DNA from: Candidatus Acidulodesulfobacterium ferriphilum
GTDB taxonomy: Bacteria; SZUA-79; Acidulodesulfobacterales; Acidulodesulfobacteraceae
Assembly (NCBI GenBank): GCA_004195035.1
Contig: SGBD01000001.1
Coordinates: 416,368 to 480,367, forward strand
Length of the DNA stretch: 64,000 bases
Reading direction: 5' to 3'
The position numbers and the translations under genes are program-made. Shown here in pieces: positions 1 through 64,000 of this stretch (position 1 is its first letter; each line of letters starts with the position of its first letter). The notes beneath the pieces are model-generated. The model was not told the DNA's origin. It worked only from the letters and a program-made list of their open reading frames with translations, and made no database searches.

Positions 1-538
1 TCGCAAAACCGACAGTATCTGGAATATTCACAGTCGTGGCGCCGGCGGCTATAACCCCTTCTATTACTTCACATAAGAAATTCATATCCGTTCTTGTGGC
101 ATCTTCCGCGGAAAATTCGATGTTTTCTATAAAAGATTTTGCATATTTAACCATGGAGACGGCTTTTTCGTACAGATCCTCGCGCGTCATCTTAAGCTTA
201 TGTTTAAGGTGTATATCGGAAGTTGCGATAAAGGTATGGATAACCGGTTTTTCTGAGTATTTCACGGCGGAATAAGCCCTGTAAATATCTTTTTCATTAG
301 CTCTTGCAAGACCCGCAATTTCAACGCCTTTTATCTCCTGAGCTATTGCTTTGACAGCCTCGAAGTCGCCCTCGGAAGCTATGGGAAATCCAGCTTCAAT
401 AACATTAACTCCAAGGCGGGCAAGCTGGCGCGCTAAATTTAACTTTTCGGATGTATTCATGCTTGCGCCGGGAGATTGTTCCCCATCCCTCAAGGTCGTG
501 TCGAATATCTTTATTTTCTTAATATGTCCGTTATCCAT
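1..538 (-). CDS. leuA: 2-isopropylmalate synthase, N-terminal part (runs off the left edge)
   Basis: Condenses acetyl-CoA with 2-oxoisovalerate, the first committed step of leucine synthesis. The visible part is the N-terminal ~179 residues of the HMGL-like TIM barrel. It starts [32 protein letters not shown] is the family signature with the metal-binding Asp, followed by [12 protein letters not shown] and [15 protein letters not shown]. These motifs fit LeuA better than homocitrate or citramalate synthase, though CimA cannot be formally excluded without the C-terminus. The ATG at 538 is 21 bp downstream of the pssA stop, so it is probably the last visible gene of the ilv-psd-pssA-leuA operon. 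The 3' end lies outside the window. Confidence 0.93.
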
Positions 539-559
539 AAATAGTTCCCGCAAGCTTAT

Positions 560-1366
560 TTATCCTATCTTTTTATTACTCTTCATCTTAACATTATCGA
601 TATAAAAATACAATAGGGGCGAAACGAAGGTATAGAGGAAAAAGATTACAAAAAAGGCCTCGATTGGTTTTACTATGATTATTATAATTAATAAGGAAAG
701 CAAAACCAGAATCTCGAACGGCCTTCTTTTGAAAACAGATAAATCTTTCATAGCAAAATACTTAATATTACTTATCATTAATAAACCTGTAATTATCATT
801 AAGGCAATCATAACCGTACTTATTACGGCAAAATTTAGAGAAATATCCGCCATAAAAAATATCGATGAAACAACCATGCCTGCGGCAGCAGGGGAAGGAA
901 GCCCGCTAAATTTATTGTATTCCACGGAATTTACCTGAACATTAAACCTGGCAAGTCTAAGCGCCGCACCCAAAAGATATACAAAAATAGATGCCCAGCC
1001 GAGTCTTCCATAGACAAAAAGCTGCCACTTAAACAATAATATGGATGGGGCAACCCCGAATGCTATTAAGTCTGATAAGGAATCATATTCTATGCCGAAC
1101 TTAGAGCTTGAATTTGTGAGCCTTGCAACTTTCCCATCGATTCCGTCTAAAAAAATCGATACGACTATAAGCCATCCGGCGATATAAAATTTTCCGTTAA
1201 TGGAGTTTATAATCGAGTAAAAACCTGAAAAAAGAGAAAGGCTTGTTAAGAGATTGGGCAGCAAAAAAACCCCTTTTGTCATACTATCTTTGTAAATATC
1301 GGCAGCGGCATTACGGGGAGCCTTTATGCTTTTTGTCTTTAGTTTCTTATTTGCATCTATATCCAT
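560..1366 (-). CDS. pssA: CDP-diacylglycerol-serine O-phosphatidyltransferase
   Basis: Makes phosphatidylserine from CDP-diacylglycerol and serine in the inner membrane, the step before Psd. The CDP-alcohol phosphotransferase signature is intact near residues 92-118: DG-x2-AR-x8-G-x3-D-x3-D, read from DGIDGKVARLTNSSSKFG and the following DSLSD. Several hydrophobic membrane segments follow and the C-terminus is basic. The 268-aa length fits the Bacillus/deltaproteobacterial PssA type. It lies between psd and leuA on the same strand. The 208-bp gap to psd carries an inverted-repeat element, so coupling to psd may be weaker than within the ilv genes. Confidence 0.93.
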   Translation of the reverse strand: MDIDANKKLKTKSIKAPRNAAADIYKDSMTKGVFLLPNLLTSLSLFSGFYSIINSINGKFYIAGWLIVVSIFLDGIDGKVARLTNSSSKFGIEYDSLSDLIAFGVAPSILLFKWQLFVYGRLGWASIFVYLLGAALRLARFNVQVNSVEYNKFSGLPSPAAAGMVVSSIFFMADISLNFAVISTVMIALMIITGLLMISNIKYFAMKDLSVFKRRPFEILVLLSLLIIIIIVKPIEAFFVIFFLYTFVSPLLYFYIDNVKMKSNKKIG

Positions 1367-1383
1367 AAAGAATTAATAATTAA

Positions 1384-1546
1384 CCAAAATTGCCGATAGA
1401 AACTCTTAAAGCTGCTTCAAAGTTTTATAAGCACTGGATTCCCGCCTACGCGGGAATGACTTTACGGGGATTAACTTCTCACCCAACGGGTGTCATTCCC
1501 GCGTAGGCGGGAATCCAGAAAAATAATTTTCTATCGGCAATTTTGG
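1384..1546. repeat. Nested inverted-repeat element, copy 1
   Basis: An outer 19-bp perfect inverted repeat (1384-1402 with 1528-1546, CCAAAATTGCCGATAGAAA) encloses an inner 27-bp perfect inverted repeat (1434-1460 with 1492-1518). Each inner arm contains a smaller palindrome, TTCCCGCCTACGCGGGAA. The inner arms resemble the widespread ATTCCC-N8-GGGAAT type repeat. A 7-bp direct repeat, AATTAAC (1378-1384 and 1548-1554), flanks it. The element fills the psd-pssA gap. A second copy with the same plan is at 44170-44336. It could be a non-autonomous mobile element or a transcribed hairpin; no transposase is nearby. Confidence 0.85.
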
Positions 1547-1574
1547 GAATTAACGCAATATACCAAATTTGCTA

Positions 1575-2252
1575 CTATAATAATCTTCCCAGAACCGTCT
1601 TTCCCGAAAAAACCCTGTCGTTAATCCTGGCATAACTTTTAAAATCTAAGGGAAGGTACAAATCTAACCTCGAACCATATTTAATTAAACCAAACCTTTC
1701 TCCCGCGGCTATTTCGTCCCCTTCTCTAATCGTACAAACTATTCTTCTTGCAACAAGACCCGCTATCTGGACAAATGCGATTTTTGCGATTCTTCCGCCG
1801 CTAATATTCGAATTTAAAATAATCCCGTTAAATTCATTTTCCAAAGATGCCTTATCAAGATTAGCGGAAAAGAATCTTCCCTTATTATATATGATCTTTT
1901 CGACCTTTCCATTTATCGGCACCCTGTTTACATGAACATTAAAAAGCGACATAAAAATGCTTATCTTTACGGCCTCCCGATTTAAAAACCTGTCGTCAAA
2001 GACCCTTTGCATGAAAATAACCCTGCCGTCGGCAGGGCACAGTATCTCATCTTCTTTTAAAGTAGTTTTGCGCTCTGGGTCTCTAAAAAAATATATATTA
2101 AAAATAAAAAATATTAAAAATATAAGGGATAGGGATAAAAAAACATATTTTAATATTTTATCGCCAATATAAAAATATAAAATAAAAGAAACAAAAGAAA
2201 CGGACAGGGAAACTATTATAAAACCAATCCCTTCTTTTGCTATATATTTCAT
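1575..2252 (-). CDS. psd: Phosphatidylserine decarboxylase proenzyme (short type)
   Basis: Converts phosphatidylserine to phosphatidylethanolamine. At 225 aa it is the short, archaeal-type Psd. Hydrophobic segments near residues 12-55 would anchor it in the inner membrane. The conserved core FRDPERK, CPADGRV and FMSLFNVHVNRVPI is present. Near the C-terminus LIKYGSRLDLYLP carries the Gly-Ser pair at which the proenzyme self-cleaves to form the pyruvoyl group. It sits 25 bp after the ilvC stop on the same strand and is separated from pssA by an inverted-repeat element. Psd and PssA next to each other give a complete phosphatidylethanolamine branch. Confidence 0.93.
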   Translation of the reverse strand: MKYIAKEGIGFIIVSLSVSFVSFILYFYIGDKILKYVFLSLSLIFLIFFIFNIYFFRDPERKTTLKEDEILCPADGRVIFMQRVFDDRFLNREAVKISIFMSLFNVHVNRVPINGKVEKIIYNKGRFFSANLDKASLENEFNGIILNSNISGGRIAKIAFVQIAGLVARRIVCTIREGDEIAAGERFGLIKYGSRLDLYLPLDFKSYARINDRVFSGKTVLGRLL

Positions 2253-2277
2253 CCGTTGATTGCCCTTTATGATGTAA

Positions 2278-3315
<1,038 letters not shown>

Positions 3316-3349
3316 TTATCTTATTAAGTTATCTTATTAACTTGGCTTA

Positions 3350-3841
3350 TTAACTTGGCCTTCTTGCGCGCTGTATTGCTATTGCCCCCGTCATAACTAT
3401 ATCTTTTATGCCGAGCGGCCTCAAAATATCTATTAGAGATTCTATTTTCTTTTCCGAACCTGTAGCCTCAACCGTATATGAATTTCTGGAAATATCGATA
3501 ATGCGGCCGCCAAATATATCCTTGATCCTTATAATGTCGCTTTTTGTAGTTTCATCGGCGTTTACTTTTATCAAAACGGTTTGTCTGACTACCGAATCTT
3601 CATCCGTTAATTCTTGAACCTTTATCACATTTATAAGCCTGTTAAGCTGCTTTGTAATCTGCTCTAATATCTGAGTGTCTCCGGATGTGGTAATTATCAT
3701 TTTCGACTCGTTTTTTTCAAGCGTCTTTGCCACACAAATGCTATCGATATTAAACCCTCTTGCCGAAAAAAGACCCGCAACACGGGTCAACACCCCTGCT
3801 TCGTTCTCGACAAGTATTGACAAAATATGGGTTTTATCCAT
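3350..3841 (-). CDS. ilvN: Acetolactate synthase small (regulatory) subunit
   Basis: Regulatory partner of IlvB that confers valine feedback inhibition and boosts activity. The 163-aa length is typical (also called IlvH). An ACT domain occupies roughly residues 4-76: HILSILVENEAGVLTRVAGL, then GFNIDSICV. The ALS small-subunit C-terminal domain follows, with GRIIDISRNSYTVEATG. It is 44 bp downstream of ilvB and about 55 bp upstream of ilvC, matching the usual ilvB-ilvN-ilvC operon. Confidence 0.95.
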   Translation of the reverse strand: MDKTHILSILVENEAGVLTRVAGLFSARGFNIDSICVAKTLEKNESKMIITTSGDTQILEQITKQLNRLINVIKVQELTDEDSVVRQTVLIKVNADETTKSDIIRIKDIFGGRIIDISRNSYTVEATGSEKKIESLIDILRPLGIKDIVMTGAIAIQRARRPS

Positions 3842-3885
3842 AATTATTTCATCCTTTATTTATTCTTATCAAAATAATTTTTATT

Positions 3886-5604
3886 TTAAACTAATAACAT
3901 GCCCGTAATAGGGGCTCCCGGGGCAACCATGGGATAAACGCTTTCTTCCGGGGCAACAACAAAATCCATTATAACAGGTTTTTTTATGGATAACGCCTTT
4001 TTAAGAACATCTTCCACCTCATTTGGCTTGGTTGCCCTTAAACCTACGGCGCCATAAGCCTCGGCAAGCTTAACAAAATCCGGATTGACATTCATTTCGG
4101 AAAAAGAATATCTTTTTTTATAGAATAATTCCTGCCACTGCCTTATCATACCCAAAAAGTTATTATTGACTATAGCAATCTTAACGGGTAAATTATATTG
4201 AACGGCGGTGGCCAGCTCCTGAATATTCATTTGAATACTGCCGTCCCCCGCAATATCGAAAACTACCTTGTCGGGACATGCTATCTGTGCGCCTATGGCG
4301 GCTGGAAATCCATAACCCATAGTGCCAAGGCCGCCGGAGGTTAAAAATGTTCTTGGGCTATTGAATTTATAAAATTGCGCCGCCCACATTTGATTTTGAC
4401 CGACCTCGGTCGAAATGATAGCAGAACCCCCTGTAAGTTCGTATATTTTTTCGATAACATACTGGGGCTTAATTATATCGTTCATTTTATACGAAAGCGG
4501 ATGCTCGTACTTCCATATATTAATCTCTTCAAGCCATTTAAGCCTGTCGTATTGGGTGGAAGAAATTTCTTTAGATTTCGCGCTTAGCATTTCCAAAAGA
4601 CTATTTAATACGGACTTGACATCCCCTACGACGGGAATCTCAATTTTTACATTTTTGCCGATAGACGAAGGGTCGATATCGATATGGGCAAACTTTGCGT
4701 TTCTGCCGAACTCTTCAACCTTGCCCGTAACTCTGTCGTCAAATCTTGCGCCTATAGCGATAATAAAATCGGCGTTGGATATTGCCATATTTGCCGCATA
4801 AGTGCCGTGCATTCCAAGCATTCCAAAAAATAGCGAATGTTCGGACGGAAATCCGCCAAGCCCCATTAATGTCGAGGTAACCGGCAAATCAAGGAGTTCC
4901 GCTAATTCTTTAAGTTCCGCCGAGGCATTTGAACTAATAACGCCTCCGCCCACATAAAGCAAGGGTCTTTTCGCATTCAAAAGCTCTTTGACAACCTTGG
5001 AAAGCTGCACATGATGTCCGAAATATGTAGGGTTATAACCTCTGAGCTCTACGCCTTCCGGATAATCGAATTCATATACGCTTGAAGTAATATCTTTAGG
5101 AATATCGATTAATACGGGGCCCGGCCTTCCCGTGGAAGCTATATAAAAGGCCTCTTTAATAGTTCTTGCAAGATCTTTTATGTCTTTCACAAGATAGTTA
5201 TGTTTTGTGCATGGTCTCGTTATACCGACGGTATCGGCCTCCTGAAAAGCATCGTTTCCTATCAAATTAGTCGGAACCTGCCCTGTCAATATGACAATCG
5301 GCACAGAATCCATATAAGCCGTTGCAATACCTGTTATTGTATTTGTGGCGCCTGGACCCGATGTTACAAGAACAACCCCCACCTTGCCCGATGCCCTGGC
5401 ATAGCCGTCCGCCGCATGAGCTGCGCCCTGTTCATGTCTGACAAGCACATGCTTTATTTTATCTTTATAATTAAAAAGCTCGTCATATATATTTAATACC
5501 GCTCCACCTGGATAACCGAATATGGTATCCACCCCTTCCCTGATTAAACTCTCGAGAATTATTTTTGAACCTGTCATTATCTCTTTTCCGTTACCCGGCT
5601 TCAC
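3886..5604 (-). CDS. ilvB: Acetolactate synthase large (catalytic) subunit
   Basis: Thiamine-diphosphate enzyme that joins two pyruvates, or pyruvate with 2-oxobutyrate, at the head of branched-chain amino acid synthesis. The order of domains is normal: N-terminal PYR domain with [14 protein letters not shown] and the catalytic Glu in [16 protein letters not shown] (about residue 58); a central FAD-type domain; and a C-terminal PP domain with [15 protein letters not shown] and [13 protein letters not shown]. The start is GTG at 5604: it overlaps the ilvD stop as GTGA and has AAGGAGT 7-8 bases upstream. An ATG nine codons later lacks so good a ribosome site. 572 aa is the usual size. Confidence 0.96.
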
Positions 5605-7271
5605 TTTCTTACTCCTTTATTTACAATTGCTCCTTCATCTGCCGAAGAAACCATATCGGCATATCTCGATAAATAGCCGTAATCTATTTTTTTACCCCTT
5701 GCGGGTAATTTTGATTTCCTAATGTTCAATTCTTCGGCAGATAAAAGAACATTAAGTTTCCTCTTTGGTATGTCTATTTCAATCTTATCCCCGTTATTTA
5801 TCAAAGCAATGGGTCCGCCCTCCTGCGCCTCCGGGGATATATGTCCGATACAGGGGCCGCGCGTCCCGCCCGAAAAACGGCCGTCCGTGATTAGCGCCAC
5901 TTTATCGCCAAGACCCATGCCGACAATCTGGGATGTCGGGGCAAGCATTTCTCTCATTCCCGGACCGCCTTTCGGTCCTTCATATCTTATGACGACAACA
6001 TCTCCCTCTTTAATTTTACCTTTTGAAATACTTTCCATGGCCGCTTCTTCGCTGTCAAAAACAACAGCGCTGCCTGTAAATTGCATTATATCGGGATTAA
6101 CGCCGCTTGCTTTAATTATTGCTCCATTTGGGGCTAAATTGCCGAAAAGAACGGCGATACCGCCTTCCTTTCTATATGGATTATCAATTTTTCTAATTAC
6201 TTCGTTATTTACATAATTAACGCCGGATATTATCTGCCCTATATTGCCGCCGCTAACGGTTGCCTCATTATTATTGACGATAGTTCTTAACTCGTAGAGC
6301 AGCGCAGGTATTCCGCCGGCAAAATCTAAGTCTTCGAGGAAATATTCCCCTGCAGGCCTTAAACTTGTGAGCTGAGGTGTTTTTTTTGAAATTTCGTCAA
6401 AAAGCCTTAAATCTAATTTCATTCCGGCTTCATTTGCTATAGCCAATAAATGTAAAACTGAGTTAGATGAACCGCCTAATGCCATATCGACCATGACGGC
6501 ATTTTTTAAAGCACCTAATGTTACTATGTTTCTAGGAAGTACATTTTCTTTTACTAAGTCAACCGCCCTGGCGCCGCTTTCGAAGGCAATTCGTTTTTTT
6601 ACCGCCGAACCGGCAAGCGCCGTCCCCGCGCCGGGCAAAGACATACCCATAACCTCCGTTAAGCAGGCCATAGTATTAGCCGTATATAATCCCTGACATG
6701 ACCCTTGACCCGGGCAAGCGCACATTTCCAGATCGGAAAGCTCCTGTTCCGTTATCTCGTTTACCCTGTATTTAGCCACCGCCTCAAATGTATCCCTGAC
6801 AAATGAAAGCCGTTTTCCGTGATAGTGACCGGAAAGCATAGGCCCCGCAGTAACAATTATAGATGGAATATTTAAACGCAAAGAAGCCATAAGCATTCCG
6901 GGGGTAATTTTGTCGCAATTCGTTAAAAGCACAAGACCGTCGAGACAATGCGCCTCCGCAATCGTTTCTATCATATCGGCAATAAGTTCGCGGGACGGGA
7001 GCGAATAGTGCATCCCAAAATGTCCCATGGCGATACCGTCGCAAATTCCCGGAATACCGAAAACAAACGGGTGGCCGCCGTTGCTATATACGCCGTTTTC
7101 GACAGCCTTTTCGAGATCCCTTATGCCTACATGCCCCGGAATCAAATCGGTAAAACTTGAAGCTATGCCGATAAACGGCTTCTTCATCTCGTTTTTTGTC
7201 ATGCCGGTTGCATAAAGTAAAGACCTGTGAGGAGTTCTGTCAACGCCTTCTTTAATATTTTTACTTTTCAT
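5601..7271 (-). CDS. ilvD: Dihydroxy-acid dehydratase
   Basis: Fe-S and Mg2+ dependent dehydratase giving the 2-oxo acids of valine and isoleucine. The cluster-binding cysteines are in [10 protein letters not shown] and in [43 protein letters not shown] and the C-terminal [20 protein letters not shown] complete the IlvD/Edd signature. 556 aa is normal. It is the first ilv gene in transcription order and its stop overlaps the ilvB start by 4 bp, suggesting translational coupling. I saw no attenuator or T-box in the 64 bp upstream. Confidence 0.96.
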
Positions 7272-7335
7272 AAAATGCCGTTATATTTAATGTTAAATTA
7301 ATAAATCTTGATATAATATATTTTAAATAAATAGA

Positions 7336-7572
7336 TTACTTAACTGCAATCTTTTCCCTGACGATTTTTTTCATAATATCGTTACCGTAAAGTTTTTTTA
7401 ATTTAAGCTCCTTAATGGCTTTTTGCTCTTCGGGAGTTAAAAACGGCTTAGTGCTGTATTTATTTAATAACTTATCGATTTCGATATGCTCATTATATAT
7501 CTTTTTAAAATTTTCATCCGATGATAGAAGGGATTCTGCTACTATTCTTTCGGTTTCATCTAAAAATTGCAT
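7336..7572 (-). CDS. Small DUF465/YdcH-like protein
   Basis: A 78-residue, highly charged, helical protein. The plan is a first helix with FKKIYNEHIEIDKLL, a short turn, then a second helix with EEQKAIKELKLKKLYGNDIM. That matches the short DUF465 helical hairpins, whose function is unknown. A strong ribosome-binding site, AAGGAGG, lies 7 bases before the ATG, so I consider it a real gene. It sits between tsaB and ilvD with gaps of 72 and 64 bp, and could share their transcript. The family assignment rests on the pattern of charged and hydrophobic residues only. Confidence 0.72.
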   Translation of the reverse strand: MQFLDETERIVAESLLSSDENFKKIYNEHIEIDKLLNKYSTKPFLTPEEQKAIKELKLKKLYGNDIMKKIVREKIAVK

Positions 7573-7644
7573 AAAAAAACCTCCTTATAGTGACAATATT
7601 AATATCGTTAAACTTACAAAACTTATAATTGTTATAAATGCCTG

Positions 7645-8334
7645 CTAAAACGGCCCCTCGCTATAAACATAATATGGAGAAAGCCCTTCGGCATATTTTA
7701 AGTCGTTTTTTATTCCGCTTTCCAACGCATGCTTAGCCGCATAATACGGTATTTTTATTAAATCAAAAGGATTCAGTGAAACAATTTCCTGAAGTTCACT
7801 TTTAACTCTTTTATACCTGTCTTTTTGGTTATATCCGTAAACTAAGATTGGCGCGCTGCCAAGCCCGCTTATAAACGACTTAAGTTCTTCTAAATTAAAC
7901 TGCCCAATCTTAAGATATGGGGTAAAATTTCCATTTTTTAACATAAAAGCAGATGCATAGTATTTATTTTTCATTGCATCTTTTACGGCTACGATATATT
8001 TAGAACCTAAATTATTTTTAAAAAAGGGGTAAGCGCAGACAAATAAACTTCCAAGCCCGATTATATTTAAGCCGAGGGAGTAGGAAAGCGTTTTGGCTAT
8101 CGTAAGAGAAACCCTTACTCCCGTAAAAGAACCGGGGCCTAACGATACTACTATTCCGTTTAAGTCATTTAATTTTATGCAGGTTTTCGATAACATTGCG
8201 TCTATTTGCTTAAAAATTAATACGGAATGGTTTTCATGAAATCCGGAAATTGTTTCGGCAATCACATTAAAATTATCGCCCATTATTAATATATTTGAGT
8301 ACCCGCTTGAACTATCGATAGACAGGATAGGCAT
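7645..8334 (-). CDS. tsaB: tRNA threonylcarbamoyladenosine biosynthesis protein TsaB
   Basis: Non-catalytic partner of TsaD in making t6A at position 37 of ANN-decoding tRNAs. The ASKHA-fold N-terminus ILSIDSSSG and the diagnostic SLGPGSFTGVRVSLTIAK (about residues 66-83) are present, as is an ENHS motif near residue 34. The 229-aa length is typical. It begins 3 bp after the rseP stop, so the two are almost certainly cotranscribed. tsaD and tsaE are not in the window. Confidence 0.93.
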   Translation of the reverse strand: MPILSIDSSSGYSNILIMGDNFNVIAETISGFHENHSVLIFKQIDAMLSKTCIKLNDLNGIVVSLGPGSFTGVRVSLTIAKTLSYSLGLNIIGLGSLFVCAYPFFKNNLGSKYIVAVKDAMKNKYYASAFMLKNGNFTPYLKIGQFNLEELKSFISGLGSAPILVYGYNQKDRYKRVKSELQEIVSLNPFDLIKIPYYAAKHALESGIKNDLKYAEGLSPYYVYSEGPF

Positions 8335-8337
8335 AGT

Positions 8338-9420
8338 TTAAGTCTTTATAGTTCTAATAATGTCATTATAAGAAACAAATAATAACAGTAAAATTAACAG
8401 CGCAAAACCGACTTTAGCGGCTGTTTCCTGAAACTTAACGCTTAAAGGCTTTCTCTTAATCATCTCGATAATGGAGAATAACAAATGTCCCCCATCGAGA
8501 GCAGGGATTGGAAATAGATTTATAAGTCCTATATTCACGCTAATAAACGCTATAAAATAAAAAAAATCCGAAACTCCCATGCTTGCAGCTCTTCCTGAAA
8601 GTTGAGCTATCATTATCGGCCCTCCTAAATCGCTTGCAGGAAGTTTACCCGCAATAAGGTAAAAAAGGCTAATCATGGTTATATAAATTATAAACCAAAT
8701 TTCTTTAAGCGATGAATAAAAAGAATTAAATATATTGCTGTATTTATAATAAACGGCATTTTGCGACGGGTAAATGCCTATAATATATCTTTTTGTTTTT
8801 TGTCCGAAAACATTTAGTCCTGCGGCAACAACGGGCTTTAATTTGACGAAATAACTTTTCTTCCCCTCTTCAACGGCAAGCGTTATCGTAGTTTTACCAT
8901 ATTTTTGAATATATTTCGACAAAGACTGCCACGATTTTATCTTTGTTCCGTTAATCCCTGTTATAACATCGCCTTTTTTAAGCCCCGCTTTTGCGGCGGG
9001 ATGCCCTTTAATTACGCCGCCTATTACGGATTTTAAAACAGGCCTGCCTGCCATAAATATAATCGTAAAAATTATTAAAGCTAAAATGAAATTAAAAAAG
9101 GGACCGCAAAAGATAATAAGAAACTTTTTATACGGCGGCAAATTGCTATAAGAACGCTTTTGATCTTCGGGCGGCAATTCTTCGGAAGGGTCTTCGCCGA
9201 GAAGTTTAACATACCCCCCGAGCGGAAGGGCCGAAACGACATATTCCGTTTCCCCCACTTTTTTGCCAAATATTTTTGGACCAAAACCTAAAGAAAACTT
9301 CTCTACCTTTACCCCTAATTTTTTTGCGACAATAAAATGTCCAAACTCATGGATTAAAACAATAATGCTTATAACAATGAGAAATGCAACTACATCATAG
9401 AAAATTCCGTTAATTATCAT
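8338..9420 (-). CDS. rseP: RIP metalloprotease RseP (site-2 protease)
   Basis: Inner-membrane zinc protease that cuts within membrane-spanning segments, for example of anti-sigma factors. The zinc motif HEFGH is in the first helix (about residues 24-28). The third zinc ligand is in the C-terminal NLFPIPALDGGH. A single PDZ domain lies between, around VIKGHPAAKAGLKKGDVITG (about residues 137-156). The 360-aa, one-PDZ architecture is common outside the gammaproteobacteria, where two PDZ domains are usual. It is followed after 3 bp by tsaB. No obvious ribosome site precedes the ATG. Confidence 0.94.
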   Translation of the reverse strand: MIINGIFYDVVAFLIVISIIVLIHEFGHFIVAKKLGVKVEKFSLGFGPKIFGKKVGETEYVVSALPLGGYVKLLGEDPSEELPPEDQKRSYSNLPPYKKFLIIFCGPFFNFILALIIFTIIFMAGRPVLKSVIGGVIKGHPAAKAGLKKGDVITGINGTKIKSWQSLSKYIQKYGKTTITLAVEEGKKSYFVKLKPVVAAGLNVFGQKTKRYIIGIYPSQNAVYYKYSNIFNSFYSSLKEIWFIIYITMISLFYLIAGKLPASDLGGPIMIAQLSGRAASMGVSDFFYFIAFISVNIGLINLFPIPALDGGHLLFSIIEMIKRKPLSVKFQETAAKVGFALLILLLLFVSYNDIIRTIKT

Positions 9421-9487
9421 ATATTTATTTTATTTTATTTTAAATTTACTTATAACCTCCCGATTCCGGCATCTTAAAATCGTCTGA

Positions 9488-9598
9488 GGGCAGATTTGAA
9501 ATATGTCCCATAATATAGATATTATTATATTGTTTTTTGCCATAAAGTGCAATTTATTTTTCGTCTTAGGGGCGGATTTGAAATATGTCCCCTAATAT
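9488..9598. repeat. Pair of REP-like direct repeats
   Basis: Two near-identical ~29-bp units, 9488-9516 and 9569-9598, share the core GATTTGAAATATGTCCC followed by TAATAT and lie 81 bp apart. Each unit is an imperfect palindrome framed by GGGC/GGGG and CCC/CCCC. They occupy most of the 188-bp gap between pheT and rseP. The shape resembles REP sequences mobilised by RAYT/TnpA-REP transposases, but no such transposase is in the window. Apart from these units I see nothing else in the gap. Confidence 0.7.
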
Positions 9599-9608
9599 CA
9601 TACCGGTT

Positions 9609-12038
9609 TTAACCCCTTAAGGTTATTCCGAACAGGATGCCCAGCTCTTTTAATAAGTTATCCCTTAATAAGTTTACTTCTTCCATAGTTAAAGTTCTAT
9701 CGCCCGCTATCGCGTCATATCTTATAAGAAAGGATACTTTGCCTTCTTCTATTTGCTTGCCCGTGTAAATATCCGCCAGCCTTACATTTCTGATTAATTC
9801 CGAAAAGCTCTTTATATACTTTTCAATACTCCCGTATTCTATATTTGAATCCGCAATAATCGAAATATCCTGCTCTATTGCCGGATATTTGGGCGGTATA
9901 ACGAATGCCTTTTTTAATGAAATAAATTCTTTAAGGGAGTCTAAATCGATATCAAAGACAAATGTCTTGTATTCTATCCCGAACTCTTCCAATATATTCC
10001 TCTTTATTTCACCAAAAATACCTATCCTTTTTTTACCTGTTAAAACTTCCAAAGAAGTATCAATATCAAATATAGGGTTATCCTCTATTTTAGAATAAAC
10101 AATTTTTTTAAGACCTAATTCTTTAAGTAAAAATTCTATTATGCCTTTGCCGGCGTAAAATTCCGTTTCTTGTTTATCAAATTTTATCCCGCTGCATAAC
10201 AGTCCGCACAAGACATTTTGTTCCAAAACAGGGTAATTATCCGAAGGTTCGTTTACATAAGTCTTGCCAATCTCGAATATCTTTATGTTTTTATATTTTT
10301 TTGAATTTTGAGATAAAACCCTCAGGATATCGGGGACTAAACTTGTTCTAAAATATGTATAGTCCGCCGAAATCGGGTTTTTTAGTTCCAAAATTTTATC
10401 CTTTTTACTACCCGATATTCTAAGCTCAAGCTCTCCGACTAACGACGGGTTTATTACTTCGATAAAACCGTTATATCTTAATAAATCTCTAAGCATCGTA
10501 GATGTTTCGTGATTTATGTTTTTGGGGGGCGGATTTAAAACGCCGTACGGAATTGAGGATTTAATATTTTCATAGCCGTATATCCTGAGGACATCCTCGT
10601 AAATATTAACTTTATCCGATATATCGTTTCTAAAATACGGAGGAACGGCTTCAAATATATCTCCATTTTCGTTAATTTTAGACTTTACCACGCTAACATC
10701 ATATCCAAGCCTCGATAGAATATTTAATACTTTGCCGTTTTCAATTGCCTCGCCCGAAAATTCAAATAAATCCTTGAACTTCATCGAATAACTTTGCGGC
10801 TTTTCCACTTCTTTAATATCATAAGCATAGCATTCAACCTTCGCACCTTGGATATACTTTTTCACTAAATATATAAACCTCTTAATTCCTAAAACGGAAA
10901 CTAACGGGTGCAGCCCCTTTTCAAACCTTGTAGATGCGTCGGTTCTCAGGGAAAGTATCCTTGAAGTCCGCCTAATGCTCGACATATCGAAATTTGCCGA
11001 TTCAACGACGATAGAATTCGAATTTTCGTCAATTTCACTATTTAAAGCCCCCATGATTCCCGCAAGGGCTATTATTTTTTGTCCGCATTCTACGACAATA
11101 TCCCCGTTCATTAATTTTCTTTCCTTACCGTCTATAGTAAAAACAGACTCCCCGTCACCTGCCGATCTAATATTTATTTGCTTTTCGCCAAGCTTTTTTT
11201 CGTCGAAGGCGTGAAGCGGCTGAGATGTCTCAAGCATAACGATATTTGTTAAATCCACGACATTGTTAATTGGTCTAACTCCGCTTTTTATCAGTTTGTT
11301 TTTAATATCTGCGCCCGACTCTTTTATCTTTATATTGCTAATTTTAACCGCAATATAAGCAGGAATCAAATCCCTGTTTTCTACATTAACGGTTAATTTA
11401 TCGTTTTGGGCGCCATAAAATTTTCCCGGGATGATTTCTATATCATTATAAATTTCGGGTAAAATAATTTCTTTGTTAATTATGGCGGATAACTCGTACG
11501 CAAACCCCAATACTCCAAATAAATCGGGTCTATTAGGCTCAAGGTCAAATTCTAAAACAGTATCGTCAAGATTAAAGATTTCGTATGCCGTTGCGCCGAC
11601 TTCTTCGAAAGGAAATTTTATAATGGATGGCATATTTAACTGAAAGCCTAAATCCTTTTCGGAGCAAAATGCCGCCTCCGAAATAACGCCAAAGATTGCT
11701 TTATCCCTTATCTTTAACCCGTGTTCGAAAACAGCCCCCTTTGTTGCAATCAGCGGTTTCTCCCCAACCTTAATATCAAGACCCGCCTTCGTAAAAACCA
11801 CCTTTTTCATTCCGATAATTTCACCGCCGTAAACTCCTGCAATTCCAAACTTATCGTTCGAAGGGTGTTCGCTAATAGACCGTATTTCCCCGACGACGAT
11901 ATTCTTGAAAGATTTTTTCAAAAAATATGGAATTATTTTTTCAACCTCCATAGTTCTATTATTAAAAAGATTCGCAATCTTTTCGCTGTCCATATCGAAA
12001 TCAATAAACTCTTTAAGCCAATTTAAGCTGACCTTCAA
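9609..12038 (-). CDS. pheT: Phenylalanine-tRNA ligase beta subunit
   Basis: Large subunit of the (alpha-beta)2 enzyme that charges tRNA-Phe; it carries the tRNA-binding and editing regions. The protein starts MKVSLNWLKEFIDF. Visible parts are the EMAP/OB-like N-terminal domain, the B3/B4 editing region (FDLEPNRPDLFG, RPINNVVDLTNIVMLE), B5 (APPYFRNDIS-like VPPYFRNDISDKVNIYED) and a C-terminal ferredoxin-like anticodon-binding domain (PPKYPAIEQDISI). 809 aa is normal. The start codon is TTG at 12038, with AAGGAGG 11 bases upstream. Unusually, it is not next to pheS: dprA, a comF-like gene and a helicase lie between. Confidence 0.95.
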   Translation of the reverse strand: MKVSLNWLKEFIDFDMDSEKIANLFNNRTMEVEKIIPYFLKKSFKNIVVGEIRSISEHPSNDKFGIAGVYGGEIIGMKKVVFTKAGLDIKVGEKPLIATKGAVFEHGLKIRDKAIFGVISEAAFCSEKDLGFQLNMPSIIKFPFEEVGATAYEIFNLDDTVLEFDLEPNRPDLFGVLGFAYELSAIINKEIILPEIYNDIEIIPGKFYGAQNDKLTVNVENRDLIPAYIAVKISNIKIKESGADIKNKLIKSGVRPINNVVDLTNIVMLETSQPLHAFDEKKLGEKQINIRSAGDGESVFTIDGKERKLMNGDIVVECGQKIIALAGIMGALNSEIDENSNSIVVESANFDMSSIRRTSRILSLRTDASTRFEKGLHPLVSVLGIKRFIYLVKKYIQGAKVECYAYDIKEVEKPQSYSMKFKDLFEFSGEAIENGKVLNILSRLGYDVSVVKSKINENGDIFEAVPPYFRNDISDKVNIYEDVLRIYGYENIKSSIPYGVLNPPPKNINHETSTMLRDLLRYNGFIEVINPSLVGELELRISGSKKDKILELKNPISADYTYFRTSLVPDILRVLSQNSKKYKNIKIFEIGKTYVNEPSDNYPVLEQNVLCGLLCSGIKFDKQETEFYAGKGIIEFLLKELGLKKIVYSKIEDNPIFDIDTSLEVLTGKKRIGIFGEIKRNILEEFGIEYKTFVFDIDLDSLKEFISLKKAFVIPPKYPAIEQDISIIADSNIEYGSIEKYIKSFSELIRNVRLADIYTGKQIEEGKVSFLIRYDAIAGDRTLTMEEVNLLRDNLLKELGILFGITLRG

Positions 12039-12071
12039 CTCTTTTAAATCCTCCTTAAAATAAAAATTAAA

Positions 12072-13070
12072 CTAACCGAATAAGCCGGGTTGCATCAATA
12101 ATGAACTGCGGGTATCGGATTTTTCTTCATAAATGTCATTATATACGATTCTTAATTCATCCATAACTTCCGCTAAATCAAGTATGCCGTTTTTATCTAA
12201 TTTTAACGCTACTACCCCGTTTCTTCCCAGCAAAGATTTTAAACCGGAGTTATCTTTTGAATCCATAAGTTCTTTAGCGTATTCGGGAACAAAAACCGGC
12301 CTTTTTTGCTTTAAAGAAAAACCGCAAGTTTTCATGGTTCCGCCATTTACAGGAGACGATATAGCGAATGTCCCGAGGCTTGAACCGCTCTGGAGCCTGT
12401 CTCTCGCAATTAAATTTTTAGCGCTAATTTTTGAATACAGGGGAAACTCGGAAACTATTGCTCCGTTGCGCAAAATAATTTCTTGATAAAGATTCCTGTT
12501 TTCAGGCGGATATACGGATTCTAATAATCCTGAGCCGATATACGCAACGGTATAACAGTTGTTTTTTAACGCAGTTTTATGCGCAACGGCATCTATCCCC
12601 ATGGCAAGACCGCTTATTATCGAAAACCCGGATGAACAAAGCTGCTCCGTTAAATTTTGCGCCAGATTCAATGAATAATCAGGCGGATTTCTCTGTCCGA
12701 CAACCGCAGCCGCAAATTTTAAGTTTTCCTTCAAAACCCCCTTATAGTACAAAATTATCGGCTTGTTTCTTATAAAGTTTAAATTATAAGGATAAAACGG
12801 CGAGTTATATGTTATAATTTTAATCCCATTTTTTGAAGCATCTTCGATTTCATTGATAGCTTCAAAAAATGCCGTCCTGACAATCCTCGTATTCCTTAAA
12901 ATTTCTATCTGTTCATCCTTCAGTCCTGCCTTTAAGAAATCCGGTTTCCCTGCATCAAAAATATCGCACGGATTTTTAAATGTTTTCAGTAAAAGAAAGA
13001 TATGAATATTTTTTAATCCTTTAATTTTTTTTAGCGCAAGGGTACATATTAAATCATCCATTAAAATCAC
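12072..13070 (-). CDS. dprA: DNA-processing protein DprA/Smf
   Basis: Binds single-stranded DNA and loads RecA during natural transformation. The N-terminal ~90 residues look like the HhH/SAM-type region. The Rossmann core follows with VVGQRNPPDYS, SGLAMGIDAVAHKTAL, YIGSGLLESVYPPENR and IVSEFP. The usual NFPxRNRIISGLS stretch reads NLIARDRLQSGSSLG here, followed by NGGTMKTCGFSLKQKRP, so it belongs to a divergent DprA branch. No clear C-terminal winged helix is seen. The start overlaps the upstream comF-like gene by 17 bp, pairing two genes commonly linked to DNA uptake. Confidence 0.88.
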   Translation of the reverse strand: MILMDDLICTLALKKIKGLKNIHIFLLLKTFKNPCDIFDAGKPDFLKAGLKDEQIEILRNTRIVRTAFFEAINEIEDASKNGIKIITYNSPFYPYNLNFIRNKPIILYYKGVLKENLKFAAAVVGQRNPPDYSLNLAQNLTEQLCSSGFSIISGLAMGIDAVAHKTALKNNCYTVAYIGSGLLESVYPPENRNLYQEIILRNGAIVSEFPLYSKISAKNLIARDRLQSGSSLGTFAISSPVNGGTMKTCGFSLKQKRPVFVPEYAKELMDSKDNSGLKSLLGRNGVVALKLDKNGILDLAEVMDELRIVYNDIYEEKSDTRSSLLMQPGLFG

Positions 13071-13644
13071 CTTGCAATTTGCCGTAATCTCCGGATGTTT
13101 TTCCCAGAAAAAGACCCGTAACCGAATTAGCCCCCTTTTTCAATAAAGTTTGTTTTATTTGTCTAAATGTTGCTCCCGTGGTAATAATATCGTCAAATAA
13201 AATAATATTTTTTGATTTTAGTTCACTTTTGTTTTTAATTAAAATAGAGCTTATAGAGCTTTTTTTATATTTTGCTCCCGTTATATGATTGGGTTTATGC
13301 CCTTTAATGCAAACTACTTCATCCTTTAAATAACCGATCAAGCCGGCCGAGTTTAAATATGAACAAACTATGCTGTTCGGATAAATGTCGAGATAAGAAC
13401 TGCTTGGCGGCACAGGTAAAATTAAATCGTACGGATAAAAGTAGTAATAAATTATATTGCTCAAAAGTCTTGCAAAAAATGATATTATTTTATAATCTCC
13501 TTTTTTGTACCGCAGTATTAATTCGGAATATTCATCTAAAGAGGAACTGGTATCTTTTTTATTTCTTGGAATATAATTTCTTATGTAAAAATATTCCCCG
13601 TCGCCGCCTATATTTATACTATTTTTTAAAATTTTGCTTTGCAT
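13054..13644 (-). CDS. ComF-like phosphoribosyltransferase-domain protein
   Basis: A type I phosphoribosyltransferase fold with the PRPP-binding loop IILFDDIITTGATFRQ near residues 147-162. In ComF this domain is required for DNA uptake, and the overlap with dprA supports a similar role. The N-terminal four-cysteine zinc finger usual in ComF is absent; instead a charged segment and the motif ILPVPPSSS are seen. At 196 aa it is slightly shorter than most ComF proteins. A housekeeping PRTase role cannot be excluded. It is divergent from the helicase gene, with 45 bp between the two starts. Confidence 0.75.
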   Translation of the reverse strand: MQSKILKNSINIGGDGEYFYIRNYIPRNKKDTSSSLDEYSELILRYKKGDYKIISFFARLLSNIIYYYFYPYDLILPVPPSSSYLDIYPNSIVCSYLNSAGLIGYLKDEVVCIKGHKPNHITGAKYKKSSISSILIKNKSELKSKNIILFDDIITTGATFRQIKQTLLKKGANSVTGLFLGKTSGDYGKLQGDFNG

Positions 13645-13689
13645 CTCGGGTAAAGGTTATTAAAAATAAAAACGCATACTGATTTTATT

Positions 13690-15732
13690 ATGATAAATCT
13701 TTATTTTAAAAATTTCAATTTTAATCTATCAAACTTTATAGGAATTGCCATTTTTTCGGAGGATAAGAAAAAATCATTTATAAAAAATCTGACAAATTTG
13801 GAATTGGATTATAATGTCATATCCTTTATTAAAATGAAATCTTCTTTACGGCTTTATAATAAAAATAAAATTTCCCGTCCGCTTAATTTTCCTTTAAAAG
13901 ACATCGAAGAACTTTTCTCTTCAAAGTTTATAATTTTAGAAGATTTGTTTATAGAAAATCTGACGGATGCCGTTTTATTTAATGCGATATGCGATTTTGT
14001 TTTGCATAACAAAATTATTTTATGCCCAGTAATTGCGGACAATTTTGATTTACAAAGGATATACGATAATTTTAATAAAAATTTTTATGAAGATTTAATT
14101 ATAGATATTTTTAAACTTCGCCTCGGGCTTCTGACGGCCACAAGAATAATTTATGATAGAAGCTCCGAATTTGCTACGGCTATAACTTATATTATTAAAA
14201 AGATAAGCGAACTTGGATTTCTCCGTCACGGTTCAAACCGGCAAAACCCGTTTGGCAATCCCTGCTTAAAATTTATGGGCAAAGATAATTTTACAATAAT
14301 GCTTAGAATCCACCCTCTAAAAAAAATTATCGCCATAAGAGATGAATTTATAGGAGATTCTAAAATAATGTTGAATATTTCATTTAACGATATTTATTTC
14401 AACCCCGATGAAATAATTAATAAAATTAAGATATTCCCATTTATTGTTCGGGGCATTAAAAATGTTCCGAATAATAAAAAAACTGTGAAATTTAAATATG
14501 ACAAATTAAGTAAAATTCAGGATATTTCTATAAAAGAATTAAATTCGGCTCATCTTGTTATAGCAGGGGCTGGTTCGGGGAAAACCAGACTGATCGTAAA
14601 TAAATTCTTATATCTTATGAATTTTATGCCCCCGGGTGAAATTTTGGTATTAACATATACGAATAACGCCGCTGATGAAATAAAAAACCGCATTGGCCGC
14701 CTTTGCACAGGCGATAATCTTAATATAAAAAAAATATTAAATATTACGACATACCATAGTTTTTTCTACTCAATCATCAGGGAATATTATTTAGAACTTG
14801 GATTTAAGTCTGCGCCGTTAGTAAAGGAACAGGCTTGCGAAAATATTAAAAGCGGTTTTATATCTTACGACGACATGATTTTAAATGTCTTAAAATTATT
14901 TAAAAATAAGAATATAGTTTATGATATTGCAAGCCGGTTTAAATATATTTTAGTTGATGAATATCAGGATCTGGATTTTTTAAGCGATATTATTATCAAA
15001 AAAATAGACAGCGGCAGAGGCATTACGATGTACGCGGGGGATGACGATCAATCTATCTATGGTTTTAACGGCGGCGATTCAACAAATCTTCTTTTCTTCG
15101 ATTTATTTTATTCTTCGGGAAAATTGTTTATAATGCAATATAATTACAGGTCTAATTCAAAAATTATAAATTTTTGCAATTCCCTCCTTAATAATATAAA
15201 TTTTAGATTTCCTAAAAAGATGATTCAATCCGAAGGTGATAATATGCTGTCCGATGAAAATGCTATCGATATTCTAAGTTTTGAAAGTAAAAATTCGGAG
15301 GAAAGATTTATTATTGGCCGGTTTAATTTGTATCTGGCTAAGGGGGGGAATGTAGGGATTCTTGTCAGAACGCAAAAAGAGGAGGATAATTTTAAAAAAA
15401 TTTTAAAAGAAATGAATCCCGAAGTCTATGCAAATTCTAAAAATTGGTTTATCGGAACAATCCATAAAAGCAAAGGAATGGAATTTGATACCGTATTTAT
15501 TGCAAATGCAAATAACGGCAACATACCCCACTCAAAAAGTTTAACGCAGGCATATAGCAAAAATAAAAAAAGCAAAAATTTAAACCACCCGTTCCAGTTT
15601 TTTCTAAATAACGATATTAATGGAAATAGCGCATATGATGATGAAATTAAACTATTTTATGTAGCGGTTTCAAGAGCAAAGAAGAAAGTTTTTATAACAT
15701 ACTCAGGCAAGAAGTCCGAATTTTTAGCATAG
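13690..15732 (+). CDS. UvrD/Rep-type superfamily 1 helicase with an unusual N-terminal region
   Basis: ATP-dependent 3'-5' DNA helicase by motif. From about residue 290: motif I AGAGSGKTRL, Ia LTYTNNAADEIKNRIG, II ILVDEYQDLD, III YAGDDDQSIYGFNGGD, IV YNYRSN, V IGTIHKSKGMEFDTVF and VI FYVAVSRAKKK. Accessory inserts between the motifs are short. The first ~280 residues, before motif I, are not a known helicase domain to me; they end in a possible beta-rich part (NFTIMLRIHPLKKIIAIRDE). It lies on the plus strand among minus-strand genes and ends 1 bp from the pheS stop. Which repair or defence pathway it serves is not evident. Confidence 0.88.
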   Translation: MINLYFKNFNFNLSNFIGIAIFSEDKKKSFIKNLTNLELDYNVISFIKMKSSLRLYNKNKISRPLNFPLKDIEELFSSKFIILEDLFIENLTDAVLFNAICDFVLHNKIILCPVIADNFDLQRIYDNFNKNFYEDLIIDIFKLRLGLLTATRIIYDRSSEFATAITYIIKKISELGFLRHGSNRQNPFGNPCLKFMGKDNFTIMLRIHPLKKIIAIRDEFIGDSKIMLNISFNDIYFNPDEIINKIKIFPFIVRGIKNVPNNKKTVKFKYDKLSKIQDISIKELNSAHLVIAGAGSGKTRLIVNKFLYLMNFMPPGEILVLTYTNNAADEIKNRIGRLCTGDNLNIKKILNITTYHSFFYSIIREYYLELGFKSAPLVKEQACENIKSGFISYDDMILNVLKLFKNKNIVYDIASRFKYILVDEYQDLDFLSDIIIKKIDSGRGITMYAGDDDQSIYGFNGGDSTNLLFFDLFYSSGKLFIMQYNYRSNSKIINFCNSLLNNINFRFPKKMIQSEGDNMLSDENAIDILSFESKNSEERFIIGRFNLYLAKGGNVGILVRTQKEEDNFKKILKEMNPEVYANSKNWFIGTIHKSKGMEFDTVFIANANNGNIPHSKSLTQAYSKNKKSKNLNHPFQFFLNNDINGNSAYDDEIKLFYVAVSRAKKKVFITYSGKKSEFLA

Positions 15733-15733
15733 G

Positions 15734-16810
15734 TCAAAACTGGCTTAATACATCTAAGTTTCCCTGATAAAGAAATCTTAAATCATTGATGTTGTATTTC
15801 AACATTACAATCCTGTCGAATCCCATTCCGAAGGCAAATCCCCGGTACTCGTTCGGGTCTATCCCTGCATACTTAAAGACATTGGGGTGAACCATGCCGC
15901 ACGGAATAACCTCTATCCAGCCCGTATGCTTACAAATGCCGCATCCCCTGCCTCCGCAAAATACGCATTCTATATCCAAATCAAGGCCCGGCTCCACAAA
16001 TGGATAAAACGCGGGTCTAAATCTGGTTTTTTTTGCGCCTAAAAGATATTTAACGGTTTCTTCTAAAATACCTTTTAAATCGGTTAATCTAACATTTTTA
16101 TCGACGAAAAGCCCTTCCATCTGATTAAACATAAATAGATGTGTTGCATCGACAGCCTCGTACCTGTAGCATCTGCCCGGCGCTATAACTCTAAACGGAG
16201 GAGATTTTTTTTCCATGGTTCTAACCTGAACGCTCGATGTATGAGTGCGGGGAACAAGTCCGTTCAAAAGATAAAAGGTGTCCCAAACATCCCTTGCAGG
16301 ATGATTTGCGGGAATATTTAAGGCGTCGAAATTATAATATGTGGTTTCTATTTCCGGGCCTTCGGCTATTTCAAAACCCATCGAGGAAAAAAAATTAACG
16401 GCTTCCTCGAGAACTGCCGTAATAGGATGTTTATGGAATTTTTCGATATAAGCGCCGGGAACGGTTAAATCTAATTTATGTTTTTTAAGCAGCCCTATTT
16501 TACCGGCTTCTAATAATTCGTTTTTTTTATTTTGATAAAATACTTCTATCTGCTTCTTGACTTCGTTGGCTTTAGACCCTATATTCTTTTTTTCTTCGGG
16601 GCTTAAAGAATAAATTAAATGAAGTATTTCGGTGAGTTTGCCTTTTTTGCCGCAAAAAAATTTAAATCGATTTTCCAACTCGGATAAATCTCTCGCAGCC
16701 TTTAATTCATCTAATGCGTTTTCTAAAATTTCGCCGATTTTACTTAAAAACGGGCTTTGCCGATTTGAATCCGCACCCGGCTCGGCGCCGTTCCCGATTT
16801 CGTTATTCAT
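15734..16810 (-). CDS. pheS: Phenylalanine-tRNA ligase alpha subunit
   Basis: Catalytic subunit of PheRS. It has an N-terminal coiled-coil that would contact tRNA (about residues 25-110), then the class II core: motif 2 in HTSSVQVRTMEK and the following FRVIAPGRCYRYEA, FNQMEGLFVDK, and motif 3 in GFAFGMGFDRIVML. The cysteine-rich ECVFCGGRGCGICKHTGW insertion is seen in many bacterial PheS proteins. 358 aa is slightly long because of an N-terminal extension of about 20 residues. It is convergent with the helicase (1 bp apart) and lies 83 bp downstream of a tRNA-Leu gene. Confidence 0.95.
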   Translation of the reverse strand: MNNEIGNGAEPGADSNRQSPFLSKIGEILENALDELKAARDLSELENRFKFFCGKKGKLTEILHLIYSLSPEEKKNIGSKANEVKKQIEVFYQNKKNELLEAGKIGLLKKHKLDLTVPGAYIEKFHKHPITAVLEEAVNFFSSMGFEIAEGPEIETTYYNFDALNIPANHPARDVWDTFYLLNGLVPRTHTSSVQVRTMEKKSPPFRVIAPGRCYRYEAVDATHLFMFNQMEGLFVDKNVRLTDLKGILEETVKYLLGAKKTRFRPAFYPFVEPGLDLDIECVFCGGRGCGICKHTGWIEVIPCGMVHPNVFKYAGIDPNEYRGFAFGMGFDRIVMLKYNINDLRFLYQGNLDVLSQF

Positions 16811-16893
16811 AATGGTAATTTTATAATATTTTAAATTATTTTCCTATAAATCTTTATTATGAAATATAATAGCATGGCAAAAAAGTTAAAGAA

Positions 16894-16981
16894 TGGTGCC
16901 GAGGGCCGGAATCGAACCGGCACGGAACAAAGTTCCGAGGGATTTTAAGTCCCTTGCGTCTACCATTTCCGCCACCCCGGC
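16894..16981 (-). tRNA. tRNA-Leu (anticodon TAA)
   Basis: A full 88-nt cloverleaf reads on the minus strand. The acceptor stem starts GCCGGGG and ends CCTCGGC, with discriminator A and an encoded CCA. The anticodon arm GGGACTTAAAATCCC gives anticodon TAA. A long class II variable arm, CGGAAC-TTT-GTTCCG, identifies a leucine tRNA, and the T-arm GCCGGTTCGATTCCGGC is perfect. It lies 74 bp after nfnB and 83 bp before pheS on the same strand. Confidence 0.97.
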
Positions 16982-17055
16982 ATTTTATTTAAAGCGCGGC
17001 GATTAAAAATATAATTTAACAATAATTTATTATCGCGGCAAAAGTGTTTTTACCT

Positions 17056-18513
17056 TTACCATGTACCTGTCCTGAGATATTCATTTATGGAGACCGCAGC
17101 CTTTTTGCCTGCCCCCATCGCCAGTATAACGGTTGCCGCGCCCGTTACAATATCGCCGCCTGCGAAAACGCCCTTTTTTGTGGTTCTTCCTGTATTTTCA
17201 TCGGCAACTATGTGTCCCCATTTATTTAAATCCATCCCCGGCGTGGAATTCGGCACAATAGGGTTTGCATTAGTTCCAATCGCAATAACAGCGGCTTCTA
17301 TAGCGGTTATAAACTCCGATCCCTTAATCGGGATAGGTCTTCTTCTGCCGCTTTCATCCGGCTCTCCCAGTTCCATTCTCTGGCATTCGACAGCCTTAAC
17401 ATTTTGATTTTCGTCACCGATAAACCTTACGGGATTAATTAAAAATTCAAATTTAATCCCTTCCTCTTCGGCGTGGTGCACCTCTTCAAGCCTTGCCGTC
17501 ATCTCCTTTCTTGAGCGTCTATAAAAAATCCGCGCATCCTCGTATCCAAGCCGCAAACCTGTTCTTACCGCATCCATTGCGGTATTGCCTGCGCCAAATA
17601 CGACAAGAGTTTTGCCACATTTCATCGGCGTATCGTATTCAGATTTATTGTATGCGCGCATTAAATTAACCCTCGTAAGAAACTCGTTTGCCGAATAAAC
17701 ACCGTTTAGTTCTTCCCCCGGTATATTAAGAAATTTTGGCGTTCCGGCGCCGGTTCCGATAAAGACGGCGCTATATCCCTTTTTTTCAAGTAATTCATCT
17801 ACCGTAAAAGTTTTTCCTATAACAGCATTTGTAAAAATCTCAACGCCCATATCCTCTAAAACCTTTAGCTCTCTCAAAAGTATTTCCTTTGGAAGCCTGA
17901 ACTCGGGAATCCCGTACATTAAAACACCCCCAATTTCGTGGAGCGCTTCAAATATGGAAACACTGTACCCCATTTTGCATAAGTCTCCCGCCACCGTCAA
18001 GCCTGCAGGTCCGCCCCCTATGACGGCAACTTTTTTACCTTTGTCGGCTTTTACCGTAATACCGGTATTTCCGTATTTTGCCTCATAGTCGGCAACAAAT
18101 CTTTCTAAATTGCCGATTGCGACGGACGGCGTATCTTTTCTTCTGCCAATCACGCATAGTTTTTCACATTGGTCTTCCTGCGGACAAACTCTGCCGCAAA
18201 TTGCGGGAAGGGAGTTAGTCTCTTTAATCTTTTTAGCGGCAGCCAAAAAATCGCCTTTCTCGATAAGGTTTATAAAACCGAGGATATCAATATTTACAGG
18301 ACATCCTTTTACGCATTCGGGCACTTCGCTTTTGCACTGAATGCACCTTTTAGCCTCTTCTATTGCTTCTTCGGGAGAATATCCGTAAGGCACCTCCTTG
18401 AAGTTTCGCTTCCTTTCTTCGGGGGGCTGGGAAGCCATCTCATGTCTTTTAATTTTAAGACGGGCCTTCGTGTCCAATGAATTGTCTTTGTTTAAATCTT
18501 TACCCTCATCCAT
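17056..18513 (-). CDS. nfnB: NfnB-type large subunit (GltD-like), NADH-dependent reduced ferredoxin:NADP+ oxidoreductase
   Basis: Flavoprotein of the glutamate-synthase small-subunit family. The N-terminus carries eight cysteines for two [4Fe-4S] clusters: CIQCKSEVPECVKGCP and CGRVCPQEDQCEKLC. Two Rossmann folds follow: VAVIGGGPAGLTVAGDLC for FAD and VVFGAGNTAMDAVRTGLRLG for the nicotinamide nucleotide, plus the C-terminal GVFAGGDIVTGAATVILAMG. 485 aa fits NfnB. Because nfnA is immediately upstream (70 bp), I read it as the electron-bifurcating NfnAB, linking NADH, ferredoxin and NADPH pools, rather than GltD: no gltB is present. A sulfide dehydrogenase (SudAB) reading remains possible. Confidence 0.88.
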   Translation of the reverse strand: MDEGKDLNKDNSLDTKARLKIKRHEMASQPPEERKRNFKEVPYGYSPEEAIEEAKRCIQCKSEVPECVKGCPVNIDILGFINLIEKGDFLAAAKKIKETNSLPAICGRVCPQEDQCEKLCVIGRRKDTPSVAIGNLERFVADYEAKYGNTGITVKADKGKKVAVIGGGPAGLTVAGDLCKMGYSVSIFEALHEIGGVLMYGIPEFRLPKEILLRELKVLEDMGVEIFTNAVIGKTFTVDELLEKKGYSAVFIGTGAGTPKFLNIPGEELNGVYSANEFLTRVNLMRAYNKSEYDTPMKCGKTLVVFGAGNTAMDAVRTGLRLGYEDARIFYRRSRKEMTARLEEVHHAEEEGIKFEFLINPVRFIGDENQNVKAVECQRMELGEPDESGRRRPIPIKGSEFITAIEAAVIAIGTNANPIVPNSTPGMDLNKWGHIVADENTGRTTKKGVFAGGDIVTGAATVILAMGAGKKAAVSINEYLRTGTW

Positions 18514-18583
18514 AATTATTTACTCACAATATATAAATAAAATATTTAATTTAGTTCATTCACAAATTAAAAATGAAAAACGG

Positions 18584-19423
18584 TTAACTTTGATGATGTT
18601 CTTTCGTATGGCATTCATAAGAAGCCTTTTCTTCTTCCTTATAAAATTTAAGCCTGTTCATAAGATTATCAAAATCAACCTTATGGCCGTCAAAGTCCGG
18701 TCCATCCACGCAGGCGAATTTGGTTTTTTTATCTACAAGCACCCTGCAAGCGCCGCACATACCGGTCCCGTCAATCATGATTGGATTTAGGCTGACGATA
18801 GTCTTAATAGACTTATCCCTTGTTAAATCGCTGACGGCCTTCATCATAATTACCGGCCCAATTGCAATAACTCTATCTACGGGTTCTTTTTTATCATCTA
18901 TAAGCTCTTTTAAAACATCCGTAACAATACCCTTTGTTCCGTAACTGCCGTCGTTTGTAGCAACTAAAAGTTCCGTACTGACGGCCCTCATTTCATCTTC
19001 CATTAACAAAAGGTTCTTGCTTCTCGCGCCTATAATAGAAATAACTTTATTCCCGCTCTCTTTTAAAGCCTTGGCGATAGGGTAAATTGCCGCTATGCCA
19101 AATCCTCCGCCAATGCAAACCACGGTCCCGAATTTAATGATTTCCGTAGGAACGCCCAGCGGACCAACCACATCTGCCAAACTATCTCCCACATTCAATT
19201 CGCTAAGCATATGCGTTGTTTTGCCGAGCGTTTGAACTAATATAGTGACGGTTCCGTCATTTTTGTCGGTTTTTGCAATAGTTATAGGTATTCTTTCTCC
19301 TTTTCCGTAAACCCTTAAGATGATAAATTGTCCGGGCAAAGCCTTCGAGGCAATATCGGGAGCCAAAATATTATATAAATTAATACCTTCCCCCATACTT
19401 TTTCTGCCAACTATTTCATACAT
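18584..19423 (-). CDS. nfnA: NfnA-type small subunit (ferredoxin-NADP reductase-like)
   Basis: Small subunit of the NfnAB complex, related to PyrK and SudB. An N-terminal FAD-binding barrel contains GQFIILRVYGKGERIPITIA, followed by the NAD-binding VVCIGGGFGIAAIYPIAKAL. The C-terminus has the [2Fe-2S] site MIDGTGMCGACRV...FACVDGPDFDGH, so Asp218 plus Cys223, Cys226 and Cys238 are available. An Asp plus three Cys is the ligand set reported for Nfn, which supports that choice over PyrK. The start is 26 bp downstream of the tRNA-Cys gene, so the two may be cotranscribed. Confidence 0.87.
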   Translation of the reverse strand: MYEIVGRKSMGEGINLYNILAPDIASKALPGQFIILRVYGKGERIPITIAKTDKNDGTVTILVQTLGKTTHMLSELNVGDSLADVVGPLGVPTEIIKFGTVVCIGGGFGIAAIYPIAKALKESGNKVISIIGARSKNLLLMEDEMRAVSTELLVATNDGSYGTKGIVTDVLKELIDDKKEPVDRVIAIGPVIMMKAVSDLTRDKSIKTIVSLNPIMIDGTGMCGACRVLVDKKTKFACVDGPDFDGHKVDFDNLMNRLKFYKEEEKASYECHTKEHHQS

Positions 19424-19449
19424 ATCGATCCCTCATAAGACGAATATTA

Positions 19450-19524
19450 TGGAGGCGGCACTCGGATTTGAACCGAGGTATAGAGGTTTTGCAGACCTCT
19501 GCCTTACCGCTTGGCTATGCCGCC
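19450..19524 (-). tRNA. tRNA-Cys (anticodon GCA)
   Basis: A 75-nt cloverleaf on the minus strand. The acceptor stem GGCGGCA pairs with TGCCGCC, with discriminator T and an encoded CCA. The anticodon arm AGAGGTCTGCAAAACCTCT gives GCA. The T-arm CTCGGTTCAAATCCGAG is perfect. It is immediately upstream of nfnA and roughly 100 nt downstream of an extended -10 promoter candidate. Confidence 0.97.
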
Positions 19525-19629
19525 GAAAAAATAAAATATCATAACTTTAATTAACTTTGTTGGATATGCTGCAGATTATTTAGCAGAACTCCCTTTCAGG
19601 AAATTGCGCCATATTCCATTAATGTATAT

Positions 19630-19638
19630 ATTATAGCA
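19630..19638 (-). promoter_or_regulatory. Candidate extended -10 promoter for tRNA-Cys and nfnAB
   Basis: On the minus strand the sequence TGCTATAAT is an exact extended -10 box (TGn plus TATAAT). The -35 region at the right distance, TTTTAT, is poor, as is usual for extended -10 promoters. It is the best promoter candidate in the 158-bp gap between the tRNA-Cys gene and the Ig-like gene. The predicted leader before the tRNA would be about 100 nt. Chance matches are frequent in AT-rich DNA. Confidence 0.4.
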
Positions 19639-19682
19639 TTTTTATTTTTTACATAAAATAAAAAATTTTGGTTACCCGTATA

Positions 19683-20765
19683 TTACTTGTATAAAAGAAG
19701 ACTTTTAGCCGGTATTTTATTTTTGAAAACCTTTGAAGGTTCCTTTATTTTCTTTAAAGCCAGTCCGATAGGTTTTGCGTATATAGAAAATGTTCCGACC
19801 CTGTTGAAAACAGTTTTTACCAGGGCAACGCCTTTATGAAAAGATTTAAAACTAAATACGGAGCTTCTTTCTATCCCCAGCCCGGAAATTAAGATAAGCT
19901 TTACTTCTCCCTTCGTTTTATTAATATTTCCGATAACATTATTATATCTATCTACGGAAACAATCTTAATTATAAAAGGTCTGCCGGCCGGAACCTTAGA
20001 GATATTGGTCGATATAAGGAACTTATCGAAACCTGAAGGCTTTATATCGATATTCTTGCTTATAAAAACATGGCTCTTTCCATCGTAATGCGCTTCAAAA
20101 TTAAGCTGGCTTATGCCTGCCCTATCGGAAATAAAACTAAACTTGCCTATCCCGTTTTTTATATAACCTGAAGGAATAACCCTTGGACGAATTTTAAAAT
20201 TATCGCCGGTAAGGTAAACCTGTATGTCGCCTTTAGGCATAAAGTTAACTGGATTGCCATATTGGTCTGCGGCATATACCTTAACATTAAACGGCTGTCC
20301 CGCCGTAACTTTTGCAGGGGAAACTATTTTTAAATCATGGAACGGGCCCGGCGACACTCTTATAGGCGAACTGGAATTACTAATTCCTTCAAATGATGCG
20401 GCTAAATTCATTTTTCCCGCTTTTTTATAAGAAAGATTAAAACTGACTACCCCGTTTTTAAATTCGGAAGCAGGAATATTTAAATGTTCTATATAATAAT
20501 TGCCGATAGTTACCCCGACATTTAACCCTTCATATTTAGCGGCAAAGTCTGTAATCACATTTCCATAATCGTCTAACGCAACGATTTTAATTTTAAATTT
20601 CCTTCCCGCTACAACTTCATGGGGAACGCTTATCCTAAAGGTATTCAACTTGCCGGGCATAATCGTAATGGTGGTAAAGGCAGATGCGTTGTTGAATAAG
20701 GAAAAACTAAATAAAAATAAAGCTGCCCAAAAAAATATCGCCTTTTTAATAGAATTAATATTCAT
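19683..20765 (-). CDS. Exported protein with three Ig-like repeats, function unknown
   Basis: A Sec signal peptide (about residues 1-29, hydrophobic AIFFWAALFLFSFSLF and a NASA cut site) is followed by three ~100-residue repeats. Each has the pattern AG-x-F-x-I/V-K-I/V-x2-x-D-x-Y-x-N-V/P: AGRKFKIKIVALDDYGNVI, AGQPFNVKVYAADQYGNPV and AGRPFIIKIVSVDRYNNVI. This is the look of bacterial Ig-like (invasin/Big-type) beta domains. No enzyme motif, sortase or autotransporter tail is seen. The ATG at 20765 has GAGGG 8 bases upstream; an ATG five codons earlier has none, so the later start is preferred. It follows the PilO-like/TPR gene by 48 bp. It probably acts in the periplasm or at the surface. Confidence 0.75.
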   Translation of the reverse strand: MNINSIKKAIFFWAALFLFSFSLFNNASAFTTITIMPGKLNTFRISVPHEVVAGRKFKIKIVALDDYGNVITDFAAKYEGLNVGVTIGNYYIEHLNIPASEFKNGVVSFNLSYKKAGKMNLAASFEGISNSSSPIRVSPGPFHDLKIVSPAKVTAGQPFNVKVYAADQYGNPVNFMPKGDIQVYLTGDNFKIRPRVIPSGYIKNGIGKFSFISDRAGISQLNFEAHYDGKSHVFISKNIDIKPSGFDKFLISTNISKVPAGRPFIIKIVSVDRYNNVIGNINKTKGEVKLILISGLGIERSSVFSFKSFHKGVALVKTVFNRVGTFSIYAKPIGLALKKIKEPSKVFKNKIPAKSLLLYK

Positions 20766-20813
20766 AATAGATTCCCTCATAAAATAATAGTGTAATAAAC
20801 TTATAACATATAT

Positions 20814-21908
20814 TTATCGTCCTTTTTCAGCGATATTTAAATAATATTTAATTTTATAATTTGAAGGATTTAACTCTAATGATCTGGCAAAATAATGCTT
20901 TGCTCTTAAAAAGTCTCCGCTACGCAAATAAATCAGCCCTAAAATAAAATTAATCTGCCATACATTTTTTTGCTTTAGCGCCTCTTTGCCATAAAGTAAA
21001 GCATTATTGTAATCTTTTTTTTCATAATTATCAAGAGCCGCATTTGACAAAGCCTGATAATTTGAAGGGTTTAGGGCTATAGCTTTTTTAAACATTTCGA
21101 AAGCCCTGCTATAATCTTCCCGTACAAAAAATGCAACTCCTTTTTTATTGTAATAATCGGATTTTTTTAGTTTTGCTTTATATGCCAACTTTTCATAAGC
21201 TTTATTGGAAATTTTTTCTTTTTCAATTTTCAATTTTTTACTTTTTACTTCCGGCGGATATTTCCTCGCAGATTTAATTTTTTTTACATATTTTTTAGAC
21301 GCGGCGGGAGCAAAAAAGGGGTTAATAGTTCCAAATGTTTGCGGGGGCGGGGTTAAATTGCGTTTATATTTTAAAATATGCGTTAAGACATCCGTTTTTT
21401 TTATAGCATATACGGATAAATCCGAATAAAACGAGACATAATCCCTGTTCGTTTTGTTTTTAATTAAAAATTTATTTAATTGGATTTTATCGTTATATTC
21501 CAATGTCTTTATAAATAAATAAATATTTTTAGGCTTCCCGTATCCTGAAATTTTAAAGGAATATATTTCTCTGTTTTTATGTTTTTTAAAATAGTTTAAT
21601 TTTACATAGCTTAATTTTACATAATATTTTTTGGAATCATTTAAAATTTTTGAAATAAAATATTGGTCGTTTTTATTAAAATAGTATCCATATCTAAGGG
21701 ATGGGATGCCTATTTCCTTTATTTTACCTATATTTTCGGCAATATCTTTTTGTATTATTTTTAAGTGATTAACTTTCTTGTCTATTTTAGAATTCATTTC
21801 TTTTTCTTTTTTAACGGCGTTTTGAAAAAAGAAATAAAAAATGAAAATAGAGATGATGAGAATTATTACAAGAATTAAATTAAAAATTTTTTTATTATTT
21901 GGATTCAC
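20814..21908 (-). CDS. Single-pass membrane protein with PilO/GspM-like region and C-terminal TPRs
   Basis: 364 aa. A single transmembrane helix (about residues 11-30) is followed by a short coiled coil. A segment of about 80-170 with YSFKISGYGKPKNIYLFIKT and a final LSVYAI resembles the ferredoxin-like domain of PilO/GspM pilus and secretion assembly proteins. A basic linker follows, then about three TPRs (about residues 255-364; GVAFFVREDYSRAFEMFKKA, ALDNYEKKDYNNALLYGKEA, GLIYLRSGDFLRAKHYFARS). The start is GTG at 21908 with no clear ribosome site. The Ig-like gene is next, 48 bp downstream. The PilO-like reading comes from topology and pattern, not strong identity. Confidence 0.7.
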   Translation of the reverse strand: MNPNNKKIFNLILVIILIISIFIFYFFFQNAVKKEKEMNSKIDKKVNHLKIIQKDIAENIGKIKEIGIPSLRYGYYFNKNDQYFISKILNDSKKYYVKLSYVKLNYFKKHKNREIYSFKISGYGKPKNIYLFIKTLEYNDKIQLNKFLIKNKTNRDYVSFYSDLSVYAIKKTDVLTHILKYKRNLTPPPQTFGTINPFFAPAASKKYVKKIKSARKYPPEVKSKKLKIEKEKISNKAYEKLAYKAKLKKSDYYNKKGVAFFVREDYSRAFEMFKKAIALNPSNYQALSNAALDNYEKKDYNNALLYGKEALKQKNVWQINFILGLIYLRSGDFLRAKHYFARSLELNPSNYKIKYYLNIAEKGR

Positions 21909-21991
21909 GGAAGCATTAAATTTAATTCGTTATTTTAATTTTAATATTAATATATCAATAATCTTTTAATATATTCAAGAATTTTAGTCAA

Positions 21992-22381
21992 TCAATTTTT
22001 ACGATATGATGCCATCGATGAAGAAGTTTCGTAAACATCGACTCTTGTTATTCTAATATCTTTACACTCATTGTATTCATTGAGACCGATTATTTTTTCA
22101 AGCTCTTCGTATATATATCTTGCAATATTTTCCGCAGATGGATTAACTTCTTTAAAAAAATCGAGTTCATTTATAAATTTATGGTCGAGTATTTCCATTA
22201 CCCCGTCAACATACTTTTTTAGCAATTTGAAATCGATAACTAAACCTATTTCATTCAATACATTGGAAGTAACCGTGGTTTCAACCCGCCAGTTATGTCC
22301 ATGAATATTTTCACACTTGCCGTTATATCCCCTGAGCGCATGGGCGGAAGAGAAACTCGATAATACTTTTAATTCATACAT
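21992..22381 (-). CDS. queD: 6-carboxy-5,6,7,8-tetrahydropterin synthase
   Basis: Converts dihydroneopterin triphosphate to 6-carboxytetrahydropterin in queuosine synthesis. The PTPS fold signatures are complete: zinc ligands His14, His27 and His29 (SSAHALRGYNGKCENIHGHN), catalytic Cys23, and downstream LVIDFKLLKKYV, LDHKFIN and NPSAENIARYIYEEL. At 129 aa it is standard. No other queuosine genes are nearby. It lies between the SurA-N-like gene (43 bp) and the PilO-like/TPR gene (83 bp) on the same strand. Confidence 0.93.
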   Translation of the reverse strand: MYELKVLSSFSSAHALRGYNGKCENIHGHNWRVETTVTSNVLNEIGLVIDFKLLKKYVDGVMEILDHKFINELDFFKEVNPSAENIARYIYEELEKIIGLNEYNECKDIRITRVDVYETSSSMASYRKN

Positions 22382-22424
22382 ATATTATACGGATATTTTA
22401 TAAAAATATTTAAATAAAATATAA

Positions 22425-23024
22425 TTAATAATTGTCATTAATTTCGATATCGGCATGTTTCCTTAGTCCTTGAATCCATGCTTTTAACTTGGACAGCAAC
22501 TCCTTGCTCTGTATTTTCTTTGCGTTATTAAAAGAAGTTATGCCATTTTCGGGACTATACGATAAAAAATGCAATCTTTCATAGATAAATTCTTTTTCGA
22601 GCAATATATTTTTTACATAATCAAAGAACATCATCGTATTAAATCCATATTTTTTTAAAAACACCTGAAATTGCATACTTTTACATACCGCCTTAAATTT
22701 TTTTTTGAAGCTTTTTATATAAGCGTCTATCTGGTTTTTTGATACTTTTATCATTCCGATTTTTTTTTCCTGCTCCAAAATTATTAATCTGTTGATATAA
22801 ATGTTCAAATTTCTTTTTAAGCTGCTTTTTGAGAATTTATGATTTAATTCATCGCATTTTAGCTCATTAATCTGGTTGACGCCGGCAGAAAAATATAATT
22901 CGTTCAATGTTACAGGCGTGCCGTTCACCGTTCCTGCAATTTCGTTTATTAAGAATCCATAGGAGTTTTTACACGAAAAAAGAAAAAATAAAAAAAAAGA
23001 ACTATATATCAGTTTTTTATACAT
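22425..23024 (-). CDS. SurA N-terminal-like exported protein without a PPIase domain
   Basis: 199 aa. An N-terminal export signal (LIYSSFFLFFLFSCKNSYG) includes FLFSC, which could be a lipobox. It is followed by NEIAGTVNGTPVTLNELYFS, the typical opening of SurA/PrsA-type chaperone domains, and then helices. The parvulin-type proline isomerase domain that normally follows is missing. It may be a periplasmic or lipid-anchored chaperone or holdase for envelope proteins. Its start is divergent from that of the histidine kinase, 44 bp away, which may indicate shared control. Function is inferred from family resemblance only. Confidence 0.65.
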   Translation of the reverse strand: MYKKLIYSSFFLFFLFSCKNSYGFLINEIAGTVNGTPVTLNELYFSAGVNQINELKCDELNHKFSKSSLKRNLNIYINRLIILEQEKKIGMIKVSKNQIDAYIKSFKKKFKAVCKSMQFQVFLKKYGFNTMMFFDYVKNILLEKEFIYERLHFLSYSPENGITSFNNAKKIQSKELLSKLKAWIQGLRKHADIEINDNY

Positions 23025-23068
23025 TTATTTTTATAGAAAATAATAACGATATAATATAAAATTTTAAT

Positions 23069-24364
23069 ATGAATGGTTTGCCCGCAATAATAGCTTTGAT
23101 TTTAATATTATCATTATTTATATTTTTTTTGTATATCTTTTTACAAAAAAAAATATATAAGGATATTCTAATAAAAAAATTTTTAACTAAAAATACGATT
23201 AGAGAATATGAAAAACAGGTAAATCTTTATTTATATATTCTAAATAATTTAAATGACGGCTTAACCATTGTGGATAAAGATAAGAATATATTATTCGTGA
23301 ATCCGGCTTTTAAAGACAATATAAGATCGGCTGCCTTTCCGTATAGCATTAAAAAATTTGAATTTTTGATAAGAAATTTTGAGATAAACAGCCTTGTCGA
23401 TAATATAATCAACAAAGATAATCTTGATTCTATCGAAAAAAGAATATCCTATTTCGATAAAGCTAACGAAAAAACGGTAAACTGCAGGGTATTTAAAATT
23501 AAGGATACCGAAAAATATGCCGTTATAGTAAGAGATGTAACATATCTGCAAAAAATAGAAAATATAAGATCGACATTCATTCAAAATATATCCCACGAAG
23601 TTAAAACACCGATTACCGCCATAATGGGTTTTGTCGAAACTTTAAAAAACGGCGCTATGGATAATCATGCTACCGGCATTAAATTCCTCGATATAATAGA
23701 ACACCACACAAAAAGGCTTAATTATCTTATAGACGATCTGATAACATTAACTAAAATAGAAACGGGAAGGGCGCAGATAAAATTAGAAAAAATTAACATT
23801 AAATCTTCGGTCGAACATTCCTTATCGCTGTTTGAAAAAGAAATAAAAGAAAAAAAAATAGACATAGTTAAAAACATAGGCAATGAATTATTTATTTCAG
23901 ACTTTTCTAAAATTAATCAGATTATAATAAATCTAATCCAAAATGCCGTTAAATATACCGAAAAGGGAGGAATTATCAAAATCGAAGGATCTATTCAGGA
24001 CGCCAAAACTGTCTATAACTTTATAGCCGGGGCTGAGGAGGCATCCATTTTATGGGATAACCTAGGTAGAGCCGAAACACATAAAGAATTCTTTTTCTTT
24101 TCTATCGAGGATACAGGTATAGGTGTGAGTTATACCAATCTTTTAAGGCTGGGAGAAAGATTTTTCAGGGTAAACAGTTCGCATACAACCGAATATAAAG
24201 GAACGGGGCTTGGACTTGCAATTATAAAGCACACGCTTAAACTCCTTAACGGCGCTGCCGTGCTTAAGAGCAGTCTGGGAAACGGCTTTATGTTTACATT
24301 TATGATACCTTTATCTCAAGATTACATTAATATTAAAGACGGGGAACAGGCCGCGCCGCTTTAG
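23069..24364 (+). CDS. Membrane-bound PAS-domain sensor histidine kinase (PhoR-like)
   Basis: 431 aa. One transmembrane helix (about residues 4-26) leads into a cytoplasmic PAS-like domain (about 55-155; NDGLTIVDKDKNILFVNPAF). The phosphoacceptor domain is FIQNISHEVKTPITAIMGF with His176. The ATPase domain shows an N box NQIIINLIQNAVKYTEKGG, G1 DTGIGV and G2 GTGLGLAI. There is no periplasmic sensor loop, so it would sense an internal or membrane signal. No response regulator is adjacent. It is convergent with mqnA, with which the 3' ends overlap by 4 bp, and divergent from the SurA-N-like gene. Confidence 0.92.
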   Translation: MNGLPAIIALILILSLFIFFLYIFLQKKIYKDILIKKFLTKNTIREYEKQVNLYLYILNNLNDGLTIVDKDKNILFVNPAFKDNIRSAAFPYSIKKFEFLIRNFEINSLVDNIINKDNLDSIEKRISYFDKANEKTVNCRVFKIKDTEKYAVIVRDVTYLQKIENIRSTFIQNISHEVKTPITAIMGFVETLKNGAMDNHATGIKFLDIIEHHTKRLNYLIDDLITLTKIETGRAQIKLEKINIKSSVEHSLSLFEKEIKEKKIDIVKNIGNELFISDFSKINQIIINLIQNAVKYTEKGGIIKIEGSIQDAKTVYNFIAGAEEASILWDNLGRAETHKEFFFFSIEDTGIGVSYTNLLRLGERFFRVNSSHTTEYKGTGLGLAIIKHTLKLLNGAAVLKSSLGNGFMFTFMIPLSQDYINIKDGEQAAPL

Positions 24365-25248
24365 GCAAAATTTACAAAATTTAATGCCGGAAAAGAATCT
24401 ATAAGCCTATTTTTATACAATAATTCACAATAAAGCTTAAATCCCGCAATTTCTCTTTCCCCAAAATCAAAGCTTAGGCAGTCTGTCCAGTAATTTATAA
24501 GTTCCTCATACGATATAAATTTATATTCATCGAGCTTCAATACAGATAAAGCCGCCTCTTTAAAACCGCGGGCAGCATTTTCTTTAGATTTTATAAGATA
24601 CCTATAAAGAATTTCGAATTCGATTTTCTTTTTATCATAAGCGTCTTTTCTTAATATAAATAACGCAAATACAAATGGAAAACCTGTAAATTTATACCAC
24701 AAATCGGCAAGGTCGTACGCAAAATAACCTTCCGGGATAAATTTTCTATATTTTAAAGCATTATTACCGATATGCAAAAAATTTTTGCCGTTCATTTTAC
24801 TGCCGTTAAATTCAGTTTTAAGCTCAAACTTATCGCTTGACGGCAGGGTAACAAAGTTAAGGTTATTAAAATCTAATTTATAAATTTCAACCAATAAAAC
24901 CTTTAATAAATTTAAAGAGGTTAATGTTTCAGGAGTTATATAAATAGCTTCGCCTTTGTTAAAATCTTCAATGGGTTTTTGGGAAAATAAATAAATGCTT
25001 TTTACTGTTTTTTGAGAGCTTATCGAAAGATCGGGAAATAGGACGGACGATTTATAATTTAAAATATAATAAGAGGAAGATGACGGGCTTATATCGATAT
25101 CCCCTAATTTTAGGCCTTTATTTAAAAAAGCGGGCGTTCCATAAATAAACTCCAGAAAATTTAATTCCGGATGAATTTTTATTTCCTTTTTTAAAAAATA
25201 ATAAATAGGATAAACATTAAGATAATTTATTTCACCGATATATATCAT
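24361..25248 (-). CDS. mqnA: Chorismate dehydratase MqnA (futalosine menaquinone pathway)
   Basis: Dehydrates chorismate to 3-enolpyruvylbenzoate, the first step of the futalosine route to menaquinone. It has the periplasmic-binding-protein-like MqnA fold: IGEINYLNVYPIYYFL at the start, then FIYGTPAFLNKGLKLGDIDI and SPSSSSYYIL, and later HIGNNALKYRKF and YDLADLWYKFTGFPFVFALF. 295 aa is normal. Its start overlaps the stop of the upstream HAD gene by 4 bp. The other mqn genes are not in the window. It implies menaquinone-based respiration. Confidence 0.9.
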   Translation of the reverse strand: MIYIGEINYLNVYPIYYFLKKEIKIHPELNFLEFIYGTPAFLNKGLKLGDIDISPSSSSYYILNYKSSVLFPDLSISSQKTVKSIYLFSQKPIEDFNKGEAIYITPETLTSLNLLKVLLVEIYKLDFNNLNFVTLPSSDKFELKTEFNGSKMNGKNFLHIGNNALKYRKFIPEGYFAYDLADLWYKFTGFPFVFALFILRKDAYDKKKIEFEILYRYLIKSKENAARGFKEAALSVLKLDEYKFISYEELINYWTDCLSFDFGEREIAGFKLYCELLYKNRLIDSFPALNFVNFA

Positions 25249-25904
25249 TTATTATTACCGTTCGGCATTAATCCGGAGATAGACATCGATATAAAATCAG
25301 GGTTAAACGATTGAAGTTCTTCATAGGAATGGTTTCCAGATGCAACGCTGAAAATGCGGATACCTGCATTCTTAGCAGTCATTATGTCTATAGGGGAATC
25401 CCCTACCAATATTGTTGAGGATAAAGAAATATTGGTTTTTTCAACTATTTTTTGAATCATTTCCGGGGAGGGTTTCCCCGGAAGTCCGTCATACACGCCA
25501 AAAACATAATCAAATAAATTGCCTATTTCCAAATGCTCCAGTAATTTCCTTGAAATCGAACCGGTTTTGTTTGTGGCTACATTTAAAGACTTTCCCTTTT
25601 TCTTAAAATAAATTAAAAGTTCTTTTACCCCGCCGATCAGCGAAGTTTTTTCAAAACAAACCTCTTTATATTTATTTCTGAAAACTTCGATCGCCTCATC
25701 CTGATTTTCCTTTCCAAAAAGCTCGCCCAAAAGGCCTTCGAGCGGAACGCCGACATAGGAGTTGGATTCTTGAAAAGTTATGGTTCTCCCCTGAAATCTG
25801 GAAAAAACTTCATCGAAGGCATCGTTAATAGCTTCAAAAGAATCGATTAATGTTCCGTCGAGATCAAAAATTATTGAATCAAATTTATCTAAAATTTTAA
25901 TCAT
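25245..25904 (-). CDS. HAD-family hydrolase, phosphoglycolate phosphatase-like
   Basis: 219 aa. HAD motif I FDLDGTLIDS (nucleophile Asp and general acid Asp) is at residues 13-22. Motif II is in NVATNKTG, motif III is Lys in PGKPSPEMI, and motif IV is VGDSPIDIMTAKNAG. An alpha-helical cap of type 1 lies between I and II. This is the Gph/PpaX pattern, so a phosphoglycolate phosphatase or a related small phosphatase is likely; substrate cannot be read from sequence. It overlaps mqnA by 4 bp and follows galT by 8 bp. Confidence 0.85.
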   Translation of the reverse strand: MIKILDKFDSIIFDLDGTLIDSFEAINDAFDEVFSRFQGRTITFQESNSYVGVPLEGLLGELFGKENQDEAIEVFRNKYKEVCFEKTSLIGGVKELLIYFKKKGKSLNVATNKTGSISRKLLEHLEIGNLFDYVFGVYDGLPGKPSPEMIQKIVEKTNISLSSTILVGDSPIDIMTAKNAGIRIFSVASGNHSYEELQSFNPDFISMSISGLMPNGNNK

Positions 25905-25912
25905 ATAGTTTT

Positions 25913-26998
25913 TTACTCCTTTAAAAATCCCCTCATAAATTCGGCAGTTTCTTCAGGTATCGCAGTATTTATGGACATTCCGGTTCCGATTTCAAAACCC
26001 GCTTTCATGGTAAGGCGTGGAATAATCCTCAAACTCCAGTGATAATAATCCTCTTTTTCGTCCGCTATAGGCGGATTGTTAAAAACAAAATTATAATCAG
26101 GGTCGTTCAGCGCATCGCGCATTCCTTTGAGAACTTTTTTTACGATAATTCCCAGAGCTTTAGTCTTGTCAACCGTCATAGAGGCAAAACATGGCTCATG
26201 CACAAGCGGCATTATCCATGTTTCAAACGGACTGGTAGAAGCAAACGGGTGAAAAACTATAAAATCGCCGGTTTGCAGGATAATTCGCCTGCCATCGACA
26301 ATCTCTCCCTGTATCATGTCGCAAAAAATACATCTGCCTATTTCGTCATAATAAAATCTGGCCTGAGAAATGTTATTTCTTAATGTAAGCGGAATAATAG
26401 GGGTCGCAATTATCTGGGAATGAGAATGGATTATGGATGTTCCCGCATTAACCCCGTTATTTTTAAATATTATAATGTATCTAAACCTTGAATCCCGGCT
26501 TAAACTTAAGTATCTGTCCCTATACATCAAAAATAGCTCTTGAACCTGCTTATCGGAAAAAAAGGGTATCATTTCATTATGCTTTGGGGTATCTATAACC
26601 ACCTCATGAGCGCCGATTCCGGGTTTGGTCCTGAAAATCTCCGTGGCTTTGGGGAAAAAATATCCTGTAAAATCGGTATTAAAAACTTTTGCATCCCCGC
26701 GTGATAAGAGGCTAACCTCGGGGCTAAGAGAAAGGGCCGCAAATTTATTCGGGATAACCCGAACCCACCAGCCTTTTGAGTTAGGATTTGTTCCCGGCGT
26801 CCTGTATGATTTAACCTCATTTGGAGAAAGATATTCGTTTCCTGAACAAAATGGACAATCCTCGGAATATTCTAAGGAGTTTGCGTTAATTTCTTTTTTA
26901 GACGGAGGAAAGGTGTCAAACTCGTGAGGCCTTCTCCTTCTTTCCGTAGCAATAATAACCCATTCCCTTGTTGTTGGGTCCTGTCTTAATTCTGACAT
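25913..26998 (-). CDS. galT: Galactose-1-phosphate uridylyltransferase
   Basis: HIT-superfamily nucleotidyltransferase exchanging UMP between UDP-glucose and galactose-1-phosphate. The N-terminus LRQDPTTREWVIIATERRRR and CPFCSGNE are typical. The active site HSHSQIIATP contains the H-x-H-x-Q with the nucleotidylated His. A second cysteine pair, CIFCDM, follows, then the C-terminal YYHWSLRIIPRL. 361 aa is normal. galE is in the same window but 23 kb away. It could also act on other sugar-1-phosphates. It probably shares a transcript with the HAD gene and mqnA. Confidence 0.93.
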   Translation of the reverse strand: MSELRQDPTTREWVIIATERRRRPHEFDTFPPSKKEINANSLEYSEDCPFCSGNEYLSPNEVKSYRTPGTNPNSKGWWVRVIPNKFAALSLSPEVSLLSRGDAKVFNTDFTGYFFPKATEIFRTKPGIGAHEVVIDTPKHNEMIPFFSDKQVQELFLMYRDRYLSLSRDSRFRYIIIFKNNGVNAGTSIIHSHSQIIATPIIPLTLRNNISQARFYYDEIGRCIFCDMIQGEIVDGRRIILQTGDFIVFHPFASTSPFETWIMPLVHEPCFASMTVDKTKALGIIVKKVLKGMRDALNDPDYNFVFNNPPIADEKEDYYHWSLRIIPRLTMKAGFEIGTGMSINTAIPEETAEFMRGFLKE

Positions 26999-27045
26999 CA
27001 GGCGTGCGATTAAATATTATATAATTTTTATTTTTCAAATATAAA

Positions 27046-28728
27046 TCAAACTACATAATTATTATACAAAAATTCATAAATTTTACAAGAATTATTAACT
27101 GACCCGAAGGCAAACGGCGTGCTGCTATGCCACACGGCAAACGGCATATTCTGTTTTCCGCCTATGCCGCCGTGGGCGCCCAGCTGATTTTCGAAATTTA
27201 TTATGCGGCGGCCGTTATATTCCCCAAATAATATTAAATCTCCGGCGTTATTAAACTTACAGAACCTTTCGATAGACGAAAGAGCCATATCCTTTTCTTC
27301 TTTGCTGCCGTAATCGTCTATGATGTGTTTTAGACTTGGATAATTATCCGCACCGTTTTCAAAAAAGTCTAAAAAACGATAAAACCTGTGAGAGTTTTTG
27401 TCAAAAATAACCGCTTCGCCATTATCATTCTGACCCATAATAAACCCTATACCTCTGGTTTTTGCAAGCATAAGAGTTATACATGGGAATGATTTTTCGA
27501 CTTCTTCGACGGACATCTTTGATGATTTCCCCGAAAAATAAATATTGGCCATTGGTCCTGAATTCATAATATAAACTATTTTATCCCTTTCCCAGTTTAT
27601 TTTTTTATTGAAATCGCGGGCAGGCTTATTGTTCGCATCTATTTTACCTCTGAAATTATTTAAAATTTTATTGCATGTCCCTCTTTTAAAAAAATCGTTT
27701 ATGTATATAATTAATCTTTTTATAACGGCATTGTATCCCGTATCAAACTCATAAATTGTGAAATTATCATTTTTAATATAATCTGCGATTATATTCTCAA
27801 GCTTTTTTTTATGATTTAAATGAAAAAAGGGTATGGACGGGGTGTGGCCGTGGTCGGAAATAATAAAAAAATCGTATTTTCTTTCAGCCCTCTTTATTTC
27901 TTTATAAATATGATATATTTTTCTGTCTATAGCCTTTAATGTACTTAAAGCGCTGAGCGAATACGGTCCCCTATGATGAGAAATTTCGTCATAACCTATA
28001 TAATCGAGATAAATAGACGGAACCCCCCTTGATATATCCATTATGGCGCCAAATGTTTCTATTTCTTTAAATATAACATTAGACATAACCCTTGCAAACG
28101 GAAAAAGACCTTCGGGACGGATATCTCTTTTTTTTACGACATCGACGACCCTTTCCCATATTTCAATTAAAAACTCAAAAAAAACATAAATAAATGTCTT
28201 TAAAAAGGTAAAAATATGAAATATAAACACAATGAAAATATCAAAATTTCGAACCTTTCTTTTAAATAAATAACGAATAGAAAAGGTTGAAAGCGTGAAA
28301 GTTGATCTGGATGCTCCGCCCGCAAAAAGATTGACATAACTTGAACCCCCGATGAGAAGCCCGCGATTTTTTTTTGCAAGCGCCTCCTCGATATAACCGG
28401 CGCTTTCAGGTTTTTTAAAGATTATCTCGTCTCCAGTTTCTCTTTCTATCCACCTGAATCCCGGCACATTATCGTTATTTCCATATAGAAGTCCTGCCTG
28501 AAAAAAGGGGGTATCGCTGGGAACCCCTATAAAATACTTGTCAAAACTGTATCCGTCCCCCGTAATGATTTTTTTCAAATGGGGCATTAAATTAAGCGAC
28601 AAGGCTTTTTTTACGGCTTCATAGGAAAGTCCGTCAATCTGAAAGATGACAAAGCCTTTTTTCTCTAAAGGTTTTTTAACCTTTATTTTTCTGATAGATT
28701 TTTTAAATATCTTTAAATTAATCTTCAT
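27046..28728 (-). CDS. Membrane-associated alkaline-phosphatase-superfamily phosphodiesterase
   Basis: 560 aa. The metal-binding pattern of nucleotide pyrophosphatase/phosphodiesterases is visible: QIDGLSYEA near residue 31, a candidate nucleophile in VPSDTPFFQAGLLYGN, DYIGYDEISHHRGP, FIISDHGHTPS, and a late His in AHGGIGGK or AVWHS. A strongly hydrophobic stretch around residues 165-195 (FIVFIFHIFTFLKTFIYVFF) should insert in the membrane. The substrate is unknown; a lipid or envelope phosphodiester is plausible. It lies 15 bp after the ABC-2 permease gene on the same strand. The superfamily assignment is firm, the function is not. Confidence 0.78.
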   Translation of the reverse strand: MKINLKIFKKSIRKIKVKKPLEKKGFVIFQIDGLSYEAVKKALSLNLMPHLKKIITGDGYSFDKYFIGVPSDTPFFQAGLLYGNNDNVPGFRWIERETGDEIIFKKPESAGYIEEALAKKNRGLLIGGSSYVNLFAGGASRSTFTLSTFSIRYLFKRKVRNFDIFIVFIFHIFTFLKTFIYVFFEFLIEIWERVVDVVKKRDIRPEGLFPFARVMSNVIFKEIETFGAIMDISRGVPSIYLDYIGYDEISHHRGPYSLSALSTLKAIDRKIYHIYKEIKRAERKYDFFIISDHGHTPSIPFFHLNHKKKLENIIADYIKNDNFTIYEFDTGYNAVIKRLIIYINDFFKRGTCNKILNNFRGKIDANNKPARDFNKKINWERDKIVYIMNSGPMANIYFSGKSSKMSVEEVEKSFPCITLMLAKTRGIGFIMGQNDNGEAVIFDKNSHRFYRFLDFFENGADNYPSLKHIIDDYGSKEEKDMALSSIERFCKFNNAGDLILFGEYNGRRIINFENQLGAHGGIGGKQNMPFAVWHSSTPFAFGSVNNSCKIYEFLYNNYVV

Positions 28729-28743
28729 TTTTGTTTAAATTTT

Positions 28744-29517
28744 TTAATTATCCTCTTTTTCAAAAAAATAATTAGAAAGAAAAATCATTATAATCAGAAA
28801 TGATAAAATAAAAATAAAGTCTAATATAATGGGGGTCTCGGGGATAAAAAAACTTACTTTTTTGTTATAAAAAAAGATATACTTCAGTATATCGACGGAA
28901 TACGTTATGGGATTAACATAAGCCAGTATTTTTAAGAAAAATGGGAATCTTTTTATCGGATAAAGCGCGCCGCTTACAAAAAACATCGGCTGGACTATAA
29001 GGTTTATAATCGAATTAAAACCCTCAAAGGATGTCATTCTCGAGGCTATAACTATTCCAAAGGCGGTAATGGAGCATGAAATTAAAAAAAGGGAAAAAAC
29101 GGTAAGAATAAAAACGCTTAAAGAAATTTTAATTCCTAACGCAGGGGCAAAAGCCAGCATTATTATCGCCTGAATGGTGCTGATAATACCGCCAGATGTT
29201 ATCTTTGCGGATACGAATGTTTTTCTCGATACGGGGGAAACGAGAATCTCCTTTAAAACCCCGAACTCCCTATCCCATATTATCGATATCGAAGAAAAAA
29301 TAGATCTGAAAAGAACCGTCATTACAAGTATCCCCGGAAAGATAAACTGCATATAAGAACCGCTTTTAATCTTAACCATAGTCGAAATGCCGAAACCAAC
29401 GAATAAAAGCCAGATAACCGGCCTTGAAAGATCCGTGATAAGCCTTGACCTTTGCCTTATAAATTTCAAAATTTCTCTATTATTTATTGCTATAAATGCG
29501 CTTAATTCAGTTTTCAT
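28744..29517 (-). CDS. ABC-2 type transporter permease
   Basis: 257 aa with about six hydrophobic segments and the ABC-2 membrane signature. It starts with a cytoplasmic helix, then SRPVIWLLFVGFGI. The middle carries WDREFGVLKEILVSPVSRKTFVSAK, the typical ABC-2 coupling helix, and the C-terminal third has FFVSGALYPIKRFPFFLKILAYVNPITY. Such permeases export drugs, polysaccharides or lipids. No ATPase gene is next to it or anywhere in the window. The start overlaps the upstream methyltransferase stop as ATGA, so the two are translationally coupled. Confidence 0.88.
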   Translation of the reverse strand: MKTELSAFIAINNREILKFIRQRSRLITDLSRPVIWLLFVGFGISTMVKIKSGSYMQFIFPGILVMTVLFRSIFSSISIIWDREFGVLKEILVSPVSRKTFVSAKITSGGIISTIQAIIMLAFAPALGIKISLSVFILTVFSLFLISCSITAFGIVIASRMTSFEGFNSIINLIVQPMFFVSGALYPIKRFPFFLKILAYVNPITYSVDILKYIFFYNKKVSFFIPETPIILDFIFILSFLIIMIFLSNYFFEKEDN

Positions 29518-30353
29518 TTTTTACCGGTGATTACAAACTCCGTTTTCGAAATAAATAAATATTCTTTAGAATTTAAAAAATTAAAATAATCATTCAAGCC
29601 TCTGTGAAATTCCGCCATGCCTATAAGATTTTCTTTAAAAAGGTCATTTTTAACAAGTTCTAACTCGTTTTGAATTAATAAAAAAGCATCCTTTAACCCC
29701 GAAAAATTAAAATCATTGTCCTTTTTACTAAAAAAAGTTGCGGTATATGGTTTTACTTTTATATCTCTAAATCCATGCGCCGATAAAAAGGACGGTAATT
29801 TTTTTGAAATAAATCTATCCCCTCCTTTTAATTTTTGATATTCCGAATAAATTTTAAACAAATTTTCTGACCTTTCGGGTAAATCGGGATAAAATAAATT
29901 TAGTTCATCGTCTATATCTATTATAACCAATATTCCGTCATCCTTCATTACCCTTTTTACTTCTATGAGAAAATCATCCGATAAATTTACATGTTGAAAA
30001 ACATACCTGATAAAAACTGCATCGAAAGATGCATCTTTTATCGGCATATTAAACCCGTCTGCACATATAAAATATACATTTTTATCTTCTATCAAAGAAC
30101 TGCCCGCATTTAAAAGTTCCTTATCGGAATCGATACCGATAATCTTTCCGGCATTTCTATTTTTAAGCAAACATGGCAATATTCCCAAGCCTGTTCCGAT
30201 ATCGGCCGCAATTTTATTATCGAAGTTATAGGGGATGCCGTTTAACTGATGCAGAAGGTGATGCGAGGTTAAATAGGACTGGAAAGCCAGAAATCTCACA
30301 TGAGGTGAATAATTTAGCGAATTTTTTATTTTAATGCATTTTTCGCAAAGCAA
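29514..30353 (-). CDS. Class I SAM-dependent methyltransferase
   Basis: 279 aa. Motif I AADIGTGLGILPCLL and an acidic IIGIDSD at the end of strand 2 bind S-adenosylmethionine. FICADGFNMPIKDASFDAVF and FIRYVFQHVNLSDDFLIEVK are motifs II and III of the methyltransferase-11 type. The substrate is unknown. There is no ATG in the frame until mid-protein; a TTG at 30353 with AGGA 8 bases upstream gives the full fold. It is coupled by a 4-bp overlap to the ABC permease, so it may modify that exporter's cargo. Confidence 0.82.
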   Translation of the reverse strand: MLCEKCIKIKNSLNYSPHVRFLAFQSYLTSHHLLHQLNGIPYNFDNKIAADIGTGLGILPCLLKNRNAGKIIGIDSDKELLNAGSSLIEDKNVYFICADGFNMPIKDASFDAVFIRYVFQHVNLSDDFLIEVKRVMKDDGILVIIDIDDELNLFYPDLPERSENLFKIYSEYQKLKGGDRFISKKLPSFLSAHGFRDIKVKPYTATFFSKKDNDFNFSGLKDAFLLIQNELELVKNDLFKENLIGMAEFHRGLNDYFNFLNSKEYLFISKTEFVITGKK

Positions 30354-30363
30354 GCGATTATCC

Positions 30364-30398
30364 TAAAATATGCCTTTCAGGGCTTAAAATATGCCTTT
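30364..30398. repeat. Short direct repeat spanning the purA stop codon
   Basis: The 14-bp word TAAAATATGCCTTT occurs at 30364-30377 and again at 30385-30398. On the minus strand the upstream copy encodes the last residues and stop of purA, and the second copy is just after the stop. This looks like a small tandem slippage duplication with a 21-bp period. Confidence 0.7.
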
Positions 30399-31676
30399 TA
30401 AAATTATAGTCTGCGTTCTTTCTTTTCCAATGGATACGATATTTAACGGCAGACCCGTCAGTTCTTCTATTCTTAAAAGATATTTCTGCGCATTTACGGG
30501 AAGATCTTTGAACGATTTTATACCGGATATTTCTCCGCTCCATCCAGAAATTTCCTCATATACCGGGGTTATTTTATCATAATCGGCCATGGAAGGGGGG
30601 AGATGGTCAGTTACACCGCCTTTAAACATATAACCCGTACAGATGTTTATTTTTGTAATACCGGATAAAACATCGAGTTTAGTAACGGCCATTCCTGTTA
30701 TACCGTTTAAATTTTTAGCCTCCCTGATAAGATTGGCATCAAACCATCCGCATCTTCTCGGCCTTCCCGTAACGGAACCAAATTCTTCGCCCTTATCGCG
30801 AATTGTATTGCCCGTTCCTTCCTTGAGTTCGGTGGGAAAATAACCCTCCCCCACCCTTGTAGTGTATGCCTTAGTTATTCCTATTACCTCATCGATTATA
30901 GTCGGCCCCAACCCAATGCCTGCCAGAGCGCCGCCGGCAACCGTATTAGACGATGTAACATAAGGATATGTCCCGTGGTCAACATCAAGAAATGTCCCCT
31001 GAGCGCCTTCAAGCATTATATTAAATCCCTTCTTAAGTCTTTCGTTTACAAAGCTGGATGAATCGATTAGAAAATCTTTTAATTTTGTTCCAAATTTAAA
31101 ATACTCATCGATTAAATCGTCCGGGCTGAACATATCTTCGCCCAAAACATTTTTAAACAAATAGTTTTTTTCTTTCAAACTTAAAACAATCTTATCGTAT
31201 AACAATTCTCTGTCAAGCAGATCTACCGCTCTAATGCCAAGCCTCGCAACTTTATCTTCATAAGCCGGACCTATCCCCCTTCCGGTTGTCCCTATCATGC
31301 CGGCGCCCCTTAGCCTTTCTCTTGCAATGTCAAGCCTTTTATGATAAGGCATAATTATGTGGCATTTATTGGAGACAAAAAACCTGTCTTTAATATCTAT
31401 GCCTATTTTTTTTAAAGCGTCTAATTCTTCAAACAGCACCGCTGGATCCACAACTACGCCGTTGCCCAGAATACAGATTTTTTCTTCGTTGAGTATCCCC
31501 GATGGAACGAGTCTGAATACGAGGCTTAAATCCCCGTTCACAACGGTATGCCCTGCATTATTCCCGCCCTGATAACGGGCTATAATATCGGCATCTTTCG
31601 CCAATAAATCCACGATTTTTCCCTTTCCCTCGTCTCCCCACTGAAGGCCTACGACAATGATATTTTTCTTTCCCAT
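30384..31676 (-). CDS. purA: Adenylosuccinate synthetase
   Basis: GTP-dependent synthesis of adenylosuccinate from IMP and aspartate. The signature GLQWGDEGKGKIVDLLA includes the catalytic Asp, and the catalytic His is in NNAGHTVV. GTTGRGIGPAYEDK, EGAQGTFLDVDHGTYPYVTS, GPTIIDEVIGITKAYTTRVG and TGRPRRCGWFD follow in the normal order. 430 aa is standard. It is 48 bp after hisZ, and purA next to hisZ is a well-known arrangement in proteobacteria. Its stop region is duplicated (see the repeat at 30364-30398). Confidence 0.97.
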   Translation of the reverse strand: MGKKNIIVVGLQWGDEGKGKIVDLLAKDADIIARYQGGNNAGHTVVNGDLSLVFRLVPSGILNEEKICILGNGVVVDPAVLFEELDALKKIGIDIKDRFFVSNKCHIIMPYHKRLDIARERLRGAGMIGTTGRGIGPAYEDKVARLGIRAVDLLDRELLYDKIVLSLKEKNYLFKNVLGEDMFSPDDLIDEYFKFGTKLKDFLIDSSSFVNERLKKGFNIMLEGAQGTFLDVDHGTYPYVTSSNTVAGGALAGIGLGPTIIDEVIGITKAYTTRVGEGYFPTELKEGTGNTIRDKGEEFGSVTGRPRRCGWFDANLIREAKNLNGITGMAVTKLDVLSGITKINICTGYMFKGGVTDHLPPSMADYDKITPVYEEISGWSGEISGIKSFKDLPVNAQKYLLRIEELTGLPLNIVSIGKERTQTIILKGIF

Positions 31677-31724
31677 AAATCCTTTGTTTAAATTAAATTA
31701 ATTTTAATTAACCTTGCTAATAAC

Positions 31725-33023
31725 CTATAATTCAAGATATTTTTTAAAATCTGCCATGGTTCTAAATCTTTTTTCGCTATTATTATAAATGTTTTTTAAT
31801 AAAATGTAATATTTTTCTTCAGCCTCCGCTCCGCCGAACCGCGTTTTGCCTTCATTATTTTGCATATATACGACATGTTTTATACCCTGTTCTTCCGCAT
31901 ACTTTAAAGCATCTGAATAATCATAATCCATAAAATCGGATTCGGCTTTCAAACCTTTTTTTCTCAAAAGCATAATTATTTCGACTTCCAATTTTTTATT
32001 ATCCGTTTTATTAAAAACTAAAAAGTCATCGTTCCTGAAATCAGGAAAATCAACATATTTGCTCAATATATCTAAATTAACGGCAAAACCTGCTCCCGCG
32101 CAATTTTCTCCAAACATTCCAATTAAGTTATTATATCTGCCTCCCCCAAAAATTTCATAACCGACATGGGGTATGAAACATTCGAAAATAGTCCCCGTAT
32201 AATAATTTAAACCCCTGATTTCTCCTAAATCGATTGTAATATATTTTTCAAGTTTATACGATTTTATGTACGAAATAACCCGCTCCATAGTTTCAAGAGC
32301 ATTTATCGCTCTTTCGTTATCCGTCATTTTCCATGCCCTTTTTATAACGGCTTTTTCGCCGAACATAAAAGGCAATTCTTTGATAATATCCTTTTTGCCC
32401 TCCGGTAAAGATAAATCCTCCAAAAAAGAGTTTAAACCCGAGGAATCTTTCCTCAGGGTAAATTCTTCGATTTTATTCCTGGCAGGCTCATCTATATCCG
32501 AAACAATGCCTCTGAAAAATTCTACATTGCCTATATCAACGCTAAAATCCTTAACATTAAGTTTTTTTAAGGATTCGATACCCATAATAATGAGTTCGGC
32601 ATCGCTTTCGGGACTTTCCGGGCCTATTAGCTCAGCCCCTGCCTGCCATATTTCGCGAGACTTTCCCAAAATAGGGTCAAAGTTTCGCAGAACAGGTCCA
32701 AAGTATGAAAACTTGTACGGCAGCATACTGGAATTTCTTAATGCCGAGCTAAGCCTGCCGATTTGGGGCGTGAAATCGCTTCTGAAAGAAAGCATCTCTC
32801 CAGAACCGATATCGGCTACTTTAAATAGTTCATTGGCTTTTGAACTTAAAAGAAATACATCGAGATAATCGATGCTGGGCGTTGCAACCCTTTTATATCC
32901 CCACTTCGAGAATTCGTCCAGCAAAGTATCGGCGGCCATATTAATAAATTTGGCTTCAAGAGGTAAAAAATCCCTTGTTCCGGGAGGGGGTTGCGAAGAA
33001 ATTATTGTGTTTTTTCTATTCAC
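31725..33023 (-). CDS. hisZ: ATP phosphoribosyltransferase regulatory subunit HisZ (HisRS-like)
   Basis: A histidyl-tRNA-synthetase paralogue that activates the short form of HisG in histidine synthesis. Class II core pieces are visible: PPGTRDFLPLEAK, MLSFRSDFTPQIGRL and GLNYYTGTIFECF. Motif 2 reads GPVLRNFDPILGKSREIWQ, so the RxE expected in true HisRS (R-Y/F-E) is replaced by RNF, which favours HisZ. The C-terminal ~90 residues look like a degenerate anticodon domain. The start is GTG at 33023, overlapping the serA stop by one base (TAGTG). Adjacency to purA also supports HisZ. hisG is not in the window. Confidence 0.85.
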   Translation of the reverse strand: MNRKNTIISSQPPPGTRDFLPLEAKFINMAADTLLDEFSKWGYKRVATPSIDYLDVFLLSSKANELFKVADIGSGEMLSFRSDFTPQIGRLSSALRNSSMLPYKFSYFGPVLRNFDPILGKSREIWQAGAELIGPESPESDAELIIMGIESLKKLNVKDFSVDIGNVEFFRGIVSDIDEPARNKIEEFTLRKDSSGLNSFLEDLSLPEGKKDIIKELPFMFGEKAVIKRAWKMTDNERAINALETMERVISYIKSYKLEKYITIDLGEIRGLNYYTGTIFECFIPHVGYEIFGGGRYNNLIGMFGENCAGAGFAVNLDILSKYVDFPDFRNDDFLVFNKTDNKKLEVEIIMLLRKKGLKAESDFMDYDYSDALKYAEEQGIKHVVYMQNNEGKTRFGGAEAEEKYYILLKNIYNNSEKRFRTMADFKKYLEL

Positions 33024-34600
33024 TATAACTCTAAATATTTTGCGCCGGTTATATTTGGTTCTGCCTTGAGCTCCTCAATGACACCGTTACCTACCTGAGA
33101 GTCTAACTGTAAAATAGAAACCGCTTTATCCTTATATCTTCCCAAATGCATCCTTGCGATATTGATATTATTTCTTCCGAGAACTTTTCCAATGGATGCT
33201 ATAACGCCCGGTTTATCAAGATTGAATAAGACAAGTATATGCCCCTCGGGAATAGCTTCGATTGAGTATTCATCTATTTTAACTATCCATGGATTTTTTT
33301 TGCCGAAAATTGCCCCCGAAATAGAGAATGTTTTTGTATCGGTAGTAACAAAAATACTGATAGTACTCGTGTAATCCAATGCCTGTTCCGATTTTGATTC
33401 TACGATAGATATGCCTCTTTTTTTTGCGGTTTCTATTGCATTAACATAGTTCACATCTTCGCCAAGCAACGGATAAAGAATGCCTTTGACGATATTCGGG
33501 GTTATGGCATTAGTATTGTGAGAGGAAACAGCCCCGTTATAATCTATTTTAATGGATTTAATCCCGCCAGTTACAATATTTCCCAAAAGCTTGCCTATTT
33601 TTTCTCCTAAATTTAGATACGGCCCTATTACTTCGACCTCTTCTTTTGTGACGGACGGAACATTTACCGCATTTTTTATAGTTCCGTTAACAAGATAGTC
33701 AACAATCTGATTACAAATTGCAACGGCGACATTAACTTGAGCTTCCTCGGTCGATGCCCCGAGATGTGGGGTGGCAATCAGGTTATCAAGCGTTAAAAGA
33801 GGATTGCCCTCAGGCGGTTCGACTTCAAAGACATCAAGGGCGCAGGATGAAACTTTTCCCGATTTTAAAGCCTCATAAAGATCGCTTTCGTTGATTATTC
33901 CCCCTCTTGCAATGTTTAAAAGTTTGACCCCGTCTTTCATTTTCGCTATAGTTTCTTTGTTGATCATGCCCTTGGTTTCTTTTACCAAAGGCGTATGAAC
34001 GCTGATGTAGTCGGAACTTGCGTATATTTCATCGAGGCTTACAAGGTTTATTTCAAGTTCCAAAGCCTTATCTTTAGACAGTAAAGGATCGTATCCCATA
34101 ACATTCATGCCGAAACATTTTGCCCTTTTATAAAGTACCTGTCCAATATTTCCCATACCAATTATACCCAATGTTTTACCGTAAACCTCTGTTCCCTGAA
34201 ACTTGCTTTTTTCCCATTTGCCTTCTTTTATCGAAAGAAATGATTGCGGTATATGCCTTGACATGGCAAGCAGCATTCCAAATGTAAGTTCGGCGGTGGT
34301 TATCGTATTTCCGCCGGGCGTGTTCATAACGACTATGCCTGCCGCTGTTGCCGCCGCCTTATCCACGTTATCGAGGCCGCTTCCTGCTCTTCCGATAACT
34401 TTTAGATTTTTTGCGTCCTCTATTATATCCTTGGTAAGCTTGGTTGCGCTTCTGATGACTATGCCGTGATATTCATGGATTATTGCTTTAAGCTCTTCGG
34501 GTTTCAAGCCGGTTTTAATGTCAACTTGAATCTCCCCTGTTTTAGTTAAAATATCTACGCCTTCTTTTGAAAGTTTATCGCTAACAAGAACCTTAAGCAT
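33023..34600 (-). CDS. serA: D-3-phosphoglycerate dehydrogenase (long form with ACT domain)
   Basis: First step of serine synthesis. The order is: substrate domain with IVIRSATKLT and GRAGSGLDNVD, NAD domain with GIIGMGNIGQVLYKRAKCFG, the catalytic Arg in LLNIARGGIINESDL, and the catalytic His in ATPHLGASTEEAQ. An allosteric substrate-binding domain (about residues 315-450) follows, then a C-terminal ACT domain with LFNLDKPGVIASIGKVLGRN. 525 aa is the long type. It is 53 bp after a class V aminotransferase that could supply the next step, and its stop overlaps the hisZ start. Confidence 0.96.
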   Translation of the reverse strand: MLKVLVSDKLSKEGVDILTKTGEIQVDIKTGLKPEELKAIIHEYHGIVIRSATKLTKDIIEDAKNLKVIGRAGSGLDNVDKAAATAAGIVVMNTPGGNTITTAELTFGMLLAMSRHIPQSFLSIKEGKWEKSKFQGTEVYGKTLGIIGMGNIGQVLYKRAKCFGMNVMGYDPLLSKDKALELEINLVSLDEIYASSDYISVHTPLVKETKGMINKETIAKMKDGVKLLNIARGGIINESDLYEALKSGKVSSCALDVFEVEPPEGNPLLTLDNLIATPHLGASTEEAQVNVAVAICNQIVDYLVNGTIKNAVNVPSVTKEEVEVIGPYLNLGEKIGKLLGNIVTGGIKSIKIDYNGAVSSHNTNAITPNIVKGILYPLLGEDVNYVNAIETAKKRGISIVESKSEQALDYTSTISIFVTTDTKTFSISGAIFGKKNPWIVKIDEYSIEAIPEGHILVLFNLDKPGVIASIGKVLGRNNINIARMHLGRYKDKAVSILQLDSQVGNGVIEELKAEPNITGAKYLEL

Positions 34601-34653
34601 TTATTCTCCTCCTATCATACCATATATATTTAAAAACGTGCTTTCCCAATAAT

Positions 34654-35796
34654 TTACTCGCCAAAAAGGGCTTTTTGAGCGGCTTTAAGTCCGATGCCAA
34701 GTTCAAATTTATAGCCTAATTCTTTTAAAACAGCTTCTAATGCGGAAATAGCGGTTATTACATCAAAGCAGCCTGCGTAACCTAAATGCGCTATTCTAAA
34801 TATCCTGCCTTTTGCGGCATCCTGCCCGCCGGCGATAGTGATGCCGTATTTTTCCCTTATAAGCTTTGTTATTTTTCCCGCATCCATTCCATCGGGCGCC
34901 CAAACAGCCGTGAGAGCATTAGAAGGTTTATCTGCCGTATAAAGTTTTAAACCTAAAGCTTGAACTGCCAATCTTGTGGCATTTGCAAGCCTTGCATGCC
35001 TTTCAAAGACTTTTTCCAGCCCTTCCTCCTTAATCTCTCTTAACACCTCTCTTAATCCAATTATAAGCTGTACATTAGGGGTGTAAGCATTTTGATTTTT
35101 TTCTAACGACTTCTTTTCTTTTTTGAAGTTAAAGTAATATTTGGGAAGAGTAGATTTTTCGACAAAACTCCAGGCTTTCTCGCTAAGAGAAGCAAATGCA
35201 AGCCCGGGGGGAAGCATAAGCGCTTTCTGCGAGCCGGTAACAATCACATCTATTCCCCACTCATCCTGCGGAATACTGACAACTCCGAGTGCGGTAATTG
35301 CATCAACTATAAGAATGGTATTTTCCCGTTTTTTAATGATGTCCGCAATCTCTTTTACCGGGTGATAAACGCCTGTCGATGTTTCAGAGGCTTGAATATA
35401 GACCGCTTTTATTTCGGGGTCATTTTTTAGGGCGTCTTCTATAGCCCCGGGAGAAACGGTGTGCCCCCATTCGACATCTATAGCTTTTACATTAACGGAA
35501 TATGCTTTGCATATATCGAACCATCTTTCTCCAAATTTTCCCCCTCTTACCGCAAGCGCATGATCTCCCGCCGAAAGGAGATTTGACACGCAGCCTTCCA
35601 TAGCCCCCGTCCCGCTTGATGTAAATATTAAAACCTCCTGTTTCGTCTGGAATAAATATTTTAAATTATCTCTAACCTCTTGAAGTATAACCGAATATTC
35701 TGGAGCCCTGTGATGTATAATAGGAAGCGCCATATCGGCTAAGGCGCGCTCTGGAACAGGAGTGGGACCCGGTGCCAATAAATACTTTTTTTGCAT
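34654..35796 (-). CDS. Class V pyridoxal-phosphate aminotransferase (serine-pyruvate / alanine-glyoxylate type)
   Basis: 380 aa. The N-terminus LLAPGPTPVPERALADMALP and the PLP-loop FTSSGTGAMEGCVSNLL are typical. VDAITALGVV supplies the Asp, and VTGSQKALMLPPGLAF holds the Schiff-base Lys. The family covers serine-glyoxylate and alanine-glyoxylate transaminases. Because it precedes serA and no serC is seen, it may provide the phosphoserine aminotransferase step, as proposed for similar enzymes in other lineages; that is an inference. It has AGAAGGGG upstream of its ATG and diverges from mltD. Confidence 0.88.
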   Translation of the reverse strand: MQKKYLLAPGPTPVPERALADMALPIIHHRAPEYSVILQEVRDNLKYLFQTKQEVLIFTSSGTGAMEGCVSNLLSAGDHALAVRGGKFGERWFDICKAYSVNVKAIDVEWGHTVSPGAIEDALKNDPEIKAVYIQASETSTGVYHPVKEIADIIKKRENTILIVDAITALGVVSIPQDEWGIDVIVTGSQKALMLPPGLAFASLSEKAWSFVEKSTLPKYYFNFKKEKKSLEKNQNAYTPNVQLIIGLREVLREIKEEGLEKVFERHARLANATRLAVQALGLKLYTADKPSNALTAVWAPDGMDAGKITKLIREKYGITIAGGQDAAKGRIFRIAHLGYAGCFDVITAISALEAVLKELGYKFELGIGLKAAQKALFGE

Positions 35797-35944
35797 TTTT
35801 AACCCCTTCTAAAATTAATTGATTAATCGTGATTTTTAAAAGATTAACAAAGATTAACTAATTAGGATAATCTTATAATGACATATAATACATTAAATAC
35901 TTAACCAAATTTATATAAAATTGTCAAGAATTTCTTAAATAAAT

Positions 35945-35973
35945 TTGACATTTGCATTTAACCGCATTATAAT
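35945..35973 (+). promoter_or_regulatory. Perfect-consensus sigma-70 promoter upstream of mltD
   Basis: TTGACA at 35945-35950 and TATAAT at 35968-35973 are separated by exactly 17 bp, an ideal housekeeping promoter reading right. The predicted start is near 35980, giving a leader of about 75 nt before mltD. It lies in the 260-bp divergent region between the aminotransferase and mltD. For the opposite strand only a TTGACA (plus-strand TGTCAA at 35922-35927) with a weak -10 was found. Confidence 0.75.
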
Positions 35974-36056
35974 CATTTTTTAGAAAAATAGATAAGTTTT
36001 TATTACGGATAAATTTATACTTAAGGAAACGGAACCAATCGGAGAGAGGCTTTGTG

Positions 36057-38021
36057 ATGAAAAGATTAAAAGGCTACGGCTTGTGCACCTTTTTAATTTT
36101 GATATTATTTATTTCAACGACCCGCCATGTCTTTGCATCAAATCTTAATAACCAGGATTTTATTCAGATAAGATTTAAAACATCTAAATATAACAACAAA
36201 ATAAAAAACAAGGTTAACCGTCAAGGCTCCGCAAGCGTAGTCATAGTAAACTCAACCGTTGCGGGTAACGCTCCAGACAAGACTCCAAAATCATCAAAAA
36301 ACAATATAACCGATACGCCGAAGAATAGTAAAGAAAATTCTAAGCGGGTTTTAATAAAAAAACCGGAGCAAAAATCGGCGGGTTCCCTCAGCCGCGAAGC
36401 AAACGCCGATTTAATTAAATCCGGACTTTTAGCAAAAAGCGGCGACCTCGCAAATTACAAAAAAAACATATCCCATATATTCCCGATGATAATAAATAAA
36501 GAAATCGTCCATTACATACATTATTATCAAACCGCGGGTAGAAAATTTTTTAAATATGCTCTTTCAAGGTCCGAAAGATATATTCCGATGATAAAGAAGG
36601 TTTTTAATAAGTTAGGCATACCAAACGATTTGGCATACCTTGCCATGATTGAAAGCGGCTTTTCCCCTACCGCTTATTCTTATGCCGGGGCCAGCGGAAT
36701 GTGGCAGTTTATCCCATCTACGGGAAGGCTGTTTGGTTTAACCACAAACTGGTGGGTCGATGAAAGAAGAAACCCAGTTGAATCCACTTATGCCGCAGGC
36801 AGATATTTAAGAGATCTCTTCAATAAGTTCGGTTCGTGGTATCTTGCCGCCGCGGCTTATAATTCCGGCGAGTTAACCATTGAAAGGGCTCTATCGCTAT
36901 ATCCGGGAGGAAATTTCTGGACAATATCCCAAAATAGGCCGTATCTTTTGCCCGGGCAAACAAGGAGATATGTCCCTAAAATAATTGCCGCCGCAATTAT
37001 TGCGAAAGACCCCGAAAATTTTGGGTTTCACAATATAATCTATAAAAAACCTATCAAATTTAAACAGGTCAATGTTCCTTTTTCCGTCAATTTATACGCT
37101 CTTGCAAAATGCGCCGGTATTTCGGAATATACGCTGTGGCATATGAATCAAGACCTTTTAAGAAATGCAACCCCGCCGAATGATCCTGGATTTATGCTTA
37201 ATATACCCGCAAGTAAATATAAAATTTTTATGAAAAATTTTAAGCATATCCAAAAATATATTAATCAAGAACCTCAGGTCATTAACACATCTTATGAAAG
37301 ATCGGAAAATAATGTTTATTATACCGTCATTCCAGGAGACACGCTTATGGGGATCGCTTCCAAATATGGAATATCCCTCGGAACATTAGAGAGGTATAAC
37401 GGGCTTAATAACTATTCCGTCCTCAGGGTAGGAGAAAGAATTACCATTCCGGGCATAAACGCAAAGGGGGCGGTTTATAGGAACATAACAAATAATGCTT
37501 ATTATACTGTTCTGCCCGGCGACACCCTTATGGGGATCGCTTCCAAATATGGAATATCCCTCGGAACATTAGAGAGGTATAACGGGCTTAATAACTATTC
37601 CGTCCTCAGGGTAGGAGAAAGAATTACCATTCCGGGCATATCCCATATAAAGACGGCACCGGCAAATCTTCAGCTTGCCTATGTAGTTGTTAAACCTGGT
37701 ATGACGCTATGGAGCATATCGCATGACTATAATGTCTCTTTAAATACGATAAGGATTATAAATCATATATCAGGAAACGATATCCATGCCGGAGAAAAAA
37801 TATTCATAAAAAGGCAAAACTTTAATAGCAGATACTCTTATATTCATAATAATCACCCTCAAGCAAATCAAGGCTTTTTACATTATCGGGTAAAATTTGG
37901 AGATTCTTTATATTCGATTGCCTTAAAATTTCATGGCAATATTAAGAATATTATGGCCGACAACAATATTAAGAACCCTAACGCAATTTATCCGGGGGAA
38001 ATTCTTAAAATAAATCAGTGA
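36057..38021 (+). CDS. mltD: Membrane-bound lytic murein transglycosylase D with four LysM domains
   Basis: Cleaves peptidoglycan glycan strands in the periplasm. After a signal peptide (about residues 5-28, YGLCTFLILILFISTTRHVFA) comes a low-complexity linker. The SLT catalytic domain follows with the Glu in AMIESGFSPTAYSYAGASG (about residue 199), MWQFIPSTGRLFGL and LAAAAYNSGE. Four LysM domains (about residues 420-654) bind peptidoglycan; the first two are nearly identical. No lipobox cysteine is seen. A GTG lies one codon upstream, but the ATG at 36057 is 7 bases from GGAGAGAGG and is preferred. It begins the mltD-moeA-regulator block. Confidence 0.94.
   Translation: MKRLKGYGLCTFLILILFISTTRHVFASNLNNQDFIQIRFKTSKYNNKIKNKVNRQGSASVVIVNSTVAGNAPDKTPKSSKNNITDTPKNSKENSKRVLIKKPEQKSAGSLSREANADLIKSGLLAKSGDLANYKKNISHIFPMIINKEIVHYIHYYQTAGRKFFKYALSRSERYIPMIKKVFNKLGIPNDLAYLAMIESGFSPTAYSYAGASGMWQFIPSTGRLFGLTTNWWVDERRNPVESTYAAGRYLRDLFNKFGSWYLAAAAYNSGELTIERALSLYPGGNFWTISQNRPYLLPGQTRRYVPKIIAAAIIAKDPENFGFHNIIYKKPIKFKQVNVPFSVNLYALAKCAGISEYTLWHMNQDLLRNATPPNDPGFMLNIPASKYKIFMKNFKHIQKYINQEPQVINTSYERSENNVYYTVIPGDTLMGIASKYGISLGTLERYNGLNNYSVLRVGERITIPGINAKGAVYRNITNNAYYTVLPGDTLMGIASKYGISLGTLERYNGLNNYSVLRVGERITIPGISHIKTAPANLQLAYVVVKPGMTLWSISHDYNVSLNTIRIINHISGNDIHAGEKIFIKRQNFNSRYSYIHNNHPQANQGFLHYRVKFGDSLYSIALKFHGNIKNIMADNNIKNPNAIYPGEILKINQ
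37344..37640 (+). repeat. 114-bp exact direct repeat within mltD (LysM 1 and 2)
   Basis: Bases 37344-37457 and 37527-37640 are identical over 114 bp, with a period of 183 bp (61 codons). They encode the core of the first two LysM domains (LMGIASKYGISLGTLERYNG onward). The bases directly before each copy encode nearly the same peptide (YYTV-x-PGDT) but differ at several synonymous sites. The identical core against diverged flanks suggests recent homogenisation rather than a fresh whole-unit duplication. Confidence 0.93.
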
Positions 38022-38037
38022 AGAATAAAACATTATT

Positions 38038-39243
38038 ATGACCAGCTTTGATGAAGCTTTAAAGATATTAAATTCCGTTAAAATCAAGGTAAAATCAGAA
38101 AACATCCCCTTATTGGATTCTTTAAATAGGGTAGCTTACCGGGATGTGCCGTCAAAATTAGACCTTCCTGCCGAGGATAATTCGGCAATGGACGGTTATG
38201 CCCTAAAATCTTCGCTAACGCAAAATATAACTTCGGGGGAATTAAGATTAGAAATAGAGCCTGATACGATATATGCCGGGGATAACTCGAAAAAAAATAT
38301 CAGGGAAGACAGGGCAGTAAAAATAATGACCGGCGGCTATTTACCTGACAAATTAGACGCCGTTTTGCCTTTAGAGGATGCAAAGGTTATAGGCGGCCGC
38401 CTCATCATAACATCGCCTATTAAGTCAAATAAAAATGTCCGGAAAAAGGGCGAGGACATAAAAGAAGGGGACAAGATTTTAGATAAAAACACCCGATTAA
38501 CGCCGGAAGTCATTGCCTTACTTGCTTCTTGCAATATTAAAAAGATTAATGTATATGAAAAAATCCCCGTCTCGATAATTTCAACGGGTAATGAGATATT
38601 GACTTTAAATCAAAAATTCAGGTATGGCAGGGTTTTTAACTCAAATGGAATATTGGCAGAACTTTTTTTATCTCAAAACGGCTGTTCGGTGGTGAAAAAT
38701 GTCGTATGCAAAGACAATTTGACCGTAATTAAAAATGCGATAAGAACGGCTTTGAAATCAAGCAAGATTATAATAACTTCGGCCGGGGCATCCTTTGGAG
38801 AAAAGGACTTTACGGAAAAAGCGCTTATCGAATCAGGGCTTAATATTAAATTCAGGCAGGTTGCCATAAAGCCTGCCAAACCATTTTCATTTGGACTCTT
38901 TAATAACAACATACCCGTATTTATGCTTCCGGGTAATCCTATGGCATTTTTTACCTGTTTAGTCGTCTTTTTAAAGCCGTTTATCGGAAACCAGATTGAC
39001 ATAAAAAATAGTGTTAGAACCGCAAAATCACGGTCTTTATTTAAATATATCAAAAACCATAAAAGGAGAGAATTTATTCCTGCCTACACTTACAGTAAAA
39101 ATGGATGCTTTTATTCCGAAGATTACAAAAAACACGGTCCGGCAATGATTAGCGCCCTCGGCAACATAAACTCCGTTGTATCAATCCCCGAGAATACCTT
39201 TGAAATAAAAGAAGACGATTATATCGATGTTTATTTTATATAA
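38038..39243 (+). CDS. moeA: Molybdopterin molybdenumtransferase MoeA
   Basis: Inserts molybdate into adenylylated molybdopterin in molybdenum cofactor synthesis. The N-terminal PAEDNSAMDGYALKS and IMTGGYLPDKLDAVLPLED are family signatures. The MoCF-binding domain has ISTGNEIL, FNSNGILAELFL, and TSAGASFGEKDFTEKA (the more usual form is TSGGVSxGxxD). PGNPMAFFTCLVVFLKP and a C-terminal beta domain follow. 401 aa is normal. It is 16 bp after mltD. No other mo- genes are in the window, but it implies that the cell makes molybdo- or tungstoenzymes. Confidence 0.93.
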   Translation: MTSFDEALKILNSVKIKVKSENIPLLDSLNRVAYRDVPSKLDLPAEDNSAMDGYALKSSLTQNITSGELRLEIEPDTIYAGDNSKKNIREDRAVKIMTGGYLPDKLDAVLPLEDAKVIGGRLIITSPIKSNKNVRKKGEDIKEGDKILDKNTRLTPEVIALLASCNIKKINVYEKIPVSIISTGNEILTLNQKFRYGRVFNSNGILAELFLSQNGCSVVKNVVCKDNLTVIKNAIRTALKSSKIIITSAGASFGEKDFTEKALIESGLNIKFRQVAIKPAKPFSFGLFNNNIPVFMLPGNPMAFFTCLVVFLKPFIGNQIDIKNSVRTAKSRSLFKYIKNHKRREFIPAYTYSKNGCFYSEDYKKHGPAMISALGNINSVVSIPENTFEIKEDDYIDVYFI

Positions 39244-39271
39244 TATTTAATGTGATATAATTAATTAAAAG

Positions 39272-40717
39272 ATGCAAAAAAATAGAATATTAATAGTCGA
39301 TGACGAAGAAAGTTTGGTATATGTACTGAAAAAGCTTTTAGAAGATGAATTCATAATAGATACCGCAACGGATGGAGAAAAGGCAATCTCCTATATTCAG
39401 CAGAATGAATACTTTGCCGTATTTTTAGACATTAGAATCCCAAAAATAAACGGTATGGAGGTTCTATCATATACAAAGAAATTACCCTACAAACCTAATG
39501 TCATTATAATGACCGCTCAAAATACCATGATAAATGCCATAGATGCAATGAAGAAAGGGGCTTACGATTACATAACCAAACCGTTTGAACTGGACGAAAT
39601 TGTAGGCATAATTAATAAAATTAAAAAGGACGAATATTCAAAAACGGGGGAAGGGCTTAGAAGCGATGATTTTCTTGATACGCTATTAGTCGGGAAATCA
39701 AAGACTATGCAAGAAGTTTTCAAAACGATAGGTAAATTATCCCACAATAATCTTACCGTATTAATTCTGGGGGAATCCGGCACGGGCAAGGAATTGGTCG
39801 CAAGAGCCATACATTTAAACAGCATAAGAAGCGATAAGCCGTTTGTAGTGGTAAATACCCCGTCGGTTCCTTCAGAACTGCTTGAATCGGAGCTGTTTGG
39901 CCATGAAAAGGGGTCATACACCGGAGCAAATGAAAAAAGGGAAGGTAAATTCGTTCAGGCAAACGGCGGCACCATATTCCTTGACGAAATCGGGGATATG
40001 CCGTTAAACCTGCAGGCCAAACTTTTAAGGGTATTGCAGGAGAAGGAGGTCGAACACATTGGATCAAACAAACCTATAAAGATAGATGTGAGGATTATAG
40101 CGGCTACCAATAAAAATCTAAAAACAATGATTAAAGATTCGAAATTTAGAGAGGATTTATATTACAGGCTAAATGTCATAGAAATAACATTGCCTCCGTT
40201 AAGAGAAAGGAAATCCGATATACCGATTTTGGCAAACTTTTTTATTAAAAAATTCGCAAAAGAGTTTTTTATTCCCGAAAAGCAGCTAAATGAAGACGCA
40301 ATGATATACCTGCAATCTTACAATTTCCCCGGAAATATAAGAGAGCTTGAAAACGCCGTAAGAAGGGCAATGGTTATGTCTCCATCTTCCATATTAACGC
40401 CCGAAGATTTTAAAGAGATAATCAATACGGGTAATATAATACCGCAAAAATATGCAAAGGATCAGATAAGCGATATCGGCTCTTTCGAGGATATTATAAG
40501 GCAACGCATAAAAACCTATATAGAAAAAATTAAAAATACCAATTTAAATGATGTATATAAAACAATTATAGGAACAACCGAAAAGACGGTTATAGAGGAA
40601 ATACTTAATATATGCAAATGCAATCAGATAAAAGCCTCTCAACTATTGGGAATAAACAGGAACACCTTAAGAAAAAAAATTAAAGAATATAATATTAATT
40701 TGAAAAGTCCAAAATAA
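39272..40717 (+). CDS. Sigma-54-dependent response regulator (NtrC family)
   Basis: 481 aa. Receiver domain (residues 1-120) with the acidic pair DD at 10-11, phospho-acceptor Asp53 in VFLDIRIPKING, and the conserved Lys in ITKPFE. The AAA+ sigma-54 interaction domain has Walker A GESGTGKELVARAIH, Walker B GGTIFLDEIGDMP and an arginine-finger region FREDLYYRLNVIEITLPPLR. The sigma-54 contact loop reads GSYTGA instead of GAFTGA. A Fis-type helix-turn-helix closes the protein (KCNQIKASQLLGINRNTLRK). No sensor kinase is adjacent; the nearest, at 23069, is 15 kb away. It is 28 bp after moeA. Target genes are unknown. Confidence 0.94.
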   Translation: MQKNRILIVDDEESLVYVLKKLLEDEFIIDTATDGEKAISYIQQNEYFAVFLDIRIPKINGMEVLSYTKKLPYKPNVIIMTAQNTMINAIDAMKKGAYDYITKPFELDEIVGIINKIKKDEYSKTGEGLRSDDFLDTLLVGKSKTMQEVFKTIGKLSHNNLTVLILGESGTGKELVARAIHLNSIRSDKPFVVVNTPSVPSELLESELFGHEKGSYTGANEKREGKFVQANGGTIFLDEIGDMPLNLQAKLLRVLQEKEVEHIGSNKPIKIDVRIIAATNKNLKTMIKDSKFREDLYYRLNVIEITLPPLRERKSDIPILANFFIKKFAKEFFIPEKQLNEDAMIYLQSYNFPGNIRELENAVRRAMVMSPSSILTPEDFKEIINTGNIIPQKYAKDQISDIGSFEDIIRQRIKTYIEKIKNTNLNDVYKTIIGTTEKTVIEEILNICKCNQIKASQLLGINRNTLRKKIKEYNINLKSPK

Positions 40718-40743
40718 ACGGGGCCGGTGATTTTATTTTTGGG

Positions 40744-41283
40744 TTAATTTTTAATATAAATGCCGGACGATGATTTAATGCTTTCCTGTAATATATCGAA
40801 TAATAATTCAACATCGAATAGCATTTTAAGCTTATCCCTTTCCCTGTCCAAAAAAAGCTCGTTTTCGTCAAGCTTGCAAATCTCTTCCCTGATAACTTTT
40901 AGCTGATTGTCAATTTCTGTTTCGTCAATTTCATCGCCCATCTCCTCAAGCCTATTTGCGCCTATTATCATTAAATTCTTTAAAGAAGAATGGTTAAGAA
41001 TATCCGCCTCTATTCGCGCCCTTTTTTCAAGTAATTCTCTGTATTTCTCGATGTCTTTTCCTATAAGCCCTGCAATATTTTTAATCTCTTCCCTGAGTTG
41101 CTTAACTTTTTTGACATCGAGGTAATTATTAATTTTAAATTCCGTGAAAAAAATAGGAAAATCCTTTTCACCATTTATTTCGCCGATATGTTTTTTAAAA
41201 AATTCAAAATAATCATCCCTTCCAAAATTGACAACCTTAAATACTTCTCCTTTTTTATTTTTTATTTGAACATAAATATCCAT
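40744..41283 (-). CDS. Hypothetical helical / coiled-coil protein
   Basis: I do not recognise this 179-residue protein. The N-terminal ~50 residues (MDIYVQIKNKKGEVFKVVNF) look like a small beta segment. The rest is charged and helical with heptad-like patterns (KVKQLREEIKNIAGLIGKDI, then LEKRARIEADIL). There is no signal peptide, membrane helix or cysteine motif, so it is probably cytoplasmic. A candidate ribosome site, GGGGAGAGG, lies about 11 bases before the ATG, and an exact TATAAT on the minus strand (plus-strand ATTATA, 41323-41328) is upstream. It is convergent with the NtrC-type regulator, 26 bp apart. Confidence 0.65.
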   Translation of the reverse strand: MDIYVQIKNKKGEVFKVVNFGRDDYFEFFKKHIGEINGEKDFPIFFTEFKINNYLDVKKVKQLREEIKNIAGLIGKDIEKYRELLEKRARIEADILNHSSLKNLMIIGANRLEEMGDEIDETEIDNQLKVIREEICKLDENELFLDRERDKLKMLFDVELLFDILQESIKSSSGIYIKN

Positions 41284-41373
41284 AATTATATGCGCCTCTC
41301 CCCATATATAATATTCAGGTATATTATAATCGTATTTATCTAATGCCTATGTGACTTTTGTCAAAATTCATCT

Positions 41374-42273
41374 TTATTTGGCCATGTGACTATCATAGGG
41401 GTTTATATGAACCATAACCTCGTTTATGTACGGATTTGAAATTATTAATCTTTCTTTAACATTTTCCGCAATATCATGGGACATTTTCACGGTCATATTC
41501 GGATTAATCTCTATTTCGACATCTATATACAGATATGGCCCCGACTTTCTGACCTTTATGCTTGTAATTCTTTCTACCCCTTTTACTCCTGTAATCACGG
41601 CTTTTATTTTATCTATAACAAAGGCGGGCGGGCTTTCATCCATAAGATTACCGATAGATTCCTTTATAAGTTTTACCGCAAGCCGAAAAATAAAAAAACT
41701 AACGACAATTCCGGCAATAGGGTCCATATAAAAATAGCCCTTTATTGCAAACAAAATGCCGATTACAACAGCAATCGACGCAAAAACATCGCTCCTGTGA
41801 TCGTAAGCCGTAGCAACCAAACCCGAGGATTTTAAAAGTTTTCCCCATCTTAAAGTCCATTTATAAAGAATTTCCTTTATGATAACGGTCGATAATGCAA
41901 CGATTAATGTATCTAAAGCAGGCTTTTCGTATTGATGGAAATAGAGTTTTAAAGACGACCCTGCTATAATCGAAAACCCGAAAAGAAACAGAATTAAGGC
42001 AACAACAAAAGTAGCGATCATTTCAGCCTTTGCATGACCGTATGGATGCTCCTTATCTTCAGGTTTGCTTGATATTTTAAAAGACAGATAAACAACAAAA
42101 CCTGCGAATATATCGGAGAGTGAATTGAAGCCGTCCGCCACAAGAGCAGTAGAATGCCCGGTAATCCCGATATAAAACTTGGCCAGCGTTAAAATCAGAT
42201 TTATAGATATGCCGATATAGGATATAAATCTTAATTTGTTAAATATATTTTCTCGATTAATGGTTGGATTCAA
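41374..42273 (-). CDS. Cation diffusion facilitator (CDF) metal exporter
   Basis: 299 aa with six membrane segments and a C-terminal cytoplasmic metal-sensing domain (VKGVERITSIKVRKSGPYLY, then SHDIAENVK). The transport site would be Asn50 and Asp54 in ADGFNSLSD plus Asp158 and Asp162 in AYDHRSD, alongside HPYGHAKAE. Zinc exporters usually have His or Asp at the first position. An N-D-D-D set has been linked to manganese export in MntE-type CDFs, so manganese is a reasonable guess. The start is TTG at 42273 without a strong ribosome site; no ATG occurs in the first 80 codons. Confidence 0.88.
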   Translation of the reverse strand: MNPTINRENIFNKLRFISYIGISINLILTLAKFYIGITGHSTALVADGFNSLSDIFAGFVVYLSFKISSKPEDKEHPYGHAKAEMIATFVVALILFLFGFSIIAGSSLKLYFHQYEKPALDTLIVALSTVIIKEILYKWTLRWGKLLKSSGLVATAYDHRSDVFASIAVVIGILFAIKGYFYMDPIAGIVVSFFIFRLAVKLIKESIGNLMDESPPAFVIDKIKAVITGVKGVERITSIKVRKSGPYLYIDVEIEINPNMTVKMSHDIAENVKERLIISNPYINEVMVHINPYDSHMAK

Positions 42274-42388
42274 ATTTATACCAATAATAAATTAACTATT
42301 ACATTACCTTAATTTTATACTTGAGGCATAAATTAAAATATTTTCAGCGGGTATATGGATATAGGTTTAATAATTTTGCGATATTAAA

Positions 42389-43018
42389 TTACCCCGCCTT
42401 ATAAGCCTTATTTGCCAGCAACTCTAAAGCGACAGGATAAATTTTATGCTCGATATTATGTATTTTTGCCTCTAACGATTCGATAGTATCATCTTCCTCT
42501 ATTTTAACAACCTCTTGCAATATTATAGGCCCGGAATCAACTTCCTCCGTTACATAATGTACAGTCACTCCTGTATATTTTACGCCGTAATCATAAGCCT
42601 TTTTAATTGCGTCTTTCCCTTTAAAAGACGGCAGAAGTGAGGGATGTATATTAATTATCTTATGTGAAAACTTTGACACGAATTCTTTGGAGAGCACTTT
42701 CATAAACCCTGCAAGAATAATCAATTCAACGCCGTAATTTTTAATTATCTTTTCAAGTTCGCTCTCAAATGCATCTCTTTCCGATAAATTATTAAAAGGT
42801 ACGGCAAAAACGGGAATAAACGGGGCTATTTTTTTTACTTTTTCTATCACGGGGGCGGCCGCTATATTGGAAACAACGGCAACTATGTTAATACCATTAT
42901 TTTTTTTGCCGGTCAAAAAATGATTAATTATATTTAAAGCATTTGAACCGTTGCCTGATGCTAAAATAACGCAATTTTTATTATCTTGCGGATTAATTTT
43001 ATTTGAATTTGAGGTCAT
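42389..43018 (-). CDS. purN: Phosphoribosylglycinamide formyltransferase
   Basis: Adds the formyl group from 10-formyltetrahydrofolate to GAR in purine synthesis. ILASGNGSNALNIINHF starts the fold, GFMKVLSKEFV and the catalytic INIHPSLLPSFKG (Asn and His) follow, and HYVTEEVDSGPII has the catalytic Asp. 209 aa is normal. An N-terminal extension of about 15 residues precedes the first strand, so the true start could be later, but no other Met is present there. It follows purM by 52 bp, the classic purMN pair. Confidence 0.94.
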   Translation of the reverse strand: MTSNSNKINPQDNKNCVILASGNGSNALNIINHFLTGKKNNGINIVAVVSNIAAAPVIEKVKKIAPFIPVFAVPFNNLSERDAFESELEKIIKNYGVELIILAGFMKVLSKEFVSKFSHKIINIHPSLLPSFKGKDAIKKAYDYGVKYTGVTVHYVTEEVDSGPIILQEVVKIEEDDTIESLEAKIHNIEHKIYPVALELLANKAYKAG

Positions 43019-43070
43019 TGGACAGCGTTATCAGGTTTAAAATAACTTTTCGGTTTACAATCATCATTAA

Positions 43071-44120
43071 TCAATATAACATGACATCCTTTGCGGATTT
43101 TTTCGAAAAAACGGCTTCGCCGATTTCATAGGCTGCAAACCGCTTTGAATTTATATATTCAAAATCATTAATAAAATAAAGCGCATCATTTAAAACATTT
43201 TTATCGACCACTATGGCCAAACCTATGCCCGCATTAAATACTTTATAAAATTCGTTATCTTCAATCCCGCCCCTTTCCTTTAATATATTAAAAAGCTCCG
43301 GCATTTTCCATGAACTTTTATCTATTTTAGCCGTAATATTATCGGGTAAAATTCTAATGAGGTTTTCGGGTAATCCTCCCCCCGTTATATGGGCAATTCC
43401 TTTTATTTTGAAGTTTTTTTTAAGATTTTGTATAAGTTCGGAATAAATCATAGTGGGTTCCAACAGAACTTCTCCCGCGGTTTTGCCGGAGGATAGCAGA
43501 ACATCGTTAATATTTAGCCCCATAAGTTCAAATATTATTTTACGGGCTAAAGAATAACCGTTTGAATGCAAGCCGCTGGATGCTACGCCTATTATTTTGT
43601 CGCCTTCCTCGATATTAGAACCGTTAATAATTTCATCCTTTTCAACTATGCCTACGGCAAAGCCGGCTAAATCGTATTCATCTTTCAGGTAAAAAGAGGG
43701 CATTTCAGCCATCTCGCCCCCCAGAAGCGAACATTTCGCCAATTTACACCCCTCCGCTATCCCAGAGACGATTTCCGTAATAACATCGGGCTTTAAGTTC
43801 GAAGTGGATATGTAATCGAGAAAAAAAAGCGGTTTAGCTCCCAAACATGCAATATCGTTAACGCTCATCGCAACAAGGTCAACGCCTATAGTGTCGTGTT
43901 TATTTGCGGCAAAGGCGACCTTAAGTTTTGTTCCCACCCCGTCCGTTCCAGAAACCAGAACCGGATTTTTAAAATTGAGCTCGCCTATAGAAAATAACGA
44001 ACCGAATAAACCAAAGTTATCGATAACCCCTTTAGTGTAAGTGCTTTTCACTATCGAGGAAATATCAAAAACCGCTTTTTTTCCTGCCTCTATGTCAACA
44101 CCTGCGTTTTTATAATCCAT
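43071..44120 (-). CDS. purM: Phosphoribosylformylglycinamidine cyclo-ligase
   Basis: Closes the imidazole ring to give aminoimidazole ribotide. The ATP-grasp-like PurM fold shows VSGTDGVGTKLKVAF, DLVAMSVNDIACLGAKPLFF, LLGGEMAEMPSFY, YDLAGFAVGIVE, GVASSGLHSNGYSLAR and AHITGGGLPENL. 349 aa is normal. It precedes purN. Upstream, between purM and ftsY, lies a 167-bp inverted-repeat element, which may hold the promoter boundary or a terminator for ftsY. Confidence 0.96.
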   Translation of the reverse strand: MDYKNAGVDIEAGKKAVFDISSIVKSTYTKGVIDNFGLFGSLFSIGELNFKNPVLVSGTDGVGTKLKVAFAANKHDTIGVDLVAMSVNDIACLGAKPLFFLDYISTSNLKPDVITEIVSGIAEGCKLAKCSLLGGEMAEMPSFYLKDEYDLAGFAVGIVEKDEIINGSNIEEGDKIIGVASSGLHSNGYSLARKIIFELMGLNINDVLLSSGKTAGEVLLEPTMIYSELIQNLKKNFKIKGIAHITGGGLPENLIRILPDNITAKIDKSSWKMPELFNILKERGGIEDNEFYKVFNAGIGLAIVVDKNVLNDALYFINDFEYINSKRFAAYEIGEAVFSKKSAKDVMLY

Positions 44121-44169
44121 AAGTTTTTTATTTTATATTTTTTTTTAAAGCTTGTAAAGCAAATCAAAA

Positions 44170-44336
44170 TTCCTTAATCCCGATTTAGAAAATATTTATA
44201 AGTTTTAATACTAAATAACACTGGATTCCTGCCTACGCAGGAATGACAATTCGGTGATTTAAGATTTCACCAAGCGGGTGTCATTCCTGCGTAGGCAGGA
44301 ATCCAGAAAATAAATTTCTAAATCGGGATTAAGGAA
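44170..44336. repeat. Nested inverted-repeat element, copy 2
   Basis: An outer 22-bp perfect inverted repeat (44170-44191 with 44315-44336, core CCTTAATCCCGATTTAGAAA) encloses an inner perfect repeat around CTGGATTCCTGCCTACGCAG, with its partner at about 44280-44306. An 11-bp direct repeat AAATCAAAATT (44161-44171 and 44335-44345) flanks the element. The plan, spacing and the word CACTGGATTCC match copy 1 at 1384-1546, but the outer arms differ in sequence while remaining perfectly paired. It sits between ftsY and purM. Confidence 0.85.
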
Positions 44337-44350
44337 ATCAAAATTTTAAA

Positions 44351-45283
44351 TTAAAACAGCCCGTCCGCAAAAATTTCAGGGGAAAACTCGGATATTTTAT
44401 CGGGGGATTCACCAGTGCCTATAAATCTAACGGGTAAATTTAGCTTATGTATGATATCGATAATTATTCCGCCTTTTGCCGAACCGTCTAATTTTGTAAT
44501 GATAACCCCCGAAATATCTATAAGTTCTTTAAATTGCTCTACCTGAACCAGAGAGTTTTGCCCAAGGCTCGCATCTATTACAATAAATGTCTCGTCGGGA
44601 GGACGTCCGTTTGTTTTCGAGATAATCCTTTTTATTTTTGATAATTCCTCCATCAGATGCTTTTTATTATGAAGCCTTCCGGCGGTATCGATTATCAGCA
44701 GATTAAAATCTTTGTCTTTTAATTTTTGAACGGCGTCATGGGCAACGGATGCTGGGTCCTGGTTTTCTTTTCCGGATACCACATAGGCGCCCGTACGATT
44801 TCCCCAGACTTCCAATTGCTCTTTTCCCGCGGCTCTAAATGTGTCGCAGGCGGCAATAATAACCTTTTTACCCATGCCGGCATAATATTTGCCAAGCTTC
44901 CCCACGGTAGTGGTCTTCCCTACTCCGTTCACTCCGACAATCAAAAAAATGTTTTTTTCGTTGTTTATATTAATCCCCGGGAAATCTTTTGATATTTTGC
45001 TCTTAATCTCGTCTTTCAGGGCATCTTTAATTACGCCTTCCGTTAACGGGCTTTGCCCGTTAACGCCGCCTTTGGTTTTTGAGACTCGTTTTTTGATTCC
45101 CTCGACTATTTCGTTAGCCGTTTGGAAAGATATATCGGATAGGACTAATGCCTCTTCGAGCTTGTCTAAATCGGCAGGTTCAAGCTTGGTAAAACTAAAA
45201 ATGGAATTTACTTTTTCCGATAACGCCTCTTTCGTTTTTTTAAGACTGTCCTTAAAATTTTTAAATTTTTCAAATACTTTCAT
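44351..45283 (-). CDS. ftsY: Signal recognition particle receptor FtsY
   Basis: SRP-GTPase that docks ribosome-SRP complexes at the membrane. The NG domain is complete: N-domain helices, P-loop GVNGVGKTTTVGKLG, DTFRAAGKEQLEVW, DTAGRLHNKKHLMEEL, TKLDGSAKGG and the closing FIGTGESPDKISEFSPEIFA. The acidic A domain of E. coli FtsY is absent, giving a compact 310-aa form common in many bacteria. It is 46 bp downstream of smc, a conserved smc-ftsY pairing. Confidence 0.96.
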   Translation of the reverse strand: MKVFEKFKNFKDSLKKTKEALSEKVNSIFSFTKLEPADLDKLEEALVLSDISFQTANEIVEGIKKRVSKTKGGVNGQSPLTEGVIKDALKDEIKSKISKDFPGININNEKNIFLIVGVNGVGKTTTVGKLGKYYAGMGKKVIIAACDTFRAAGKEQLEVWGNRTGAYVVSGKENQDPASVAHDAVQKLKDKDFNLLIIDTAGRLHNKKHLMEELSKIKRIISKTNGRPPDETFIVIDASLGQNSLVQVEQFKELIDISGVIITKLDGSAKGGIIIDIIHKLNLPVRFIGTGESPDKISEFSPEIFADGLF

Positions 45284-45329
45284 TGATTAACCCTTATTTT
45301 TAAAAATTAATTTTTATCGTAAATTCCCG

Positions 45330-48300
45330 TTAATTCATTGAAACCGAAACTATTTTGGAAATCCCCGGCTGTTTCGATGTCACTCCGAATATATTCTTGC
45401 CTATCTCCATAGTTTTTTTGTTATGGGTTACCAAAATTACCTGTGAATGATTGGATATCTCGCTTATAAGCCTGTTATATCTGGCATTATTTGCATAATC
45501 TAACGGCGCATCCACTTCGTCTATCACACAAAAAGGCGTTTTTTTCACCAAAAAAATGGAAAAAAGCAGGCTTATCGCAACTAAAACCCTTTCTCCCTGG
45601 GATAGAATATTTATACCCGAAAACTTTTTCCCCGGTATTTGCGCATTAATTTCCATCCCCTGTATATCATTTTCGTCGGTTTCATTCCCCTCTTCCAATG
45701 ACACATTTAAAATATCGGCATGTCCGCCACCGAATAAAAAAACAAATAATTCGTTAAATTTGAGCCTGATTTGCTTCAAACTTGAACTAAATTTTTCTTT
45801 CGATACCATGTCCAATTTTTTTATTATATTTTCTAAGGATTTAATAGAGCCTTCGAGATCAGTCTTTTGCGCCAGTAAAAAATCTAAACGGTTTAAAGCC
45901 TCCCCGTACTCATTTGTTGCATTCATATTAATATCTCCGAGGTTTGACATTGCAATTTTAAGTTCTTCTATATTTTTTTTAATACTTTCTTCGCTTAATT
46001 TATCGTAATCACCGCCGGCATCCGAAAAATTAAGGGATTTTGCATCTGGCCCATGCCCTGAGATTCTTGAAATGGGTTCGTTTTCGGAAAACTCGCCTGA
46101 ATTTAATTCCGCCAATTTTTCTTTATACATATTTATATATGTTAACGCAGTATCCCTTTTCTTTTCTATATTGCTTTTTTCTCTTTTTGCGTTTTCCAGG
46201 TCTTTTTCGATATTATTTATGCTATCCCTTGTGCTTTCCATATCAACCTCAAGGGTTTTAATTTCGGACTCTTTAGATGTAAGAGCATCGTTTAAACCGC
46301 AGGCGTTCTTTTGTTTGTCGGATATATCGCCCGCGGCCTGCTTTATTTCCTGTTTAATATTGTCAATCTGAAGATTTAAATTATCAAGTCTTTTCGAGTA
46401 ACCCATCAGCAAGCTTTCCAAATCTTTAATCCCTTTTTTTAAAAAATTAAGATTTTGCTCCGCCGAATTGATTTCTATTTTTAATTTTAATTCATCTTCT
46501 TTTGCATTTTCAAATTCATCCTCAAAAGATTTTAGTTTTGTTTCGAGGATTAGCTTTTCTTGAGACTTTATTTTTAATTCATCTTCCAATAATAACCGCT
46601 CTTCTTTCAGAATCTCCGCTTCCGATAGCGCTTTGGCTTTTTCCGATTCAAGATTTTCTAACTCTCTTTTTAATATATTAAGCCGCTCGAAGGATTTAAT
46701 TATCTGACTGTCCATATGCTTTATATCATTTTTTGCCGTCAGTTCATCCATCTCCTTTAATCTTATATCTTTATTTAATTTATCTATGACGGCCTCAATC
46801 TCTTTAATTTTTAAACGCGTTTCTTCGAATAATAAATTTGCCCTATTTAGTTCCTTTTCTCTATCCGCTTTTATATTTTTATATTCGGATAATTTTTTCT
46901 TATTAATGAATAAATTTTGACTTTCGGCATTTTTATTCTTGCCTGCAATAATAAATCCGTTCGAAAGAAAAATTACGCCGTCATTTGTGATTATATTAAC
47001 TTCGGGAAAAAAACCGGTTTGTTTTATATAATCTAAAATATCCTGCGCATTTTCAGAATAATAAAAATTCATCCCGATATCATCTAAGTCAAGGGCGCCG
47101 CCATTACAAATCTTTTGATTTAATATTATTTTATCCCGCAGCGGGACAATGCCTTTTTGTTTGAGCAAATCCTGCCTGCCTGCAAGTTCCGGTAAGTCCT
47201 TCCGTAAAAATCTATTGTTTCTTGTCCCCGGAATAAATATTTTTGCCTGCCCCGCTTTATCATTATTAAGACAATCTAATGCCTTTTGGGCGTCCTCGAT
47301 GCCATTTACCACCACGGCTTCAAGCAAGTCTTCAAAACCTGCCCATATAATATTTTCGAATCCTGTTTCCGCTTCTATTAAATCGGATAAAGGATAAGCC
47401 TCATAATCCCTGTGTGAATTCAAAAGCCTTTTTGTCCCTTCGGGAAAACCCTCGCGATTAATAATAAAATCAGAAAGTTTGGATATTGTAACATCTATTT
47501 CTATAAGTCCCTTTTCTAAACTGTCTTTAACTAATTTAAGCGCTTCCAATTCATTTGACGATTTCAATAGTTTTTCGTTTTCTAATACCAGCATGCCCTT
47601 TAAATTTTTAATATCTTTTACGGTTTCAAGGATAAAATCGTTTTTTACGGCTAAACTGTCCTCAAGGGTTTTAATTTCATGGGAAATTTTTGCTATAACA
47701 TCTTTTGTATTATAAATTCTCGCATCTATATTTTTTATATTTTTAACGGTAAAAATTAATTTATTATTAACATTTTGGGATTTCTCCGTTATATCTAAAA
47801 TATCATCGTTAATAATTTCCGCTTCACCTTTAATTTTTAAAACCGATTCCTTTTTCCCCGCAACTATCGTATTTAAATCATTTAACTTTTCATATAAAAC
47901 CTTTATGGCTGATTCATCCGATAACTCCTTGTTTTTATAATCTCCGAGTTTACCCGCGTTTCTATTTTTTATATCATTTTGTTCGTTTATTTCTCTATTT
48001 TTCTTTTCAATTTCCGATTCTAATTTTTTTATCGTTAAGGTTCCGTAATCGATATCGGAATTTAATTTTGTCATATCGATTAGGATTTTATTTTTTTCAT
48101 CGGTGATGCGTTTATACCTGTCGTTAAGATTATCAAATAATGTTTTTAGTTCCGTTAAATCACTTTCGATAGAAGCGGTTTTTGCCGTAAGGGAGGTAAA
48201 AAGCGAAGAATAATTATCTAAATTCTCATTATGTTTATCTATATCCGAATTTATTTTTCTTTTTAATCTATCATATAAAACATAATCGCACAGCCTTTTC

Positions 48301-48965
48301 TCCTTTTCAAGTTCTTTATACTTCTCTAATACCTCGGACTGGCCTTTTAGCAAAGTTAACTGCCTCTCAACCTCGCCATACAGGTCATTAATTCTTAACA
48401 AATTTAATTGCGCCGCCTCTAATTTCTTTGAAGCCGATTTTTTTTGCGTTTTATACTTTGTTATCCCCGATGCCTCCTCAAAAAACAACCTTAAATCGTT
48501 AGGCTTATAGTTTAACAGGGCGTTAATTTTGGAAGAATCCACAATAGAATAGTATTTCGATAAACCGCTTTCATTAAAAAAGCCCAGATATTCCCTGTAG
48601 GAAACCAAAAATCCGTTTATCCTGTATTCGGTCTCCTTATTTTTAAAATGCCTTCTTTCCACCATAATTTCCGAAAAATCCTTATATTTAAAATCAATGG
48701 GCGAGTCATTTACAAAAACACCTCTGCATAGCGCAACGGAAGATTGCCCCCTTAAATTAGAGCCGTGAAATATAATATCGTTCATATTTCTTAAGCGTAA
48801 ATCCTTAAGCGTTTGCTCCCCCAGAATAAATCTAATTGCATCGACGATATTGGTCTTCCCGCATCCGTTCGGCCCTACGATGATATTTATGCCTGTATCA
48901 AAAGGTATTCTTATTTTATCGGGGAAGGTTTTAAATCCAAAAAGCTCTACAAATTTAAGATGCAT
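45330..48965 (-). CDS. smc: Chromosome partition protein SMC
   Basis: Chromosome-condensing ATPase. The N-terminal head has Walker A VGPNGCGKTNIVDAIRFILG. Long antiparallel coiled coils (about residues 170-500 and 660-1010) surround a hinge (about 510-650; FPEGTKRLLN, then a stretch ending GFIIAGK). The C-terminal head has the signature LSQGERVLVAISLLF (usually LSGGE) and Walker B PFCVIDEVDAPLDYANNARY. About 1211 aa is normal. An upstream in-frame ATG (48986) would overlap rsmE further; the MHLKFVELFGFKTF start at 48965 fits the family and has AGGATG upstream. It overlaps the rsmE 3' end by 11 bp. Confidence 0.95.
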   Translation of the reverse strand: MHLKFVELFGFKTFPDKIRIPFDTGINIIVGPNGCGKTNIVDAIRFILGEQTLKDLRLRNMNDIIFHGSNLRGQSSVALCRGVFVNDSPIDFKYKDFSEIMVERRHFKNKETEYRINGFLVSYREYLGFFNESGLSKYYSIVDSSKINALLNYKPNDLRLFFEEASGITKYKTQKKSASKKLEAAQLNLLRINDLYGEVERQLTLLKGQSEVLEKYKELEKEKRLCDYVLYDRLKRKINSDIDKHNENLDNYSSLFTSLTAKTASIESDLTELKTLFDNLNDRYKRITDEKNKILIDMTKLNSDIDYGTLTIKKLESEIEKKNREINEQNDIKNRNAGKLGDYKNKELSDESAIKVLYEKLNDLNTIVAGKKESVLKIKGEAEIINDDILDITEKSQNVNNKLIFTVKNIKNIDARIYNTKDVIAKISHEIKTLEDSLAVKNDFILETVKDIKNLKGMLVLENEKLLKSSNELEALKLVKDSLEKGLIEIDVTISKLSDFIINREGFPEGTKRLLNSHRDYEAYPLSDLIEAETGFENIIWAGFEDLLEAVVVNGIEDAQKALDCLNNDKAGQAKIFIPGTRNNRFLRKDLPELAGRQDLLKQKGIVPLRDKIILNQKICNGGALDLDDIGMNFYYSENAQDILDYIKQTGFFPEVNIITNDGVIFLSNGFIIAGKNKNAESQNLFINKKKLSEYKNIKADREKELNRANLLFEETRLKIKEIEAVIDKLNKDIRLKEMDELTAKNDIKHMDSQIIKSFERLNILKRELENLESEKAKALSEAEILKEERLLLEDELKIKSQEKLILETKLKSFEDEFENAKEDELKLKIEINSAEQNLNFLKKGIKDLESLLMGYSKRLDNLNLQIDNIKQEIKQAAGDISDKQKNACGLNDALTSKESEIKTLEVDMESTRDSINNIEKDLENAKREKSNIEKKRDTALTYINMYKEKLAELNSGEFSENEPISRISGHGPDAKSLNFSDAGGDYDKLSEESIKKNIEELKIAMSNLGDINMNATNEYGEALNRLDFLLAQKTDLEGSIKSLENIIKKLDMVSKEKFSSSLKQIRLKFNELFVFLFGGGHADILNVSLEEGNETDENDIQGMEINAQIPGKKFSGINILSQGERVLVAISLLFSIFLVKKTPFCVIDEVDAPLDYANNARYNRLISEISNHSQVILVTHNKKTMEIGKNIFGVTSKQPGISKIVSVSMN

Positions 48966-49713
48966 AATTTTCATCCTGCAAAGCAAAACAGGTTAAATTA
49001 GAGACAAGATATAAAGATGCGACAAATGTGCTCATAATATAATTAGACAACTTTACAGGCACAAGACCAAACTCCTCCGACAGTTCTATTTCATGCCCGG
49101 AAAAATCACCCTCCGGTCCTATGAATAAGCCTGCGGAAAAGTTCTTGGAAAGAAAATCTTTAGACATCAGGTAATCCTTTAAAAACATTTTGGCATTTGG
49201 GGATGCTATCAATTTAATATCGAAATTTGCCGTCAATCTAAACGAATCTTTTAAACTTACGGGTTTATTAATTATTGTTGAAAAGGCTTTACCAGCTAAA
49301 ACACAAGCCCCTTTTGAAATCTTATTCCATTTTAATAATTTATTATCTATTTCTTTGCCGTCTTTTAAATTAATAGACCTTTCGGTAACCACGGGGAAAA
49401 TTTCGCTTATTTCCATTTCGCACAACCTCGAAAGAAGCTGATCCATTAAATGGGATGTGATAAGGGGTAGAAAAAGGTTAATTTTGGTTTTTTTTTCCGA
49501 AAAAGTTTCTTTTGATATCAGCTTAACTTTGGTAAATTTTTTTGAAATTTGGATAACCTTTGCGGAATACACATTTCCCAAACCGTCGTATAACCTGATT
49601 TCATCATCCGCTTTTTTGCGAAACGCTTTAATATGGTCTGTTATCGAACTTAAAGCTATTTCCTTCCCCAAATAAGGGCTAATTTCTTCTTCTATATAAA
49701 ATCTGTTGTGCAT
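48955..49713 (-). CDS. rsmE: 16S rRNA (uracil-1498-N3)-methyltransferase RsmE
   Basis: SPOUT-class methyltransferase modifying U1498 of 16S rRNA. The N-terminal PUA-like part (HNRFYIEEE, IRLYDGLGNVY) and the C-terminal trefoil knot are seen, the latter with FIGPEGDFSGHEIEL and VKLSNYIMSTFVASLYLVSN. The usual ERS motif appears as VTERSINLK. The longest frame begins with TTG at 49731 overlapping the upstream stop, but the ATG at 49713 gives the typical MH-x-RF start and is preferred. It overlaps smc by 11 bp at its 3' end. Confidence 0.92.
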   Translation of the reverse strand: MHNRFYIEEEISPYLGKEIALSSITDHIKAFRKKADDEIRLYDGLGNVYSAKVIQISKKFTKVKLISKETFSEKKTKINLFLPLITSHLMDQLLSRLCEMEISEIFPVVTERSINLKDGKEIDNKLLKWNKISKGACVLAGKAFSTIINKPVSLKDSFRLTANFDIKLIASPNAKMFLKDYLMSKDFLSKNFSAGLFIGPEGDFSGHEIELSEEFGLVPVKLSNYIMSTFVASLYLVSNLTCFALQDENYAS

Positions 49714-49727
49714 TCTTATAAAATATA

Positions 49728-50291
49728 TCAATTCTTAACAAATTTAAGATAGCATCCTAAAAAATCGCAATTTTTAATACTCTCGATAAACCTGAAACCT
49801 TTGCTTATTATTAGTTCTTTATAAGATTCCCTGTCTTTTTCAAAAACTTCAAACCTGGGTTCTTTAATCGACAGCATTCCGTTGTGCTTTATTACGCGAA
49901 ATAGCTCGGAAACGGCATTTTCTTTATCTTCTATCTCATGAAACGAATAATAAAGAAAAGCAAGGTCTATTTCCTCATTTTTGACACTGCTTAAATCGGA
50001 TGCGCTGGAAACGCGAAAAAAGGCATTTTGCAAATATCCTCTTTTCCTTTGAGCCTTTTTTATCATCTTTTCCTGGATATCGATAGAAATCACCGACCCT
50101 TCCTTTCCAACGGCTTTTGATAAAAATTCTGTTACAAATCCGCTTCCGCACCCCGCCTCAAGAACCTTCATGCCTGGTTTAACCCCCATAAGTTCCACAT
50201 TTTTTTCCATATTTTCAAACAAATTTCTAAATTTGTTATCGATAATAGATGAAAAAAACGCGGGGAACAGGGCATAAGTTTTTAGCTTCAT
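49728..50291 (-). CDS. Class I SAM-dependent methyltransferase
   Basis: 187 aa. SAM motif I VLEAGCGSGFVTEFLSKAVG, an acidic residue in VISIDIQEKMIKKAQ, and DLAFLYYSFHEIEDKENAVS give a methyltransferase of the Methyltransf_11/25 kind. The N-terminal FPAFFSSIIDNKFRNLFEN is similar to small UbiE-like enzymes. Substrate is unknown. It is 15 bp downstream of galE and lies just upstream of rsmE on the same strand. Confidence 0.83.
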   Translation of the reverse strand: MKLKTYALFPAFFSSIIDNKFRNLFENMEKNVELMGVKPGMKVLEAGCGSGFVTEFLSKAVGKEGSVISIDIQEKMIKKAQRKRGYLQNAFFRVSSASDLSSVKNEEIDLAFLYYSFHEIEDKENAVSELFRVIKHNGMLSIKEPRFEVFEKDRESYKELIISKGFRFIESIKNCDFLGCYLKFVKN

Positions 50292-50306
50292 AAATAAAAC
50301 ATGCCT

Positions 50307-51323
50307 CTATGTTGCAATATAGCCGTTTAAATGGTTTGAATGCCAGTTCCATGCGGAGCTAATAATATCGCCTATATTATATTTAAATTCAAAGCACAGT
50401 TCTTTTTTTATCTTTTCATAGCTTGCCACTAAAACAGCGGGGTCGCCTTCTCTCCTTCCCGCAAACTCTATTTTTAGTTTCTTTCCAGTTATTTCCTCTA
50501 TCTTTCTAAGAATATCCATAACGGAATACCCTTTTTCACAGCCAAGATTATAGACGCTGCTTTTGCTCTTTTTATTTTCTATTAAATATTTAAGCGATAA
50601 AACATGAGCATTTGCTAAATCATCCACATGAATATAATCCCTTATTGCAGTTCCATCGTTAGTCGGATAGTCATTGCCAAAAACAACCGCTTTATTTTCT
50701 CCCGCCGCAACGGATTTTAAAACCTTCGGTATAAGATGCGTCTCGGGACGGTGATCTTCCCCTATCAGTCCTGATTTATTTGCTCCTGCCGCATTAAAAT
50801 ACCTCAGGGATATATATTTAAACCCGTAGGCCCTGTCCATGCCGGCAAGCAAATTTTCAACCGCCAGTTTGGTGCTTCCATAAACATTTATAGGATTTAG
50901 CCGGCTCATTTCGTCTATAGGATTATTATCCGGAATACCGTAAACAGCTGCGGAAGACGAAAACACAAAATGGTTTATGCTCGATTTTTTTAAAAATTCA
51001 AGGAACAAAATTGTCTTAGCAACATTGTTTTTATAGTATTTAAGAGGGTCATTCATCGATTCTCCGACAAGGCTGTGAGCGGCAAAGTGAATTACTCCGT
51101 TTATATTATGTTTTTTAATTATATCTTCAACTACATTAATATCGGAAAAATCGGCATTATAAACTTTAACTTTTTTATTTTCGTACTTGCTCACGGCGTC
51201 AAGCGCTTCGATATGGCCGCTGCAAAAATTATCCACTACCGTAACCGAAAACCCGTTGTCAATCAAACTGATAACCGTATGCGATCCGATATAACCCGCC
51301 CCGCCTGTTACTAATATGTTCAT
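50307..51323 (-). CDS. galE: UDP-glucose 4-epimerase
   Basis: Interconverts UDP-glucose and UDP-galactose (or the N-acetyl forms). Extended SDR features: NAD site VTGGAGYIGSHTVISLIDNG, FAAHSLVGESM, catalytic Ser in FSSSAAVYG, and the YxxxK in YGSTKLAVENLL. LRYFNAAGA, RDYIHVDDLANAHVL and GRREGDPAVLVAS are GalE-specific. 338 aa is normal. With galT in the same window it makes a near-complete Leloir set, and it probably supplies UDP-galactose for LPS. Confidence 0.94.
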   Translation of the reverse strand: MNILVTGGAGYIGSHTVISLIDNGFSVTVVDNFCSGHIEALDAVSKYENKKVKVYNADFSDINVVEDIIKKHNINGVIHFAAHSLVGESMNDPLKYYKNNVAKTILFLEFLKKSSINHFVFSSSAAVYGIPDNNPIDEMSRLNPINVYGSTKLAVENLLAGMDRAYGFKYISLRYFNAAGANKSGLIGEDHRPETHLIPKVLKSVAAGENKAVVFGNDYPTNDGTAIRDYIHVDDLANAHVLSLKYLIENKKSKSSVYNLGCEKGYSVMDILRKIEEITGKKLKIEFAGRREGDPAVLVASYEKIKKELCFEFKYNIGDIISSAWNWHSNHLNGYIAT

Positions 51324-51361
51324 ATTTATTTTAGATTTAATTCCCTTTTAAAGTTAAATGA

Positions 51362-51967
51362 TTATAATTTATCCGGAAACGCTATGCCGGCGGAAAGAAC
51401 AATATTAATCCCCTGCTCGACACTAAGATTAGTTTCTATTATATCATTTTTACTTGCAATTATGTTAACCCCGATGTAGAGATGATTCGTCGGCACATAT
51501 ACAACGACATAATCGTTTTCATCGCCGCCTTCTTTTATTCTGGTATTAGAAGTCAAAAAACCGTAAATATATTTATTATCGTTATACCTTACTAAAATAA
51601 ATTTTTTAAATGAAGTTTTATCAGGGGAAAATATATCGACCCACTGCTTTGTGGATTTATACAACAAGCTTACAAGAGGAATTTTAAGCATAACATTTTC
51701 ATAAAAATTAATAACGGCTCTGCCTATCCAATTCGTGATAAAAAAACCGGCAAAGAGAATTAAAACAAACAGCAATATTAACCCGATATCGGGTATATAT
51801 ACATGAATATACCGCTTTAAAAAGAAAGAAAATGGACTAAACAATTGATTGACTTCCCTCAAAAGCCATGCAACGACAAAAACCGTAATAACACCAGGAA
51901 TAACCACGGTTAAACCTGTCAAAAATCTATTTTTAATCTTACTTAACAAACTTTTATACATAAACAC
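51362..51967 (-). CDS. DUF502-family membrane protein
   Basis: 201 aa. The family opening NRFLTGLTVVIPGVITVFVV leads into a first membrane helix, and a second follows at about residues 60-80 (IGLILLFVLILFAGFFI). A conserved stretch IPLVSLLYKSTKQWVDIF and a C-terminal soluble beta part with VVYVPTNHLYIG follow. The family's function is unknown. The frame opens with GTG at 51967, but an ATG two codons later (51961) is equally possible. It is downstream of the cytochrome gene, beyond a hairpin terminator, and 38 bp before galE. Confidence 0.85.
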   Translation of the reverse strand: MFMYKSLLSKIKNRFLTGLTVVIPGVITVFVVAWLLREVNQLFSPFSFFLKRYIHVYIPDIGLILLFVLILFAGFFITNWIGRAVINFYENVMLKIPLVSLLYKSTKQWVDIFSPDKTSFKKFILVRYNDNKYIYGFLTSNTRIKEGGDENDYVVVYVPTNHLYIGVNIIASKNDIIETNLSVEQGINIVLSAGIAFPDKL

Positions 51968-52004
51968 CTTTTTTACCTTTTTAGCTTTAATATAAATTTG
52001 CGCA

Positions 52005-52051
52005 GGATAAAAACAAAGCGCTCCCCTTTTTAGGTAAAAAGAAAGCGCTTT
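52005..52051 (-). terminator. Rho-independent terminator after the cytochrome c gene
   Basis: On the minus strand AAAGCGCT (52051-52044) pairs with AGCGCTTT (52022-52015); an inner CTTTTT/AAAAAG extension narrows the loop. It is followed by GTTTTTATCC, a short T tract. It lies 33 bp past the cytochrome c stop, so it should end that transcript before the DUF502 gene. The plus-strand reading also ends in T, so it may work both ways. Confidence 0.72.
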
Positions 52052-52084
52052 TAAAAATTACCTTCTTGAAATTTACGATTATTG

Positions 52085-52567
52085 TTATCTTAATGAATTA
52101 ACATAAGCGGTTAATGCTTCTAACCCGCCTTTCGATATTGACCCTTTTAGATTAAACCTGACGCACATTGCAATCTTTTTTTCAACTGTCATGTGAGTAT
52201 GGTGCATTTTATTGAATGCCATAATTTTTTTGGCAGCATTTTTAAGCGGCCTTATAATCATTCCCATTCCATGCATTTTTATATAAGTGCCTGCGCTATA
52301 TACATGGCAGGTAGCGCATGAAAGACCAGTGGTTCCGATACTTTCGGAATAGAACAGCTTCTTCCCTTCGGCTATTAATCTTGCCTGTTCGGGGTTCATT
52401 TTCTTCATCATTTTTGTTTTTTCCGGCATCATTTTTTTTGGCATCATATGCGCGGTTGCCGAAACTAACGGGGCAATGACAAATACAGCCGTTAAAATGA
52501 AAAGCGCCGATAAAAAAAACTTTTGAGCAGAAAAACCATGCTTTTCCATGCCAAACTTCGTTTTCAT
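52085..52567 (-). CDS. Exported mono-haem c-type cytochrome with Met/Lys-rich linker
   Basis: 160 aa. A signal peptide (about residues 1-37, FFLSALFILTAVFVIAPLV, cut near VSA-TA) is followed by a striking segment rich in Met and Lys (residues 41-57; MMPKKMMPEKTKMMKKM). One haem site, C84-A-T-C-H88, lies in GTTGLSCATCH. Candidate axial Met residues follow in MHGMGM. The end, IAMCVRFNLKGSISKGGLEA, looks like short electron-transfer cytochromes associated with other oxidoreductases. A strong AAGGAGG precedes the ATG. It is flanked by a 110-bp gap upstream and a terminator downstream, so it is probably transcribed alone. Confidence 0.85.
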   Translation of the reverse strand: MKTKFGMEKHGFSAQKFFLSALFILTAVFVIAPLVSATAHMMPKKMMPEKTKMMKKMNPEQARLIAEGKKLFYSESIGTTGLSCATCHVYSAGTYIKMHGMGMIIRPLKNAAKKIMAFNKMHHTHMTVEKKIAMCVRFNLKGSISKGGLEALTAYVNSLR

Positions 52568-52677
52568 AAAACCTCCTTCGTCTTAAATCGTTTTATTAAT
52601 TTATAGCCTAATACTTAACACCGGCATTTTATATTATATATCGGAAATTTGCTTTTTCAAGCCATAAGATTAACAGG

Positions 52678-53544
52678 CTATCTGATAAAATATCCTATAT
52701 CGTTGCAGTATTTTTTGAGGGCATCCTTCCAGTGCCTGAGTTCGATATTATAATCTTCCTTAATCTTCGAGTTATCCAATATGCTATTAAAGGGTCTTTT
52801 TGCCGGTCTGATAAACTTATCCGTGCTTACCGGGATTATTTCACAATTTGTTCTCTTGAATACATGAATTATTTCGAGAGCAAATTCATACCATGAAGCC
52901 GAGCCGCTGTTAGTTAAATGGTATATTTCATTTTTTGAATTATCCTTAAGGATAATTTCGGATATTGCATAGGCCACATCCTTTGTGTATGTAGGACACC
53001 CTATCTGGTCGTTTACAACCTCTATTTTTTTTTGATTGTCGGCTAATTTCAGTATCGTGTTGACAAAATTCTTCCCATTTTTCCCGTATAGCCATGAAGT
53101 GCGCAGTATTATATAACTTGCTCCCGAATCTTTTACGGCATTCTCGCCTTTAAGTTTAGATAAACCGTATTCGTTTATCGGATTTGTTTCGTCATCTTCA
53201 AAATACGGCGTTTTTTTTGCTCCGTCAAACACATAATCTGTGCTTATATGTACTATTCTTGAGTCTAATGCCAGAGCCGCCTCGGCCAAATTTTGGGCGC
53301 CCAGATGATTAACGGCGTCCGCCTTTTCTTTTTCTTCTTCTGCCAAATCCACAAAGGCAAATGCGGCGCAGTTTATAATATAATCCGGCTTAAAATTATT
53401 CATCGCTTCCTGCGTCAGCCCTGCGTCCGTTATATCCAAATTTTTAGAATTATAATTTTTAAGCAGAAAATTAGTTCCTTTTAGCGCTGCATTGACATCG
53501 ATACCCAGCATTCCGGTCGAACCTATAAGAGCGATCTTCAGCAT
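52678..53544 (-). CDS. rfbD: dTDP-4-dehydrorhamnose reductase
   Basis: Last step of dTDP-L-rhamnose synthesis. An SDR with the nucleotide site IALIGSTGMLGIDV, NCAAFAFVDLAEEE, STDYVFDG, the YxxxK in YGLSKLKGEN, and ILRTSWLYGKNGKNFVNTI. 288 aa is normal. It starts 9 bp after rfbB. No rfbA or rfbC is in the window, so the pathway is completed elsewhere, or these two genes serve a different dTDP-sugar. Rhamnose would go into LPS or an exopolysaccharide. Confidence 0.9.
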   Translation of the reverse strand: MLKIALIGSTGMLGIDVNAALKGTNFLLKNYNSKNLDITDAGLTQEAMNNFKPDYIINCAAFAFVDLAEEEKEKADAVNHLGAQNLAEAALALDSRIVHISTDYVFDGAKKTPYFEDDETNPINEYGLSKLKGENAVKDSGASYIILRTSWLYGKNGKNFVNTILKLADNQKKIEVVNDQIGCPTYTKDVAYAISEIILKDNSKNEIYHLTNSGSASWYEFALEIIHVFKRTNCEIIPVSTDKFIRPAKRPFNSILDNSKIKEDYNIELRHWKDALKKYCNDIGYFIR

Positions 53545-53553
53545 TGCAAAACC

Positions 53554-54561
53554 TCATCTATAATCATACATTGTTTTATAGTATTCTTTATAATCTCCCG
53601 ATAATATTTCTCTCCACCAATTTTCGTTATTCAGATACCAATTTATCGTTAACTCCAATCCTTTTTCTATATCATAATCAGGTAAAAATCCCAATTCACC
53701 GGCAATTTTGGAAAAATCCATGGCATACCGCCTGTCATGCCCGGGCCTGTCCTTAACATATTTTATTAAAGAAAATGGTTTATTAAGTTTATTCAGGATA
53801 TGTTTTATGATACCTTCATTTTCCATCTCGGCACCGCCTCCGATGTTATATATCTCTCCAGCCTTACCATGCTCAAGAATAGAGTATATGCCCTTAACAT
53901 GATCTAAAACATATATCCAATCCCTGATATTCTTTCCATCCCCGTAAAGCGGTATATCCTTATTATTTAATGCGTTTATAATGACAAGTGGGATTAATTT
54001 TTCCGGAAACTGATATGGTCCGTAATTATTTGAACATCTCGATATTAGAACAGGCATGTTATATGTATGAAAAAAGGACATTACCAGCATATCTGCGGCA
54101 GCTTTTGAGGCGGAATAAGGACTGCGAGGCGAAAGCGGGGTTTTTTCGCTGAATTTACCCGTCAAACCCAAAGAACCGTAAACCTCATCGGTCGAGATTT
54201 GCAAAAATCTCTCAACTGAGTGCTTAAGGGATAACTCCAATAAATTTAAAGTTCCCGCCGCATTAGTCTTAATAAAAACGGAAGGGTCCATAATTGACCT
54301 GTCCACATGGGATTCGGCGGCAAAATTGATTACATAATCTATGTTATTTTCATCAAAAACTTTTGATAATTCTAACTTATCGGCAATATCGATTTTGTAA
54401 AACTTGTAACTCCCTGGATTATCGGGAAGGTTTTTAGGATTGGCGGCATAAGTTATCTTATCTACATTAATAACCATAATATCTTTTTTTTCTTCCAAGA
54501 CAAACCGTATAAAATTTGACCCGATAAATCCAAAACCGCCTGTTATAAGACATGTTTTCAT
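53554..54561 (-). CDS. rfbB: dTDP-glucose 4,6-dehydratase
   Basis: Forms dTDP-4-keto-6-deoxyglucose. The NAD motif is GGFGFIGSNFIRFVLEEK. AAESHVDRSI, the active-site TDEVYGSLG (Asp and Glu), YxxxK in YSASKAAADML, and SRCSNNYGPYQFPEKLIPL followed by RDWIYVLDHVKGI are all present. 335 aa is normal. An AAGGAGG overlaps the lptD stop but is 15-16 bases before the ATG, an unusually long gap, with no closer site. It lies 21 bp after lptD and 9 bp before rfbD. Confidence 0.93.
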   Translation of the reverse strand: MKTCLITGGFGFIGSNFIRFVLEEKKDIMVINVDKITYAANPKNLPDNPGSYKFYKIDIADKLELSKVFDENNIDYVINFAAESHVDRSIMDPSVFIKTNAAGTLNLLELSLKHSVERFLQISTDEVYGSLGLTGKFSEKTPLSPRSPYSASKAAADMLVMSFFHTYNMPVLISRCSNNYGPYQFPEKLIPLVIINALNNKDIPLYGDGKNIRDWIYVLDHVKGIYSILEHGKAGEIYNIGGGAEMENEGIIKHILNKLNKPFSLIKYVKDRPGHDRRYAMDFSKIAGELGFLPDYDIEKGLELTINWYLNNENWWREILSGDYKEYYKTMYDYR

Positions 54562-54582
54562 AATAATTTTATTTAAACCTCC

Positions 54583-56856
54583 TTAAAAACTATTATTAAA
54601 GCTGGGGCCGCTCATCGACAAGCCTGAAGCGGCGGCGCCGGGCGAAATCATATTGCCGAAGCCATAGGTTCCGACACCTTTTAATATTATACCAAAAGAA
54701 AAAGCCCATTGATGAAAATATGGCAAATTCATATAATTGGCGATAAAGCCGATACAGCCGTTTTGATAAATTACTCCTACGGAGTTTGATATATCCTTAT
54801 GTATGGTTAAATCTATATTTTCGGATGTATTTATGCTAAAACCGTATGCAATTTTTAAATTTGCGGATAAACTGGTATAAGAAAGCGTATCAAGATTTGT
54901 TATGGGAATTGATGTCTGCGGAAAAAGGTCTGCATTTGTCGAATTAAACATATTTAACGCCGTAAGATACCCCTGAACATCATTAATTTCCGTATATCCG
55001 ATTCCAAAAGAGTCGCCTCTAAAATCCGTTATTTGAGAGCTGACATTATAATCGTGAAAAATGTAATTATAAGCGTCGTAGCTGCCGTTTCCAAAGAAAT
55101 AAAGGTTTGAAAGCGGATGTATTTTTATCCTGGCCATTATATCGGAATTTGCATTGTTATAATTATAATAGTTTACTGGATTTATAAAATTTCCTGACAG
55201 GGAATGATACTGATAAAGGCTAAGCCTCAATAAATTGTTTATTCCATGCTCGGAATAGCCTTCCAGATTAAAATTAAATCCATATTTAAATGCGCTTTCA
55301 TGCGGAATATAGTCGGTTTGGTCAATCAACGGAATGCCGGTCTGATTAACGGGCCTTATAAGGTTGTAATTTATAAAAGGTGTAATAAATGCCAAATATC
55401 CGGCATTATTTTTATTAGAAGTGATATAATTTTTAAAAAGCGTGGCGTTGTTATCTATGGAAGCGTAATAAATTTCCCTGTTTCTATTGGACTCTGAAAT
55501 GGCTGTATAACCGTTTCTTATATTATAATATCCCGTATATCTAAACCCCGCTTTCGGGGTAATATGAATTCCGGGGGTGATATCTATCGGCAAATAAACC
55601 TCTGGAAACAAATCTAACCTGTCGTCATTCAGATAGCTTGCACTTCTAAAAACATCTAAAGACGAGCCGAAATTGAAATATAAAGGGTTGTTCAATAAAT
55701 TCCCGATTTTGGACTCCCCGTTAAAACTAATGGAGGGATATTCGTCAACCGTCGCATAATTTGGAAAAAATAGATTATCGAGCCTTAAGAAATTCATTCT
55801 TGCGGAATAGCCGCCTGTGTTGCCTGTAACCGAAAAATTGGATGAAAGCCTGTTTTTTGTCATCTGATAAACATTCGTTGAAAAATCATAATAAAACGCC
55901 GGGTCGGACGGAACATTAATATTGGTTTTAACCGACAGTCCATCCAGAAAATCTACATTATGCGAGAAAAGCAGGTATCTTGTGAGGCTTGGCGACAGGG
56001 CGAGGCTTTTCGCGTTATCCATCTCTTTCATATAAAATCCGTAAATAGAGCCATGAGAATATGGATTAAGGCTATACCTGTACTTTAGTGAATTGCCGAC
56101 GCCCAAAAAGCTGTAATAGTTAAGATAATAGGTTAAATCCGAAGACCTGCCCAGATCAAAATAGTATCCGTCGCCGGCTTGAAACCCCGTAAGAGAGCTA
56201 TAGCCCATTGTAGGAATCAAAAGCCCCGAAGACTTTTTCGTCTTAATGGGCGTAACCATAATGGGAAAGTACAAAATGGGGACATTATGAATATAAAAAA
56301 CCGAGTTGTAAGAAAAAGCATAGTTGCCCATGTAGATATCCGAAAATCCGGAGTATATTTTCCATGAAGGAGGTTTTCTGGAGCAGGAAGTCAAATAACC
56401 GTCCTCAACCTGATAAAACCCCTTACCCCTGTGATAAATTTTCTTCCCGTAAACATATATGTTTCTTTTAAGATAATGTATATGGGAGTTATATATAGTA
56501 CCGAATCTATTGCTTAAATATACTTTTAGTATTTTGGCTTTCGTCAGAGTGCCTTTTGAGTAAACGACCACATTACCGGTGGCGATAGCAAAATCGGTTT
56601 TATAATAGTATATGACCTTATCGGCTTTTAAGCGAAAATTTTTCCGAATTATTATCACATTACCGGTGATAATATAGGTATTATCCTTTTTATTATAAAC
56701 TATCTTGTTTGCAGAGATATTGACAGGCAAGTTTGCTTGATTATTTTTGGGTTTCCGGGCGGCGAACGATGCTTTGATATTAGAAATATATAAAATAGAA
56801 ATGACGCAAAGAAGAAGTAGGGTTATTTTCATATAACCTGCAATTAGCTTTTTCAT
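54583..56856 (-). CDS. lptD: LPS-assembly protein LptD (OstA/Imp)
   Basis: Outer-membrane beta-barrel that places LPS in the outer leaflet with LptE. A signal peptide (about residues 8-32; ITLLLLCVISILYI) is followed by OstA-like repeats: ISANKIVYNKKDNTYIITGN, ADKVIYYYKTDFAIATGN, then KVYLSNRFGTIYNSHIHYL. The large C-terminal barrel is rich in Tyr, Asn and Gly strands, with an LptD_C-type start GYLTSCSRKPPSWKIYSG. 757 aa is normal. It implies an LPS-bearing Gram-negative cell. It is 19 bp downstream of folC and upstream of rfbB on the same strand. Confidence 0.93.
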   Translation of the reverse strand: MKKLIAGYMKITLLLLCVISILYISNIKASFAARKPKNNQANLPVNISANKIVYNKKDNTYIITGNVIIIRKNFRLKADKVIYYYKTDFAIATGNVVVYSKGTLTKAKILKVYLSNRFGTIYNSHIHYLKRNIYVYGKKIYHRGKGFYQVEDGYLTSCSRKPPSWKIYSGFSDIYMGNYAFSYNSVFYIHNVPILYFPIMVTPIKTKKSSGLLIPTMGYSSLTGFQAGDGYYFDLGRSSDLTYYLNYYSFLGVGNSLKYRYSLNPYSHGSIYGFYMKEMDNAKSLALSPSLTRYLLFSHNVDFLDGLSVKTNINVPSDPAFYYDFSTNVYQMTKNRLSSNFSVTGNTGGYSARMNFLRLDNLFFPNYATVDEYPSISFNGESKIGNLLNNPLYFNFGSSLDVFRSASYLNDDRLDLFPEVYLPIDITPGIHITPKAGFRYTGYYNIRNGYTAISESNRNREIYYASIDNNATLFKNYITSNKNNAGYLAFITPFINYNLIRPVNQTGIPLIDQTDYIPHESAFKYGFNFNLEGYSEHGINNLLRLSLYQYHSLSGNFINPVNYYNYNNANSDIMARIKIHPLSNLYFFGNGSYDAYNYIFHDYNVSSQITDFRGDSFGIGYTEINDVQGYLTALNMFNSTNADLFPQTSIPITNLDTLSYTSLSANLKIAYGFSINTSENIDLTIHKDISNSVGVIYQNGCIGFIANYMNLPYFHQWAFSFGIILKGVGTYGFGNMISPGAAASGLSMSGPSFNNSF

Positions 56857-56874
56857 AAATTTAAATTCATATAT

Positions 56875-58167
56875 CTAATTAAGAACTATTCGTTTGAATT
56901 CCCCTATTAAATAAAGCGAACCGCAAATGAGTATTAAATCATTTTTTTCTTTATATTTAAAAGCTAAATCTAACCCCTCTTTTATATTTTTTGAGCAAAA
57001 AGTATTTTTAAAATAATTATGTTCTTTAGACGCCGACTCCAGTTCTTTTATATCTTTTGCCCTATCCATATTCAAATCCGTGAAAATTATAGACCCGTTT
57101 AAAGCCGACAGCCTCCTTAACATCGTTTTATAATCTTTATCTTTCATGACGGCAAAAATGATAACGAATTTGCTATTTTTAAATCCTCTTTGCAAAGATA
57201 TGACAAGGTTTTTAATCCCTTCAGGATTGTGCGCCCCGTCTAAAATCAAATCGTAATTTTTATATTTTATTATCTCGAACCTTCCCTCGTTATTAAACTT
57301 GGATATGCCTGTTTTAATTAGATTCTTTTTAATTTTTAGCCCTAAAATATCCTTATAATTATTATAAATAATTTCTAATGATAAAAGGGCAAGCCCTAAA
57401 TTATATTTTTGATACCACGCCTGATTATGTAATTTTATACCCTTTAATATTAATTTTAAGCCGCTATAATTATAAAGATTTTTTATTTTATAAAGTTTTA
57501 CCTGACAGGTAGAAAAAAACGGAACATCTAAGCTTAAGGCGCGTTCTTTTATAACCCCTTTTATTTTTGTTTTTTTTTCGCCCGTTGCGACAAACGACCC
57601 CTTTTTGACAATCCCTGCCTTGTCGATAGCAATCTTTTTTAAAGAATTTCCTAAAATATCCTTATGATCCATCGATATGTTTGTAATTACCGAAAGAAGC
57701 GGTTTTTTAATTACATTAGTCGCGTCTAACTTTCCGCCGAGACCTGCCTCTATTATAGCTATATCGACATGCTGCTCCTCGAAATATTTAAAGCATACCG
57801 CCGTAGTAAGTTCAAAAAACGAAGGTTCGCCTAATTTCTCAAATTCTTTATTGTTTAAAATAATTTTTTTAAAAAAAAGGTTAAGTCTTTCCAGATCGTA
57901 ATCATCTATTTTTCTGTCTCCTATTATTATTCTTTCGTTAAAACTTACAAGATGAGGCGAAGTATAAAGACCGGTTTTTAAGCCATGCTCCTTTAATATT
58001 GCGTACATAAACCTGCTTACCGAACCCTTACCGTTAGTTCCCGTTATATGTATTATTTTTAGTCTTTCCTGGGGATTGCCTGCATAACTCAGTAAGGCTG
58101 TTATTCGTTCAAGTCCTAAATTTATAATAAAGCCGCTTTTGTCGTGCAGCGCATCAAATTTACTCAT
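56875..58167 (-). CDS. folC: Folylpolyglutamate / dihydrofolate synthase
   Basis: Adds glutamate to dihydropteroate and to folates. Mur-ligase fold with ATP loop [57 protein letters not shown] and [12 protein letters not shown] in the right order. 430 aa is normal. Its start overlaps the accD stop by 8 bp, the accD-folC link being common in many bacteria. Whether it is bifunctional cannot be read from sequence alone. Confidence 0.93.
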
Positions 58168-58999
58168 TTACAAGAAGAAGCAACAGATTTTTTAGCGTAT
58201 TTTTAATATCTTTTCTTTCGACTATCATGTCTATCATTCCGTGTTCCAAAAGATACTCGGATCTTTGGAATCCCTCAGGAAGACTTTGATGTATAGTTTT
58301 TTCGATAACCCTTGGACCTGCAAACCCTATTAATGCCTTAGGTTCCGCAATTATAACATCGCCTAAGCTTGCAAAGCTTGCCGATACGCCGCCGGTTGTG
58401 GGGTCGGTTACGACAGATATATAGGGAAGGGAAACCTTTTGAAATTCCGAAACAAAAGCAACGGTTTTAGCCATTTGCATCAGCGAAAAAATCCCTTCCT
58501 GCATTCTGGCGCCGCCTGAGGAGGAGAAAATTATTACGGGAAGTTTTTTTTGGATGGCGTATTCAAAAGTCTTTGCTATTTTCTCTCCAACAACCCTGCC
58601 CATCGAACCGCCCATAAAATTAAAATCAAAAAGGGTAGCCGCTACCCTTATTTTATCTATAGTTCCTTCTCCCGAAATAACCGCATCCGACAGTCCGGTT
58701 TTTTTGCTGTCTTCCTTAAGCCTATCCCTGTATTTTTTTGTGTCCGTAAAATCAAGCAAATCTTGCGGCGTAATATCTTCAAAAAGGCTTTTAAAACTGC
58801 CTTCATCGAATGTTATATTAATCCTTCTGTCCGCATTAATCCTAAAATGATAATTACATTTTGGGCAAACCTCGAGATTTCTTTCAAGCTCTTTTTTGTA
58901 AATAATCTCGCTGCAGCTCGGGCATTTTATCCATAAACCTTCAGGTATCGCCAGCTTTCCCTGTTCTTTCTTTCCGTTTTTAGGCTTAAATAAAAGCAT
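58160..58999 (-). CDS. accD: Acetyl-CoA carboxylase carboxyltransferase subunit beta
   Basis: Transfers the carboxyl group from biotin to acetyl-CoA, at the start of fatty-acid synthesis. A four-cysteine zinc ribbon (Cys26, Cys29, Cys45, Cys48) opens the protein. The crotonase-like domain follows with [40 protein letters not shown] and [20 protein letters not shown]. 279 aa is normal. It is 50 bp downstream of trpA and overlaps folC. Confidence 0.96.
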
Positions 59000-59049
59000 A
59001 ATATAATAATAAAGTATAAATTAGATAAATTATTTACAGAAAAATTCAA

Positions 59050-59844
59050 TTATGAAAGGCTTGACCCGATATTGGATGAAAATTCGGCTATTTCTTTTAA
59101 AATCCTTGATTTATCATTAATATTATTTTCTATAAACTGAATAATTTTTGATCCGATTATGACGGCATCGGCATATTCGCTTATTTCTATTACCTGTTCT
59201 TTAGTGGAGATTCCAAAACCTATTCCTACGGGAATATCGCTTATCTTCTTAATCTCTTCCACTTTGGAGCGAATAGCCGCGGACAGGGTTTCTCTTGCCC
59301 CCGTGACTCCGGTCACGCTGACATAATAAACAAATCCCTTAGCATAGGACAGAATATACCTCATTCTATCAATATCGGTCGTCGGCGCAAGCAAGAAAAT
59401 CTGGTATATATCCTTTTTCTTAATATATTTGGTAAATTCACCGCTCTCTTCCGGCGGTAAATCCACGATTAAAACGCCGTCAACTCCCGCGTTAGCCGCA
59501 CCTGTCGCAAATTTAGGCCCTAAGACAAAAACAGGGTTGTAATATGTGAAAAAAATAACGGGTATGTCCCGATAAGCCTTAAGCCTTTTTATAAAATCAA
59601 AGGCATCCTGCATTGAAATTATGTTTTTTAATGCCCTTTCGTATGATTTTTGTATAACCTTTCCGTCCGCCATAGGGTCGGAAAAAGGAAATCCTAACTC
59701 AATCATATCCGCCCCGTTATTTACCAATGTTTTAGCTATTTCGAACGATGTTTCGATGTCGGGGTCTCCTATGGAAATAAAAGGTATAAAAGCTGTTCTG
59801 TTTGCGGCCTTAAGTTTATTAAAAAAAGTATCGATTTTGTTCAT
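59050..59844 (-). CDS. trpA: Tryptophan synthase alpha chain
   Basis: Cleaves indole-3-glycerol phosphate to indole. FIPFISIGDPDIETSFEIAK opens the barrel. The catalytic Glu is in MIELGFPFSDPMADGKVIQ, the catalytic Asp in GVDGVLIVDLPPEE, and VYYVSVTGVTGARE and VGIGFGISTKEQV form the phosphate end. 264 aa is normal. It is separated from trpB by a 75-bp gap that holds a fragment of a repeat. Confidence 0.96.
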   Translation of the reverse strand: MNKIDTFFNKLKAANRTAFIPFISIGDPDIETSFEIAKTLVNNGADMIELGFPFSDPMADGKVIQKSYERALKNIISMQDAFDFIKRLKAYRDIPVIFFTYYNPVFVLGPKFATGAANAGVDGVLIVDLPPEESGEFTKYIKKKDIYQIFLLAPTTDIDRMRYILSYAKGFVYYVSVTGVTGARETLSAAIRSKVEEIKKISDIPVGIGFGISTKEQVIEISEYADAVIIGSKIIQFIENNINDKSRILKEIAEFSSNIGSSLS

Positions 59845-59888
59845 TTTTATTATTTATTTATATCCCGTGCCGGAATGGCATTGTCCCA

Positions 59889-59910
59889 ACCCGCTTCAGC
59901 GGGAATCCAT
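59889..59910. repeat. Short fragment related to the inverted-repeat elements
   Basis: ACCCGCTTCAGCGGGAATCC matches the small palindrome and the GGGAATCCA end of the inner arm of the elements at 1384 and 44170. The rest of the element is absent. It lies in the trpB-trpA gap. It may be a decayed half-copy or an independent hairpin with GC stem CCCGC-TTCA-GCGGG. Confidence 0.55.
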
Positions 59911-59919
59911 GTTTTAAAT

Positions 59920-61089
59920 TTATTTAGATAAAATATAGTCGGAGACCGTGTGCATATCTTTATCGCCCCTGCCCGAAAGATTTATAATAACCGATTTTCC
60001 TTTTATCCCGCTTTTAATTTTTTCCAAATATGCAATAGCATGCGCGCTTTCTAACGCAGGAATAATGCCTTCCAATTTACAGAGCATTTGAAAAGCCGAA
60101 ACCGCTTCTTCGTCTGTTACGCTGTCAAAAATAATTCTTTTTTTATCGGCAAAATAGCTGTGTTCGGGGCCGACGCCCGGATAATCCAGTCCTGCCGCAA
60201 TTGAGTGCGCCTCTTTTATTCTGCCGAATTCATCCTGAAGCAGATAAGTTTTGTTTCCATGCAATACCCCCGGAGTTCCGCCCGAAATGGATGCCGCATG
60301 CATTCCTGTTTCTATTCCCAAACCGCCGGCTTCAATGCCGTACATTTTAACCTTATCATATTTCATAAACGGGTAAAACATCCCCATGGCATTGCTCCCC
60401 CCGCCTATACAGGCTATCATAATATCGGGAAGCTTTTTAATCTGCTTTAAAATTTCTTTCCCTATAACCGATTGAAAATCTCTTACTATTTGAGGATAAG
60501 GGTGGGGTCCAGCAACGGTTCCGATCATATAATAAGTATTTTTTACATTTGCAATCCAGTCTCTTAACGCCTCATTCATGGCATCTTTAAGTGTTTGAGA
60601 ACCTGATTCCACAGGATTAACATGCGCCCCTAAAAGTTCCATTCTAAAAACATTCTGCTCCTGCCTTTCAATATCCTTTTTTCCCATGAATATCTCACAT
60701 TCAAGATCAAAAAGGGCACAGACGGTGGCCGTTGCAACGCCGTGCTGACCTGCCCCCGTTTCGGCAATAATTCTCTTTTTCCCCATCTTTACCGCAAGTA
60801 AAGCCTGACCGATCGTGTTATTAATTTTATGGGCTCCCGTATGGTTTAAATCTTCCCTTTTAAGGTAAATTTCAGATTTATAAATATCCGAAAGCCTTTT
60901 CGCATAAAATAAGGGGCTCGGCCTTCCGACATAATTTTTTAAATAATAGTTAAACTCTTTTTTAAAACTATTATCTTTTCGAATCTTTTTATAAAATTCT
61001 TCAAGTTCGATTATCGCGGGCATCAATGTCTCGGATATATACCTTCCGCCGTAATCGCCAAAATGCCCCATATTATCAGGCAATTTCAT
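59920..61089 (-). CDS. trpB: Tryptophan synthase beta chain
   Basis: PLP enzyme joining indole and serine. The Schiff-base Lys is in [19 protein letters not shown], the phosphate-binding region in [10 protein letters not shown], and [26 protein letters not shown]-like [17 protein letters not shown] and [13 protein letters not shown] are intact. The ATG at 61089 has AAAGGAG six bases upstream and gives the usual N-terminus; an ATG eight codons earlier (61113) lacks a ribosome site. From 61089 the protein is 389 aa. It overlaps the trpF end by 14 bp. This is the TrpB1 form partnered with TrpA. Confidence 0.96.
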
Positions 61090-61786
61090 ATACTGCTCCT
61101 TTAAAATTATCAAAAAAACTGCTCATTTTTTTATAATCTTTTTTCCCGGGGAACTCCTCGATTTTCGAAGAAAGATCAAAACCGTAAGGCATTACGGTTT
61201 CCGTAATATACTTTATATTATCAGGACCTATTCCTCCCGCTATAACCATGGAACTTAAATCAAGATTTTTTATAAGATTTAAGTCAAACGGCAAACCCGT
61301 CCCTCCGTAAATGCCTCCGCCTGCGTAAGTATCTAAAAGTATATTAACGCCCGCATTTTTATAATAATAAATCTTTTCGATATCGGCTTCATCTTTTATA
61401 TGAACAGCTTTAAGAATTCTGTTTTTGTCTAAATTTAAATCTTCGATATAACCGGTTGACTCCGTGCCCGATAGCTGAACGATATCGATGCCTAAATCAT
61501 TAACGATGGTTTTAATCTTTTCCTGTTCTTCATCGACAAAAACACCTGCAATAACAATATCCCGGTTAACCCTTAAAAATTCTTTAGAAAATTTTTCTTT
61601 AGTTTTATGCAAAGCGCCGATAATCTCTTTTGCCTTTTCGGGAATTATACCTCTTTTTGATTTGTCGTAAAATATAAAACCTATGCTGTCTGCGCCCAGC
61701 CTTACGGCTTCTTCGGCATCATCAAGGTTAGTTATCCCGCATATTTTTATCTTTGGAATATTTTGCATTTTTAACTTAAACCTCAT
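61076..61786 (-). CDS. trpF: Phosphoribosylanthranilate isomerase
   Basis: Amadori isomerase of tryptophan synthesis. The catalytic Cys is in [31 protein letters not shown] follows, and the catalytic Asp is in [30 protein letters not shown] and [18 protein letters not shown] close the barrel. 236 aa is slightly long because of the N-terminal six residues. The ATG at 61786 overlaps the trpC stop as ATGA. It overlaps trpB by 14 bp, so the trp genes are tightly coupled. Confidence 0.95.
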
Positions 61787-62607
61787 AAATAACTGTTTAT
61801 CGTGTATGGCAATAAAAGGTCTTTTAATTTTTTCAACGCGTCATCCGAGGTAACGAGGGCTTCGCCTATAAGAAAAGAATTAATCCCTCTTTTCATCAGC
61901 ATTTCGATGTCCCCCCTTCCGCTAATACCGCTTTCTGCAACGATCAGCTTGCCAGGGGGTATTTTCTCCGCAATCCTTGCCGTTTTAAATAAATCGGTTT
62001 TGAATGTCAGAAGGTCCCTGCTGTTAATCCCTATAATCTCCGCATTATATTTCATTGCTATATCAAGCTCCTCATCATTTGAGATTTCGGTAAGAACTTC
62101 TAAGGAAAGTTCCCGGGCAAGAGAAAGGAGATTTTTATATTGTTCGGAGGACAATGCTTTAATAATTAAAAGAATTGCATCCGCCCCTATTATTTTAGAC
62201 TCAAAAACTTGAATTTCATCGATAATAAAATCTTTTCTTAAAATAGGAAGATGAACCGCATTCCTGACTTTTAATATATCCGAAGGACTGCCCATAAAAA
62301 ACGTCTTATCGGTTAAAACGGAAATGGCGCTTGCCCCGGCTTTTTCGTAAACCCCTGCAATTTCATCAGGTTTAAAATCGCGAATCAAAACCCCTTTTGA
62401 CGGGGAAGCCTTCTTTACTTCCGCGATTATGCTGCAAATCCGGTAAGACACAGCTTCTCCGTTAGATCTCGGCTTTAAGGCTTTTTTTAAACTTCTTAAT
62501 CCATAAAAGGCTTGATAAGCTTGGGCTTTGTATTCGGGCTCGTTTATAGAAGCTTTAAATTTTTCTACCTCTTTTGTTTTTTCTTTTAATATACCGTCTA
62601 AAATCAT
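61783..62607 (-). CDS. trpC: Indole-3-glycerol phosphate synthase
   Basis: Closes the indole ring. The N-terminal helix region is followed by the catalytic Lys in IIAEVKKASPSKGVL. ISVLTDKTFFMGSPSDI, PILRKDFIIDEIQVFESKII, IIGINSRDLLTFKTD and IVAESGISGRGDIEML are the usual blocks. 274 aa is normal. It follows trpD by 43 bp and overlaps trpF by 4 bp. It is not fused to trpF. Confidence 0.96.
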   Translation of the reverse strand: MILDGILKEKTKEVEKFKASINEPEYKAQAYQAFYGLRSLKKALKPRSNGEAVSYRICSIIAEVKKASPSKGVLIRDFKPDEIAGVYEKAGASAISVLTDKTFFMGSPSDILKVRNAVHLPILRKDFIIDEIQVFESKIIGADAILLIIKALSSEQYKNLLSLARELSLEVLTEISNDEELDIAMKYNAEIIGINSRDLLTFKTDLFKTARIAEKIPPGKLIVAESGISGRGDIEMLMKRGINSFLIGEALVTSDDALKKLKDLLLPYTINSYL

Positions 62608-62650
62608 ATTATTATCCAGTTGTTAATACTGCATTTCAACCATTATTTCA

Positions 62651-63682
62651 TTATTTATTGGAAATTTCAATCAGGTTTTGTAAAGATTTCATTGCCCTTC
62701 CGGACAGGATAGAATACCTTGCCGCATCAAGCGCTTCATTTAAGTTGCCCGCTTTCCCCGAAACCAAAATAGCAAATCCTGCATTTAAAAGCGCTATATC
62801 GGCCTTAGGGCCAGGATTACCGCTGATAATATCATATATAATTTTCGCATTTTCGGCAACCGAAAATGATTGAAATACGGTCTGCTCAGAAAAATCAAAT
62901 CCATATTCTTTCGGATTGAATTCAAAATGTCTTATATCGCCGGAGTTTAATTCGTAAATATCCGTAATGGACGAAAGGCTGACCTCATCTATTCCATCCC
63001 TGCCATATACGACAAAAGCCCTTTCGGTATTTAATAATCTCAAAACTTCGACAATTTTTTCCGCTAAATTTTTAGAGTATGCCCCAATAATTTGTTTTTT
63101 AGCTCCGAATGGATTAGTCAGGGGCCCCAATATGTTAAATATGGTTTTAAATCCTAATTCTTTTCTTGCCGGGGCCGCAAATTTCATTGCCGTATGGAAG
63201 TTTGGCGCAAATAAAAAACCGATATTTGCATATTCTATGGATTTCAAAACCTTTTGCGGGTCCATAAAAATGTTTACGCCCAACTCTTTTAAAACATCGG
63301 CGCTGCCGGACTTCGAGGAAACACCGTAGTTTCCGTGTTTTGCTATTTTAACCCCTGCCCCTGCGGCAATCAATGCAGCGCAGGTAGAAATATTAAAAGT
63401 ATTTTTGCAATCCCCGCCTGTCCCGCATGTATCTACTAATTCTAATTGGATAGAATTCTCCAATGGTATTGGAAGAACATTTTCTCTCATAGCATTTGCC
63501 GCTCCGGCTATCTCCCCGACATTTTCTCCTTTTATTTTAAGGGATGTCAAAAAAGAGCCGATTTGCGCGTTTGTGAACTCGCCGTTTAAAATCATATTAA
63601 AAGCTTTATAAGATTCGCCTTTACTTAAAGCAGCGTTATTAGCAACTCTATCCAGTATAGTTTTAATAAAATTTTCTTCCAT
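62651..63682 (-). CDS. trpD: Anthranilate phosphoribosyltransferase
   Basis: Joins anthranilate and PRPP. The PRPP site DTCGTGGDCKNTFNISTCAA, KHGNYGVSSKSGSADVLKEL, HTAMKFAAPARKELGFKTIF and NILGPLTNPFGAKKQIIG are present. YGRDGIDEVSL is a conserved late motif. 343 aa is normal and the gene is not fused to trpG. It begins 15 bp after the trpG stop. Confidence 0.96.
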   Translation of the reverse strand: MEENFIKTILDRVANNAALSKGESYKAFNMILNGEFTNAQIGSFLTSLKIKGENVGEIAGAANAMRENVLPIPLENSIQLELVDTCGTGGDCKNTFNISTCAALIAAGAGVKIAKHGNYGVSSKSGSADVLKELGVNIFMDPQKVLKSIEYANIGFLFAPNFHTAMKFAAPARKELGFKTIFNILGPLTNPFGAKKQIIGAYSKNLAEKIVEVLRLLNTERAFVVYGRDGIDEVSLSSITDIYELNSGDIRHFEFNPKEYGFDFSEQTVFQSFSVAENAKIIYDIISGNPGPKADIALLNAGFAILVSGKAGNLNEALDAARYSILSGRAMKSLQNLIEISNK

Positions 63683-63697
63683 TTTTAGCCCGTAAAA

Positions 63698-64000
63698 TTA
63701 TATAGATAAGAAATTGTTAATTATTTGCTTGCCATAAGCCGTAAGAACAGACTCGGGATGAAACTGAACCCCGTATGTCTTATAGCCTTTAAGCTCGATA
63801 CCCATAATCTCGCCGTCATCCTCGCTTGTTGCAGTAATATTTATAATGTCCGGAAGTTTTTCTTTTTTTATAATAAGCGAGTGATACCTTGTGGCTTCAA
63901 ACGGATTTGGTATATCTTTGTAAATAATAGACGAATCGTGTTTGATAGACGAAACCTTTCCGTGCATTATATTTTTGGCGCGGACTATTTCTGCCCCAAA
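63698..64000 (-). CDS. trpG: Anthranilate synthase glutamine amidotransferase component, C-terminal part
   Basis: The last ~100 residues of the TrpG/PabA amidotransferase, running off the right edge. The frame stays open to base 64000 and begins FGAEIVRAKNIMHGKVSSIK, so the ATG at 63967 is internal, not the start. TRYHSLIIKKEKLP and the catalytic His/Glu pair in VQFHPESVLTAYGKQII are seen. The catalytic Cys lies outside the window. It is upstream of trpD and may also serve para-aminobenzoate synthesis. Confidence 0.92.
   Translation of the reverse strand, partial: FGAEIVRAKNIMHGKVSSIKHDSSIIYKDIPNPFEATRYHSLIIKKEKLPDIINITATSEDDGEIMGIELKGYKTYGVQFHPESVLTAYGKQIINNFLSI

Follow-up and report, generated by a model that had tools for sequence, protein, structure and literature searches.

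The window analysed here is a 64,000-nt stretch of the Candidatus Acidulodesulfobacterium ferriphilum genome (contig SGBD01000001.1). It contains two inverted-repeat elements, each located between two co-directional ORFs (560-1366 and 1575-2252 for element 1, 43071-44120 and 44351-45283 for element 2). An earlier note on this DNA described both elements and the inner arm that they share. Repeat finding in the window confirmed the two positions, and the inner motif occurred in 0 of 100 shuffled sequences. In element 1, the outer arms (1384-1402 and 1528-1546) pair at 19/19 positions and the inner arms (1434-1460 and 1492-1518) at 27/27; in element 2, the corresponding values are 22/22 for the outer arms (44170-44191 and 44315-44336) and 28/28 for the inner arms (44221-44248 and 44279-44306).

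The bounds of both elements were corrected. Element 1 spans 1383-1547 and is flanked by the target duplication AATTA (1378-1382 and 1548-1552), its two ends being mismatched at the outermost base (ACC.. versus CCC..). Element 2 spans 44172-44334 and is flanked by an 11-bp duplication (44161-44171 and 44335-44345), two bases of which are included in its 22-bp outer arm. The features of the two elements are as follows.

1378-1382, no strand: left target-site duplication AATTA of element 1, an exact 5-bp repeat directly adjoining the TIR
1383-1402, plus strand: left TIR of element 1, class A (ACCAAAATTGCCGATAGAAA), matching the TIR of an IS1380 transposon in the related genome G014
1403-1433, plus strand: long (L) subterminal arm of element 1, 31 nt
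1434-1460, minus strand: REP palindrome 1 of element 1 (CTGGATTCCCGC-CTAC-GCGGGAATGAC)
1461-1491, no strand: centre of element 1, with a small CACCC..GGGT hairpin
1492-1518, plus strand: REP palindrome 2 of element 1, inverted
1519-1527, plus strand: short (S) subterminal arm of element 1, 9 nt
1528-1547, minus strand: right TIR of element 1, class A
1548-1552, no strand: right target-site duplication AATTA of element 1
44161-44171, no strand: left 11-bp flanking duplication of element 2 (AAATCAAAATT), present as a single copy (AAATCAAATT) in the empty site of the related genome G002
44172-44191, plus strand: left TIR of element 2, class B variant (CCTTAATCCCGATTTAGAAA), matching the TIR of an IS1380 transposon in the related genome G011
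44192-44220, plus strand: long subterminal arm of element 2, 29 nt
44221-44247, minus strand: REP palindrome 1 of element 2 (T/A stem variant)
44248-44279, no strand: centre of element 2
44280-44306, plus strand: REP palindrome 2 of element 2, inverted
44307-44314, plus strand: short subterminal arm of element 2
44315-44334, minus strand: right TIR of element 2, class B variant
44335-44345, no strand: right 11-bp flanking duplication of element 2

The inner palindrome, ATTCCYGC-NNNN-GCRGGAAT-CCAG, has the features of a CGTC-1 REP, namely an 8-bp stem beginning with AT, a 4-nt loop and a CCA tail. The tag that defines CGTC-1 REPs is CGTC or TGTC; among the copies listed, the tagged end of the REP carries either TGTC or AGTC. 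When up to 3 mismatches are allowed, the inner arm is found at 94 forward and 89 reverse sites in the 1.87-Mb genome (G000, 7 contigs), compared with 1 and 0 sites in a reversed-sequence control. Full palindromes number 73 and 69 (forward and reverse, respectively). Both elements belong to one family, of which roughly 65-75 copies were catalogued in this genome. C3 and C5-C7 were largely read, as was approximately 60% of C4, while reading of C1 and C2 was mainly of the copies and the window. The fully read stretches contain 59 REPs, of which 46 are located within TIR-bounded elements and 9 lack any nearby TIR.

We defined a REP-anchored set of 63 inverted pairs, 53 of which have recognised 20-bp TIRs at both ends. 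All statistics on end classes, coupling and cores are based on these copies and not on loose TIR pairs; loose matching yielded probable mispairings at C2:33823, C2:250314, C4:113595, C3:47647 and C1:71778. Copies are organized as a target duplication of 5-6 bp, a 20-bp TIR, a subterminal arm, a 27-bp CGTC-type REP palindrome, a centre of approximately 32 nt, an inverted 27-bp REP, the other arm, the second TIR and the second duplication, and the canonical length is mostly 161-167 bp. The subterminal arms are unequal in nearly every copy (approximately 9 versus 30 nt). Relative to the arms, the centre lies in one orientation in 30 copies and in the other in 18, a distribution expected if recombination between the inverted REPs flips it. 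The family is short, multicopy and non-coding, no spanning ORF being present in the copies. Nearly all copies (51/53) are intergenic, whereas 78% of random window positions fall in ORFs.

REP sequences tend to agree within a copy. Loop words are the same in 46 of 63 copies (25.6 in permutations), 122 of 126 REPs have either C-G or T-A at one stem pair, and loop words private to a single copy, such as ATAC and CTTT, are present in both of its REPs. The two inner REPs have plausibly been homogenised within copies by local conversion between the inverted repeats; alternatively, the agreement could have been inherited from unsampled subfamilies.

The sequences of the outer arms define four TIR classes: A (CCCAAAATTGCCGATAGAAA), B (CCCAAATCCCGATTTAGAAA), C (CCTTAATCCTGCATTAGAAA, with a CAATAGAAA variant) and D (CCTTAAATCACCGTTAGAAA). 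Both ends belong to the same class in 48 of 53 copies (permutation mean 15.7, maximum 28), which bears out the earlier observation that the arms co-vary between copies. Exact pairing of the outer arms, as seen over 19 and 22 bp in the window, holds for those two copies and is atypical of the family, as evidenced by the finding of identical 20-bp ends in only 5 of the 48 same-class copies. Left-right mismatches average 2.29 in class A (2.29 permuted, p 0.61), 1.39 in class B (1.78 permuted, p 0.005), 1.88 in class C (2.31 permuted, p 0.06) and 2.0 in class D (2.8 permuted, p 0.10). Within-class substitutions are mostly uncoupled or nearly so, coupling being nil in A and weak in B, C and D. The genome-wide inner-arm search and covariation check proposed in the earlier note gave a divided answer: covariation is present at the class level and is close to nil within classes. 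Randomly diverged arms in other copies, which the note had named as the observation that would speak against its two explanations, are roughly what is found within TIR classes. The short arm, the long arm and the core appear homologous across classes. Cores are partly class-linked, the nearest neighbour being of the same class in 73% of cases (29% permuted).

The flanks identify the outer arms as element ends. Of the 48 same-class copies, 26 have exact 5-bp direct repeats adjoining the TIRs (chance 0.8%), 7 others an exact 6-bp repeat and one an 11-bp repeat. The close relative G002 has a clean, empty site for element 2, in which the duplicated sequence is present once. Its spacer corresponding to element 1 also has no insert, but divergence there obscures the junction. 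The exact 11-bp duplication of element 2 is atypical, since most other copies feature 5-6 bp. Some copies have chimeric ends, and two of these (C1:123003 and C4:102061) have exact 5-bp duplications; such chimeras may themselves be mobile or undergo conversion in situ. Exact 5-bp duplications were counted in 1 of 5 chimeric and 26 of 48 matched copies, a difference that is not significant (Fisher p 0.19). A search for swapped target-duplication partners among copies without a duplication revealed no reciprocal pair.

IS1380 transposons carrying these TIRs were identified in related genomes. They are approximately 1.61-1.63 kb long and are built around a transposase ORF. Class A TIRs are found in a transposon in G014 (L153), class B TIRs in a transposon in G011 (L142), and class D TIRs in transposons in G010 and G011 (L156, L159 and L164), both G011 class-D copies having broken frames. 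Class C has only an approximate cognate, a C-like IS in G009 (L155) with 3-4 mismatches of 20. The transposases, one of which was tested from each of the four groups, score 204-280 bits with the IS1380 model NF033539 (cut-off 180 bits). They share 24-37% identity between classes and 79-89% within class D. L155 is flanked on both sides by TTTTA and L164 by ATATTT. When the ends of MITEs and insertion sequences are laid side by side, only the TIRs match, and derivation of the body from an IS interior is not borne out.

The genome under study, which is 97% complete, yielded no IS1380 transposase by protein or family-model search, and examining the spacing of its class-A and class-B TIRs revealed no autonomous element. 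This non-autonomous family thus currently lacks a visible helper. The same architecture, with classes A-D, is found in other genera (G009, G011 and G019), and family-level relatives share the element. One short end was found in 21 stretches among named genomes (MAGs and Candidatus Acididesulfobacter diazotrophicus); together with the sharing of the element by family-level relatives, this points to an acid-mine-drainage lineage related to Ca. Acididesulfobacter. Within one family, species differ widely in their number of REP palindromes (0 to 142), an unevenness that suggests bursts and losses.

The outer arms are TIRs, that is, transposase recognition sites. Taken together, it is very likely that the elements are MITEs with IS1380-family TIRs that are moved in trans and combine one body with at least four alternative TIR classes. 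IS1380 transposases would move the copies in trans through the 20-bp TIRs, leaving the 5-6-bp duplications. Matched ends would be required, and kept, because a single transposase must act on both. End classes co-vary between copies because each TIR class belongs to a different IS1380 transposase, and since arm changes within a class are mostly uncompensated, the pairing of the arms reflects transposase recognition rather than an RNA fold or arm copying. TIR classes may have been swapped, or may have diverged, as copies recombined with one another at their common REP core, with selection for matched ends thereafter. The order of events aside, the best reading is an old family with ends that have either diverged or been exchanged with several IS1380 lineages. 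A stronger version, in which the REP-dimer body repeatedly takes its TIRs from the IS1380 lineage active at the time and so switches transposases while keeping its core, is possible though doubtful. If true, TIR switching would provide a possible route for the spread of CGTC REPs, which lack a dedicated transposase, in many bacteria.

The earlier note had offered two explanations for the paired arms, a folded shape maintained as in a transcribed hairpin and regeneration of the arms by copying. Neither finds support in the outer arms. A structured RNA whose long hairpin is kept by selection on pairing is in keeping with the predicted folds of the two window elements, which far exceed those of shuffled sequences (z -14.1 and -16.1), and with their position between co-directional genes, which would make co-transcription probable. 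However, two very strong inverted repeats fold well regardless of function, no Rfam match was found at the two loci, and the TIR ends coincide with the target-duplication boundaries. Within a TIR class, most point changes have no compensating change in the other arm, and in class A they are random, so that an RNA is a very unlikely explanation. Outer-arm covariation in repeats can stem from TIR classes and should not be taken for RNA structure. Templated copying, either by fold-back or by quasipalindrome correction, would regenerate the outer arms in each copy by using one end as the template for the other. The within-copy matching of REP loops and stems, private words included, and the weak coupling in class B are in its favour. 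It is nevertheless unlikely, since class A shows no coupling at all, few copies have identical ends, and the arms adjacent to the TIRs differ in both length and sequence, so that a fold-back copy would need to skip them.

Two further alternatives concern the REPs themselves. REP dimers might have inserted into pre-existing palindromes, for instance terminators, in which case the outer arms would be target sites; that they pair within a copy and differ between sites is consistent with this. This is an extremely improbable reading, as the arms recur in four classes that match IS TIRs, the 5-6-bp duplications flank the outer arms and not the REPs, and the empty G002 site of element 2 contains no palindrome. 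Alternatively, a RAYT (Y1) transposase could have moved the cores as REPINs, which by chance came to lie inside old MITEs; this scenario is highly improbable. The core does resemble a REPIN, as it is an inverted REP pair spaced by approximately 32 nt, but most REPs in the fully read stretches reside inside TIR-bounded elements. Mobilisation by RAYT was rejected: the genome has 0 matches to PF01797, and control genomes were positive.

As bacterial MITEs, the elements are ordinary in kind. Like NEMIS/Correia, RUP, Nezha and TIMEs (PMC3733652, PMC4133298), they are short, non-coding, multicopy, TIR-bounded, duplication-flanked and mostly intergenic, and their TIRs match those of autonomous transposons. 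In contrast to these bacterial MITEs, they have a REP-dimer core and a body not visibly derived from an IS interior, and a single body is combined with several TIR classes that correspond to different, divergent transposases, which is their notable feature. A literature search, with subscription papers mostly outside its range, returned no account of IS1380 MITEs having either REP cores or several TIR classes. Compared with IS1380-family insertion sequences (NF033539), the elements have the same 20-bp TIRs but no transposase and an unrelated interior; duplications are 5-6 bp here and 4-5 bp in the family (PMC12116815). QMITE2 of Coxiella burnetii (PMC5896051), in the available part of its description, is a MITE of approximately 190 bp with TIRs and flanking direct repeats, short versions of which are REP elements. 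Its direct repeats are 7-9 bp long, and that part of the description mentions neither IS1380 nor multiple TIR classes.

CGTC REPs have no dedicated transposase, and a broad spectrum of transposases has been suggested as possible movers (PMC3733652). In Halothiobacillus neapolitanus, CGTC-1 dimers also lie within longer palindromes and were read as insertions into palindromes, no REP-free target palindrome having been found (PMC3733652). Here, in contrast, the outer palindrome is formed by the element's own TIRs, and the duplications lie outside it. CGTC-1 dimers mostly have their tags outside (HH), and inward-tag (TT) dimers are rare for CGTC families (PMC3733652); by contrast, tags face inward in the 63 pairs analysed, which were selected in that arrangement. 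The present data offer a concrete mechanism for CGTC REP spread in one lineage, where REPs mostly reside inside mini-transposons with ends that match several divergent IS1380 transposases. Other lineages can be tested by looking for TIRs and duplications outside REP dimers.

Several copies deviate from the canonical size or organization. Smaller variants range from 45 to 108 bp and larger ones from 214 to 236 bp. The 214-236-bp copies (L033, L040, L041, L066, L074, L076 and L105) have, in place of one REP, a longer module that includes a nested compound hairpin (CTGGATTAACGCTTCGCTCTCG..CTCGTGAAGT..ACTTTCCCGC). A second palindrome, GTCCCAACCCGCTTCAGCGGG-like, replaces one REP in L056 (C1:710707), L079 (C3:94581) and L091. 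The copy at C3:84187 (L078) features two long arms rather than one long and one short arm. Short tandem REP arrays are found at C1:35412-35497 (L034, period 59) and C1:42857-42991 (L035, period 49), neither of which has recognised TIRs on both sides, and a 45-bp remnant at C7:50155-50199 (L105) consists only of two facing class-B TIRs.
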